From the NCBI GenBank assembly GCA_905618945.1, contig CAJQTF010000010.1, positions 1-64,000 of the forward strand: 64,000 nucleotides of DNA. The letters are read 5' to 3'. Positions within the stretch are counted from its first letter, which is position 1. Every line of letters begins with the position of its first letter. Below, piece after piece: positions 1 to 64,000 of this stretch. The stretch comes from an uncultured Methylophilaceae bacterium. Lineage in GTDB: Bacteria > Pseudomonadota > Gammaproteobacteria > Burkholderiales > Methylophilaceae. The notes under the pieces were generated by a model. It did not search any database. It was not told the origin of the DNA and saw only the letters and a list, made by a program, of their open reading frames with translations. A program made the translations under genes and the position numbers.

Positions 1-3
1 TTT

Positions 4-645
4 CTAAATAACGCCGTAAGTATTTTGATATTTTTTAATCAATTCTAATTCATTAGTAAAGCCATTGGTTGTTTCTAAATATTTAATGATGTCTTCTAAA
101 TTAATAATTGAAATGACCGGGATAGAATATTTTCTAGCGATTTCCTGAGTTGCAGATAATGTATTTTTGCCTTTCTCTTGTCGGTCAATTGCAACGATAA
201 CCCCTGAAATTTTCGCCCCGTTATTATGTATTAGCTTATAAGACTCATTAATTGAAGTCCCAGCAGAAATAACATCATCAATAACTAATACATTACCTTT
301 TATTGATGAACCAATGATTTCGCCTCCTTCACCATGGTCTTTAGCTTCTTTTCTATTAAATGAATAGGGGACATTCTTACTTTTATTTGATAAAGCTATG
401 GACGAAGCACTAACAAGCGGAATCCCTTTGTAGGCTGGTCCAAAAATCATGTCAAATTCTATCTTTGTGTCTAAAATTTTATTAGCGTAGAATTCACCAA
501 GACGCTTAAGGCTTTCACCGTCGTTAAATGCACCTAAGTTGAAAAAATAAGGACTGTTGCGCCCTGCTTTGGTTAAAAAATCACCAAATTGCAACACTTT
601 TTTCTCTAGTGCAAATTCAATAAATAATGAAGTAGATGATGTCAT
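4..645 (-). CDS. pyrE: orotate phosphoribosyltransferase
   Basis: Full-length ORF; PRPP-binding motif VLVIDDVISAGTS and typical OPRTase N-terminus (FALEKKVLQFGDFLTKAGRNSPYFFNLG). Confidence 0.95.
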   Translation of the reverse strand: MTSSTSLFIEFALEKKVLQFGDFLTKAGRNSPYFFNLGAFNDGESLKRLGEFYANKILDTKIEFDMIFGPAYKGIPLVSASSIALSNKSKNVPYSFNRKEAKDHGEGGEIIGSSIKGNVLVIDDVISAGTSINESYKLIHNNGAKISGVIVAIDRQEKGKNTLSATQEIARKYSIPVISIINLEDIIKYLETTNGFTNELELIKKYQNTYGVI

Positions 646-663
646 ATTAAAAATAAATAATTT

Positions 664-1443
664 ATGAAGATTATAACCCTAAATTTAAATGGAATTCGCT
701 CAGCGTCAAGAAAAGGTTTTTATGATTGGCTTCCACGTCAAAAAGCAGACTTCGTTTGCCTTCAGGAATTGAAGGCCCATGAAGTTAATTTAGATGCCCA
801 AATGAAGTCTCCAAAAGGGTATTTTGGTAATTTTAGCTATGCAAATAAAAAAGGTTATAGTGGGGTCGGTATATATTCTAAAGAAAAACCTAATAAAGTT
901 GTTAACAAAATTGGCATTCCAGAGTTAGATAACGAAGGCCGCTATATTGAAATTGATTTAGATAAGATCATTATTATCTCAGTATATTTACCATCTGGTT
1001 CTAGTGGTGAAGAGAGACAGATATTTAAATATAAAGTCTTACATAAAATATTAGTGATATTGAAAAAGAAAATAAAATTAGGCAAAAATATCGTTGTTTG
1101 TGGAGATTTTAATATTGCTCATCACGAAATAGACTTAAAGAATTTTAAAGGGAATAAAAAAAATTCTGGGTTTTTACCGGAAGAAAGAGCTTGGCTTTCT
1201 CATTTGTTTTCAAAAGTAGGTTGGGTGGATGTGTATCGTAATCTATATCCTAATAAAGGGGAAGAGGGTTACACCTGGTGGAGTAATAGGGGGCAGGCTT
1301 GGACAAAGAATGTAGGATGGCGAATTGATTATCAAATTGCTAATCTTGAATTAGCAAAAAAAGCAAAAAAAGCAACGATATTAAAATCACAAAGATTTAG
1401 TGACCATGCACCTTTGACTATTACTTACGATGATTTTGATTGA
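664..1443 (+). CDS. xthA: exodeoxyribonuclease III
   Basis: Motifs MKIITLNLNGIRSA, LQELKA, GDFNIAHHEIDL, RFSDHAPLTI of the ExoIII/AP endonuclease family. Confidence 0.93.
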   Translation: MKIITLNLNGIRSASRKGFYDWLPRQKADFVCLQELKAHEVNLDAQMKSPKGYFGNFSYANKKGYSGVGIYSKEKPNKVVNKIGIPELDNEGRYIEIDLDKIIIISVYLPSGSSGEERQIFKYKVLHKILVILKKKIKLGKNIVVCGDFNIAHHEIDLKNFKGNKKNSGFLPEERAWLSHLFSKVGWVDVYRNLYPNKGEEGYTWWSNRGQAWTKNVGWRIDYQIANLELAKKAKKATILKSQRFSDHAPLTITYDDFD

Positions 1444-2666
1444 TTCCATGGAGCTATTTTAAATAGTAAAACCATTCCAGGAATAGCAATAAGGAAGCAA
1501 AATATAAAAAAGTGATACCACCCGAAAAATTCAACTAGATAACCAGTTGAAGCATTGGTAAATGTTCGGGGAACTGAAGCTAGGCTAGTAAATAATGCAA
1601 ATTGAGTTGCAGTATATTTTGGATGGGTGGTCTTTGCAATATAAGCAATAAAAGCAGTAGTCCCAAGACCCGCTGCAAAAAATTCCAAACCTACAGTAAT
1701 AGCTAAAATTAGATTGTTGTCCCCTGATAACGCAAGCCATGCAAAACTTAGTGTGGCAAACATTTGCATAAAACCAAATACCCACAAGGCCCTATTAATA
1801 CCTAGTTTAATCATCCAGATGCCGCCAGCTAGACCCCCAATAATACCAGGCCATAAGCCAGCATTTTTAGCGATTACACCTATTTCAGTCATTGAAAAAC
1901 CAAGATCTAAGTAAAATGGTGTAGCAAGGGCTGTTGCCATACTGTCACCAATTTTATATAGGAAAATGAAAAGCAAGATAAGAAAAGCTCCTTTAATTCC
2001 TTTACGATTTTTAAATTCTTTAAATGGTTCTATTACTGCTTCTTTTAGAGTTTTAGGAGTGCCATATTTTAAAATGGGCTCTTTAATTAATAGGGTCATA
2101 ACAATCCCTGGCAGCATAAATAATCCCGTAACTATAAAAACAAATTCCCAATCAAAAGAGTCAGCAAGTATTAATGCTAGAGATCCTGGGATAAGGCTAG
2201 AAATTTTATATGCATTAACATGAATAGCATTTCCGATTCCTAATTCGTAATCAGAAAGCAATTCTCTTCTATAAGCGTCTATTACAATATCTTGACTCGC
2301 GCTAAAAAAAGCAATAACAGTTGAGATTATTGCAACTACAGTTAATTGATTTCTGGGCTCTATGAATCCAAAACTACAAATGGTTGTTAAAAGCAAAAGT
2401 TGAAAAATAATCAACCAGCTTCTTCGCCGACCCATCCCAAATGAAAACCTATCAAAAAGAGGGGCCCAAATAAATTTCCAAGTAAAGGGGAATTGGATAA
2501 GTGCAAATAGGCCAATCGTTTTAAGATCCATCCCACTGCTGCTTAACCAAGCTGGCAGAAGGCTAATTAAAATAAATAATGGTAGGCCAGAAGTAAATCC
2601 TGTAAAAATGCAGATAAGCATTTTCTTTGTAAATAAATCACGCCAAATTATTGATGAATCTGACAT
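1425..2666 (-). CDS. ampG: MFS transporter, AmpG-like permease
   Basis: 12-TM hydrophobic pattern; AmpG-like motifs (FTSGLPL, GMGRRRSWLI, SQDIVIDAYRRELL). Confidence 0.8.
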   Translation of the reverse strand: MSDSSIIWRDLFTKKMLICIFTGFTSGLPLFILISLLPAWLSSSGMDLKTIGLFALIQFPFTWKFIWAPLFDRFSFGMGRRRSWLIIFQLLLLTTICSFGFIEPRNQLTVVAIISTVIAFFSASQDIVIDAYRRELLSDYELGIGNAIHVNAYKISSLIPGSLALILADSFDWEFVFIVTGLFMLPGIVMTLLIKEPILKYGTPKTLKEAVIEPFKEFKNRKGIKGAFLILLFIFLYKIGDSMATALATPFYLDLGFSMTEIGVIAKNAGLWPGIIGGLAGGIWMIKLGINRALWVFGFMQMFATLSFAWLALSGDNNLILAITVGLEFFAAGLGTTAFIAYIAKTTHPKYTATQFALFTSLASVPRTFTNASTGYLVEFFGWYHFFIFCFLIAIPGMVLLFKIAPWNQSKSS

Positions 2667-2673
2667 TTATGAG

Positions 2674-3273
2674 TTAACGATTTACCAAATTATATAGGGC
2701 AAGTGCGCCAAGTAAATTAGGAAAAAACCTTACTGACTTAGTATCAGTAAGAACCAATCGGTCAACAATTTTATATCTATTTAATTTACATAAATCATCA
2801 AAATCTTTAATTGTACAAAGGTGAACATTTGGAGTGTTAAACCATGAATAAGGCAATTCTTTTGATTTAGGCATCACTCCTTGGACTGATTGAATTCTAT
2901 CCCGCCAATATCCAAAATTTGGAAATGTGACGATTACTTGTTTTCCAACACGAAGCATTTCATTTAGGATTTCTTCAGTGTTATGCATAGATTGAATTGT
3001 TTTAGATAGGATCACAACATCAAATGAATCATCTTCAAATTCTGACAACCCTACTTCTAGATCTACTTGAAGAACATTGATTCCTGTTTTAAGTGACTTT
3101 AACCAGTTATCAGGATCTTTTTCAATTCCATATCCTGTTATATTCCTCTCTTTTTTAAGGTAATTTAATAATTCTCCATCTCCGCAACCTAGGTCAAGAA
3201 CTTTTGAGTTAGGTTTAACCCAATTAGCTATAATCGGAAAGTCATATCTATAGTTATTTTTATTCAATTTCAT
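2674..3273 (-). CDS. metW: MetW-family methyltransferase-like methionine biosynthesis protein
   Basis: SAM-binding motif [12 protein letters not shown]; ends overlap with met[12 protein letters not shown] typical of MetW. Confidence 0.92.
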
Positions 3274-4394
3274 AGCATGCTATTGAAGTAAGATTTTAAA
3301 ATTGTATGATACCTGGGCTCTTCCATTAAAAAAGCATCATGTCCGCTAGTCGCTGTAATTTCTGCATATTTGACATCAATATTATTATCTAAAAGTGCCT
3401 TAACAATTTCTTTAGATCTACCAGGTGAAAATCGCCAATCACTAGTAAAGGAAATAACTAGAAATTTGGATTTGATTTTTTTGAAAACTTTACTAAGATT
3501 TCGCTTGCTTCCATTTGAAGGATCATAATAATCCAAAGCTTTTGTCATTCTAATGTAGGTGTTTGCGTCAAATTCTTTTGCAAATTTATCCCCTTGATAG
3601 TTTAGGTATGATTCAATTTCAAATTCTGTCTTAAAATCATACTGATAATTTTTATTTTTCAATTTTCTACCAAATTTTGATTCCATTACATCATCTGATA
3701 AATAGGTTATATGTCCAAGCATCCTTGCTATTCTTAGACCCCTTCTCGGCGGTGTATTTGTTTCGTAATAATTACCTGTATTAAAGTCCGGATCTGTAAT
3801 AATGGATTGCCTTGCAACCTCATTAAAAGCAATATTTTGCGCAGTAAGATTAGGTGCTGCAGCTATTACAACAGCATGTTTGATTTTTTCAGGAAATCTT
3901 ATAGCCCACTGAATTACTTGCATTCCACCAAGACTACCTCCAACGACTCCTGCTAGCTTTGAAATATTTAAAGATGTTATTAAAGCTTCATGAGAATTTA
4001 CCCAATCTTCAACTGTTACAATTGGAAAATCAGCTCCCCATGGTTTTTTTGTTTGTTTGTTGATAGATTTAGGCCCTGAGCTGCCATCACTTCCACCTAA
4101 ATTATTAATACCAATGACAAAGAATTTATTTGTATCTAAAGGTTTATTTGGCCCAATAAGATTATCCCACCATCCAGGACATTTATCTTTTGATGAATAC
4201 CTCCCAGCTAAATGATGATTGCCAGTAAGCGCATGGCATACTAGAACAGCATTATCTTTTTTTTTGTTAAGAGTTCCATACGTTTCATATATTAAATTAT
4301 ATTCTTTTAATATTTTCCCACTTTGAAGCCTTAAAGGATTTAAGGATTTAAAGATTTCTGGTTTAACAATACCAATATTTTTCTTTAATGTCAT
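3270..4394 (-). CDS. metX: homoserine O-acyltransferase
   Basis: Alpha/beta hydrolase fold with GGSLGGMQ nucleophile elbow; adjacent metW. Confidence 0.94.
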
Positions 4395-4428
4395 TGACGA
4401 ATTATACTATCGAGTGTTGATTAAAACA

Positions 4429-5280
4429 TTAAATTTTAATTTTTCCAGATGTAGCTCTGATAATTCCATTAAGATCCTCATTATGTGTAATTTTTGTGAA
4501 ATTATTATCTAAAAATAATTGATGAATTTTTTTATATTGATTATAACCATGCTCAATATATAACGTTCCATTTGGTTTTAAAAAATTAGGACTAGTTTTT
4601 ATAATTTCTATTATATCTGCATAGCCTTTCTGCGCTGAAATTAAAGCTTCTCGTGGCTCATGAAGAAGACCTTCATCTTTTAAATGAGGATCAGATTTAT
4701 CAATATAAGGAGGGTTACTTACAATTACTTCAAATTGCTTTTTTGGAATTTTGGTAAACCAATCACTTTGTATAACTGAAATATTTTTGAGTTTGTGACG
4801 CAAAATATTTTTTTTTGCAATATTAATAGCATTTAATGAAATATCACTAAGCAATATAGTGGAATTTTTAAATTTATTTCCAAGAGCAATCCCAATTGCA
4901 CCTGAGCCAGTCCCTAAATCAAGAATATTGATTTTTTCTTGCTCGTCATATTGGTGAATAATTAAATCAACTAATAACTCAGTATCCTGTCTTGGAATAA
5001 GAACATTCGGGGTTACATGAAGATCCATATCATAGAATTTCCACTCTTTAAAAATGTATGCAAGTGGCTTGCGGGATATTCGAGCCGATACAAAATTCAT
5101 TATTTTTTTAATTTTATTGGCCTCAATAGGCAAATCAAAATTTTTAATTAAATACGCATGCTTTACTTTGAGAGCATGTTCGAGAATAAACCTTGATTCA
5201 ATGTCTGCTTCACGGAGAGTAAGGTCAAGATGTTTAGATAATAATTTACGAATTTCTAGATTTAGTTCTTGAATAATCAT
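4429..5280 (-). CDS. prmC: peptide chain release factor N5-glutamine methyltransferase
   Basis: NPPYI catalytic motif, ILDLGTGSGAIGIALG, RQDTELLVD; adjacent to prfA. Confidence 0.95.
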   Translation of the reverse strand: MIIQELNLEIRKLLSKHLDLTLREADIESRFILEHALKVKHAYLIKNFDLPIEANKIKKIMNFVSARISRKPLAYIFKEWKFYDMDLHVTPNVLIPRQDTELLVDLIIHQYDEQEKINILDLGTGSGAIGIALGNKFKNSTILLSDISLNAINIAKKNILRHKLKNISVIQSDWFTKIPKKQFEVIVSNPPYIDKSDPHLKDEGLLHEPREALISAQKGYADIIEIIKTSPNFLKPNGTLYIEHGYNQYKKIHQLFLDNNFTKITHNEDLNGIIRATSGKIKI

Positions 5281-5319
5281 AAGGCTATAAGTATCAGAAA
5301 ATAAATTTTATAAGATTCT

Positions 5320-6399
5320 TTAACCTTCATCAAGTTGAGCTAATAAGTCTGCTTGATGTTCTGAATTAAGTGCCTCAATCAGTGAATTTAGATCACCATC
5401 CATTATCAAATCAATTTTATATAAAGTTAAATTTATTCGATGATCTGTAATCCTACCTTGGGGAAAATTATAGGTTCTTATTCTTTCACTTCTATCACCG
5501 CTTCCAATTAAGCTTTTTCTTTCAGATGCAATTTTTGATTCTTGTTCCTGAATTTGACCAGCTTTAATTTTAGCTGCTAAGACACTCATTGCTTGAGCTT
5601 TATTTCTATGTTGTGATCTATCATCTTGACACTCAACAACAATGCCGGAAGGTAAATGAGTGATTCTAACTGCTGAGTCAGTTTTATTAATATGCTGTCC
5701 GCCTGCACCTGAAGCTCGATAAGTATCAATTCTGATATCAGCTGGATTTATATCTACATCAATAATTTCATCTGCTTCTGGCAAAATTGCAACTGTACAT
5801 GCTGAGGTATGAATTCGTCCTTGAGTTTCAGTATCAGGAACTCTTTGAACCCGATGACCACCTGATTCAAATTTAAGTTTTGAGTAAGCTCCTGCACCAT
5901 TAATTTTAGCAATAACTTCCTTGTACCCACCAACTTCGGCCTCATTGGCAGAAATTATTTCTAATTGCCAGCGCATTCTTTCTACAAACCGGGTATACAT
6001 TCTAAAAATATCGCCTACAAATAAAGCTGATTCATCTCCACCTGCCCCCGCTCTTATTTCAAGAAAAATATTTTTCTCGTCATTAAGGTCTTTTGGTATG
6101 AGTAATACTTGTAATTCTTTTTCAATTCTCTCTAATTGTTCTTTTCCATTATCAATTTCTGATTGAGCAAAAGCTTTCATTTCTGGATCAGTAAGCATTT
6201 CTCTGGCATCTTCAATATCTTTATCGAACTTTAAATAATCTTTATAGATATCGACAACAGGCAATATATCGGAATGTTCTTTAGATATTTTTTTGAATCT
6301 TTCCATGTCTTTTGTAGCGCCTTCTTGACTGAGCTCCCCGTTGAGTTCTTCAATTCTCTTAGACAGGTTGCTTAACTTATTTTGCATTGATGATTTCAT
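5320..6399 (-). CDS. prfA: peptide chain release factor 1
   Basis: GGQ motif ([24 protein letters not shown]) and [13 protein letters not shown]. Confidence 0.97.
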
Positions 6400-6406
6400 T
6401 AGTATC

Positions 6407-7651
6407 TTATTCTTTTAGGTTGTAAATTTTTTTTAGTAATTCTGAAATTTCTTTCGTTTCGTTTGCCGCAGAGTCATTTAATGCCTTTGTTGGGTGGTGT
6501 AAAAATTTATTTGATAAATTATTACTGAGGGATTCTAAAGTTTCGTCAATGGATTTGCCACTCTTTAATTGTTTTTTTGCTTTATCAATTTCTTTTAATC
6601 TATTTTCTTCAAACTGATTCCTTAAAGATACGATTGTTGGACTAGCTTTTTTCTTATTACTATTTTGATAAAAAATACTAACTTTGTTTTCAATAATTAT
6701 TTGAGCATCCTTAACAGCATCAACTCTGTTACTAATACCTTTTTGAGCAATTTGCGCTAACTCATCAAGTGTATACAAAAAGATATCATTTAATTTTGAT
6801 ACCTCAGGCTCAATATCTCTTGGAATTGCAAGATCAATTAATAGCATGGGCTTATGCTTCCTAATTTTGATAGCCCTTTCGATCATTCCAAGCCCAATGA
6901 CTGGTAATTGGCTCCCAGTGCAGCTGATTACAATATCATAATTATGTAATTGAGCATTAATTTCCCCAAGCAGACATGTTTCAGCACTTATTTTTTTTGC
7001 TAAATTTTTACCGCGAGAGATAGACCTATTTGCAATTGTAATACCTTTTGGTTGGTGGCTATTAAAATACTTAGCAATTAATTCTGTCATTTCGCCTGCC
7101 CCAACAAAAATAATTTTGGTTTGGTTGATATCTCCAAATATTTTTTTTGCAAGTGAGAAGGCTGAAGAGGCTATAGTTGTATTACTTGCACCAATTTTTG
7201 TTTTAGATCTTATTTCTTTAGCTGCTTCAAATACAGTTTGAAAAAAATGAGATAAAAATTTACCTTGCGTACCGGCGTAATCAGAAATTTTTGCAGCTTG
7301 TTTCATTTGTCCTAGGATTTGAGTTTCCCCTAAAAACATACTATCTAATCCAGAAGCAACTCGGTATGAGTGAGTTAGAGCCTCATGATTGTTGTAATGG
7401 TATAAATGTTTTTTTAATTGCGATAATTTTATATGGTGATAATCTGCAAGCCATTGGTAAACAATTTTTATTTTTGGCCCATTAAAATAAATTTCGGTTC
7501 TATTACATGTTGAAAGAATAGCAACTTGACTCACTTTTTTACTCTTAAGGTCAATAAGCGCATTACTTATTTGATCTGAATGAAAGACGAACCTCTCCCT
7601 CAAGCTTAATGGGGCTGTCTTATGATTTAATCCTATTATATTTAAATTCAT
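6407..7651 (-). CDS. hemA: glutamyl-tRNA reductase
   Basis: [45 protein letters not shown] motifs. Confidence 0.97.
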
Positions 7652-7695
7652 CTTAATTTAATTCGCTCACGTTATCTCTATTTAATCAAAAAAGG

Positions 7696-7713
7696 GTAAA
7701 ATATGCATTTTAC
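7696..7713. promoter_or_regulatory. Inverted repeat GTAAAAT-ATGC-ATTTTAC in the hemA/rpe divergent intergenic region
   Basis: 7-bp arms with 4-nt centre read directly; function unknown. Confidence 0.35.
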
Positions 7714-7747
7714 AATAATAAACACAATTTTTTAGGATCATAAGCAT

Positions 7748-8446
7748 ATGGATAAAACATTTAGAATTGCCCCTAGCATTCTCTCAGCTAATTTTTCAAA
7801 ATTAGGACAGGAAATAAATGATGTAATTTCATCCGGTGCTGATATTGTGCATTTTGATGTAATGGATAATCATTATGTACCAAATCTGACTATTGGCCCA
7901 TTAGTATGTGAGGCGATAAGACCGATAACTGATGCAATTATAGATGTGCATTTAATGGTAAAGCCTGTAGATAGGATTATCCCTGATTTTGCTAAAGCGG
8001 GAGCTAATATTATAACGTTTCATCCAGAAGGTTCAGACCATATTGATAGAAGTTTGTCTTTAGTAAGAGAGAGTGGATGTAAATCTGGCTTGGTGTTTAA
8101 TCCTGCTACGCCATTAGAATATTTAGACCATGTGATGGATAAAATTGATATGGTGTTGTTGATGTCGGTAAATCCTGGCTTTGGTGGGCAAAAGTTTATT
8201 CCAGAGACGCTTAATAAACTTAGAATGGCTAGAAAAAAAATTGATGAGTATACTCAAAAAACTGGTCGTGAAATATGGTTGGAAGTTGATGGAGGAGTAA
8301 ACGTAGACAATATTGCTGAAATTGCTAAAGCGGGGGCAGATACTTTTGTTGCTGGGTCAGCAATTTTTAAAGCTGCTAATGATGAGGATCCAAACCGCTA
8401 TGATACTGTTGTTCAATCATTAAGAGCTTCTTTATCAAAAGCTTAA
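7748..8446 (+). CDS. rpe: ribulose-phosphate 3-epimerase
   Basis: [48 protein letters not shown]. Confidence 0.97.
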
Positions 8447-8447
8447 T

Positions 8448-9116
8448 TTGAAAAAATTTAATAATATAAAAAGTATTTTTTTTGACTTAGATGGCACATT
8501 ATTTGATACTGCACCAGAGTTATGTTTTGCAACAAACCAAATGTTAAAAGATATTGATTTGCAAGAGTTGGAAAACGATATTATTACAAGCTTTATTGGT
8601 AATGGTGCAGATAATTTAATTAGAAAAGCAATTTCATACTCATCTAAGCAAAATCCCGAAGCTTTATTTAAAAAAGCTAGAAAATTATTTGATAAATATT
8701 ATATTTTAAATGCTGCACAAAGTTTGCCTTATGATGGAGTAGAGGAAACACTAATGAAGCTTAAAAAGAAGAAATTAAGTCTAGCTTGCGTTACAAATAA
8801 ACCAGAAATTTATACTCATGCTATCCTTGAAAAATCAGGGCTAATTTCTTATTTAGATTTAGTTGTATCTGGCGATACAGTTATTAGAAAGAAACCAGAT
8901 CCTATGCCTCTTCAATACAGTTGTGATAAGTTAAAATTAGAACCAAATCAGGTAATAATGGTTGGAGATTCATGTAATGATATTGAAGCAGGGTTTTCTG
9001 CAGGCACTTACGTAATCACTGTCCCTTACGGATACCAATATGGACAATCAATTGAATCTGATAAAGTAGATTTTGCAATAAAAAATTTAAATGATTTGGT
9101 AACAATAATAAATTAA
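8448..9116 (+). CDS. gph: phosphoglycolate phosphatase (HAD family), TTG start
   Basis: FFDLDGTLFDT, VTNKPE, MVGDSCNDIEAG HAD motifs; between rpe and trpE. Confidence 0.9.
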   Translation: MKKFNNIKSIFFDLDGTLFDTAPELCFATNQMLKDIDLQELENDIITSFIGNGADNLIRKAISYSSKQNPEALFKKARKLFDKYYILNAAQSLPYDGVEETLMKLKKKKLSLACVTNKPEIYTHAILEKSGLISYLDLVVSGDTVIRKKPDPMPLQYSCDKLKLEPNQVIMVGDSCNDIEAGFSAGTYVITVPYGYQYGQSIESDKVDFAIKNLNDLVTIIN

Positions 9117-9120
9117 GAAA

Positions 9121-10617
9121 ATGTTTACTACTCTTACAAAAGAACAATTTGAGGCATATAAAGAACAAGGATTTAATAGAATACCTTTAGTTCTAGAAAG
9201 CTTTGCAGATTTAGATACACCCCTTTCAGTTTATGCAAAATTAGCAAACCAACCATATAGTTATTTATTAGAATCAGTTGAGGGCGGAGATAAATTCGGA
9301 CGGTATTCAATAATTGGCCTTCCGTCTAAATTGAGAATACAAATAAATGACAATAGAATTTTAGTTCTTCAGGGCGATAAAATAAAAAAAGAGATTAACG
9401 ATGAAAACCCATTAGATTTTATCGATAACTTCATGGCCAATTTTAAAGTCCCTACTGATTTAGATTTACCAAGATATTCCGGAGGCCTTGCAGGTTATTT
9501 TGGATATGAAACTATTAAATATATTGAGCCAAAGTTATGTAAAAACTTTGTGGAGGATAAGTTAGACTTACCTGACATTTTGTTAATGCTTTCAGATGAG
9601 ATTGTAGTATTTGATAATATATCTGGGACATTATTTATTATTAATTATGTTGACCCTTCAATTCCTGATGCCTATGAATTAGGCTTAAAGAATCTTCAAG
9701 CATTAGTAGGTAAATTACAATCTGGCCCTTCACCTTTTGCATCTTTTGAAAGTGCTGATTCTGATAATAAAAAATTATCTGAAGTAGTATCAGAATTTGG
9801 AGAAAATCAATTCAAGGTGGCAGTGGACAAAGCTAAGCAATATATTTTTGATGGCGATATTATGCAAGTAGTCTTGTCCCAGAGAATGACTAAGTCTTTT
9901 GAATCAAACCCCTTATCTTTGTATCGGACTCTCCGGAGCTTAAACCCATCTCCTTATATGTTTTTTTATCACATGGGCGATCATTATGTAGTTGGAGCAT
10001 CTCCTGAAATTCTAGTCACTTTGGTTGGTGAGAAAGTTACTGTAAGACCGATTGCAGGAACAAGGCCAAGGGGTAAAGATGAGTCTGAAGATATCCAATT
10101 CGAAAAAGATTTATTAGCAGACCCAAAAGAAATTGCGGAGCATGTTCAATTAATGGATTTAGGTAGAAATGATGTAGGAAGAGTTGCAAAAATAGGCACT
10201 GTAAATGTTACAGATAGTATGATAATAGAGAAGTACTCCCATGTAATGCATATTGTTTCTAATGTTGAAGGCGTGATTAAAAATAAATTATCTGCAATAG
10301 ATGTTCTAAAGGCTTCATTCCCAGCTGGAACTGTTAGTGGGGCACCAAAAGTTAGAGCGATGGAAATTATTAATGAATTAGAAGACACTAAGAGAGGAGT
10401 TTACTCAGGGGCTGTAGGCTATCTCGGATTTGATGGAGATATGAATGTTGCAATTGCAATTAGAACTGCAGTTATTAAAGATAATGTACTTTATGTTCAA
10501 GCAGGTGCAGGTATAGTAGCCGATTCAGTACCTAAAAATGAATGGGTAGAAACGCAAAATAAAGCAAAAGCAATTTTAAAGGCATCAGAGTTAGTTCAAT
10601 CTGGCCAAAGCGAGTAA
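9121..10617 (+). CDS. trpE: anthranilate synthase component I
   Basis: Chorismate-binding motifs ([37 protein letters not shown]). Confidence 0.97.
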
Positions 10618-10622
10618 AAAAA

Positions 10623-11192
10623 ATGATAGTGATGATAGATAATTATGATTCTTTTACTTACAATCTTGTACAGTATTTCTCTGAACTTGGGCAAGAGGTT
10701 GTTGTGCACAGAAATGATCAAATAACTATTGATCAAATAAAAAAACTAAATCCTAATTATATAGTTCTTTCTCCTGGCCCTTGTACGCCTAAAGAGGCTG
10801 GTATCTCATTAGAGGTAGTTGATTTTTTTAAAGGAAAAATTCCAATATTAGGTGTCTGTCTTGGGCATCAAACAATTGGACAAGCATTCGGAGGAAAAAT
10901 TATTCATGCAAAAACTATCATGCATGGGAAAACATCTGAGATTTATCATAATAATGAAGGAGTATTTAAAAATATCAAAAGTCCGTTTATTTCTACGCGA
11001 TATCATTCTTTGGTTGTTGAGAGAGCTTCTTGTCCTGAATGTTTTGATATAACTTCTTGGACTGACGACGATGAAATTATGGGGATCAAACACAAAACTA
11101 TGCCCATCGAAGGAGTTCAATTTCATCCTGAATCTATTTTGAGTCAATATGGACACGACTTATTACGAAACTTTTTAGAAAATAATGGTTAA
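10623..11192 (+). CDS. trpG: anthranilate synthase component II (glutamine amidotransferase)
   Basis: Class I GATase motifs [26 protein letters not shown]. Confidence 0.97.
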
Positions 11193-12199
11193 ACAATTTA
11201 AAATATTTTTAAGCTCTTTGCTGAAGGGGGAAAATTTATCTTCATCGGAGATGCAGTCTTTAATGACTCTTATTATGACTGGAGAATTAAGTTCTGCTCA
11301 AATAGCTAGTTGTATTGTTGCAATGCAAATCAAAGGCGAAACTCCAGATGAGATTGCAGCAGCAGCATCTGTTATGCGAGAACATGCTAATAAAGTAATT
11401 GTAGATGATTATAAATACCTTATAGACACCTGTGGAACAGGAGGGGATAGCTTACAAACATTTAATGTGTCGACTTTAAGTGCAATTATAGCTGCATCTG
11501 CTGGTGCTAAAGTTGCTAAACATGGAGGCAGGTCAGTTTCATCAAAGTGCGGTAGTGCTGATGTTTTAGAAGCCTTAGGGGTTAATGTAAATTTAGATCA
11601 TAAAAGATTAGGCCATTTGGTTGATGCTATTGGAATTGGTTTTATGTTTGCTCCTAATTACCATCCAGCCATGAAATATGTTGCTCCAGTTAGAAAGGAG
11701 TTGGAAATTAGAACTATCTTTAATTTACTTGGACCTTTAACTAATCCAGCTTCTGCTAAAAGACAAATTGTAGGTGTTTATAGTAAAGAGCTAACTATTA
11801 CTTTTGCAAAAGTATTACAAAAACTTGGTAGCGAACATGTGCTTGTAGTTCATGGCGACGATGGTATGGATGAGATTTCTATAACAGGAAAGACTTATAT
11901 TGCTGAATTAAAAGATAATGTTATTAAGGAATATACTATTCAGCCTTCTGAATTTAAATTAAGGGAAGGTAGCTTGAAAGATATTATTGTCGAAGACCCA
12001 GCGCATTCAAAAAAAATGATTCTTGAAATTTTAAATGGAAAACTTTCTGTGGGTAGGGATATTGCATTGATAAATGCAGGTGCTGCTATATATATAAGCG
12101 GGCTTGCAAATGATATAAATTCTGGAATTACTATTGCTGCAGATATGATTGATCAAGGGAAGGCAATGGAAAAATTAAATCAACTAATAACTTCATCAA

Positions 12200-12207
<8 letters not shown>
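11185..12207 (+). CDS. trpD: anthranilate phosphoribosyltransferase
   Basis: [38 protein letters not shown]. Confidence 0.97.
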
Positions 12208-14572
<2,365 letters not shown>

Positions 14573-14579
14573 CTAAAGT

Positions 14580-16865
14580 TTAATTAAGTAAAAAATAAGC
14601 ATTATTTGATGGCGGGAATTCATCGTAAAAGTATTCATAAATACCATCCTCATCTTTTTTTGTTAACATTCCATTTTTAGGATTTATTCTTAGAGGTATT
14701 ATCCCTTCCGGAGTTTCTACTATTCTATTTGGATAATCACTGATTATTGGCTTCATATAGTCAATCCATATTGGTAGCGCTGCTCTCGAGCCACTTTCAT
14801 GCTTACCAAGTGATCGAGGCTGGTCATACCCCATCCAAGTAATCGTTACAACATCTGGATTAAATCCAGCAAACCAAGCATCTACTAACTCATTTGTAGT
14901 TCCAGTTTTGCCAGCTATATCTTCACGTTTAAGCCTTTTAGCTTTTCTAGCTGTACCTGTATTAATTACTTCTTTTAGTAATGAGGTCATAATAAATGCA
15001 TTTCTAGGATCTATTATTCTTGGCGTCTCATCATTTGTTACAGAAAAGCTTTGTTTAATTTTTCTACCTTTAACATCAATAATTTTTTCAATAAAATATG
15101 GTTGCTTGAGGTATCCACCATTTGCAAAAACTCCATAGGCAGCAACCATTTCTAAAGCAGTAACTTGGCCGACTCCTAATGCCATTGACAAATAGGGAGA
15201 ATGTTTTTTCTGATCAAAACCAAATCTTGTAATGTAATCTAGGGCATATTTTGGATCAATATGCTTTAAAACTCTTATGGCAACAAGGTTCTTTGATTTA
15301 GCTAACCCTTCTCTTAGCCTTATTGCACCAGCATATTTCTCGTTATAATTTTTTGGTTCCCAGTTTTCGTTAGTATTTAGCTCTTCTGCTGTTATATAAA
15401 TAGGCGCATCATTTACTAAAGTTGCAGGAGTTATACCCTTCTCAAGTGCTGCTGAATAAATAAAAGGTTTAAAAATAGACCCCGGTTGTCTATTTGCTTG
15501 TGAGACATGATTATATTTATTTCGATGAAAATCAAAGCCCCCTACTAAGGCTAAGATAGCCCCAGTTTTTGGATCCATAGAAACTAATGAGCTTTCGACC
15601 TCAGGCAGTTGCGTTGCAACCCAATAATTTCTTTTCTTAACAAGCCTAATCACAGAGCCAGGCCTTAGTAATCTTTCCCCTTCATTTTCAATTGCTAAAT
15701 CCTTCTTTAGTAATTTTAATCCTCTTTTGTAGACACTAATTTTTTTCCCATTTTTAAGAAGTACATCGACTCTTAAAGGCTGTAAATCTAGGATGACTCC
15801 AGGAATGAAATCATTGTAAGTAGGTATTATCTTAAGTTTTTTTAATATAAATTTATCTCGCTCATCTCGATCTTTAAATTCTTTGGATTTAAATTCAATA
15901 AAATCTTCCGGTGGAGCTAAGTCATGCCTAGCCATATAATTAATAATTCCATTTTGTACAGCTTGATTTGCCATTAGCTGATTTTTCTTTTTGATTGTTG
16001 TGTAAACTTTAAGCCCGCTTGTATAAATTTTATCCCCAAATTCTTCAAATAAAGTTTTTCTAACCATCTCAGCGACGTAATTTGCCTGAAGCTCACTCTT
16101 CGTAGATTTTTCTTTAAGGCTTAGAGAATCCTCTAAGGCTAAGATATAAGTAGGTTTGTCGATATAACCATGACGCAACATACTAGTAAGGACACTTTGT
16201 TGTCTTTTAATTGCTAAATGAGGCCGTACCAAAGGGTTGTATCGACTAGGAGCTTTTGGAAGTCCTGCTAGTAATGCAGTTTCTCCTAAATTTAATTCAT
16301 CAAGGTTTTTACCATAATAAGTATTAGCCGCAGCTGCGAAACCAAAAGATCTTTGGCCGAGGTATATTTGGTTAATATATAGCTCCAGTATTTCCTCTTT
16401 TGATAAAGTCCTTTCTATTTTAATTGCGAGCAATATCTCATTAATTTTTCTTTTAAATGTTTTGTCAGGGGTAAGAAAAAAGTTTCTTGCAACTTGCATT
16501 GTTATTGTACTTGCACCTTCATGACTCCTCCCAGTTATATTTTTCAGGGCAGCTCTGGCTATGCCAATAATATCTATACCCGGGTGTTCAAAAAACCGTC
16601 GATCCTCGATTGATAGAATTGCATTAATCATTTGCTGGGGAGTTTCTGAGATAGCTATAAAATCTCTTCTTTCCTCACCAAATTCTGCAATAAGGGCCCC
16701 TTCTTTTGAATATATTTGAAGAGGTTGTTTCGGGTAATACTTTACTAAATGAGAAATATTAGGAAGTGTTGGATAAATTAGGGCTGATACGAAAATAATC
16801 ATTGCTAAGATCGACAAGCCAGCAAGAACACCAATAATAATATAATTCTTAATGATTGAATACAT
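14580..16865 (-). CDS. mrcA: penicillin-binding protein 1A
   Basis: Transglycosylase motifs (EDRRFFEHPGID, GASTITMQVARN) and transpeptidase motifs (RQPGSIFKPF, KSKN, AGKTGTTN). Confidence 0.96.
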   Translation of the reverse strand: MYSIIKNYIIIGVLAGLSILAMIIFVSALIYPTLPNISHLVKYYPKQPLQIYSKEGALIAEFGEERRDFIAISETPQQMINAILSIEDRRFFEHPGIDIIGIARAALKNITGRSHEGASTITMQVARNFFLTPDKTFKRKINEILLAIKIERTLSKEEILELYINQIYLGQRSFGFAAAANTYYGKNLDELNLGETALLAGLPKAPSRYNPLVRPHLAIKRQQSVLTSMLRHGYIDKPTYILALEDSLSLKEKSTKSELQANYVAEMVRKTLFEEFGDKIYTSGLKVYTTIKKKNQLMANQAVQNGIINYMARHDLAPPEDFIEFKSKEFKDRDERDKFILKKLKIIPTYNDFIPGVILDLQPLRVDVLLKNGKKISVYKRGLKLLKKDLAIENEGERLLRPGSVIRLVKKRNYWVATQLPEVESSLVSMDPKTGAILALVGGFDFHRNKYNHVSQANRQPGSIFKPFIYSAALEKGITPATLVNDAPIYITAEELNTNENWEPKNYNEKYAGAIRLREGLAKSKNLVAIRVLKHIDPKYALDYITRFGFDQKKHSPYLSMALGVGQVTALEMVAAYGVFANGGYLKQPYFIEKIIDVKGRKIKQSFSVTNDETPRIIDPRNAFIMTSLLKEVINTGTARKAKRLKREDIAGKTGTTNELVDAWFAGFNPDVVTITWMGYDQPRSLGKHESGSRAALPIWIDYMKPIISDYPNRIVETPEGIIPLRINPKNGMLTKKDEDGIYEYFYDEFPPSNNAYFLLN

Positions 16866-16889
16866 AATGTGCTTAAATTTAATGTTTAG

Positions 16890-16913
16890 CTATAATATAA
16901 AAGTTTATTATAG
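16890..16913. promoter_or_regulatory. Symmetric inverted repeat with TATAAT on both strands between divergent mrcA and aroK (possible bidirectional promoter)
   Basis: CTATAATA-TAAAAGTT-TATTATAG, 8-bp perfect arms; TATAAT at 16891-16896 (+) and 16912-16907 (-). Confidence 0.4.
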
Positions 16914-16981
16914 AGGTTTAGTATGATATGTAATCTAAATAAAACCTTTATTTCATTATTTAATATTTTATATAAGAAGAA

Positions 16982-17506
16982 TTGCTATTGAAAGACATTG
17001 AGAATATTTTTTTAATTGGCTTAATGGGGTCTGGAAAGACAACAGTTGGCAGAATATTGTCACAAACACTTAATAAAGATTTTTATGATAGTGACCACGT
17101 TGTTGAAGAAAAGACCGGCGTAAAGGTCCCTTTAATATTCGAATATGAGGGGGAGGTAGGCTTTAGAAAAAGAGAAGAGAGTGTGCTGAAAGGTTTGGTA
17201 TGCCATAAGAACATTGTATTAGCTACTGGAGGGGGCATTATTTTATCTAAAAATAATTGTAAATTACTTGCAGATAATGGACATGTTTTTTATTTAAAAT
17301 CAAACTGTGAGGATTTAGCAGCTAGAATGGCAGGCGACCAATCTAGACCTTTGTTGCAAGAGGGCGACTTAAAAGAAACTTTAGAAAGCTTATTTGAGTT
17401 GAGAGACCCAATGTACTCATCTATTTCTGATCATATAATTGAAACTACAGGCAAACGGGCAAAAGAAATTTCTCATGAAATCGAATCTTTTATCAAAAAA
17501 TTATGA
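16982..17506 (+). CDS. aroK: shikimate kinase (start codon uncertain, TTG)
   Basis: P-loop IFLIGLMGSGKTTVGR, LATGGGIIL, adjacent aroB. Confidence 0.94.
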   Translation: MLLKDIENIFLIGLMGSGKTTVGRILSQTLNKDFYDSDHVVEEKTGVKVPLIFEYEGEVGFRKREESVLKGLVCHKNIVLATGGGIILSKNNCKLLADNGHVFYLKSNCEDLAARMAGDQSRPLLQEGDLKETLESLFELRDPMYSSISDHIIETTGKRAKEISHEIESFIKKL

Positions 17507-18582
17507 AAACTATTAATATAAACCTAGAGAAAAGAGGCTATCCAATATATGTTGGCGAAGGTCTTATAGAGAATTACGATCTATTTAAAAAACATATTTC
17601 TAATAAGAAAGTAGCTATTATCACTAACGATAAGGTTGCCCCGTTATATTTACAAAAAATTACAAATATTTTATCAACCGAAAAAGACATTATTCCAATT
17701 ATTCTTCCTGATGGCGAAGTCTTTAAAAATCTTGAAACACTTAACTTAATTTATGATGCATTGCTAACAAATAAAGCAAATCGTCAAGTTACTTTAATAG
17801 CATTAGGTGGAGGTGTAATTGGCGACATAACTGGCTTTGCAGCGGCAACATTTATGAGGGGGGTAGATTTTATTCAAATTCCAACTACCCTATTATCGCA
17901 AGTCGATTCTTCTGTTGGAGGCAAGACTGGAATTAACCATCAGCTCGGAAAGAATATGATAGGCGCATTTTATCAACCAAAATGTGTCATCGCTGATATA
18001 AGTCTATTAAAAACATTGCCTGATAAAGAACTATCAGCCGGTTTAGCCGAAGTCATAAAATATGGACTAATTAGAGACGCTAGTTTTTTTGAATGGCTTG
18101 AAAATAATATTGAAGGGATTATGAAAAGAGACCCTCAACTATTGATTCAGTCCGTTATTCGTTCCTGCCAAAATAAAGCAGATATTGTCGAGGCTGATGA
18201 ATTTGAATCTGGAATAAGGGCTATCTTAAATTTAGGCCATACTTTTGGACACGCCATAGAAACTGCAACTGGATATGGCAAATGGCTTCATGGGGAAGCT
18301 ATTGCAACAGGTATGGTTATGGCAGCTTACTTATCAGAACAAATGGGGTGGCTTTCAAAAGAAGATAATCAGAGAATTAAATCTTTAATCACTCATGCAA
18401 ACCTCCCTATTAAACCGCCAGAGATTTCAAAGCAAAAATTTCTTGATTTAATGCAGCTTGATAAAAAAACAAAAGAAGATCAAATAAATCTTGTTTTACA
18501 ACAAGGCATAGGGAAAGCTATTCTAACTAGTGATTATAATATTGAAAAGTTTCATAACACCCTTTTACAGAAAACCTTTTAA
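17503..18582 (+). CDS. aroB: 3-dehydroquinate synthase
   Basis: ALGGGVIGDITGFAAATFMRGVDFIQIPTTLLSQVDSSVGGKTGIN. Confidence 0.97.
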   Translation: MKTININLEKRGYPIYVGEGLIENYDLFKKHISNKKVAIITNDKVAPLYLQKITNILSTEKDIIPIILPDGEVFKNLETLNLIYDALLTNKANRQVTLIALGGGVIGDITGFAAATFMRGVDFIQIPTTLLSQVDSSVGGKTGINHQLGKNMIGAFYQPKCVIADISLLKTLPDKELSAGLAEVIKYGLIRDASFFEWLENNIEGIMKRDPQLLIQSVIRSCQNKADIVEADEFESGIRAILNLGHTFGHAIETATGYGKWLHGEAIATGMVMAAYLSEQMGWLSKEDNQRIKSLITHANLPIKPPEISKQKFLDLMQLDKKTKEDQINLVLQQGIGKAILTSDYNIEKFHNTLLQKTF

Positions 18583-18591
18583 AAGCCTTTA

Positions 18592-19695
18592 ATGATATTA
18601 AAACCTTATGCAGCAAACCCTAGTCACAGTTTAGGAAGGCAATATCACGAATCGAAATCAAAATTTAGAAACGATTTCCAAAGAGACCGCGATCGCATCA
18701 TTCACTCATCTGCATTCAGACGCCTTGAATATAAGACACAGGTATTTGTAAATCACGAAGGCGATATGTTCCGAACACGCCTTACTCATTCATTAGAGGT
18801 CTCTCAGATTTCAAGAGGAATCGCACGTACTTTGAATTGTCATGAAGACCTTGCTGAGGCGATTGCTTTAGCTCATGATTTAGGACATACGCCATTTGGC
18901 CATGCTGGACAGGATTCTTTGAACGCCTGTATGAAAAATTTTGGGGGCTTTGAGCACAATTTACAGTCTTTAAGAGTTGTTGATTTGTTAGAGCAAAGAT
19001 ATGCTGATTTTGATGGCTTAAATCTAACATTTGAGACGCGAGAAGGGATCTTAAAGCATTGCTCTATAAAGAATGCTAAAAATTTAGGGGCAATAGGCGA
19101 AAGATTTATCAAAAGACAACAACCATCATTAGAGGGGCAGTTAGTCAATTACGCGGATGAGATTGCTTATAATAATCATGATATTGACGATGGTTATCGT
19201 TCGGGCCTTTTAAAATTTAAAACATTAATGGACATATCTTTATTTAAAGAGTGTGCTGAACTGGTAAAAAAAGATTACCCTAATATCGATGAAGTTAGAT
19301 TGCTACACGAAACTATCAGAAGAATAATGTACAACTTAATATTTGATATTTGTCAAACTAGTGCTATAAATTTAGCAAAATTTAAACCTAAAACCATTGA
19401 TGAAGTCAGAACACTGCCGAACTTAATTAATTTATCTAAAGAGATGGCTCAAAAGCAACTAGAGCTTAAACAGTTCTTGAGACGCTTTCTTTATGAACAC
19501 GAAAGAGTAGTCGAGATGACCAACAATGCGAAAAAAATAATTAAAGATTTGTTCCTATATTTCATTAATGATCCATCATTAATGCCAGAAGCTTATCAAA
19601 TGAAATCAACAAAAAATGTAGCTAGAGCCGTTGCAGATTATTTAGCTGGGATGACAGATCGCTATGCAATTAAAACCCATAAAGATATTAAATAA
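18592..19695 (+). CDS. dgt: deoxyguanosinetriphosphate triphosphohydrolase-like protein
   Basis: HD-domain motifs RLTHSLEVSQI, AIALAHDLGHTPFGHAG; FRRLEYKTQVFVNHEGD. Confidence 0.92.
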   Translation: MILKPYAANPSHSLGRQYHESKSKFRNDFQRDRDRIIHSSAFRRLEYKTQVFVNHEGDMFRTRLTHSLEVSQISRGIARTLNCHEDLAEAIALAHDLGHTPFGHAGQDSLNACMKNFGGFEHNLQSLRVVDLLEQRYADFDGLNLTFETREGILKHCSIKNAKNLGAIGERFIKRQQPSLEGQLVNYADEIAYNNHDIDDGYRSGLLKFKTLMDISLFKECAELVKKDYPNIDEVRLLHETIRRIMYNLIFDICQTSAINLAKFKPKTIDEVRTLPNLINLSKEMAQKQLELKQFLRRFLYEHERVVEMTNNAKKIIKDLFLYFINDPSLMPEAYQMKSTKNVARAVADYLAGMTDRYAIKTHKDIK

Positions 19696-19731
19696 AGTAA
19701 AAATCTCCTTTATTTAATAGGGATTCCAAGA

Positions 19732-19757
19732 TTTATGTTGTAAATTTACAACATAAA
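19732..19757. promoter_or_regulatory. Perfect 26-bp palindrome upstream of porin gene
   Basis: TTTATGTTGTAAA|TTTACAACATAAA read directly, 13-bp perfect arms, no GC-rich stem or trailing poly-T. Confidence 0.6.
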
Positions 19758-19942
19758 CATTTATTTGTTACAAAAAAGACACATTTACCTTGCTATTTGT
19801 TACCAAGATTAGGGATAATGATGGTAACTCTTCTTAATAAGAAAGTTTATTCTTAAGAAAGTTTTTTTGTTAGGAAAGTTATTTATAAATTACTTTTTTA
19901 ACTTTGGTTATAAAGTAGTTTTAATTATAGGAGAAATATTAT

Positions 19943-21325
19943 ATGAACAAGAAAATTAATCTAGCAGTTGCGGGTGCAGCTCTAGCTTTAGGTGCTACTG
20001 CAGCTAATGCTGGAATCGTAATCCCAGCAGGTGACTGGACATTAGATGTAAATGGTAACGTTAATGCATTCATGAACTTTAATGATGCTGACGCTGCTGA
20101 AGGTACTGCACCTGTAGGTGGTATTGCTAATAGTCAAGATGGTCTAGGTGAATCTGATTCACAAGGTATCAACACTGGTCTATTACCATCATGGTTAGGA
20201 TTTACTGGTACTACACGTCAAAATAATACTGATGTGTCGTTTACTATTTCATTCCAGCCTAATGCTTCAGATAACGGTGGTGCGCATCATGGTGATTCTA
20301 AAACACCTCTAAATCGTCAATCATATTTATCATTTGGTGATAAATCATGGGGTTCTATCAAACTTGGTAAAGATATTGGTATCTTTGCTTCTGGTGCGAT
20401 CCTTAATGACATGACACTTTTAGGTGTTGGTTCTGGTGCTAATGGTCGTTCTGGTGGTGCTACTACACTAGGTGGTATTGGTACTGGTTATGTTTATGCT
20501 GCATGGAAGGGTCAAGCTACATATACGACTCCAAACATGGGTGGATTCCAAGCTAAAGTTGGTTTAATGAATCCAAATAACATCCCTGATGCAGATAACA
20601 AAACTACTACTAGAGCTTATACAACAACAAATGCAACTACATCTACTTCAACATTAGCTGGTTCATATTGTACTGCAGAAATTGCATCACTTTCAGTTAC
20701 TATTACTACAATAAGTACTGTAGTTTCAACAACTTCTCATACTGATACAGTTGGTGGAGCAGATTCAGGCTCTGTTAACCAAGATCGTTTTGGTATTGAA
20801 GCAGAAGCTTCATATTCATGGACTGGCGATGTTGCTGGTAAAGTATGGGTATCTGGTGCTTCATATGACGTTACACGTATTAAAGGATCTACAACTGCAA
20901 CACAACAAAACTATGACATCACAGCATTCGATGTTGGTGCTTCTATAAGTGCTGGTAACTTTGGTTTAGTTGGTTATTACTATGATGGTGAAGGCCTAGG
21001 TACTACACTATTCGGTAACAAAGGTGTAACTGCAGATGGTAAAGAGCGTGATTCAGACGGTGGTTATGTTCAAGCTACATATGTAATACCAACAGGTACT
21101 AAACTTGGTATTGCTTATGGTGTTTCAAACCTTGACACAGCATCTGGTGAAACTAATGCTACTTTAGTTGAAGAAAACGAACGTTGGACAGTGGGTGCAT
21201 ATCATCCATTAACTAAGCATCTGAATTTAGTTGCTGAGTACAATTCAACAGAGTCAACTGGTCAAGTAAGCACGAATTCAACAGAGAATGATTCAATGTC
21301 TCTAGGTGCAATCTTATTCTTCTAG
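19943..21325 (+). CDS. outer membrane porin
   Basis: Signal peptide (MNKKINLAVAGAALALGATAANAG), alternating beta-strand composition, C-terminal ...LGAILFF ending in aromatic residue. Confidence 0.85.
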   Translation: MNKKINLAVAGAALALGATAANAGIVIPAGDWTLDVNGNVNAFMNFNDADAAEGTAPVGGIANSQDGLGESDSQGINTGLLPSWLGFTGTTRQNNTDVSFTISFQPNASDNGGAHHGDSKTPLNRQSYLSFGDKSWGSIKLGKDIGIFASGAILNDMTLLGVGSGANGRSGGATTLGGIGTGYVYAAWKGQATYTTPNMGGFQAKVGLMNPNNIPDADNKTTTRAYTTTNATTSTSTLAGSYCTAEIASLSVTITTISTVVSTTSHTDTVGGADSGSVNQDRFGIEAEASYSWTGDVAGKVWVSGASYDVTRIKGSTTATQQNYDITAFDVGASISAGNFGLVGYYYDGEGLGTTLFGNKGVTADGKERDSDGGYVQATYVIPTGTKLGIAYGVSNLDTASGETNATLVEENERWTVGAYHPLTKHLNLVAEYNSTESTGQVSTNSTENDSMSLGAILFF

Positions 21326-21368
21326 GAATTAATTCTTAGTAGAAATTTGACAAGTAGTAGATTTAATT

Positions 21369-21400
21369 AAAAACGACATCTTCGGATGTCGTTTTTTTTT
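21369..21400 (+). terminator. Rho-independent terminator after porin
   Basis: AAAACGACATC-TTCG-GATGTCGTTTTTTTTT: UUCG-type tetraloop hairpin followed by T-run. Confidence 0.9.
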
Positions 21401-21435
21401 ATTTCTTGTTTAAATAATCATATAAAATATAAAAT

Positions 21436-23190
21436 ATGACGACAAATACCAATTTAAATAAATTGCTCAGCCAAGCCTTTGGCTTCATTAAAGCAAAGGA
21501 ATTTGATAGGGCGATTCCAATCTATGAATCAGTCTTAAAGATAGATAGCATGAGTAATCAAGCACTCTCCCATTTAGGCATCATATATATGATGAAGGAA
21601 AGGTACCAAGACGCAATAGATATGATAAACAAATCCATTGAGGTGGTTGAACCAGTTATTGGTGACTATGAAAATCTTGCAATTGCCTATAGAGCTCTAA
21701 AAGATTATAAAAATCAAATATATGTATATAAGAAGATCATTCAAATTAATTCTAATAACTCAAAAATTTATACGTTTCTAGGTGCTGCTCAAAGAAAGAT
21801 GGGAGATTTATTAGGGGCACATGATTCCTACCAAAAAGCCCTAGAATTGGAGCCAAGTAAATTTCAACAAAATTACGATTATGGATTAATTTTATATCAT
21901 CAAAATAAACAAGAAGAAGCGTTAAAACAACTAAGAAAGGCACATAAAATAGACCCAACCCAAATTGAATGTATGAATAAAATAGCAGGGAGTTTGAGTT
22001 CAATTGGCCATTATAAGGAAGCTCAATCTATTTACAAAAAATTACAAAAAAAGGTTCCAGATGCTTTGGGCCCTCATATAGATTATGCATCAACTTTGAT
22101 TCATGAAGGAAAATATGAAGAACCCGTTAAGCTATTAAAAGAGTGCTTAGAAAAAAAATCAAATAATGTCGCAAAAATGAATTTGGCTATACTTTATTTA
22201 CAAAATAAAAAGTTTAAAGAAGGCTGGAAGCTCTATGGCGCAAGAATTTTACAAAGGAATGAGGATCTAGATGTAAGCAAGAGATACGATAAGCTTAAGA
22301 GTTATTTTAATATTGATTTGGATGAAAAAAAGTTAATGCCTAATGAGAAGATTTTAATTTTATTTGAATCGGGTATTGGGGATGTGATACTTGGATTGAG
22401 TATGTTAAAAGACTTTCATAAAAAATTCAAAAATATTAGTGCTGAGGTAGATTATCGCTTAGTCAGCTTATGTAAAAGGTCATTCCCAGAGATTAACTTT
22501 TATGAAGTACGAGAACTCAAAAAAGGCGAGCTTGAAATTAAGCATGATCTTAGCCTTTTTGATAAAGGTATTTATTGGGGAAGTATAGGTAGGTATGTGC
22601 GTGAAAAGGTATCAGATTTTCCAACAGAAAAGAGAGTTTATTTAAATTTAGACAAAAATAAAGATTATGAAATAAAAAATAAACTAAATAAAGGTAAAGA
22701 AATTATTTGCGGAATGTCATGGAAAAGCTGGGCTGGAGAAGGAAGGCATAAGACAACTCAACTCAAAAATTTACTCCCTATTCTTTCGCTTAATAATCTT
22801 AAATTTTTAGATTTACAATATGAAGCTAAACAAAATTTAGGGCAAACTGCTTTGGAAAAAAAAGAACTCATTATTAAACACAATATTATAATTGAAGACT
22901 ACGATTACATAGATAAATTTGAGGATATTGAGGGAGTAGCAGCACTAATATCAAATTGTGACATTATTGTTACTTGCAGTAATGTCACAGCTCATATAGC
23001 AGGAGCATTAGGAAAAAAAACTTTTTTATATGTACCTTTTGGGCGAGGTAAACTTTGGTATTGGCATGACGAAGGAGGAAAAAGTATCTGGTATCCAAGC
23101 ATTAAAATATTTACAGCAGACACACCTGGTCATTGGGGGGAGGTATTTAACGAGATTGCAAATGTCATTAAGCAAGATTTATTCAATTGA
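21436..23190 (+). CDS. TPR-repeat protein with C-terminal glycosyltransferase-9-like domain
   Basis: N-terminal tandem TPR motifs (e.g. NQALSHLGIIYMMKERYQDAIDMINKSIE); C-terminal block with IICGMSWKSWAGEGR and VTCSNVTAHIAGALGKKTFLYVPFG. Confidence 0.7.
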   Translation: MTTNTNLNKLLSQAFGFIKAKEFDRAIPIYESVLKIDSMSNQALSHLGIIYMMKERYQDAIDMINKSIEVVEPVIGDYENLAIAYRALKDYKNQIYVYKKIIQINSNNSKIYTFLGAAQRKMGDLLGAHDSYQKALELEPSKFQQNYDYGLILYHQNKQEEALKQLRKAHKIDPTQIECMNKIAGSLSSIGHYKEAQSIYKKLQKKVPDALGPHIDYASTLIHEGKYEEPVKLLKECLEKKSNNVAKMNLAILYLQNKKFKEGWKLYGARILQRNEDLDVSKRYDKLKSYFNIDLDEKKLMPNEKILILFESGIGDVILGLSMLKDFHKKFKNISAEVDYRLVSLCKRSFPEINFYEVRELKKGELEIKHDLSLFDKGIYWGSIGRYVREKVSDFPTEKRVYLNLDKNKDYEIKNKLNKGKEIICGMSWKSWAGEGRHKTTQLKNLLPILSLNNLKFLDLQYEAKQNLGQTALEKKELIIKHNIIIEDYDYIDKFEDIEGVAALISNCDIIVTCSNVTAHIAGALGKKTFLYVPFGRGKLWYWHDEGGKSIWYPSIKIFTADTPGHWGEVFNEIANVIKQDLFN

Positions 23191-24582
23191 CCTTGAAATT
23201 TTTAGCTCCTTAATTTTCCTAGTAACAGTATTTCTTCCAATACCTAATAAGTTAGCAGCATCTAATTTTCTATATTTCGTGTACTCGAGAGCCTGCTCAA
23301 TTATAATTTTCTCAGCTTGATTTATAAAAAAACTATGTAAATTTGATTTTCCATCTAATAATTGTCTCGATAAATCCCTAGCTAAATTTTCTTGCCAAGC
23401 ATGCGAGTTATTAATTGAGGTTATTGGCTCGTCTTTTAGTTCGGAAGGTAAATCGCTTACTATTATTTTATTACCAGGAGACATTACGGTTAGCCAGTGA
23501 CACACATTCTCAAGTTGCCTAACATTTCCCCTCCATTCAAGATTATTGAAAAATTCCAGAACTTCTTTAGATAAAGATTTAGGAGCAACTTTTAATTGAT
23601 GAGCACTTTTCGCTAGAAAATATCTAGACAGTGAAGGGATATCTTCAACTCTTTTTCTTAATGGGGGGACTGTAATTCGTATTACATTTAATCTATGAAA
23701 TAAATCTTCTCTAAATGTTCCTTCTTTGACCGACTCTTCTAGGTTCTGATGGGTTGCTGCTATTACTCTTACATCAACTATTATAGAATCCTGTCCTCCT
23801 ATCCTATAAAATTTCCCATCACTTAAAACTCGCAATAATCTTGTTTGCAGTTCCATTGGCATATCGCCAATCTCATCTAAGAACAATGTTCCGCCATCGG
23901 ATTGTTCAAATCTTCCTTTACGAAGGTTTTGGGCTCCAGTGAATGAGCCTTTTTCATGGCCAAATAATTCTGCTTCAAGGAGGTCTTTAGGAATTGCTGC
24001 AGTATTGATAGCAATAAAAGGAGAATCTTTTCTATCACTATTTTTATGTATCGCATTTGCAACTAATTCTTTACCTGAGCCAGACTCACCATTTAAAAGA
24101 ACAGTGGCATTTGAGTTGCTTAATCTACCTATGGCACGAAATACTTCTTGCATGGATTGTGCTTGACCAATAATTTCTGGAAGCTCTGCATCTAATTTAT
24201 AGGGCTCTTGATCACTTTTTAATGTTTGTTCTATTGCTTGATTTATAATTTCCAATACCTTATCTATATCAAAAGGTTTGGCAATATATTCAAAAGCCCC
24301 TTTTTGAAAAGCAGAGACTGCAGTATCAAGGTCAGAATAAGCCGTCATAATAATAATCGGAATCAGTGGAAATTTTTCTTTAACTTTAGTTAGAAAATCA
24401 ATCCCTGACTCTCCAGGCATCCTGATATCACTTACAATGACCAAAGGCGTTTCATGGTTAAATTGATTGATTGCTTCATTTGTATTGCTAAAACATTGGC
24501 AAGGAAGGTTTGCTTTTGATAGTGCTTTTTCAAAAACCCATCGTATAGATTTATCATCATCAAGTATCCAAACTTTTTTCAT
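23179..24582 (-). CDS. ntrC: nitrogen regulation response regulator (sigma54 activator)
   Basis: Receiver domain, GESGSGKE, GAFTGAQ (ESFTGAQ-type loop: GSFTGAQ), C-terminal Fis-type HTH; partner ntrB overlaps. Confidence 0.95.
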   Translation of the reverse strand: MKKVWILDDDKSIRWVFEKALSKANLPCQCFSNTNEAINQFNHETPLVIVSDIRMPGESGIDFLTKVKEKFPLIPIIIMTAYSDLDTAVSAFQKGAFEYIAKPFDIDKVLEIINQAIEQTLKSDQEPYKLDAELPEIIGQAQSMQEVFRAIGRLSNSNATVLLNGESGSGKELVANAIHKNSDRKDSPFIAINTAAIPKDLLEAELFGHEKGSFTGAQNLRKGRFEQSDGGTLFLDEIGDMPMELQTRLLRVLSDGKFYRIGGQDSIIVDVRVIAATHQNLEESVKEGTFREDLFHRLNVIRITVPPLRKRVEDIPSLSRYFLAKSAHQLKVAPKSLSKEVLEFFNNLEWRGNVRQLENVCHWLTVMSPGNKIIVSDLPSELKDEPITSINNSHAWQENLARDLSRQLLDGKSNLHSFFINQAEKIIIEQALEYTKYRKLDAANLLGIGRNTVTRKIKELKISRSIE

Positions 24583-25676
24583 TTCTTTACCTCATTAATT
24601 ATTAAATTGTTCTCAATAGGAAGAATTATTGAAAACTTTGTATTGCCGGGGAAGCTAGAGCAATCGATCATTCCATTATGTTGTGTTATAAAGTTTTGTG
24701 CCAAAGAGAGGCCTAATCCAGATCCAGATTCTCTACCTGATACTAATGGATAAAATATTTTATCTAATAATTCCTTCTTAATACCTGGCCCATTATCGAC
24801 AATATCTAAACGTATCGCTGTTGTATGTTTCTTTTTATGAAAAACAATTTGACTCTCTGCCCTAGTAATAAAGTAAAGATTCATTTTTTCTGCTGGTTTA
24901 TCTTCAAACATTGCTTGGACACCATTTCGAGCAACGTTTAAAACAGCTTGAATTAGCTTTTCTCTGTCTCCAATAAATTCAGGCAAACTTACATCATAAT
25001 CTCTAGTTAGTTTTAAGTTTTCAGGGAATTCTGATAATAATAAGCTACGAACCCTTTCTAAAACCTCATGAATATTTGTTTTTTTATATATAGGAAGTTG
25101 GTGCGGTATTAATAATTTATTCATCAGGTTTTGTAGCCGATCAGCTTCATTAATGATTACTTGTGTATATTCTTTTAATGATTTTTCATCCAACTCTTTT
25201 TCTAAAAGTTGGGCAGCTCCTCTTAACCCGCCCAGTGGGTTTCTTATCTCATGCGCAAGGTTTCTTAGTAATTCCGAATTTGCTTGTTGTTGAATAAACA
25301 TTCTTTCTTCACGCGCGATTCTTAGCTGTTGATCCATTTGACTAAACTCTACTATAAAGTCAAACTCTTTCCCTTCAATTGGTGTGATTGTAAAACTCAC
25401 GCAAATAGTTTTATTCTGTTTGGTCTTAATAAAGTATTCATGTTCTCGATAAGAGCTTTGTTTGGTTTTGGCTTGCTCTAATGCATCTTTAAAAAAATCA
25501 ATTTCTTCAAAAAATAAACTAATACTTTCATTAATGGCCTGATCATTACTCAATTCAAATAAGATTTCAGCACTTGGATTTATGTACTTAATAATTAAAT
25601 TTTTATCACAAGCAAATACCGCAGTTGCTAAGTCTTCCATTCCTTTCAATTCATTTTTCAATAAGTTTGGTTTCAT
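24579..25676 (-). CDS. ntrB: nitrogen regulation sensor histidine kinase
   Basis: PAS-like N-terminus, H-box NLAHEIRNPLGGLRGAAQLL, N/G boxes (DNGPGI, GSGLGLSLAQ). Confidence 0.94.
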   Translation of the reverse strand: MKPNLLKNELKGMEDLATAVFACDKNLIIKYINPSAEILFELSNDQAINESISLFFEEIDFFKDALEQAKTKQSSYREHEYFIKTKQNKTICVSFTITPIEGKEFDFIVEFSQMDQQLRIAREERMFIQQQANSELLRNLAHEIRNPLGGLRGAAQLLEKELDEKSLKEYTQVIINEADRLQNLMNKLLIPHQLPIYKKTNIHEVLERVRSLLLSEFPENLKLTRDYDVSLPEFIGDREKLIQAVLNVARNGVQAMFEDKPAEKMNLYFITRAESQIVFHKKKHTTAIRLDIVDNGPGIKKELLDKIFYPLVSGRESGSGLGLSLAQNFITQHNGMIDCSSFPGNTKFSIILPIENNLIINEVKK

Positions 25677-25847
25677 TTATATAAGTCCATATAGTTTAAC
25701 AAGCAAGAATGTGACCAAGATTTTTATATTGACTCCATAGGCTCCATTAGCGCGTTAGTCCAACTTTATTTTTTAAATGCACAATATTAGTGCATAAAAA
25801 TTTTAGGTAAAAAAAGGGCGGATTTTAACCCGCCACTTAATTAGAAT

Positions 25848-27257
25848 CTATAAACTGTAATACATATCAAACTCAATTGGATGAGGGGTCATTCTTAAAC
25901 GTGTAACCTCTTCCATTTTTAAATCAATAAAGCTATCAATAAAATCATCAGAAAAAACTCCACCTGCAGTCAAGAATTTTCTGTCAACTCTTAGAGCCTC
26001 AAGAGCTTCCGGAAGGGTTGCGGCGACTTGAGGTATTTTTGCTTCTTCTTTAGCTGTTAGATCATATAAGTCTCTTGATTCAGCTTCCCCTGGATGTATT
26101 TTATTTTGGATACCATCGAGACCAGCCATCATTAGCGCACTAAAAGCTAAATATGGGTTTGCCATTGGATCTGGAAATCGGACCTCAATCCGTCTTGCCT
26201 TATCTGTTGATACATATGGGATACGAATTGCAGCAGATCTATTTTTAGCAGAATATGCCAGCATAACCGGTGCTTCAAATCCAGGAACTAGGCGTTTATA
26301 TGAATTCGTTGATGGATTAGTTATAGCATTTAAGGCTTTGCCATGCTTGATAATTCCACCAATATAATAAAGAGCAGTATCACTTAGGTTTGCATATTTT
26401 TTCCCTGCAAACATATTTTTTCCACCCTTCCAAATTGATTGGTGAACGTGCATCCCTGTTCCGTTATCATTCAAAATTGGTTTTGGCATAAAGGTCGCTG
26501 TTTTACCAAATCTATGCGCTGTATTCATCACAACGTATTTAAGGATTTGAGTCCAATCAGCTCTTTGTGTTAATGAAGAAAATTTAGTGCCAATTTCATT
26601 TTGGCCGGCTCCTGCAACTTCATGATGATGAACCTCAACAGGCACACCCATCTCTTCTAATGTTAAGCACATTTCTGATCTAAGATCCTGAAGGGAGTCA
26701 ACAGGAGGTACCGGAAAGTAACCACCCTTAACTCTCGGGCGATGACCAACATTACCACCGTCATGTTCGTTATGAGAATCCCATTCTGCTTCTTCAGAGT
26801 TAATATTTACTGAAGAGCCACTCATACCTGAAGTCCATGTGATTGAGTCAAATACAAAAAACTCAGGTTCTGGGCCAAAATAAATAGTGTCACCAATACC
26901 AGTTGTTTTAAGGTATTTTTCAGCACGATTCGCTATTGTTCTTGGATCACGATCATAACCCTTACCATCTGTCGGGTCTACAACGTTACAAGTTAAAATA
27001 AGAGTTTTCTCTTCCATAAATGGATCGATATTAGCTGTGTTAGGATCAGGAAAAAGTAACATATCCGATGCATTTATACCTTTCCATCCTTCAATAGAAG
27101 AACCGTCAAATGCATGCCCTTCAGTAAATTTAGTTTTATCAAAGGCAGAAGTTGGAACTGAAACATGCTGCTCTTTTCCTTTGGTATCAGTGAAACGAAG
27201 ATCAACAAATTTAACATTTTCTTGTTTAATTTTTTTCAGTACATCAGCTGCGGCCAT
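25848..27257 (-). CDS. glnA: glutamine synthetase type I
   Basis: [29 protein letters not shown], adenylylation-site-like region NLYDL/RDLYDL; start refined to ATG (MAAADV) with AAGGAG at 7-nt spacing. Confidence 0.97.
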
Positions 27258-27301
27258 TCTCAAACTCCTTAAAAATAATTAATTGGTATAGTATATAATT
27301 T

Positions 27302-27320
27302 AAAGCAGAATCTATGCCAA
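27302..27320 (-). promoter_or_regulatory. sigma54 (-24/-12) promoter of glnA
   Basis: On - strand TTGGCATAGATTCTGCTTT: GG-N10-GC spacing and TTGGCAT...TGC core. Confidence 0.8.
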
Positions 27321-27377
27321 CATTTAATTGGCTAAAATAACCGATTTATTCATAAAATACATCAAATAAATTATATA

Positions 27378-27394
27378 TGCACTAGTATAATGCA
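27378..27394. promoter_or_regulatory. NtrC-type binding dyad, site proximal to glnA
   Basis: TGCACTAGTATAATGCA; matches TGCAC-N7-(G/A)TGCA geometry. Confidence 0.75.
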
Positions 27395-27409
27395 TTATTA
27401 CTTAATTAT

Positions 27410-27426
27410 TGCACTATTATAATGCA
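27410..27426. promoter_or_regulatory. NtrC-type binding dyad, site distal to glnA
   Basis: TGCACTATTATAATGCA; start exactly 32 bp from the first site. Confidence 0.75.
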
Positions 27427-27473
27427 TTAAATATTTCTCTTGATATTTTTTAATTGTTTATAATAATAATCGA

Positions 27474-28313
27474 ATGAAAAAAGAGATAAAAAAATTTGCA
27501 GTTCTTGGGCATCCCATAGCGCACTCACTTTCGCCCAAAATACATCTTTTATTTGCAAAAGAATTCGCAATTGATTTAGAGTATAAAAAATTTGATATTA
27601 ATCCAGATAATTTTTTTGTAAATGTTAAGCGTTTAGAGGCTGAGGGTTATCAAGGGCTAAATATTACCCTTCCCTTAAAAATTGCTGCATTTGCTATTTG
27701 TGACCAACTTTCAGAAAGGTCATCTTTCTGTAAGTCTGTTAATACAATAACATTTTTAGATAATAATATTATTGGAGACTCAACGGATGGCAGGGGGTTA
27801 CTAAATGATTTGTCTAATAAAAAAATCAATACCAAAGGTAAAAATATTTTTTTAGTTGGGGCTGGTGGGGCTGCAAATGGAGCAATTTATGATCTTATTC
27901 AAAGCAAACCAAAGAAAATTTTTCTAACAAATAGAACTTTTACTAAAGCAATCGAGATGAAAAAATATTGGAAATCTTTTGCTGAAAAAAACCAAGTAAC
28001 ATTAGAGACAATAGATTTAGATTTCTCCAATAGACTAAATTTTGATTTGATAATAAATGCTACTTCTTCATCCTTAACTAACCAACACTCACCTTTGCCA
28101 GAACATGCTTTACATTGTTTAAAGGATGATGGTGTTTGTTATGACATGATGTATGGCTCTCAAACTCCGTTTATGAAAGAAGCTTATAAGAAAACTGATT
28201 CAGTTTACGATGGCCTTGGGATGTTGGTTGAGCAAGCAGCAGCAAGTTTTAATATATGGCATCAGCTAGCTCCAGCGACAGAAAATATTGAGGCTTCTTT
28301 AAAAAACCTATAA
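27474..28313 (+). CDS. aroE: shikimate dehydrogenase
   Basis: [48 protein letters not shown]. Confidence 0.96.
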
Positions 28314-31118
28314 ATATCTTTTTAAATATTTACCGGTAAAGCTTTTATTATTGGATATAATTTTTTCAGGTGACCCCTCTGCGATGATTTCACCGCCACC
28401 ATCACCTCCTTCAGGGCCAAGGTCAATAATCCAATCAGCAGTCTTGATTACATCCAGATTGTGTTCAATTACCACTAAAGTATTTCCATTATCTCTTAAT
28501 CTGTGCAATACATTTAGTAGTAGTTGTATGTCAGCAAAATGTAAGCCAGTTGTTGGCTCATCTAAAATATAAAGTGTTCTTCCAGTATCTCTTTTTGAAA
28601 GTTCTAAAGCTAATTTGACTCTTTGAGCTTCGCCCCCAGAAAGAGTCGTTGCATTTTGCCCTAATTTAATATAACCAAGACCTACATCTAGGAGAGTTTT
28701 TAGTTTTCGTTCAAGCGTTGGTACAGCCTTAAAAAATTCATGTGCTTCTTCTACGGTAAAACTTAAAATATTATGAATATTTTTTCCTTTGTAAAATATT
28801 TCAAGCGTTTCACGATTGTAACGATGGCCATAACAAGAGTCACATTCGACATATACATCCGGTAAAAAATGCATTTCAACTCTAATTACCCCATCACCTT
28901 CACAGGCCTCACATCTTCCACCTTTAACATTGAATGAGAACCGTCCTTGATTGTAACCTCTCGCTCTACTTTCTTGGACTTTAGAAAAAAGATCTCTTAT
29001 AGGAGTAAACAAGCCGGTATAGGTAGCAGGGTTAGATCTTGGAGTTCTCCCAATGGGGCTTTGATTTACATCGACAACTTTGTCGAAGAAATCAAAGCCT
29101 TCTATATCTTCATGACTCGCTGGTTCTAAATTGCTTCGGTAAAGGTGTTTTGCTACGGCATTATAAAGTGTGTCATTAATGAGTGTAGATTTTCCACTAC
29201 CAGAAACTCCTGTAACACATGTAAATAATCCTATCGGGAGATTTAAAGTAATATTTTTTAAATTATTACCGGAAGCTTTTGTAATTTTGAAAAAGGAATT
29301 ATCAGGAGATTTTATTTTGTTTGTAACTGTGATTTTCTTCTGCCCACTTATGTATTGGCCAGTTAGGGAGTTTTTATTTTTAGCAATTTCATTAGGGAGT
29401 CCTTGGGCCACAATTTCACCACCGTGAACTCCAGCACCAGGACCAATATCTACGACATAATCAGCTGTCATAATTGCATCATAATCATGCTCAACAACAA
29501 TCACCGTATTCCCAATATCTCGAAGATTTCTAAGTGTCTCTAGGAGTTTGTCGTTATCTTTTTGATGGAGTCCAATAGAGGGCTCATCTAAAACATACAT
29601 TACTCCTGTTAAACCACTGCCAATTTGTGAAGCCAATCTAATTCTTTGGGCCTCACCCCCTGAAAGCGTGTCAGCAGATCTTGAAAGAGATAAATAATCA
29701 AGACCTACATTTATTAGAAAAATAAGCCTATTTTTTATTTCCTGAATTATTTTGCTCGCAACTTGAGCACGAAATCCTAATAGTTTTATATTAATGAAGA
29801 ATTCTAAAGATTTTTTAAGGGGTAATTTGCATACTTCATGCAGATTTAAATCACCAACCAATACGTTTCTCGCCTCAATTTTTAAACGAGTTCCTTTGCA
29901 TGAAGGACATTCTTGATTACTTAAATATTTAGCTAATTCATCTCGAACAGAGCTCGAATCTGTTTCTTGATAACGTCTTTTAAAGTTATTTATTACCCCT
30001 TCAAAAGGGTGCTTTTTTGAATTAATAGTCCCTTGCTCATTAAAATAACTAAATTCTATTTGTTCCTTACCACTTCCAAATAAAATAATATTTTGAATTC
30101 TCTCTTGGAGATCTTGGTAAGGTGTTTCAAGATCAAAACTATAATGTTGGGCAAGACTATTTAACATTTGATAGTAGAATTGATTTCGCTTATCCCATCC
30201 CTTGATGGCTCCGGATGATAATGGGAGTTGAGGAAAAGCTACAACGCGAGCTGCATCAAAGAAATTTTTATGCCCCAGGCCATCGCAATCAGGGCACGCC
30301 CCCATTGGGTTATTAAAGGAAAATAATCTGGGTTCTAATTCAGTTAGCGCATAGTCGCAATGTGGACAGGAAAATTTTGCAGAAAATAGTTGTGTCTCTT
30401 TAGTGTCCATATTGATGCAAATAATTTTTCCATCAGCAAGTTTCAAACCTGTTTCGACTGATTCAGTAATACGCTGTTTAATATCAAGATGAATTTTTAT
30501 ACGATCAATTACAACATCTAATTGATGCTTTGTATTTTTTTGTATAGCGGGAATATTATCTATTTCATAAATTGTTCCATCTAGTCTAATCCTTATAAAT
30601 CCTTGTGCCCTTAATTCATCAATTAAATCTAAATGACTACCTTTACGATTATTTACTACAGGTGCAAGCACCATGATTTTAGTGCTTTCTGGAAGAGACA
30701 GAAGCTGATCTACTATCTGTGAGACTGTCTGTGCTTCAAGTTTAATTTTATGAGTAGGGCAGTAAGGATCGCCAGCGCGAGCATAAAGCAATCGAAGATA
30801 GTCATGTATTTCGGTTACAGTGCCAACAGTTGATCGTGGATTATGTGAAGTAGACTTCTGTTCTATAGAAATTGCGGGCGACAGACCTTCAATCATATCT
30901 ACATCAGGCTTATTCATTCGGTCAAGAAATTGCCTAGCATAGGCTGACAAGGATTCAACATATCTTCTTTGTCCTTCAGCATAGAGAGTATCAAATGCCA
31001 GAGAAGATTTCCCAGATCCAGATAAGCCTGTAATAACTATTAGTTTATTTCTAGGAAGATCTAACGAAATATTTTTTAAGTTATGGGTTCTAGCCCCTTT
31101 AATTTTAATGTAATCCAT
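28308..31118 (-). CDS. uvrA: excinuclease ABC subunit A (start refined to [16 protein letters not shown])
   Basis: Two ABC ATPase halves ([27 protein letters not shown]), zinc-binding CxxC motifs, [10 protein letters not shown]. Confidence 0.97.
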
Positions 31119-31213
31119 TTTTTTATTTTTTTTTAGGAGCAACCTGATATTATATTTTATAATCTCTATTTTAGAAACTAAAGTTTTATTATTTCATAGG
31201 TCTATATACAAGA

Positions 31214-32386
31214 ATGTCACCATTAGAAATTAAATCTAGTGTGCTTTTAGCATCAATTTACTCGCTACGAATGCTTGGAATTTTTTTAATTCTCCCTATA
31301 TTTGCTATTTATGCTTCGGAATTATCTGGCAGGCCTACTGAATTTCAAATTGGTTTAGCTTTTGGTATTTATGGTTTAACTCAGGCTATTTTTCAAATTC
31401 CATTTGGCATGACTTCGGATCGATTCGGAAGAAAGCCAGTAATCTATTTTGGTTTATTACTATTTATAATTGGGTCATTTATAGCAGGGATATCTGAGCA
31501 AATAGAAGGGGTAATTATTGGACGAGCAATTCAAGGCTCTGGAGCAATTTCCGCAGTTCTGACTGCTTTTTTATCTGACCTAACTAGCGATAAAAGTAGA
31601 ACTAAAGGAATGGCAATTATTGGTGCATCAATTGGCTTAACATTTGCATTATCATTAGTGATTTCACCAATACTGAATAAGCTTATTGGAGTCCCAGGTA
31701 TATTTTTATTAATGGGGGTTTTGGCCTTTATTGCTTTAGGAGTTGTAAGGTTTTTTATTGATGAGCCTTTAGATAAGAAAAAAATTAAATCTCAAAATAC
31801 TAACGATATCAAAAGTATATTAAAGAATTTTGATTTAAATCGACTTAATTTTGGAATTTTTACACTTCACGCTTCTCAAATATCCATGTTCATGGCAATC
31901 CCACTTTATTTGATCAATCAAGGACAGATCCCATTACATCAACATTGGTCAATTTATTTACCAGTTTTATTTATTTCTTTTATTTTTATAGTGCCTATGA
32001 TTATTATTTCTGAGAGAAGGCATATAGCAAAAGAATCTTTTATATTTTCAATTGCTATATTATTTGTGACACAGTTTTTGTTTATATATTTTTCTAATGG
32101 CATTGTTGGCATCATAATCGCCTTAATATTTTATTTTATTGGGTTTAACTATCTTGAGGCGTCTTTACCTAGTTTGGTTAGTAAGTGGGCACCAATTCAA
32201 AGGAGAGGTTTGGCATTAGGGGTGTATAATACTTCTCAATCGTTAGGTATTTTTGTTGGTGGATCGTTTGGTGGATTGATTGCAAATTTTTATGGATATC
32301 AAGGCACTTTTTTATTTTGCAGCCTACTAATAATGATTTGGTTGATTTTATCAATATCAATGAAAATGCCAATTAATAAAAAATGA
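31214..32386 (+). CDS. MFS transporter
   Basis: 12-TM pattern; MTSDRFGRKPVIYFG MFS motif A; located between uvrA and ssb. Confidence 0.85.
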   Translation: MSPLEIKSSVLLASIYSLRMLGIFLILPIFAIYASELSGRPTEFQIGLAFGIYGLTQAIFQIPFGMTSDRFGRKPVIYFGLLLFIIGSFIAGISEQIEGVIIGRAIQGSGAISAVLTAFLSDLTSDKSRTKGMAIIGASIGLTFALSLVISPILNKLIGVPGIFLLMGVLAFIALGVVRFFIDEPLDKKKIKSQNTNDIKSILKNFDLNRLNFGIFTLHASQISMFMAIPLYLINQGQIPLHQHWSIYLPVLFISFIFIVPMIIISERRHIAKESFIFSIAILFVTQFLFIYFSNGIVGIIIALIFYFIGFNYLEASLPSLVSKWAPIQRRGLALGVYNTSQSLGIFVGGSFGGLIANFYGYQGTFLFCSLLIMIWLILSISMKMPINKK

Positions 32387-32416
32387 ATAAAATTATAATT
32401 ACACATCGGAGGAAAT

Positions 32417-32887
32417 ATGCCATCAGTTAATAAAGTAATGTTACTTGGTAACTTAGGGAGAGATCCTGAAGTTAGAACTTTTCCTAATGGAGATTCTGTA
32501 TGTAATTTTAGTATCGCTACTAGTACCTCATGGAAAGATAAAGCCTCGGGTGAGAAAAAAGAAAAAACAGAGTGGCATAATATTGTAATGTATAGAAAAT
32601 TAGCTGAAATTGCAGGGGAGTACCTAAAGAAAGGCAGCTCTGTTTTTGTTGAAGGAAGTCTTCAAACAAGGAAGTGGCAAACCAAAGAGGGGCAAGATAG
32701 GTATACGACTGAAGTTGCAGCAGACACGATGCAAATGTTAGGGGGTAGGGAAAATCGCAATAGTGAGCCAAGCAATACTGATGATAACTTTAATCAAGAG
32801 CCAGAAAGGGTAAATAAAGCTGATGCAAAAGTAAGTCAATCAGCTGAGCCCACTCTTGAACTTCCGGAAGATGATATTCCCTTTTAA
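32417..32887 (+). CDS. ssb: single-stranded DNA-binding protein
   Basis: [16 protein letters not shown], acidic C-terminal tip ...LPEDDIPF. Confidence 0.97.
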
Positions 32888-32903
32888 TTAGGGGTTTAAG
32901 AAG

Positions 32904-33173
32904 ATGCCTTTATACGATTATCTATGTTCTCATTGTGAGCATCAAGATGATGTGCTTGTAAAGTTATCAGATGACCCATTATTAAATTGCCCAGTTTGTA
33001 AGAACACAACATTTGAGAAGCAAGTGTCCGCACCTCATTTTAAATTAAAAGGTTCAGGCTGGTACGAGACAGATTTTAAAAATAAACCAAAGCCTGAAGA
33101 CTCAAAGAAAGAGAATGAAAAAACTAGTAATATAACTAAAACTAAAACTGAAACTTCAAAAAATAATGATTAA
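32904..33173 (+). CDS. FmdB-family zinc ribbon protein
   Basis: MPLYDYLCSHCEH...CPVCKN zinc ribbon, FKLKGSGWYETD. Confidence 0.88.
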   Translation: MPLYDYLCSHCEHQDDVLVKLSDDPLLNCPVCKNTTFEKQVSAPHFKLKGSGWYETDFKNKPKPEDSKKENEKTSNITKTKTETSKNND

Positions 33174-33774
33174 AAAAAACTTTTTAACTGGATTGTTAGT
33201 TCTAATCCCACTAATTTTAACTTTTTGGGTGCTGTTCTCTTTAATTAAGTTCTTAGATCAAGTATTATTTTTGCTCCCAGAGACCTTAAGGCCTGATTAT
33301 GTTCTAGGGACGGAGGTATTTGGATTTGGTGTTATTTTGACGTTCATTATTATATTGGTTACTGGCATCATCGCTAATAATTTTTTTGGGAAAAAAATTA
33401 TTAGCTTGTATGAGGTTCTGCTTAATCGACTTCCTTTTGTTAAGTCAATTTATAAAGGTATTAAACAGGTTTCAGATACTTTGCTTTCAAGTTCAGGTGA
33501 TGCATTTAGTAAGGCAGTTTTAATTGAATTTCCAATTGCAGGCACTTATACTTTTGCATTTATTACTGGAGAGCCTGATGAGATAATAACAAAGGACATA
33601 AAAGGTGAGTACGTAAATGTATACGTACCCACAACACCTAATCCAACATCAGGATATACATTAATGGTGCCAAAAAATAAAGTTGTCGAGTTAGATATTA
33701 GTGTGGACCAAGTTCTTAAATACGTTATTTCGATGGGTGTGGTTCCTACCGGTAAAAAACTTAAACAAAAATAA
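33166..33774 (+). CDS. DUF502 family membrane protein
   Basis: Two N-terminal TM helices, LLNRLPFVKSIYKGIKQV, PTTPNPTSGY motif. Confidence 0.88.
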   Translation: MIKKNFLTGLLVLIPLILTFWVLFSLIKFLDQVLFLLPETLRPDYVLGTEVFGFGVILTFIIILVTGIIANNFFGKKIISLYEVLLNRLPFVKSIYKGIKQVSDTLLSSSGDAFSKAVLIEFPIAGTYTFAFITGEPDEIITKDIKGEYVNVYVPTTPNPTSGYTLMVPKNKVVELDISVDQVLKYVISMGVVPTGKKLKQK

Positions 33775-33798
33775 TAACTACTTGAGAAGAGAATTTAG

Positions 33799-35592
33799 AT
33801 GAGAACGCATTATTGTGGTGAATTAAATAAAAGTCATGAGAATAAAGAAGTTGTCCTTTGTGGCTGGGCTCACAGAAGAAGGGACCATGGAGGCGTTATC
33901 TTTATTGATTTAAGAGATAAAGAAGGATTAGCTCAGATAGTAATTGACCCAGATACCCCTGACGCTTTTAGTATTGCTGAAAAAATTAGAAGTGAATTTG
34001 TATTAAAAGTTACGTGTAAGGTTCGACTTAGGCCCGAGGGAACAATTAACTCAAACCTGCCTTCAGGCGAAATAGAAATGCTAGCATCTGAGGTCGAGAT
34101 TTTAAATGAATCTCTCACCCCTCCATTTATGATTGATGACGATACAATTTCAGAAGCCGTTCGGCTTGAATATCGTTTTATTGATTTAAGGCGCGATGCG
34201 ATGCAAAGAAATCTTAAGTTAAGAAACGAAACTTCAAAAAGCGTCAGGAATTTTCTAGATACAGAAGGATTCATTGAATTAGAAACTCCAATATTAAATC
34301 GAAGCACTCCTGAAGGCGCTCGAGATTATTTGGTGCCATCAAGAGTACACCATGGAGAATTTTTTGCGTTACCGCAATCCCCACAATTATTTAAACAAAT
34401 TTTAATGGTGTCTGGTTTTGACAGATATTATCAGATTGCTAAATGTTTTAGGGATGAAGACTTGCGTGCCGATCGTCAACCTGAATTTACTCAAATTGAT
34501 ATTGAAGCATCATTTATTGATGAAGAAAAAATTATCGAGATTTCTGAAAAAATGATTAGGAAAACATATTTAGACGTCTTAAATATAAATTTGTCTGAAT
34601 CATTCCCTAAAATATCATACAAGGAAGCGATGAGCAGATATGGCTCTGATAAGCCTGATTTAAGAGTAACTCTTGAATTAACTGAAATGACTGAAGAAAT
34701 GAAAGATGTTGATTTTAAAGTATTTTCTTCTGCTGCAAATATGGAAAATGGAAGAGTGGCTGCACTAAGAATTCCAGGTGGAGCAGACTTATCTCGTTCA
34801 GAAATAGACGCTTATACTGAATTTGTAAAAATTTATGGAGCTAAAGGCTTAGCTTATATTAAAGTTAAAGATAAAACTTTCCTTAATGAAGAAGGACTTC
34901 AAAGCCCGATTGTAAAGAATATTCACGCTAAAGCGCTAGCAGCAATAATTGAAAAAACTAAATCAGAAAATGGAGATTTAATTTTCTTTGGGGCAGATAA
35001 GGCAAAAGTAGTAAATGAGGCTATTGGAGCGCTTAGAGTTAAAATTGGCCATGAGAAAAAACATCTTAACGATACGGAGTGGGCAGCATTATGGGTAGTT
35101 GATTTTCCAATGTTTGATTATGACGAAACTTCAAAGACTTGGAATGCCCTCCACCATCCATTTACTGCACCTCAGGATGGACACGAAGAATACCTAGAAT
35201 CAGACCCTGGAAAATGTTTATCTAAAGCATATGACATGGTTATAAATGGTTGGGAGATGGGAGGCGGTTCAATCCGTATTCATAAATCAGACCTCCAATC
35301 TAAAGTATTTAAAGCGCTAGGAATTTCAGATGAAGATGCGAAAGATAAATTTGGATTTTTGTTAAATGCCCTTCAGTACGGAGCACCACCTCATGGTGGA
35401 GTTGCATTTGGATTAGACAGAATAGTTACTTTATTAGCAGGTTCAGATTCTATTAGAGATGTCATAGCTTTTCCAAAAACACAAAAGGCTCAGTGTTTGA
35501 TGACACAGTCACCAAACAAGGTTGATGACAATCAGTTAAAAGAATTACATATTAAGGTAAGAGCTTCAAATATTGAGCAAAAGAATGATTAG
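33799..35592 (+). CDS. aspS: aspartyl-tRNA synthetase
   Basis: Class II aaRS motifs ([41 protein letters not shown]). Confidence 0.97.
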
Positions 35593-35965
35593 TGGACTTA
35601 ATCACTATAACCTTAGGTCAGAAGCTAAAATGATGGAGATTTTGAAAATTTTTTATATAGAAATTGTGGGACTCGAATTAGGCGTTAGACCACCATTTCA
35701 AAGTAATGGTTATTGGCTAAAGATTAGTGGTAAAGATATTTTACATTTAAGCGAAACAAAAAAAAATGACAGTAACCCTGTTAATATAAAAAATACTTTT
35801 GACCATATGGCTTTTACTGCAGAGGATAAAGAAAAATATATTAAAATTTTAGAAAAAAAAGAGATAAAATTTCATTTACGTATCGTACCTGAAATAGGAA
35901 CCGAACAGATTTTTTTCAAAGACCCAGCTGGAAACGGCATTGAGTTAATTTTTTGTAAAACATAG
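35585..35965 (+). CDS. VOC/glyoxalase family protein (start refined to [12 protein letters not shown])
   Basis: Short VOC-like fold: [31 protein letters not shown]. Confidence 0.75.
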
Positions 35966-35977
35966 TAAGGATATCGA

Positions 35978-36664
35978 ATGCCTGAAAACAAAAATGTAAA
36001 AATATATATAGGTTTTGATCAGAGGGAGTCGGTTGTTTATCATACTTTTGTTCAAAGCCTTATTGATCACGCTTCAATTCCGTTAGATATAACTCCACTT
36101 GCAGTTAAAACATTAAAAGGGTACGAAGAAAAACACGAAGATAAAAGCAATGATTTTGTTTACTCACGATTTTTAACCCCATTTTTAAATGATTTTAAAG
36201 GTTGGGCTATTTTTGTTGATGGAGATATGATTTGCCAGACAGATATTAAGGAATTACTCGACTTAAGGGACAATTCAAAGGCCTTGCAAGTAGTCAAGCA
36301 TGACTACAAAACCAAAGAAAATCAGAAATATTTAGGGAATATTAATCAAGATTACCCCAGAAAAAATTGGTCTAGTGTTATTTTATGGAATTGTGCACAC
36401 CCAAAACATAAACTTCTAACCCCAGATTTTATTGCAAATGAGTCAGGAAAATATTTACATCGTTTTTCATGGCTTGAGGATAGTGAAATTGGAGGACTAC
36501 CAAAAGAATGGAATTGGTTAGCAACTGAATACCCTAATAATGATCAAGCTAATATCATTCATTACACTTTAGGAACTCCCTGTTTTAAAGATTACAGAGA
36601 TACGGAAATGTCAGATATATGGCTGAAGAAGTATGACCGGATGAATGATGGAATGGAGGAATAA
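35978..36664 (+). CDS. glycosyltransferase-like protein (GT8-like GT-A fold)
   Basis: FVDGDMI (DxD-type motif), KIYIGFDQRESVVYH N-terminus; family call tentative. Confidence 0.55.
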   Translation: MPENKNVKIYIGFDQRESVVYHTFVQSLIDHASIPLDITPLAVKTLKGYEEKHEDKSNDFVYSRFLTPFLNDFKGWAIFVDGDMICQTDIKELLDLRDNSKALQVVKHDYKTKENQKYLGNINQDYPRKNWSSVILWNCAHPKHKLLTPDFIANESGKYLHRFSWLEDSEIGGLPKEWNWLATEYPNNDQANIIHYTLGTPCFKDYRDTEMSDIWLKKYDRMNDGMEE

Positions 36665-36667
36665 GTT

Positions 36668-37087
36668 ATGAAAAGTTATCGGAAAGAATTATGGTTTAAC
36701 GCCCCAGATAGAATGCATTTTACTAACATTACTTCTGAGATTAGAAATTGTTTAGACGAAAGCAATATTGAAGAAGGCCTAATATTAATCAATGCAATGC
36801 ATATTACAGCTAGTGTATTTATTAATGACGATGAATCTGGGCTGCACCATGACTATAAAAAATGGTTAGAACATCTAGCACCCCATGAACCTGTTAGCGG
36901 TTATAGGCATAATGATACAGGTGAGGATAATGCTGATGCTCATATGAAACGTCAAGTGATGGGGCGCGAGGTTGTGGTTGCTGTAACTAATGGGCAGTTA
37001 GATTTTGGACCTTGGGAGCAAATTTTCTATGGGGAGTTTGATGGAAAAAGAAAAAAACGTGTTCTTGTCAAAATTATTGGCGATTAA
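36668..37087 (+). CDS. YjbQ/UPF0047 family protein
   Basis: [48 protein letters not shown]. Confidence 0.88.
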
Positions 37088-37137
37088 CTATATTCAAAAT
37101 TAAATGGTAAGTGAACTATTTAGGAGTATCAAAGCGT

Positions 37138-37866
37138 ATGGCAGGTCATTCAAAATGGGCAAATATTCAACATCGAAAAGGCAGGCAGGATGCTAAGAGA
37201 GGAAAAATTTTCACGAAATTAGTTAAAGAAATTACAGTGGCTGCGAGACTGGGCGGAGGAGATGTAAATTTTAATCCAAGATTAAGAACTGCAGTTACCA
37301 CTGCTAAAGAAGGAAGCATGCCAGCTGAAAATATTACTAGAGCAATAAAGCGAGGAACCGGTGAGTTAGAAGGTGTCAATTATGAAGAAATTCGATATGA
37401 AGGTTATGGGGTTAATGGCGCCGCAATTATTATTGATTGCCTGACTGATAACAAGCAACGCGCAGTAGCAGATGTTAGGCTAGCTTTGAGTAAAAATGGG
37501 GGTAACTTAGGCACGGATGGCTGTGTTTCATATTTATTTAAACATTGTGGGAATATTTTTTTTGCCCCAGGGGCCAATGCAAATGAATTAGCAGAAATCG
37601 CAATTGATCTAGGTGCCGAAGATATTATTAATAACGATGACGGTAGCGTTGAAATAATTACACCTCCAAATGAATTTTTAAATATCAAAGAAGGATTCGA
37701 TAAAGCAAACCTTAAATATGAATTTGCTGAATTAACAATGAAAGCTGAAACTGAAAATGAATTAAAGGGACTTGATGGAGAGAAGATGAGGAAAATTCTA
37801 GATTTTCTTGAGGATCTAGATGATGTTCAAGAAGTTTATACAAACGTTGTAATAGAGGACGATTAA
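37138..37866 (+). CDS. yebC: YebC/PmpR family transcriptional/translation regulator (start refined to [15 protein letters not shown])
   Basis: [23 protein letters not shown] signature. Confidence 0.95.
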
Positions 37867-38399
37867 TTAAAATTACTAATAAAATTCTTGGGATTGATCC
37901 GGGATTGAGAGTCACAGGATACGGCGTAATATATAATTCATCTGGCAATATTCGCTACGAAGCAAGTGGCGTAATTAAGACAACCAATCAAGATACAAAT
38001 TTGGCTTCACGCATTAAAATAATTCTTTTAGGGCTCGAAGAAGTAATTGACCAATTCAAACCAGACTGTGTAGCAATTGAGAAAGTTTTTGTAAACACAA
38101 ATCCACAATCTACATTATTGTTGGGGCAAGCAAGGGGGGCGGCAATTAGCGCAGCAGTTATGCAGAACCTCGATGTTTTTGAATACACTGCATTGCAAGT
38201 TAAAAAATCAGTTGTAGGTAAGGGGCATGCAAGTAAATCCCAAGTCCAGATAATGGTTCAAAAATTACTTAAGCTTCCATCAATTCCAAGCCCAGACTCA
38301 GCAGATGCTTTAGCTTGTGGTATTTGTCATGCTAATATTAGTGGAAGTCTCGCTAAATTTGGAACCGGTAATCGAATGAAATCTGGAAGAATAATATGA
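37866..38399 (+). CDS. ruvC: crossover junction endodeoxyribonuclease RuvC, apparent ATT start codon
   Basis: ILGIDPGLRVTGYGVI, DCVAIEKVFV, HASKSQVQ, DSADALACGICH; N-terminal ILGIDPG catalytic segment lies upstream of the first ATG/GTG/TTG; AGAGG 7 nt before ATT at 37866. Confidence 0.9.
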   Translation: MKITNKILGIDPGLRVTGYGVIYNSSGNIRYEASGVIKTTNQDTNLASRIKIILLGLEEVIDQFKPDCVAIEKVFVNTNPQSTLLLGQARGAAISAAVMQNLDVFEYTALQVKKSVVGKGHASKSQVQIMVQKLLKLPSIPSPDSADALACGICHANISGSLAKFGTGNRMKSGRII

Positions 38400-38977
38400 T
38401 AGGTAGAATCCAAGGACTCTTGCTGGAAAAAAATCCCCCTCTGATTTTGTTGGATTGTCATGGTGTTGGTTATGAGGTCGAAGTATCAATGCCCACATTT
38501 TATGATTTGCCAGAAATAGGCTCAGAAGTTACATTGTTGACTCATTTTATTGTTCGAGAGGATGCTCAATTATTATTTGGTTTTGCTTCTATTCAGGAGC
38601 GTAAAATATTCAGATTATTAATTAAAGTGAATGGTGTTGGTGCAAAAGTTGCATTATCTATCCTTGGCGGCATGACAGTTAATGAGCTTATGACTGCAAT
38701 TACAAATCAAGAATCTGATTTATTAATTAAAATACCAGGCATAGGTAAAAAGACAGCAGAACGATTAGTTCTGGAATTAAAAGATAAGTTTAAAGAGGAG
38801 CAAATAAAAATAACATCAAATAAAGAGCCGACTATACTTGAGGATATACAAAATGCATTAATTGCATTAGGTTATAGCTCAAAAGATGTTGTTACTGTAA
38901 CTAAAGAATTAGCTACAGATATTTCATTAAATGATGGAATAAGGCAGGCATTAAAGTTATTATCTAAAAACTTATAG
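38396..38977 (+). CDS. ruvA: Holliday junction branch migration protein RuvA
   Basis: MIGRIQGLLLEK, VNGVGAKVALSIL, IPGIGKKTAERLVLELKDK. Confidence 0.96.
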   Translation: MIGRIQGLLLEKNPPLILLDCHGVGYEVEVSMPTFYDLPEIGSEVTLLTHFIVREDAQLLFGFASIQERKIFRLLIKVNGVGAKVALSILGGMTVNELMTAITNQESDLLIKIPGIGKKTAERLVLELKDKFKEEQIKITSNKEPTILEDIQNALIALGYSSKDVVTVTKELATDISLNDGIRQALKLLSKNL

Positions 38978-38989
38978 TGAATTTATAAC

Positions 38990-40027
38990 ATGATTGAACC
39001 AGATAGATTTATTGATCCCTCAACCCCAGATGTCGTAGAAGAAAGTTTTGAGCGGGCATTACGGCCAAAGAAGCTTGATGAGTATGTTGGCCAGGAAAAA
39101 ATTAGAGAACAACTAGAGATTTTTATTGATGCAGCTAAGAAAAGAAATGAGGCTTTAGATCATGTTTTGTTATTCGGCCCCCCAGGTCTTGGAAAAACAA
39201 CTTTAGCAAATATTATTGCAAAAGAGATGGGTGTAAATTTACGGCAAACTTCTGGACCAGTCCTAGAGAAAACCGGAGATTTAGCAGCCTTGTTATCAAA
39301 CCTAGAAGAAAACGATGTTCTATTTATTGATGAAATTCATAGATTATCCCCAGTTATTGAGGAGATTCTTTATCCAGCAATGGAAGATTATCGGTTAGAT
39401 ATTATGATTGGTGAAGGGCCGTCAGCCCGTTCGGTAAAATTAGAATTGCCACCTTTCACTTTAATTGGGGCAACAACAAGAGCTGGCATGCTCACTAATC
39501 CACTTCGAGATAGATTTGGTATTGTGTCCCGATTAGAGTTTTATACAAGACAAGAGCTAACAAAAATTGTCATTCGATCCGCAGGCCTCCTAGAAGTTGA
39601 AATTGATAAAGAAGGTGCAAATGAAATTGCCAATCGATCAAGAGGTACACCAAGAATTGCCAACCGACTTTTGAGACGAGTTCGAGATTTTTCTGAAGTC
39701 AAGTCAGAAGGAAAAATTAATAAATTAATAGCTGATGCCGCATTAAAAATGCTTGATGTCGATTTGATTGGATTAGACTTAATGGACAGAAGTTTTTTAC
39801 TTGCAATTATTGAGAAATTCTCTGGGGGGCCTGTAGGCTTAGATAATATAGCAGCTGCAATAGGAGAGGAAAAGGAAACTATTGAGGATGTAATTGAGCC
39901 TTATTTAATCCAGCAAGGTTATTTAATGCGAACACCAAGAGGAAGACTGGCTACTCGAAAAATATATGAGCATTTTGGTTTAAAACATTCTAAAAATGAT
40001 GTAAATGATGACTTATGGAAGAAATAA
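38990..40027 (+). CDS. ruvB: Holliday junction helicase RuvB
   Basis: [56 protein letters not shown]. Confidence 0.97.
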
Positions 40028-40422
40028 TATTTGAATGGAATGTAAGAGTATATTTTGAGGATACAGATAGCGGTGGTGTGGTTTATCATGCTAATTATCT
40101 GAAATTTATGGAGAGGGCAAGAACCGAATGGTTAAGGAGTCTCGGGTTAAATCAAATAAAATTAAAACAAGAAGATAAGGTGATGTTTGTTGTCCGAAAA
40201 ATTGATATTCAATATAAAATACCAGCAAGGTTTAACGATGAATTACTGATACAAACTGATTGTGTTAAAACTACCGATTATTCAATTATACTAAAACAAA
40301 ATATTCTGAGGAGCAAGCAGATAATCACCGAAGGTAAAGTTGAAATTGTTTGTATTAATTCAGATCTTTTCAGACCCGTACGTATTCCAAAAATGGTTAA
40401 ACAACTTATGGAGATAATATGA
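40015..40422 (+). CDS. ybgC: tol-pal system-associated acyl-CoA thioesterase
   Basis: [30 protein letters not shown] hotdog signature; upstream of tolQ. Confidence 0.94.
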
Positions 40423-41090
40423 TAGTAGGAAGCGATTTATCATTCTTTTCACTAATCCTAGGCGCTAGTTTGCCTGTCCAGATAGTGATGTTAATCTTAA
40501 TATTTGCTTCAGGCATGTCCTGGAAATACATTTATTTGAAAATCAAGGTGCTAAAAAGTACAGAAGAAAATACCGATGAATTCGAAAAATTTTTCTGGTC
40601 TGGTGGTGATTTAGGTAAGCTATATAAATCTTTAAGCTCCATGCATGGAGATATGAATGGGTTAGCAACAATTTTTAAAGCGGGCTATAAAGAATATATG
40701 AGTCAAAAAGAGTCAAGATCTTTTGATAAGAAAAGCATAGAAAGCGTCAGAAGGGCAATGAGTGCTAGTTACAACAGGGAGGTAGATTCACTTGAAAGAC
40801 ATTTACCATTTCTTGCATCTGTCGGGTCTGTAAGTCCATATATAGGTTTATTTGGGACTGTATGGGGGATAATGAATGCATTTATTGGGCTTTCAAATGT
40901 TGCTCAAGCTTCTTTAGCTCAAGTAGCACCCGGAATAGCAGAAGCTCTTATTGCAACAGCTATTGGGCTATTTGCTGCAATCCCTGCAGTTATTGCATAC
41001 AATAGATTTGCTGCCAAAGTTGATCGGCTATCTGTTAGATACGAAAGCTTTATGGAGGAATTCATAAATACAATAGATCGTAAGGGATAA
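40419..41090 (+). CDS. tolQ: TolQ
   Basis: ExbB/TolQ motifs [50 protein letters not shown]. Confidence 0.95.
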
Positions 41091-41095
41091 ATTCT

Positions 41096-41482
41096 ATGAA
41101 AAAAAGACGATTAATGAATCAGATTAATGTAGTTCCATACATTGATGTAATGTTGGTATTGCTTGTAATTTTTATGATAACTGCTCCAATGACCAATCCA
41201 GGAGTCGTTGATCTACCAAGAGTTGGACAATCTTTAAAGCAACAGGTCACCCCAATAATAATATCAATCAAAAAAGATACTTCAACTGAAATAAAGGGTA
41301 AGAAATATAAAAAAGATGATTTATTAGCTTATATTAAAGAATCTATTGATAAGAATCCAGAACAATCAGTAGTAATTGCTGCTGATAAAAAAGTTCAATA
41401 TCAAGAAGTAATCATTGTGATGGACTTACTCAAACAGAATGCAATTAACAAAGTTGGCTTATTGCTTAAACCAGAAAAGTAA
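41096..41482 (+). CDS. tolR: TolR
   Basis: INVVPYIDVMLVLLVIFMITAP. Confidence 0.95.
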   Translation: MKKRRLMNQINVVPYIDVMLVLLVIFMITAPMTNPGVVDLPRVGQSLKQQVTPIIISIKKDTSTEIKGKKYKKDDLLAYIKESIDKNPEQSVVIAADKKVQYQEVIIVMDLLKQNAINKVGLLLKPEK

Positions 41483-41485
41483 TTA

Positions 41486-42382
41486 ATGAATATCCCTCAA
41501 TTTAATTTTGATTTAATTCGCAATTCAAATATTTGGGGCATACTTGAAGATGACCATAATTTGCAAGCAAATTTATTTTCATTCTTAATTCATTTTGCGT
41601 TATTTATTTTTATGATTTTTTCAATTCAATGGCAAACAAAAATTCCTAATTTTGCAGAAGTAGAACTTTGGGATGCAGTCCCAACTCAAATAAAAAATAA
41701 ACAAATAAAAACAGAACCAAAAAAAAATAAACAAATAAAAAAGATAAAGACGACGCCTTTAAAAATAGATAAACAACAATTAAAGCTAAATGAAGAGGCA
41801 GAAATTAAGCTAAAGAAAAAGAAAGTTGCTGAAAAAAAAGCTTTAGCAAAAAAGAAAAAATTTCAAGAAATAAAAAAACTTCAAGCAAAATTATTAAAAC
41901 AAGAAGAGATAGATAAGCTTCAAGATAAATTACTCGAACAAGATAAATTGGACAAAATAAAGGATAAATTACTTGAACAAGAAAGGATTGAAAAATTACA
42001 AGACTCCCTTAGGGATGAGGAATTAAAAAAGAAGCCAACCATAGCAATAGCAGCTGATACAGAAGTATTAGCGGGAATTAATTCAGGTGAGCTAGATCGT
42101 TTTAAAGCTTTAATACAACAAAAAATTCAACAAAATGTAAATAATCAGCTGTGTGGGCTTGATAGAGTTGAATTAGAATTCGAAATATCTTTAATGCCAA
42201 CAGGGGATTTGCTTGGAGAGCCTAAAATGACCCAATCAAGTAAAATTGCAAGTTGCGATGCGGCAGTTGAAAGAGCAATTCTTCAATCTCAGCCACTACC
42301 GATTCCTCAAGATAAGAAATTATTTAAACGATTAAAAGATTTGAAATTAAAATTCCACCCAAATGGGCATTATGATCTATAA
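41486..42382 (+). CDS. tolA: TolA-like protein
   Basis: Single N-terminal TM, Lys/Glu-rich central coil with 13-residue repeats, C-terminal TonB/TolA-like domain; between tolR and tolB. Confidence 0.88.
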   Translation: MNIPQFNFDLIRNSNIWGILEDDHNLQANLFSFLIHFALFIFMIFSIQWQTKIPNFAEVELWDAVPTQIKNKQIKTEPKKNKQIKKIKTTPLKIDKQQLKLNEEAEIKLKKKKVAEKKALAKKKKFQEIKKLQAKLLKQEEIDKLQDKLLEQDKLDKIKDKLLEQERIEKLQDSLRDEELKKKPTIAIAADTEVLAGINSGELDRFKALIQQKIQQNVNNQLCGLDRVELEFEISLMPTGDLLGEPKMTQSSKIASCDAAVERAILQSQPLPIPQDKKLFKRLKDLKLKFHPNGHYDL

Positions 42383-42452
42383 GTTGATGCGATCAATTGC
42401 ATTAATTAAAAGTGTTATCTTATTAACTTTATTAAGGAGTTATTAAAAAATT

Positions 42453-43745
42453 ATGATTTATCGAATATATTCTCTATTTTTTGGGGTTCTATTATTACTC
42501 TCAACTCCAATTTATGCATTAGAAGTGATCGAAATTCTTGGAGGCAAGGCAAGTGAAATACCAGTAGCAATTGTACCTTTTGATGGACTTGAAAATATAG
42601 GTGGACAAAAAGCCCACCAAATTATTTCATCAGATCTTAACCGTACAGGTTTATTTAGACCTTTAAATACTCTTGGAATATCTAATCCACCGAGTAGTGA
42701 TATTAATATAAATTATACAAAATGGTCGGCAATGGATGCTCAATTTATAGTTGTTGGCAAAGTTGAGTCTGAAAATCCTATTTCAGGAAATATTAAAATT
42801 ACCTGGAGTTTGATAGATATATTTAAAGAAAAAACTGTAGTTTCAATGAGATATATTGGAAAGAAATCTCAATATAGAGCTATTGCACATAAAGTATCAG
42901 ATAATGTGTATGAACATCTAACTGGTAGTAAAGGTGTTTTCCATACTAAAATTGCATACGTTAAAAAAGTTAATAATAAAAAATATAGTTTAAATGTTGC
43001 AGATTTTGACGGCTTCAATTCTAGACCTATCTTAAATACAACTCAGCCAATTATTTCGCCTCGATGGTCACCGGATGGAGAAAAAATTGCTTATGTTTCA
43101 TTTGAAAAGAAGAAGCCCGTTATATATATTCAAAACCTAAGAACAGGTAAAAGAACTTTATTGGCAAATTTTAAAGGTAATAATAGTGCGCCAGCATGGT
43201 CGCCAGACAGCAAAAAGTTAGCCATAGTATTAACTTATAATAAGAACTCACAAATTTATACTATCAATGCAGATGGAAGTGGCATTAAGCAATTAATGCG
43301 TTCCAATGCAATTAACACAGAGCCTTCATGGGCTCCGAATGGAGAAGATATTTATTTTTCTTCTAATCGAGGAGGTAACCCACAAATTTATAAGGTTAAT
43401 ATAAATGATGATGAAATTAGCAGGGTAACTTATGAGGGGAAATACAATCTGAGCCCAAGCATATCTTATGATGGAAAATTATTGATTTTTCTTACCAATG
43501 ACCAAGGAAAGTTTAAAGTAGCGATACAAAACCTTATATCCAATCAAGTGCTAAAAATTTCAGAGGGGCCAGCAGACGAATCACCAATATTTGCTCCAAA
43601 CGGCCATTTAGTATTATTTACCTATAAAGATTACGGAAAAACAACAAAAATTGGTACAGTCTCAATAAATGGATTAAAAAGGTTGCCTATAAACGTTGGA
43701 AGCTCCATAATACAAGAGCCTACATGGGGCCCAATAACAAATTAG
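42453..43745 (+). CDS. tolB: Tol-Pal system beta-propeller protein TolB
   Basis: Signal peptide; WD40-like repeats (SPRWSPDGEKIAYVSF, APAWSPDSKKLAIVL, TEPSWAPNGEDIYFSSNRGGNPQIY). Confidence 0.96.
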   Translation: MIYRIYSLFFGVLLLLSTPIYALEVIEILGGKASEIPVAIVPFDGLENIGGQKAHQIISSDLNRTGLFRPLNTLGISNPPSSDININYTKWSAMDAQFIVVGKVESENPISGNIKITWSLIDIFKEKTVVSMRYIGKKSQYRAIAHKVSDNVYEHLTGSKGVFHTKIAYVKKVNNKKYSLNVADFDGFNSRPILNTTQPIISPRWSPDGEKIAYVSFEKKKPVIYIQNLRTGKRTLLANFKGNNSAPAWSPDSKKLAIVLTYNKNSQIYTINADGSGIKQLMRSNAINTEPSWAPNGEDIYFSSNRGGNPQIYKVNINDDEISRVTYEGKYNLSPSISYDGKLLIFLTNDQGKFKVAIQNLISNQVLKISEGPADESPIFAPNGHLVLFTYKDYGKTTKIGTVSINGLKRLPINVGSSIIQEPTWGPITN

Positions 43746-43802
43746 GAATTACTAAATTCTATTAAGTTAGATACTAACAGTAATAAGTAATTCCTAATTT
43801 GT
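43737..43802. repeat. Nested inverted repeat between tolB and pal
   Basis: Arms ACAAATTAGGAATTACT (43737-43753) and AGTAATTCCTAATTTGT (43786-43802), perfect 17 bp; inner GTTAG-ATA-CTAAC (43766-43778). Confidence 0.85.
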
Positions 43803-43851
43803 GTTACAGTATCAATGACATACAGATTTTACTTAATGGAGGAAATACAAA

Positions 43852-44349
43852 TTGAAAAAATCATTATTATTACTATCACTAGTAGCATTACTCGGATCTG
43901 GTTGTAGCTCTACACCACTAGATGCACCTGGAGATCCTTCAGCAGCTAATTATTACGGCGTTGATGCTGCAACTGCAGAAGCTTTAGGTCTAGAAGAGCT
44001 TAGAGGTAATCAACTGCTTTCTCAAAGAAGCGTATTTTTTGATTTTAATAAATACGATATTAAGCCTGAATTTCAAGACTTAATCGGGGCTCATGCTCAG
44101 TATCTTAATAATCATGCTCCTGCAAGAATGATAATTAAAGGTAATGCAGATTATAGAGGATCACATGAATATAATTTGTCTCTGGGACAAAAACGTTCAG
44201 TAGCAGTTAAAGAGGCTTTGAATGCCCTTGGTGTTGACGATTCTCAGATTGAAACAATTAGCTATGGCGAAGAGTATGCAAACCAAGAATGTCAAGCTGA
44301 TGCATGTGGGCAGGATAGAAGAGCTGACATCACATACGAAGTAGAATAG
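43852..44349 (+). CDS. pal: peptidoglycan-associated lipoprotein, TTG start
   Basis: Lipobox LLGSGC; OmpA-like domain (VFFDFNKYDIKPEF, GNADYRGSHEYNLSLGQKRS). Confidence 0.95.
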   Translation: MKKSLLLLSLVALLGSGCSSTPLDAPGDPSAANYYGVDAATAEALGLEELRGNQLLSQRSVFFDFNKYDIKPEFQDLIGAHAQYLNNHAPARMIIKGNADYRGSHEYNLSLGQKRSVAVKEALNALGVDDSQIETISYGEEYANQECQADACGQDRRADITYEVE

Positions 44350-44370
44350 ATTTAATATATAGCGAGTTTT

Positions 44371-45213
44371 ATGAAAAAATATTTATTGGTTGGTCTTGTA
44401 TTGTTTTCGAATCTTGTGTTTGCATTATTTGAAGATGAAGAAGCTAGAAAAAAGATTAATGCTATGCAAGACCAATTAAATAATATTGAAAAATCGCTAG
44501 AATTCAAGATTAATCAGAAATTTTCAAAAAATTTATCAAAATATAGTTCGGAATTAAATGAGCTACACGATATTATCTCAAAGTTAATTGGTGACGTAGA
44601 AGTCTTGCAATTTGAACTTAAAAACTCAAAAGAAAGACATAACGTAATTTACCAAGAATTAAATGACAGAATTTTAAACCTTGAATCTAAAATTGAAGAG
44701 AAGAATCAAAATATACCGCAAGAGAAGCCTAATGAAACTCTTAATAAAACTCCCCAAGCTGAAATTGAGCTAAGAATTGAAGATCTTACAGAGAAGGATG
44801 AGGGCTTAGTACCTTTAGTCGATAAAAATATTGAGCTTGACGAGTATGCAGAAGCAGATTCATTAGTTAAGGCAACAAGATATAAAGAGGCTTTTGAAGC
44901 TTTAGATAAATTTATAATAACTTATCCTAATTCTAATTTATTACCGAAAGCGAAATATAGTCTCGGTTATTCTCAATGGGCTCTAAAAAATTATAATGCA
45001 GCAATCAAAACGTATTCAAAAATAATACAACTTCATCCTGATAGTGAAATAATCCCAGATGTTATATACGGTATTGCAAACTGCGAGATTCAATTAACCC
45101 GAATCACGAAGGCCAAAAAAACCCTAAGAGGTTTAATAAGTAAATACCCACGATCTGAAATTATTGAGAAAGCTAAAAAAAGACTTGAAGCATTAAAATC
45201 GATCAAACTTTAA
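44371..45213 (+). CDS. cpoB: Tol-Pal associated YbgF/CpoB TPR protein
   Basis: Signal peptide, N-terminal coiled coil, C-terminal TPRs (YKEAFEALDKFIITYPNSNLLPKAKYSLGYSQWALKNYNAAIKTYSKII). Confidence 0.88.
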   Translation: MKKYLLVGLVLFSNLVFALFEDEEARKKINAMQDQLNNIEKSLEFKINQKFSKNLSKYSSELNELHDIISKLIGDVEVLQFELKNSKERHNVIYQELNDRILNLESKIEEKNQNIPQEKPNETLNKTPQAEIELRIEDLTEKDEGLVPLVDKNIELDEYAEADSLVKATRYKEAFEALDKFIITYPNSNLLPKAKYSLGYSQWALKNYNAAIKTYSKIIQLHPDSEIIPDVIYGIANCEIQLTRITKAKKTLRGLISKYPRSEIIEKAKKRLEALKSIKL

Positions 45214-45240
45214 TACACCTATTATTACATTGAGCTCCAA

Positions 45241-45882
45241 GTGCAAAAATTAAAAGTAAATGAAATTTTCTATTCACTTCAAGGTGAATCATCATATGCT
45301 GGGCTCCCTACAATTTTTATAAGATTAACGGGTTGCCCAATGCGATGTGGTTATTGTGATACTGCATATGCATTTAATGAAGGTGATAATTTTACTATTG
45401 ACAATATTTTAGAAACTATCTCTGAGTATAAAACTAAAAATGTGACAGTAACGGGGGGGGAACCGTTAGTTCAAAAAGAATGTTGGACTCTTTTGAAATG
45501 TCTTTGTGACGAGGGATACACAGTTTCGTTAGAAACTGGTGGTGCAATTTCGATAAGTGAAATTGATCAACGTGTAAAAATAATTTTAGATATTAAAACA
45601 CCAGGCTCAGGTGAAGAGAAAAACAACTTTTGGGACAATCTAGAATTGATAAAACCAAAAGATGAAATAAAATTTGTTATAACTGATCTAAAAGATTACA
45701 TTTGGGCTAAAGAAGTTTTAATTAGAGAAAAACTAAATGAAAAAGCAATAATATTATTTTCTCCAGTTTATGGCGACATTAATCCAAAAGACCTTGCAGA
45801 GTGGATTTTAAAAGATCAATTACCAGTTAGATATCAAATTCAACTCCATAAAATTATTTGGGGGGAAGTGCCAGGTGTCTAA
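45241..45882 (+). CDS. queE: 7-carboxy-7-deazaguanine synthase, GTG start
   Basis: Radical SAM CxxxCxxC variant [24 protein letters not shown]; adjacent queC. Confidence 0.94.
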
Positions 45883-46549
45883 AAAAGCAATAATATTATT
45901 ATCAGGTGGATTAGATTCTTCAACAGTTCTAGCAATAGCAAAGGCAGAAGGTTACGAATGTTATGCTTTAACTATAAACTATCATCAAAGACATGATGCA
46001 GAACTAGTAGCAGCTAGAAAGATAGCAAATTTTTTTAGAGTCAAAGATTTTAAAATTGTTGATATAGATTTGAGTTGGCTAAAAAACTCAGCTTTGACCA
46101 ATAAAAATATTAGTATCCCAGAAAACCCTTCTATTGGAATTCCGGTGACATATGTTCCAGCCCGAAATACGATAATGATGACCTTAGCCTTAGCTTGGGC
46201 AGAAACAATTAATAGTCAAAATATTTTTATTGGAGTCAATGCAGTTGATTATTCCGGATATCCTGATTGTCGACCTGAATATATAGAAAGCTTTCAAAAT
46301 ATGGCAAATTTAGCCACCAAGGCGGCAGTGGAGGGCAGTAAGATTAAAATACATACACCTTTAATAGAAATGTCAAAAGCAGAGATTATTTGTATGGGTA
46401 TAAAAAAACAGGTTGATTATAAGATGACGGTTTCATGTTACCAGGCAACTGAAAGCGGTTTAGCATGCGGTAAATGTGACTCATGTAGGCTTAGAAAAGA
46501 AGGATTTAAATCTGCTCAAATAGAAGACCCAACTAATTATAAGATATAG
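45875..46549 (+). CDS. queC: 7-cyano-7-deazaguanine synthase
   Basis: [19 protein letters not shown]-loop, C-terminal Zn motif SCYQA...[14 protein letters not shown]. Confidence 0.96.
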
Positions 46550-46572
46550 ATAAAATCAAATATTTAATTAAC

Positions 46573-46602
46573 TTGCCAAAGTTATCTAAAATAGCGTAAA
46601 AT
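46573..46602 (+). promoter_or_regulatory. putative sigma70 promoter for rpsP operon
   Basis: TTGCCA-N18-TAAAAT upstream of rpsP. Confidence 0.45.
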
Positions 46603-46644
46603 TTTGCCCTTTCTGTAGAAAACAATTAATAAAGAGAATAAATT

Positions 46645-47034
46645 ATGGTGGTTATTAGGCTTTCAAGAAGTGGTAATAAAAATAGACCTTATTTTAATGT
46701 TGTAGTAGCAGATTCAAAGAAGCCTCGTGATGGGCGTTTTATTGAAAGAATTGGCTTTTACAACCCGATGGCTAGAGTAGGCTCGGAAACATTAAGATTA
46801 GAAACAGGTCGAATTGAATACTGGCAAGGACACGGCGCATTATTGTCAGACACAATGACTAGGATTGTTAAATTGCATGCTAAAGGACCAGATGGCTTAG
46901 CAGAAATGAAGAAAAAAGATGCTCAAAAAGCTGCATCAAAAAAAGCAAAAAAAGAAGCTGAAAAATTAGCAAAAGCTGAGGCAGCGGTCGAAGCAGAAGC
47001 TCCAGCGGCAGAAGCAAAGACGGAAGATAAATAG
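46645..47034 (+). CDS. rpsP: 30S ribosomal protein S16 with Ala/Lys/Glu-rich C-terminal extension
   Basis: [41 protein letters not shown]. Confidence 0.96.
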
Positions 47035-47045
47035 AGAAGGTTATA

Positions 47046-47561
47046 TTGTCTTCTATAGAATTAGAAGAAATTGTTGTAATGGGTAAAGTGTTAGTTCCAT
47101 ATGGGGTTAACGGATGGGTAAAAGTTTATTCTTTTACAGAAAAATTAGAATCTTTTTTGACATATAAAAAGTTATATCTTTCTAAAGATCAGAAAAATTG
47201 GTTAGAAATAAAGATTAAAGAAATTAAATTGCATGGTAAGACGATTATTGCAAAGTTTTCAGAAATTGCTGACCGTACGCAAGCAGAGACTTATAAAGAT
47301 TATTTAATCGGGGTACCTAAAGATTACCTGCCTCAATTAAATGAAGATCAGTACTATTGGAACGATCTAATAGGATTTGAAGTATTAAATCTTCAGAATG
47401 TTTCTTTTGGCCTAGTTGATACATATATTGAAACTGGTGCAAATGATGTAATAGTTGTTAAGGGCGATAAGGAGAGATTAATTCCATATACACCAATGAC
47501 GGTATTAAAAGTAGATACCATAGAAGATAAAATAATTGTGGATTGGGATGAGAGCTTCTAA
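47046..47561 (+). CDS. rimM: ribosome maturation factor RimM, TTG start
   Basis: VMGKVLVPYGVNGWVKVYSFTE, YYWNDLIGFEV; between rpsP and trmD. Confidence 0.93.
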   Translation: MSSIELEEIVVMGKVLVPYGVNGWVKVYSFTEKLESFLTYKKLYLSKDQKNWLEIKIKEIKLHGKTIIAKFSEIADRTQAETYKDYLIGVPKDYLPQLNEDQYYWNDLIGFEVLNLQNVSFGLVDTYIETGANDVIVVKGDKERLIPYTPMTVLKVDTIEDKIIVDWDESF

Positions 47562-48327
47562 AGCTTTATTAACCTTTGATGTTGTAACCTTAATGCCAGA
47601 AATGTTTTTGGCAATAAGTGATTATGGAGTGACTGGAAGAGCATTTAAGGAAAATATTGTTAATCTGAATTTATGGAACCCAAGAGAGTTCTCAATGGAT
47701 CTTCATAAAACAGTAGATGATAGAACTTACGGCGGAGGCCCGGGAATGCTTATGACGGCCGACCCATTAGTAAAATCTATTGAAGCAGCTAAGAAAAGAC
47801 AAGATAAATTAGGGTTAAAAAATAGTAAAGTTATTCATATGACCCCTAGAGGAAAATTACTAAGTCATAATGAAATTAAAAGATTGTTAAGCTGTGAAGG
47901 ACTCGTGATAATTACGAGTAGATATGAAGGCATTGATGAGAGAGTAAATAATTGGGTTGATGAAGAAGTCTCAATTGGAGACTATGTGTTAAGTGGTGGG
48001 GAATTACCTGCAATGACGATGATGGATTGTCTTATTAGGCAATTACCTGGCGTATTAAACGATGATGAATCGGCAACACAAGATTCTTTTGTTAACGGCC
48101 TATTAGACCATTCGCATTTTACACGCCCCGAGATTTTTAAAAAAATGAAGGTACCTGAAGTTTTATTATCAGGAGATCATGAAAAAATTAGGTTATGGCG
48201 GTTAAAGGAGTCACTAAAACTAACCTGGATAAAACGCCCAGATTTATTGGCTAAGAAGTTGTTGACAAAAGAAGAGGCTCGGCTGCTTGAAGAAATTCAA
48301 ATTGAGCAGGAACAAGGCTCTATATAA
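47548..48327 (+). CDS. trmD: tRNA (guanine-N1)-methyltransferase
   Basis: [54 protein letters not shown]. Confidence 0.97.
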
Positions 48328-48346
48328 TTTAAAAGGAACAGGAATC

Positions 48347-48862
48347 ATGGCAAATATTATTGAAACATTAGAACAAGAAGAAATAGCACGTTTAGGAAAA
48401 AAAATTCCAAAATTTTCACCAGGAGATTCAGTAGTAGTAGGTGTTAATGTTGTTGAAGGAACAAGAAAACGAGTTCAAGTTTTTGAGGGAGTTGTTATCT
48501 CTAGAAGAAATAGAGGATTAAATTCATCATTTATTGTTCGTAAAATCTCTTCAGGTGAGGGAATTGAAAGGACTTTTCAACTGCATTCACCACAAATTGA
48601 AAGTATTGTTATTAAAAGTCGAGGTGATGTACGTAGAGCGAAGTTATTTTACTTACGTGAACGGTCTGGGAAATCTGCAAGAATTAAAGAGCGTTTAAAA
48701 ATACGTGAAAGTGATAGTGAGTTTGAAGAAATTCCAGATATGTTAGTTGAGGAAGCTCCAGAAGCGGCAGAAGCGGCAGAAGCAGCTCCAGCGGCAGAAG
48801 CAGCTCCAGCGGCAGAAGCAGCTCCAGCGGCAGAAGCAGAATCAGGTGAGAAACCTGCTTAA
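48347..48862 (+). CDS. rplS: 50S ribosomal protein L19 with repeat-bearing C-terminal extension
   Basis: [57 protein letters not shown]; tail [27 protein letters not shown]. Confidence 0.96.
48781..48834 (+). repeat. 18-bp tandem repeat x3 within rplS 3' end
   Basis: AGCAGCTCCAGCGGCAGA repeated three times exactly. Confidence 0.9.
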
Positions 48863-48879
48863 ATAAAATTTTAAGTATA

Positions 48880-48908
48880 AAAAAGCCCCATAATTTGGGG
48901 TTTTTTTA
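48880..48908 (+). terminator. Rho-independent terminator after rplS
   Basis: AAAAAGCCCCATAATTTGGGGTTTTTTT hairpin plus T-run. Confidence 0.85.
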
Positions 48909-48939
48909 TTTTACTCATAAAAACTTAATGAAAAGATAG

Positions 48940-49890
48940 ATGAATAGCTTTAGAATAAAAGCAATGGATAATGAATCTAAAATAATACCTAAAAATAACC
49001 ACATAAAAAATGAGATTATTGATAGATTTATTGACCATTTATGGCTACAAGATGGATTATCTAAAAACACATTAAATAGCTATCGATTTGATTTAGAATT
49101 ATTTACAGAATGGCTAACTAAAAAATTAAAAAAAAATATATTAGATGTATCTCAGGCTGACATTCAGCAGTATCTTTCATTTAAATTCCCTACATCTAAA
49201 GCACGGAGTATTTCAAGATTACTTGCTACCCTTAGGCGATTATTTAGGTATTTATTAAGGGAAAATAAAGTAAAAATTGACCCCACTTTAGAGATACTCA
49301 GTCCAAAGATTCCAAAATCACTACCAAAAAGCTTAAGTGAAGAAGAGGTCGAATCTCTTTTAAATACTCCTAATGTTAAAACTATTTGTGGATTAAGAGA
49401 TAAGGCAATGCTTGAATTATTATACGCTTGTGGCCTTCGCGTTTCTGAGTTAGTTAACATACTTCTGACTGAGCTAAGCATGACTGAAGGGGTTATAAGG
49501 GTTACAGGTAAAGGAAGTAAAACTAGATTAGTTCCTATGGGGGAAGAAGCAGTAGATTGGATTAAGAGGTATATTAATGAGAGTAGAAATAATATTTTAA
49601 AAAAAAAGACATCTAAATATCTCTTTATTACAATTCGTGGGAGTGCAATGACAAGGCAGGCATTTTGGTATTTGATAAAAAGATATTCAATTATTGCTAA
49701 AATAAAAAAACCAATGTCACCTCATATACTAAGACATGCATTTGCAACACATTTGATCAATCACGGGGCAGATTTAAGAGTGGTTCAGATGCTTCTTGGC
49801 CATAGCGATATTTCAACAACACAAATCTATACCCATGTTGCAAGAGAAAGATTAAAAAAACTTCATGAATCTCACCACCCAAGAGGGTAG
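48940..49890 (+). CDS. xerD: site-specific tyrosine recombinase XerD-like (start uncertain)
   Basis: Tyrosine recombinase residues: CGLRVSELV (R), SPHILRHAFATHLI (HxxR), LLGHSDISTTQIYTHV (H...Y). Confidence 0.9.
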   Translation: MNSFRIKAMDNESKIIPKNNHIKNEIIDRFIDHLWLQDGLSKNTLNSYRFDLELFTEWLTKKLKKNILDVSQADIQQYLSFKFPTSKARSISRLLATLRRLFRYLLRENKVKIDPTLEILSPKIPKSLPKSLSEEEVESLLNTPNVKTICGLRDKAMLELLYACGLRVSELVNILLTELSMTEGVIRVTGKGSKTRLVPMGEEAVDWIKRYINESRNNILKKKTSKYLFITIRGSAMTRQAFWYLIKRYSIIAKIKKPMSPHILRHAFATHLINHGADLRVVQMLLGHSDISTTQIYTHVARERLKKLHESHHPRG

Positions 49891-49893
49891 TTT

Positions 49894-50241
49894 TTATCGT
49901 TCTAAAATAATGCCAACAAAGTCTGTATCAGGAAGAATCTTTTTTTTTGATATTTTTAATATAATTTTTTCAAAGTGAAATTTCTCTTTTAAGCGGCTAA
50001 TAATATCCTCACCAAAATCCTCAAGAAGGCGATATTCATGTTTTAAGGCAATCAATTTTATTTCAGATTCAATTAAGGAATAGTCAATTGTCTTAGAAAT
50101 ATCATCTTCAGTAAAGATTTGATTTCCTTTTAGTTGGATATCGACATCAATGATAAGTTGTTGGGAAACAGCTCTTTCCCAATCTGGCACACCAATTTTA
50201 GTATTTAATTTAAGACCATGCAGAAAAATATTATTTGTCAT
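49894..50241 (-). CDS. folB: dihydroneopterin aldolase
   Basis: IFLHGLKLNTKIGVPDWERAVSQQLIIDVDIQ. Confidence 0.9.
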   Translation of the reverse strand: MTNNIFLHGLKLNTKIGVPDWERAVSQQLIIDVDIQLKGNQIFTEDDISKTIDYSLIESEIKLIALKHEYRLLEDFGEDIISRLKEKFHFEKIILKISKKKILPDTDFVGIILER

Positions 50242-50276
50242 GAAGAATTTAATGTTTTTGAAATATAATAAGTACT

Positions 50277-50864
50277 ATGATAAATCAAATTTTCTTTATT
50301 TCTAGTGCTTATTTAATCGGATCTCTATCTTTTGGGATAATAGTTAGTAAGTTTTTTAATCTCTCAGATCCAAGAACTATTGGATCAAAAAACCCTGGGG
50401 CTACAAATGTTTTAAGAACAGGTAATAAATTTGCTGCAATTCTGACATTAGTAGGAGATATCTTTAAAGCTACTATTGTTGTCAAGATTGCAATATGTAT
50501 CGGTTTAAACGACTTAGAGACGATGCAAGTTTGTTTGGCAGTATTGATAGGACACACCTATCCAATTTACTATAAATTTAAAGGTGGTAAGGGGGTTGCA
50601 ACAGCTCTAGGTATTTTGTTGGCAATTAATTGGATATTAGCATTAAGTGCAATTTGTATTTGGCTAATCATTTTCTCTATATGGCGATATTCTTCTTTAG
50701 CGGCTATTATTGCATCGTTATCTGTCCCAATTATTAGTTATTTCTTAAATGAAACATCATATATATTAATTACGAATATTTTAATTGCTGTTTTAATTTT
50801 TTTCAACCATCGCGTAAATATCAAAAACTTAATTAAAGGTATCGAGCCAAGCTTTAAAAAGTAG
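50277..50864 (+). CDS. plsY: acyl-phosphate glycerol-3-phosphate acyltransferase
   Basis: [40 protein letters not shown]. Confidence 0.95.
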
Positions 50865-51870
50865 ATTCAGTCTCAGATAATTTCCATCTTGGCTGCACAG
50901 AAAATTTATAATCATTTTTGGAAGATAGATGAGCTCTAAGAGCTCCTGCTAGTGCAATCATAGCTCCGTTGTCTGTACAAAATTCTAGTTTTGGAAAATA
51001 AGCTGTAAAATTTTCACTTTTAGAATGAAGTATTAATTTTTCTCTTAGTTTTTTATTTGCTCCAACCCCTCCAGAAACTACAAGTCTTTTATACCCAGTA
51101 TGTTTTAGAGCTTTAATAGATTTTTTTACTAGCACATCTGTAATGGATTCTTGAAAAGCAAAAGCAATATTCGCCTTAATTGTATTCGTTAGTTTTGGTT
51201 GTTTTTTTACTAAAGTTAAAACAGCAGTCTTAAGCCCACTAAAACTAAAATCAAATCCATGAGTATGAAATAGGGGTCTAGGAAGTTCAAATTTAGCAAC
51301 ACCTTCATTGGCTAATTCTGATAACGCAGCACCACCAGGGTAACCTAGCCCAAGTAGCTTCGCTGTTTTATCAAAAGCTTCACCTGCTGCATCATCTAAA
51401 GTGTCACCCAATATTTCGTATTGACCAATACCTTTAACGTCAATCAATTGAGAATGCCCACCTGATACTAAAAGCGCTAAAAAAGGAAAGGATGGCTTAT
51501 CATCTTCAAGCATCGGGGCTAATAAATGACCTTCAAGATGATGTACTGGTATGGATGGAATATTGAGTGAATATGCTAAGGCTTCAGCTAAAGTACTTCC
51601 AACTAAAAGAGCTCCAGATAAACCAGGACCTGCAGTGTATGCAATCGAGTCAATCGAATCAATTGAGATAGAATTATCTCTTAGCAATTGATCAATCAAT
51701 GGAATGATATATTTTATGTGGTCACGGGAGGCAAGTTCAGGAACTACTCCACCATATAAAGAATGAAGTTTAATTTGAGAATGTAAAGTATGCCCTAAAA
51801 GACCTTTATCTGAGTCATAGATAGCAATCCCTGTTTCATCACATGAGCTTTCAATACCAAGAACAAGCAT
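50854..51870 (-). CDS. tsaD: tRNA N6-adenosine threonylcarbamoyltransferase
   Basis: [51 protein letters not shown]. Confidence 0.97.
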
Positions 51871-51940
51871 TTAAATAGTATTTTTTCTTATATATGGTTG
51901 AAAAAAAAGAATATTAGCATTAAAATGGCACACTTTCTTA

Positions 51941-51964
51941 AATTAGTATAAATATTTACTAATT
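51941..51964. promoter_or_regulatory. Inverted repeat AATTAGTA-N8-TACTAATT in rpsU upstream region
   Basis: 8-bp perfect arms, read directly; function unknown. Confidence 0.35.
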
Positions 51965-51993
51965 CAAAGATTCAAACTTTAAAGAGATTATTG

Positions 51994-52206
51994 ATGTCAA
52001 CAGTAAAAGTAAAAGAAAACGAACCATTTGATGTAGCACTTAGAAGGTTTAAAAGACTTGTTGAGAAAACAGGATTGTTAAACGATTTGCGCGCTAGAGA
52101 ATTTTATGAAAAGCCAACATGGGAACGAAAAAGAAAAGCTGCAGCAGCCGTCAAAAGACAATATAGACTTCTAAGAAATCAGATGCTTCCACCAAAACTT
52201 TTTTAA
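51994..52206 (+). CDS. rpsU: 30S ribosomal protein S21
   Basis: [43 protein letters not shown]. Confidence 0.95.
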
Positions 52207-52213
52207 GTTAAAA

Positions 52214-52657
52214 GTGCCATTAAAGCTCCAAATTACTGACGACATGAAATCTGCAATGCGCAGTAAAGATTCTTCTCGTCTAGGAACTATTAGGCTTCTT
52301 CTAGCCGCAATCAAACAAAAGGAAGTTGATGAGCGAATCGATCTCGTTGATTCTGATATTATCTCAATAATTGATAAGATGTTAAAGCAGCGACGTGATT
52401 CCATTGAAGCATTTAATAAAGCAAATCGTAATGATTTAGTTGAAAAAGAAGAGTCTGAGCTCAAAGTACTTCAAGAATATATGCCTCAGCAATTAACGGA
52501 AAAAGAAGTTGAGAAAGTTATTATTGATACAATTGAAAGTGTTGGAGCTAATTCAATGAAGGACATGGGTGCAATAATGAACATCCTTAAACCTAAGCTA
52601 GCCGGTAAAACTAATATGGCTGATGTCTCAAAAAAAATTAAGACAAAACTTACTTAA
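52214..52657 (+). CDS. yqeY: GatB/YqeY domain protein, GTG start
   Basis: MKSAMRSKDSSRLGTIRLLLAAIKQKEVDERI; in rpsU-dnaG operon. Confidence 0.93.
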   Translation: MPLKLQITDDMKSAMRSKDSSRLGTIRLLLAAIKQKEVDERIDLVDSDIISIIDKMLKQRRDSIEAFNKANRNDLVEKEESELKVLQEYMPQQLTEKEVEKVIIDTIESVGANSMKDMGAIMNILKPKLAGKTNMADVSKKIKTKLT

Positions 52658-52721
52658 ATTTTTTAAGAGTTAATTCATAATTGGGCACGCATATTGGTAA
52701 ATATTAAGATAATATTTAATA

Positions 52722-54443
52722 ATGATCCCAGAATCTTTTATCCAAGAACTTTTAAATAGAATTGACGTTGTTGATGTCATTGATAAAAAAGTTACACTTA
52801 AAAAAGCAGGGGCAAACTATTTAGCTTGTTGCCCATTTCACCAAGAAAAAACCCCATCCTTTACTGTAAGCCCATCAAAACAGTTTTATCATTGTTTTGG
52901 TTGTGGTGAACATGGCTCTGCAATAAGTTTTTTAATTGAATATGAGGGATTAACTTTTGTTGATGCTATTACTGAGCTTGCTAATTCAATTGGTTTAAAG
53001 GTGCCAAATGATGCACCTCAGAGAATAGAAAAAAGTACTGAGTATGCAAATTTAGAAGAAGTAATTAAAATCGCAAGTATTTTTTATCAAAAGCAATTAA
53101 GAGGGTCATCAAAAGCGATAAATTATTTAAAATCACGAGGATTGACTGGAGAAATAGCTAAGGAATTTTCAATTGGTTACGCTCCAGAAGGGTGGCAGAA
53201 TTTAAAAATACCCTTTAACAAATATGAAGATGACATTCTTGTAAAGGCAGGTCTGGTAGTCAAAAATGAAAAAGGAAAGCACTATGATCGGTTTCGAGAT
53301 CGAATTATATTTCCCATCTATAGTGATAAGGGAAAGATGATTGGCTTTGGAGGGAGGGTAATCAATTCAGAGGATACTCCTAAATATTATAACTCTCCTG
53401 AGACGCCTCTATTTCAAAAAAGTTACGAACTTTATGGATTATTATCGTCAAGGAAACCGATTAGAGAAAAAGGCTATGTATTAGTTGTTGAGGGCTATAT
53501 GGATGTAGTCGGGCTTGCACAAAGTAATATTAAAAATGTTGTGGCAACACTTGGAACAGCGACTACAGAGTTTCATATTAAGAAGTTAATGAGATACACA
53601 AAAGAGATTATTTTTTGTTTTGATGGGGATGATGCTGGCAGGAGTGCGGCATGGAGGGCGATGAATAATGCTTTAGTTTCAGTTACTGATAGTACTCAAT
53701 TAAAATTTTTATTTTTACCAGATGGGCATGATCCAGATTCATTTGTCAGGGAGAATTCTTCAAAAGATTTTGAATTGCTAGTTAAACAGGCAACTCCATT
53801 AACTGAATATATAATAAAATATCTAACTAAAAATAATGATCTTGTCACTTCAGAAAAGAAAGTTCAGTTTCTTAATGAAATTAAGCCCATATTAAAAGAA
53901 ATCACTGCCATAAAATTATTATTGTTGTTTAAAAAAAGAATAGCAGAATTAATCAATCTTAATATTGAAGAGATTGATCAAATATTAGAGATAAAAAAAA
54001 CATATACACAAAAAGCTAGTATTAAATTACCAAATCGTCTTCCAATTAGCGCTAAAAGAAGATTTTGTCTTTTACTTATCCTAAGACCAGATTTAATTGA
54101 ACAAGAAGATTTAAAGTTTTTTACTTCGGAGAGTGTTGATGACAAGTTAATATTAGCGATAATAGAGGTTACAAATAATAAGGGAGAATATAATTCAGCA
54201 GCGATTATGCATTTTATATCAAGTCGATTTGATGGTGAACTAGTTAAACAAATTCAAGAGCAACTTACAAAATTTGATGATGAAATGGAAATGCAGGAAG
54301 AAATTAAAGCTTTAAGATTTAGTATAAAAAAACGTCATTTTTCTTTAACAAATAAAAATAAACTTAATGAGGCAACAAAAAAAAGCTTAGATTCACTTTC
54401 TGAAGAAGAGAGAGAATTTATAAAAAATATAGGAAAATTATAA
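52722..54443 (+). CDS. dnaG: DNA primase
   Basis: CHC2 zinc finger CPFHQEKTPSFTVSPSKQFYHCFGCG; Toprim VVEGYMDVVGLAQ, FCFDGDDAGRSAAWRA. Confidence 0.97.
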   Translation: MIPESFIQELLNRIDVVDVIDKKVTLKKAGANYLACCPFHQEKTPSFTVSPSKQFYHCFGCGEHGSAISFLIEYEGLTFVDAITELANSIGLKVPNDAPQRIEKSTEYANLEEVIKIASIFYQKQLRGSSKAINYLKSRGLTGEIAKEFSIGYAPEGWQNLKIPFNKYEDDILVKAGLVVKNEKGKHYDRFRDRIIFPIYSDKGKMIGFGGRVINSEDTPKYYNSPETPLFQKSYELYGLLSSRKPIREKGYVLVVEGYMDVVGLAQSNIKNVVATLGTATTEFHIKKLMRYTKEIIFCFDGDDAGRSAAWRAMNNALVSVTDSTQLKFLFLPDGHDPDSFVRENSSKDFELLVKQATPLTEYIIKYLTKNNDLVTSEKKVQFLNEIKPILKEITAIKLLLLFKKRIAELINLNIEEIDQILEIKKTYTQKASIKLPNRLPISAKRRFCLLLILRPDLIEQEDLKFFTSESVDDKLILAIIEVTNNKGEYNSAAIMHFISSRFDGELVKQIQEQLTKFDDEMEMQEEIKALRFSIKKRHFSLTNKNKLNEATKKSLDSLSEEEREFIKNIGKL

Positions 54444-54582
54444 GCAATTGATTTTAATGATTTTTATAAGATAAAATATAAAAGTTAATTGATTTAAAAG
54501 CGATACTCTGATAAAATCCAAAGTCCAAAAATTGATATATATCATTATATTTTCAGCCCCATATAAATAATCAGAGGTAGCC

Positions 54583-56547
54583 ATGGCAAGACCTAAGAAA
54601 AATCCAGCAGATAAAAAAACCAAACGAGTTACTAGAGTTAAAAAACTTAAAGACCTTTATTTAAAGGATGCGGCTAATAACCCTGAAGAAGCTGAAAAGA
54701 GAAGAATGCAATTAAAAGCTTTAATTATCCTAGGAAAGGAAAGAGGCTATTTAACTTACGCAGAAATTAATGACCATCTGCCTGATGAGATTACCGAAAG
54801 CGACCAAGTGGAAGGCATTATCGGCATTATTAATGATATGGGTATTATGGTCTATGAGCAGGCACCTGATGCCGAAGAGTTATTATTGTCTGATGCTCCT
54901 GCTCCAGTAACAGATGAAGAAGCTGCTGAGGAAGCAGAACAAGCATTGGCTACAGTTGATTCTGAATTTGGTCGAACAACTGATCCTGTTCGTATGTATA
55001 TGCGAGAAATGGGAACAGTTGACTTGCTGACAAGAGAAGGTGAAATTGTAATTGCAAAACGTATTGAAGAGGGCCTAAGAAGTATGGTTCAGGCAATTTC
55101 AGCATGCCCAGGAATCATTGAAGACTTAATGACAATAGCTGAAAAAGTAAAAAAAGCTGAAATAGGCGTCGATGAATTTGTAGACGGCTTAATAGATATG
55201 GAGGCAGAAAAAGAATTGGCAAAGGTAGAAGCTGCATTAGAGCTTGAGGCTTCGGATTCTCAGGAAGAGGAAGCTGATGATGAAAATGATACAGGTAAGG
55301 CAAGTGGAATGTCGCCTGAAGATTTAGCTGAATTAACAGCCGAAGTGTTAAGGCGTTTTGCTGTTATTAAAAAAGCGCATAAGAAATTAGGAGATTTACG
55401 CGCTAAACAGAAATGGATGGATGATCCTGAATATCAAAAAAATCAAGATAATATTCTTAAAGAGCTTGTTAATTTTAGATTTGCTTCAAAATTTGTTGAA
55501 TTATTGTGCGATAAAATTAGAACATTTATTATTCAGATTAGGTCCCATGAAAGACAAATAATGGAATTCTGTATCGACAACTCTAAAATGCCTAGAGCAC
55601 ATTTTGTTAAAAATTTTCCAGGAAATGAAACAGATTTAAAATGGCTTAAACAGCAAATGAAGGTGGATAAACCCTATGTTGCTGAATTGGAAAGAAGAAA
55701 GCATGACATTATAGATCAGCAAAAGAAATTAGTTGCATTAGAGATTGAATCTGGAATTCCAATTAAGAATTTTAAAGAGATTAATAAGCAGATGGTTTCT
55801 GGAGAATTCAGAGCAAAAAAAGCAAAGCGTGAAATGATAGAGGCGAACTTAAGACTGGTTATATCAATTGCTAAAAAATACACCAATCGCGGCTTACAGT
55901 TTTTAGATTTAATTCAGGAAGGCAATATTGGACTTATGAAAGCTGTTGATAAGTTTGAATATCGCAGGGGTTATAAATTTTCAACTTATGCAACTTGGTG
56001 GATTCGTCAAGCTATTACTCGTTCAATTGCTGATCAAGCTAGAACAATTCGTATTCCAGTTCATATGATTGAAACTATAAATAAAATGAACCGAATTTCT
56101 AGGCAAATTTTGCAATCTACAGGGCAAGAGCCTGAGCCATCAGAATTAGCAGAGAAGATGGAAATGCCTGAGGAGAAAATTAGAAAGATATTAAAAATAT
56201 CTAAAGAGCCAATTTCAATGGAAACACCAATTGGGGACGATGAAGATTCACACCTAGGTGATTTTATAGAAGATGTTGGAACGTTGACTCCCGATGATGC
56301 AGCCGTATATGCAAGCTTAAGAAATGTAACATCAGAAATCTTAGAAGGATTGACACCTCGTGAAGCAAAAGTTCTAAGAATGAGATTCGGCATAGAAATG
56401 AATACAGACCATACGCTTGAAGAGGTTGGAAAGCAGTTTGATGTGACTCGAGAAAGAATACGTCAGATTGAAGCAAAAGCGCTTCGAAAATTAAGGCATC
56501 CTACAAGATCTGAAAGATTAAAAAGCTTCTTAGAGGCTAAAGAGTAA
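54583..56547 (+). CDS. rpoD: RNA polymerase sigma-70 factor RpoD
   Basis: [44 protein letters not shown]; region 4 [31 protein letters not shown]. Confidence 0.97.
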
Positions 56548-56554
56548 AACTAAA

Positions 56555-56631
<77 letters not shown>

Positions 56632-56643
56632 ATCAATACAAGG

Positions 56644-56676
56644 CTTTTAGGGGATTCTTCTTCTAAAAGTTTTTTT
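56644..56676 (+). terminator. Putative Rho-independent terminator after tRNA
   Basis: CTTTTAG...CTAAAAG 7-bp stem followed by T7. Confidence 0.65.
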
Positions 56677-56842
56677 AATTATCACCACAGACTAAATATA
56701 GACTACAAATTTATTTTTTTAAAAAAATAAGGTTAATCCTTTAATCAAATATAAATCTTATTTCTTCAAATACTTCCGTAAAATTTTTACTTGCTGTCAT
56801 CGGTTTTAATTTAACCAGAGGACTTATAAATACAAAATCAAT

Positions 56843-58423
56843 TTATTTGAAATCTTTTAATCTATAAATTGTGCCCGCTTTCCAGCCGTAATTAATTTTT
56901 AAATTTAATGGAAGAATTCCAACTTTGTTATAAAGATTTGTTTTCTCAATAATATCTGGAAGTGCTTTTTGGCCTGGAGTCATATAAAAAGTACTTAAAT
57001 GTGTAGTTACAATTATAGTAGGGCGATAGTATTTTATATCCTTTATAATTTTATCTTCATCCTTATCATATTTTATATAAAGGTTTGCCAAATTATGTAT
57101 TGCGTATGATGGGGGAAGTAATCCGGTCAGTGGGAATAATGGGTCCATATAGCCACTTATAGCCAAAGTTGAATCTTCACGGCTGAGCTCGTAAACCTTC
57201 CTCGCCGCGATTAAATATTGACTTTTTTCAATTGTCTCCTTAATTCGAAATACTTCAACAAATCTGATCCAGTTAACTACATCTGATGGAGAGTATATTT
57301 TAGAGCTTTTTATAATAGTTTTATTTATAGTTGGTAAAATCACAATCAGACTCATTAAGCTAATAATTATTATCGCTGATTTTTTTATTTTTTTAGATTC
57401 TTGAATGTTTAGATGTCTCCAACCCATTGCAGTCAGTCCAGCCAATCCAGGGAGGCAGCTAGCAAAATGATATAAAAATGGAAGTTTTAATATAGGCTCT
57501 AAAAGTGGTATCAACACAATTGCTAGCCAAAATAAAAGACGACTCATATTGATTGCTTTTTCATCTGCACTATATAATTTAATAAGATAAATAAGTGAAA
57601 GAGAGGAAGTGACTAAAATAACCCAATTATTTTTGATTGATAATAAACCAAAAGTATTAAAGTTTGTTTTACTAATTTGTTCGAAAAGCACAATGAAATC
57701 AGCAGCAGACATATATCCGCTAATAAAATTGGATAAGTCCCATCCTCGTAGCATGAACACAACACTAAGCACACTAAATCCTATTACTGCAGAGCCGATT
57801 AAGTATTTAACAAGTGCGCGCCATCCATAACCAATAAGTATTGAAATACCTGCTAATAGAAAGAAAGGTAGGAATGGCTCTCTTAATAGAATGCCGATAG
57901 AAATAAGCCCACCAATTAAATAAAACGAGAAACTATCTTTTTTGGTAGTATTTTGCCAGATAAGTAATGCTGTGAATAAAGGAAGGTATGCAACCCAAAT
58001 ACTATTTTTAAATCCATATGCAATAACTCCACTATCATTCATAAGCACTAGCAGAGCCGCCATTAAAATTACTGTGAAAAGTGTGCTACCACTTTCTTTT
58101 AAAATTACTTTAAATAAAATAATAGAGGTCACTAATGCAATAAGCCCATCAATAACTCTTAACATTATGAATTGATTCACTTCGAGACCAAATACCCAAG
58201 AAGTCATAAATGGATACAAATCTAATTTACTTAAAAGAAGTTTATTTTCAAGACCTGAAAATATAGCCTCCCAATAACGTTGGCTATGAAATGTATTAGT
58301 ACCATCATCACTATTAGGTAGGCCCGCAAAAAGTTGTAACCTTAAAAATCCAGTAGTTAATATGGTAATAGAAAAAGCAAGAAAAAATTGAAGCGCTTTA
58401 GGTTTCATTAAAGTATTTAACAT
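56843..58423 (-). CDS. polytopic membrane protein, GT-C-like (paralog A)
   Basis: 526 aa, multiple hydrophobic segments; extensive similarity to the neighbouring 526-aa ORF; C-terminus AGTIYRLKDFK. Confidence 0.6.
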   Translation of the reverse strand: MLNTLMKPKALQFFLAFSITILTTGFLRLQLFAGLPNSDDGTNTFHSQRYWEAIFSGLENKLLLSKLDLYPFMTSWVFGLEVNQFIMLRVIDGLIALVTSIILFKVILKESGSTLFTVILMAALLVLMNDSGVIAYGFKNSIWVAYLPLFTALLIWQNTTKKDSFSFYLIGGLISIGILLREPFLPFFLLAGISILIGYGWRALVKYLIGSAVIGFSVLSVVFMLRGWDLSNFISGYMSAADFIVLFEQISKTNFNTFGLLSIKNNWVILVTSSLSLIYLIKLYSADEKAINMSRLLFWLAIVLIPLLEPILKLPFLYHFASCLPGLAGLTAMGWRHLNIQESKKIKKSAIIIISLMSLIVILPTINKTIIKSSKIYSPSDVVNWIRFVEVFRIKETIEKSQYLIAARKVYELSREDSTLAISGYMDPLFPLTGLLPPSYAIHNLANLYIKYDKDEDKIIKDIKYYRPTIIVTTHLSTFYMTPGQKALPDIIEKTNLYNKVGILPLNLKINYGWKAGTIYRLKDFK

Positions 58424-58606
58424 TTGAATTAATTATCGCATAGGTTTTTTTTTAGAGATAGTCAAATTATATAGGATAAGGAAGATATTAATTTTAGGTA
58501 CAGATGGATTTGTCGATAAAATTTAAAAGATTATTTTGAAAAAATAAGGCTATTTTATATGGTTAGCGAGTTAAAGAATATTATATAGAAGGGGGTTTTA
58601 GAGACT

Positions 58607-58647
58607 TTTCAAATAAATTTCTAAAATATTGAAAAATTTATTTGAAA
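58607..58647. repeat. 14-bp perfect inverted repeat at the 3' end of paralog B
   Basis: TTTCAAATAAATTT (58607-58620) and AAATTTATTTGAAA (58634-58647), overlapping the stop codon of the - strand gene. Confidence 0.8.
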
Positions 58648-60218
58648 TCTTTTAATCTATAAATAGATCCGGACAACCAACCTTTATCAACTTTTAAATC
58701 TTTTGGTATTTCCCCAACTTTATTATAAAGATTCGTTTTTTCGATCATACTTGAAAAGTCTGCAGCACCATCCATTTCTGATGGCGGAGAAAGTAGCATT
58801 AAAGTCGGACGATATTCTTTTATTATTTTTATCATTTTATCTTCATTATAAGAAAGACTTATAAATAAAGTTCTTAAATTAGAGAATTTATAAGTCGGCG
58901 GTAGCAATTCTGTAAGCGGGAACACGGGTTGCCAAAAACCACTGACAGCTAAAGTTGAGTCATCTCTTGAAAGTTCATAAATTTTAGCCGCTGCGATTAA
59001 ATATTGACTTCTTTCAATTGTTTGTGGGCCTCGAAATAAGCCAACTTTGCCAAAACTTCTAATTGCATCTGATGGATAGAATATTACGTCATTCTTTATA
59101 ATGGTGCGATTTACTGTTGACCCAAATACAATGAGACTCATTAGACCGATGACTATCATCGATGATACAGCTACTTGTTTAGATTCATTACTATTGACAT
59201 ACCTCCAAGCTATGGCACTTAATCCTGCTAAGCCTGGTAGACAGCTAGCTAAATGATATGGCATTCCCTGTTTTAGAAACCATTCTAAAAAAGGCAGTAA
59301 TGCGATTGCCAGCCATAAGTAAAAGCGATTCATGTGCACTGATTTTTTATCAGAAAAATATAGTTTAACAAGATAAATAATTGAGGCTATGGCGGTGATA
59401 CAAATAAACCAACTAGTTTTTATTGTTTCCCCTGCCCACTTAAGAGTCAATTTTTTAGTTGCCTCAATGTCCCAAATCCACCAAGAAACACCAGCATTCA
59501 GGCCTCCTTGAAAATATGAATTAATGAGCTCAAGTAAGTCCCACCCTCTGAAGCTAAGCATAACTGCGAGGACACTAAAGCCTAGTATTGCCGAGCCAAT
59601 TAAATATTTAAGAAGCACGCGCCAGCCATAACCAATCAATATTGCAACCCCTGCTAACAAAAAGAAAAGTAGGAATGGCTCTCGTAATAAAATACCTATA
59701 GAGACCAGGGCCCCAACGATATAGAAAGAAAACGTGTCCGCTTTAGAAGAATTTTGCCAAACTAGGAGTGAGGTAAATAAAGGAAGATATGCAGCCCAAA
59801 TACTATTACTGTATCCAAAGAATATAATCTCAATATCATTCATTGCGATCAATAGAGGAACTACTAAAATTACTGTGAAAAGTATACTGCCACTTTCTTT
59901 TAGAATCACTTTAAAAAATATAATAGATGCAGTGACTGCCACCAAGCCATCAATTAATCTTAGTGCTATATATTGATTCACATCCAGACCATAAATCCAG
60001 GAAGTCATTGTTTGATATAAATGGAGAGACACACCTCTTAAATCTTCACCATTAATTAAAGCAAAATAAATAATTTGATTTAAAAGAGCATAATAACCAC
60101 CATCATAATCAGGTAAGCCTAAAAGTAATTGTAGCCTTAAAAACCCAGTAGTCAGAATAGCTACACTGATCGCAATAAAGAAATGAAATGCTTTAGAAGT
60201 AATTATATTATTATTCAT
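58638..60218 (-). CDS. polytopic membrane protein, GT-C-like (paralog B)
   Basis: 526 aa; shared blocks ILTTGFLRLQL, FKVILKESGS, SIGILLREPFL, KYLIGSA, YRLKDFK with the preceding paralog; first loop GLPDYDGGYYA. Confidence 0.6.
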   Translation of the reverse strand: MNNNIITSKAFHFFIAISVAILTTGFLRLQLLLGLPDYDGGYYALLNQIIYFALINGEDLRGVSLHLYQTMTSWIYGLDVNQYIALRLIDGLVAVTASIIFFKVILKESGSILFTVILVVPLLIAMNDIEIIFFGYSNSIWAAYLPLFTSLLVWQNSSKADTFSFYIVGALVSIGILLREPFLLFFLLAGVAILIGYGWRVLLKYLIGSAILGFSVLAVMLSFRGWDLLELINSYFQGGLNAGVSWWIWDIEATKKLTLKWAGETIKTSWFICITAIASIIYLVKLYFSDKKSVHMNRFYLWLAIALLPFLEWFLKQGMPYHLASCLPGLAGLSAIAWRYVNSNESKQVAVSSMIVIGLMSLIVFGSTVNRTIIKNDVIFYPSDAIRSFGKVGLFRGPQTIERSQYLIAAAKIYELSRDDSTLAVSGFWQPVFPLTELLPPTYKFSNLRTLFISLSYNEDKMIKIIKEYRPTLMLLSPPSEMDGAADFSSMIEKTNLYNKVGEIPKDLKVDKGWLSGSIYRLKDFK

Positions 60219-60359
60219 AATAGAAGTTATTTTAATACAATTAAAATTAAGTTGTATAGTTAAACTTGAATAGTTTTTTGTAAATACAGTTAATATTGTT
60301 TATATTATAAAAAACTGAAATTATCTAATATTAAATATTTTTAGAGCTGAGGAAGAAAC

Positions 60360-61124
60360 ATTAAAAAAATAATTAAATCTGCTAAAAAAAGATTACTTAA
60401 AATGCACTTTGACGCTGGAGTTGGTCATATTGGTGGGAATTTATCATGTATTGATATATTAATTGTGCTGTTTCATAAGCTCATATCTTCCAATGATAAA
60501 TTTATTCTTTCTAAAGGGCATTCTGCAGGGGCATTGTATATAGCTCTTTGGTCGATTAATATTTTAAAAGACTCAGATTTAGCCACCTTTCATCAAGATG
60601 ACACTTTATTAGCAGGCCATCCTTTGCCAAATAAAATTAAAAATATTTCATTTGCAACTGGCAGTTTGGGCCATGGCTTATCATTATCTGCCGGTATAGC
60701 ACTTTCTAAAAAAATTAAATCTATTAAAGGACAAGTTTTTTGTTTAACTTCTGATGGAGAGTGGCAAGAGGGATCTACGTGGGAAGCTCTTATTTTTTCA
60801 TGCCATCATAATTTAGATAATCTGACTATAATAGTTGACCACAATAATCTTCAAGGGTTTGGGAGCACAAATGATATTGCTTCAATGTCCCCGCTAAATA
60901 AAATTATCAATGGGTTTAATTTAGAGGTTATAACTATTAATGGACACTCCCCTGAAGAGATGTTGTCAGCATTAAAGAAAAAACAAAATAAATGTAGGAT
61001 GATAATTTTGGAGACAAAAAAAGGTAATGGCGTAAGTTTTATGGAGAATAAAATGGAATGGCATTATTTACCACTAAATAAAGACCAATACAATCAAGCA
61101 ATCCAAGAGGTTGATAGAGTATGA
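60360..61124 (+). CDS. transketolase N-terminal subunit, apparent ATT start codon
   Basis: MHFDAGVGHIGGNLS, SKGHSAGALYIALW, TGSLGHGLSLSAGIA, TSDGEWQEGSTWEAL (ThDP motif region); homologous N-terminal helix KKIIKSAKKRLLK upstream of the first ATG. Confidence 0.85.
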   Translation: MKKIIKSAKKRLLKMHFDAGVGHIGGNLSCIDILIVLFHKLISSNDKFILSKGHSAGALYIALWSINILKDSDLATFHQDDTLLAGHPLPNKIKNISFATGSLGHGLSLSAGIALSKKIKSIKGQVFCLTSDGEWQEGSTWEALIFSCHHNLDNLTIIVDHNNLQGFGSTNDIASMSPLNKIINGFNLEVITINGHSPEEMLSALKKKQNKCRMIILETKKGNGVSFMENKMEWHYLPLNKDQYNQAIQEVDRV

Positions 61125-62023
61125 GAACACAACTCTCTGATGGCCTTATTAAGCTAGCAAACCAGAACAACGAAATGATTTTTCTCACTGGTGATCTTGG
61201 TTTTATGGCTCTTGAAAAATTACGAGATAAATTAAAAGAAAAATTTATAAATGTTGGAATTGCCGAACAAAATATGATTGGAGTCGCAGCTGGAATGGCA
61301 AGTGAAGGACTTATTCCATGGGTATATAGTATTGCTCCATTTTGTTACGCAAGACCATTTGAACAAATTCGAAACGATGTTTCTTTTCATAATCTGCCCG
61401 TTAAATTAATAGGTAATGGAGGAGGTTATGGATATGGTGTAATGGGAGCAACACATCATGCGATTGAGGATTATGGAATTTTACTAACACTAACTAACTT
61501 TAGAGTTTTTATTCCATGCTTTAATGAGGATATTTATCCGGTATTAAAATTATCAAATTCTAATGAAAAACCAACGTACATAAGACTTGGCTATGATGAG
61601 TCTGATCAGGAGTATGTCCCACCAAAATACGAAAGCTGGAGGCAACTTACTCGTGGCGACGGCCCAGTAATTATTGTTACAGGACCTATAGCAACGACTT
61701 ATATTAAAGCTTTTGAAAAATTAGAAAAAAAGAAAAGGCCAAATTTATGGATTTTATGTGAGCTACCAATACTCGAAGAATCATTACCAAAAAATTTAAT
61801 TGAGCAAATAAATTTAACTAAAAATCTATTTGTTATTGAGGAGCATGTTGCTCAAGGTGGAATAGGATCACAGATCTCGTTAGTTTTAATTAAAAATAAT
61901 ATTAGTGTTAAAAGATTCACTCATTTATTTGCTACTTCGCATCATTTTGAAAAAAGCGGATCACAAAAATATCTTAGAAAAAAATGTGGCATCGATTTAA
62001 ATAATGTACTATCAAGACTATAA
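61121..62023 (+). CDS. transketolase C-terminal subunit
   Basis: TGDLGFMALEKL, FINVGIAEQNMIGVAAGMA, pyrimidine-binding domain motifs; 4-bp overlap with N-subunit. Confidence 0.88.
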   Translation: MRTQLSDGLIKLANQNNEMIFLTGDLGFMALEKLRDKLKEKFINVGIAEQNMIGVAAGMASEGLIPWVYSIAPFCYARPFEQIRNDVSFHNLPVKLIGNGGGYGYGVMGATHHAIEDYGILLTLTNFRVFIPCFNEDIYPVLKLSNSNEKPTYIRLGYDESDQEYVPPKYESWRQLTRGDGPVIIVTGPIATTYIKAFEKLEKKKRPNLWILCELPILEESLPKNLIEQINLTKNLFVIEEHVAQGGIGSQISLVLIKNNISVKRFTHLFATSHHFEKSGSQKYLRKKCGIDLNNVLSRL

Positions 62024-62051
62024 ATTTAATCTTAAGTATTAACGGATATTA

Positions 62052-63992
62052 ATGAACATTGATAAGCACATACTATCTCTTGAGGGACCAATTTTAGTTT
62101 TAGGAGCTTCTGGCTTCATTGGAGCAAATCTTTTTAAAATGCTTCTATCAAAAAGAGAAGATGTTTATGGGGTGTGCAGACTTGAGAAAGGATGGAGGTT
62201 AGAAGGCGTTGACAGTAAAAATATAATCTTTACTGATGTAAATGATTCAGTAGCACTAAAAAATCTTATTAATACAATTACCCCAAGAACTGTTTTTGAT
62301 TTTATATCTTATGGCGCATATTCTTTCGAAGAAAGCCATGAAATTGTTTACCAAACAAATTTTTTATCTTTAACTAACATTGTCACTTTGCTTGAAGAAA
62401 AAGGAGTATCAGCATATATACACGCGGGTACATCTTCCGAATATGGTTTAAATTCAAAACAACCCAAAGAAGATTCAAGCCTAGAACCAAACAGCCATTA
62501 TTCATCCTCTAAAATTGCAGCATCATATTTTTTAAAATATGTGGGGAAAACCCGGAATTTTCCAGCCATTAACCTCAGATTATATTCAGTTTATGGCCCG
62601 CTTGAGGATTCATCAAGATTAATTCCAAACATATTAAATAATGCAAAAGTAAAAAAATTTCCTCCATTAGTGGACCCAGATATTTCAAGAGATTTTATTT
62701 TTATTGACGATGCATGCGAAGCATTTATTTTAGCAGCAAGTAAAATTCATCCCGAATTATATGGGGAAAGTTTTAATATTGGAACAGGTAGTAAAACAAC
62801 AATTAAAGATTTAGCATTAATAGTAAAGAAAATTTATAAAATTAAAGAAAAGCCAATTTTCAGCAATATGAGTAAAAGAAGTTGGGATCTAACTGAATGG
62901 TATTCAGATTCAAAAAAAGCAGAGAAGATTTTTGGCTGGAAATCTAAAACTAATTTAGTTGATGGTTTAAATTTAACATTTAATTGGCTAAGTACATTAA
63001 CAAAAAAAGATTATATTTCTATAACCAAACAAAATAGCTCGAATAAAAAGAGAAGTATTTCTGCAATTATTGCATGCTATAAAGATGAGATGGCAATTCC
63101 AATTATGTACCAAAGACTAACTAAAACATTTAAAGAAATAAAGATAGATTATGAGATCATTTTTGTTTGTGATGGAAGTCCACATAACGATATAGATGTA
63201 ATTAAGAAAATATCAAAAAATGACACACGAGTGATTGGGGTTAATCATTCAAGGAATTTTGGCTCACAAATGGCTTTTAGGAGCGGAATGGAGTTATCAA
63301 CTAAGCAAGCTGTTGTTTTATTAGATGGCGATTTACAAGACCCTCCAGAATTAATTAAAGACTTCGTTAAAAAATGGCTAGAAGGGAATGATGTTGTATA
63401 CGGCACTAGAGTAAAAAGAGAAATGCCTTTTTATTGGGGGTTCTTGTATAAAGCCTTTTACAGAATTTTGTCATCATTAAGTTTTATTAAAATTCCACTT
63501 GATGCAGGTGATTTTTCCTTACTTGATAAAAGAGTCGTTAGTTGGATTCTAAAGTGTCCAGAACGTGATTTGTTTATGAGGGGAATTAGAGCTTTTGTTG
63601 GATTTAACCAGGTAGGCGTAGATTATATTAGACCAGCTCGAGCGTTTGGAAACTCAACTAATAGTTTATTTAAAAATATAGGCTGGGCAAAAATGGGTAT
63701 TTTGTCATTTACAAATGCCCCGTTAAATTTAATGACGATTATGGGGTTTGCTACATTAATTCTTTCTATTATTTTAATTTTATTATTTACTTCATTAAAA
63801 ATATTTTTCCCAGATATTGCACCAAAAGGAGCAACAACAATTATGCTTTTGGTTCTTTCTTTTGGATCAATTAATCTTTTTGCTATTTCATTGGTCGGGG
63901 AATACATTGGAAAAATAATTTTAGAAGTTAAACAAAGACCTAGAGTAATACGCTCAGAAATTATTAGGAGTGGCGTTACAACAGAGTTGTAA
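62052..63992 (+). CDS. NAD-dependent epimerase/dehydratase fused to GT2 (GtrB/DPM1-like) glycosyltransferase with C-terminal TM helices
   Basis: N-half: VLGASGFIGANLF, SSEYG, YSSSK (YxxxK); C-half: SAIIACYKDE, VLLDGDLQDPPELI, two hydrophobic C-terminal segments. Confidence 0.85.
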   Translation: MNIDKHILSLEGPILVLGASGFIGANLFKMLLSKREDVYGVCRLEKGWRLEGVDSKNIIFTDVNDSVALKNLINTITPRTVFDFISYGAYSFEESHEIVYQTNFLSLTNIVTLLEEKGVSAYIHAGTSSEYGLNSKQPKEDSSLEPNSHYSSSKIAASYFLKYVGKTRNFPAINLRLYSVYGPLEDSSRLIPNILNNAKVKKFPPLVDPDISRDFIFIDDACEAFILAASKIHPELYGESFNIGTGSKTTIKDLALIVKKIYKIKEKPIFSNMSKRSWDLTEWYSDSKKAEKIFGWKSKTNLVDGLNLTFNWLSTLTKKDYISITKQNSSNKKRSISAIIACYKDEMAIPIMYQRLTKTFKEIKIDYEIIFVCDGSPHNDIDVIKKISKNDTRVIGVNHSRNFGSQMAFRSGMELSTKQAVVLLDGDLQDPPELIKDFVKKWLEGNDVVYGTRVKREMPFYWGFLYKAFYRILSSLSFIKIPLDAGDFSLLDKRVVSWILKCPERDLFMRGIRAFVGFNQVGVDYIRPARAFGNSTNSLFKNIGWAKMGILSFTNAPLNLMTIMGFATLILSIILILLFTSLKIFFPDIAPKGATTIMLLVLSFGSINLFAISLVGEYIGKIILEVKQRPRVIRSEIIRSGVTTEL

Positions 63993-64000
63993 GGTAAAAA

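Follow-up and report, generated by a model that had tools for sequence, protein, structure and literature searches.

An AUU codon as the likely start of a split transketolase N-subunit in a streamlined Methylophilaceae lineage

The window examined here (the whole 64,000-nucleotide stretch of DNA that was analysed) carries a gene for one half of a split transketolase, and the only open reading frame with a standard start at this position (60402-61124, + strand) encodes a protein of 240 aa. Because the reading frame extends upstream of that ATG, we asked where translation of the gene begins. Our reading of the sequence is that it would begin at an AUU codon at 60360, to which we assign a probability of roughly 0.8.

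The host is a small marine Methylophilaceae bacterium, a methylotroph belonging to a streamlined lineage in which near-complete genomes measure 1.2-1.4 Mb. In one genome of the genus the transketolase locus is identical in translation to the one in Methylophilaceae bacterium LSUCC0401 (L004, L080), and the lineage is probably of the OM43 type. The source genome (G000) is a MAG that is 77.6% complete, with 1.5% N.

The transketolase locus and its N-terminal helix

The frame of the gene is closed on its 5' side by an in-frame TGA at 60348..60350. A Shine-Dalgarno-like GAGGA follows at 60349..60353, the proposed initiation codon ATT lies at 60360..60362, and the first standard start codon, ATG, is found at 60402..60404, all on the + strand; the first-pass annotation had placed each of these elements, and the frame, correctly to the base. 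Upstream of ATG 60402 the frame reads (stop)GRN-IKKIIKSAKKRLLK-MHFDAGVGHIGG. It had been claimed that ATT and ATA are the only starts available in this interval, and indeed no ATG, GTG or TTG occurs between the TGA and ATG 60402. A possible promoter upstream is a weak sigma-70-like sequence, TTGTAA-17-TATATT (60278..60306, + strand), identified by consensus match alone at 9/12 positions; its use would imply a 5' leader some 45-50 nt long.

Read from the ATT, the gene (60360..61124, + strand) encodes 254 aa with the TPP-binding domain (PF00456, 1.5e-24). Residues 2-251 align with PDB 6yak, the N-terminal component of a split transketolase (2.9e-47), and by sequence similarity the open reading frame is that of a split transketolase N-subunit. 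The C-subunit, comprising the pyrimidine-binding and C-terminal domains (PF02779, 2.9e-27), is encoded immediately downstream at 61121..62023 (+ strand), its ATG overlapping the N-subunit stop codon (ATGA) at 61121; a C-subunit gene is likewise present at 79/80 homolog loci. The next gene on the same strand (62052..63992) encodes a single 646-aa protein in which an NAD-dependent epimerase/dehydratase is fused to a family 2 glycosyltransferase (PF01370, PF00535), and it is likely an operon partner of the transketolase genes. This setting suggests a role in sugar or cell-surface polysaccharide metabolism. The window gene therefore shares with 6yak its domain, its N-terminal helix and the gene split, but differs in its sugar-epimerase/glycosyltransferase neighbourhood and in its ATT start codon. 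On the other side of the locus are two tandem paralogs of 526 aa each (56843-58423 and 58638-60218, both on the - strand), which share 55% identity, have no Pfam match and, judging from their hydrophobic sequence, are probably membrane proteins.

To evaluate the residues encoded before ATG 60402, conservation was counted over 65 homologs sharing 50% identity or more. The residues on the 5' side of Met15, the residue encoded by that ATG, are well kept: Ala at position 8 in 78%, Arg or Lys at position 9 in 94%, Arg at 11 in 94%, Leu at 12 in 100% and Leu at 13 in 92%. Position 15 is itself Met in 98% (64/65), whereas conservation is poor over residues 1-7. Where the 5' end of a homolog can be read, a standard start occurs no later than position 1, mostly -10 to +1 relative to ATT 60360, and never at the position of ATG 60402; in the three homologs that lack such an upstream start, the sequence runs off a contig or the frame is broken. 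Other transketolase copies in the genus have their ATG before the helix. An AlphaFold2 model (26 sequences, mean pLDDT 90.8) predicts a single helix across residues 2-19, with pLDDT values of 96-97 over residues 1-20. The suggestion that a helix normally precedes the GHIGG motif in split N-subunits is thus borne out by homolog conservation, the 6yak alignment and the predicted structure. It is well supported that ATG 60402 encodes an internal Met, within the helix, and is not the start; initiation there would remove most of helix 2-19. By sequence comparison we regard it as demonstrated that the N-terminus encoded 5' of ATG 60402 is a feature of the protein family and that no standard start serves it.

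Non-standard starts across the genus

The first-pass annotation had mentioned a second ATT candidate in the window that is also followed by AAA. The only matching case that we found is ruvC (37866..38399, + strand; PF02075, 1.8e-52), whose proposed start, ATT 37866-37868, overlaps the stop codon of yebC (TAATT), is followed by AAA, and has a GAGGA (37855..37859, + strand) at the same distance of 6 nt. At the ruvC start position, the 27 genomes of the genus that have ruvC divide into 12 that have ATT without an early in-frame TTG, 14 that have TTG, and 1 in which the gene is broken. In 11 of the 12 ATT genomes, no in-frame ATG, GTG or TTG is present up to and including the catalytic Asp codon of the ILGIDPG motif; in the twelfth (G008), a GTG stands immediately 5' of the ATT. 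GAGG or GGAG is retained in all 12. The start codon itself is ATT in 12/12, yet none of the seven invariant internal Ile columns keeps to one codon. Because the ruvC ATT is kept across species, sequencing error is ruled out for this gene. Gene callers would truncate both proteins, as had been anticipated: the standard transketolase frame starts at 60402, and a RuvC annotation that began at TTG 37905, the first standard codon, would leave out the catalytic Asp.

A genome-wide search for similar cases, which the first-pass annotation had proposed, was carried out by comparing nearly all of G000 (997 kb) with 1.08 Mb of a relative (G014). Among 687 ortholog pairs we looked for conserved N-termini that no standard start could account for, and candidates were then checked across the genus. 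Three further genes, murF, rnpA and yigZ, held up in this comparison. An ATT is found at the start of murF in eight genomes (G000, G017, G028, G009, G018, G023, G021 and G016). In G000, G017, G018 and G021 there is nothing standard upstream and the next standard codon lies 48-161 codons downstream, whereas in G028, G009 and G023 a standard codon does occur upstream in frame, which makes these weaker cases. The rnpA start is ATT in G000, G009 and G017 and ATC in G028; that of yigZ is ATC in G000, G017 and G028 and TTG in several other genomes. In addition, infC begins with ATA at all 26 readable loci of the genus. The genomes with ATT in murF overlap only partly with those with ATT in ruvC, from which it appears that the changes arose more than once. 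In total, at least 4 of the 687 core genes of G000 (0.6%) have a non-standard start in common with other species.

A number of candidates were dismissed. These included rRNA and antisense ORFs, as well as mutY, queC, uvrA and hscB, for which standard starts exist. An RluC-like gene (L218, G000:C23:1-20000, at ~17230-17260) was set aside as a frameshift: it contains 7 A where 6 would keep the frame of the relative, and the extra A is probably an assembly error. Two other genes are recorded as observations: uppS (G000:C29:35483-36217, + strand) appears to begin with CTG, with TTG in G014, and a gene of the RDD family (G000:C1:70347-70730, - strand) has ATA and ATT as its sole start candidates.

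Taken on their sequences, ruvC, murF, rnpA, yigZ and infC appear to keep AUU, AUC or AUA starts at fixed places in this lineage. The proposal that the lineage tolerates AUU initiation is thereby backed by conserved ATT or ATC codons in the first four genes and by ATA in infC.

Which codon starts the transketolase

Because residues 1-7 vary among homologs, homology leaves ATT 60360, ATA 60369 and ATT 60372 open as starts. GAGGA precedes these codons by 6, 15 and 18 nt, respectively, which makes ATT 60360 the likely start; it is favoured over the other two on Shine-Dalgarno spacing alone. In this genome, a Shine-Dalgarno-like motif is found 4-10 nt upstream of 23% of ATG starts and of 3.8% of all ATT triplets. 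Such a motif precedes all five AUU and AUC starts considered here, which is not an independent test because the motif helped to pick some of them.

An error in the sequence or assembly would make this an ordinary gene, in which the real codon is ATG or the start has been damaged in some other way. The locus comes from a single MAG that has at least one apparent homopolymer frameshift elsewhere, showing that base errors do occur in it, and its allele occurs in none of the relatives: the nearest genomes either lack this accessory gene or have one only 58% alike, and the best homolog of the N-subunit in the genus (58%) starts with ATG. Because the allele is found in one MAG alone, conservation cannot confirm the transketolase ATT. 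A homopolymer indel, however, can be rejected as the cause. Upstream of the A7 run, none of the three frames contains an ATG, GTG or TTG before a stop, and therefore a standard start is recovered neither by correcting the annotation nor by a one-base indel; an error would have to have substituted a base of the start codon. AUU and AUC starts are, moreover, common to several species, and hence no errors, in at least 4 of the 687 core genes checked. From this base rate, the Shine-Dalgarno motif and the lack of any other start, we infer that the AUU is far more probably real than a base error, and we consider the error explanation improbable.

About equally improbable, in our estimation, is a non-standard start at ATA 60369 or ATT 60372, which would shorten the protein by 3-4 residues. 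The poor conservation of residues 1-7 would permit it, and the ATA start of infC in the genus shows a precedent for the former codon, but both codons lie beyond normal spacing from the GAGGA, while the 6 nt of ATT 60360 equals the spacing in ruvC. Finally, we find it hardly credible that translation starts at ATG 60402 with the upstream similarity a relic of a longer ancestor, since that codon, although the sole standard start available and one that retains the GHIGG motif, cuts the confidently predicted helix, loses the nearly invariant R11 and L12, has no Shine-Dalgarno-like motif 4-10 nt before it (as the first-pass annotation had seen), and is used by no homolog. The pattern under which ATG 60402 would have been the better start, homologs beginning there without upstream conservation, is the reverse of what we observed.

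Initiation at AUU and its significance

For initiation at AUU 60360, the simplest reading, by analogy with known cases, would be ordinary Shine-Dalgarno-led initiation with a lowered yield. GAGGA would set the initiator fMet-tRNA on the AUU, where it would pair normally with the first two bases and be mismatched at the third, so that the N-subunit would begin fMet-KKIIKSAKKRLLKMHFDAG. With AUU, AUC and AUA the initiator anticodon forms pairs at two positions, and IF3 discriminates according to how strong the third pair is (PMC10158994). Because IF3 disfavours such codons, the yield from AUU 60360 would be expected to fall below that from AUG, and it may depend on the level of IF3. The use of AUU 60360, its reduced yield and any dependence on IF3 are all inferred.

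In the relative G014 we saw nothing to suggest an unusual initiator tRNA as the cause: its initiator tRNA is normal (CAU anticodon, GGG/CCC stem), and no second tRNA of this type was seen; neither the initiator tRNA nor infC was found in the 77.6% complete G000 MAG. The first-pass annotation had pointed to IF3 as a place to look for unusual residues, and this lead did not hold up: IF3 in nine relatives contains nothing clearly unusual, aligning normally, with Tyr75 kept, to E. coli IF3. Some relatives (infC loci L132, L133 and L136) have Phe at the position of E. coli Tyr70, which we do not deem explanatory, and altered IF3 was not retained as the cause. The IF3 of G017 (L133) also has a long C-terminal tail of VEKKDA repeats.

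AUU starts are already known. In E. coli, AUU is the sole start of infC and pcnB, giving a weak yield, and IF3 discriminates against it (PMC9410913). As in those genes, no AUG, GUG or UUG start of the window transketolase fits the full conserved protein, and a correctly spaced Shine-Dalgarno sequence precedes the AUU. In Staphylococcus aureus, cvfC1 has an AUU start and ccpN and infC have AUA starts; ribosome profiling and reporters showed that these starts work, weakly, and they have extended Shine-Dalgarno motifs (PMC13009471). The S. aureus and Methylophilaceae cases are alike in being conserved within a genus, preceded by Shine-Dalgarno motifs and overlooked by annotation; they differ in that the lineages are unrelated, the genes are other ones, and the Methylophilaceae evidence is solely comparative. 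There are two such genes in E. coli, whereas the lineage described here has ruvC, murF, rnpA and yigZ in addition to an accessory metabolic gene, and infC starts with AUU in E. coli and with AUA in this genus. Start-codon surveys depend on annotations in which AUU is seldom called. In one such survey, 1 of 61,358 ancestral AUG starts had turned into AUU (PMC5622118). We found no report in the open-access literature of ruvC, murF or rnpA starting with AUU, or of AUU starts in OM43-type bacteria. What would be new is the occurrence of several conserved AUU and AUC cases in one streamlined lineage.

AUU initiation on bacterial chromosomes has so far been viewed as a curiosity confined to infC and a handful of other genes. 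One possible interpretation, which we advance tentatively and rate at somewhat below even odds, is that start-codon discrimination is relaxed in this lineage, such that AUU, AUC and AUA are ordinary weak starts both in core genes, where species share them (ruvC, murF, rnpA, yigZ and infC), and in accessory genes such as this transketolase. Several questions can now be put to the test: how many genes use AUU or AUC, whether their expression is tied to IF3, and how many N-termini are wrong in streamlined genomes. Standard gene finders shorten proteins with such starts and, if the interpretation is true, about 0.6-1% of the checked genes in the lineage would be mis-annotated.
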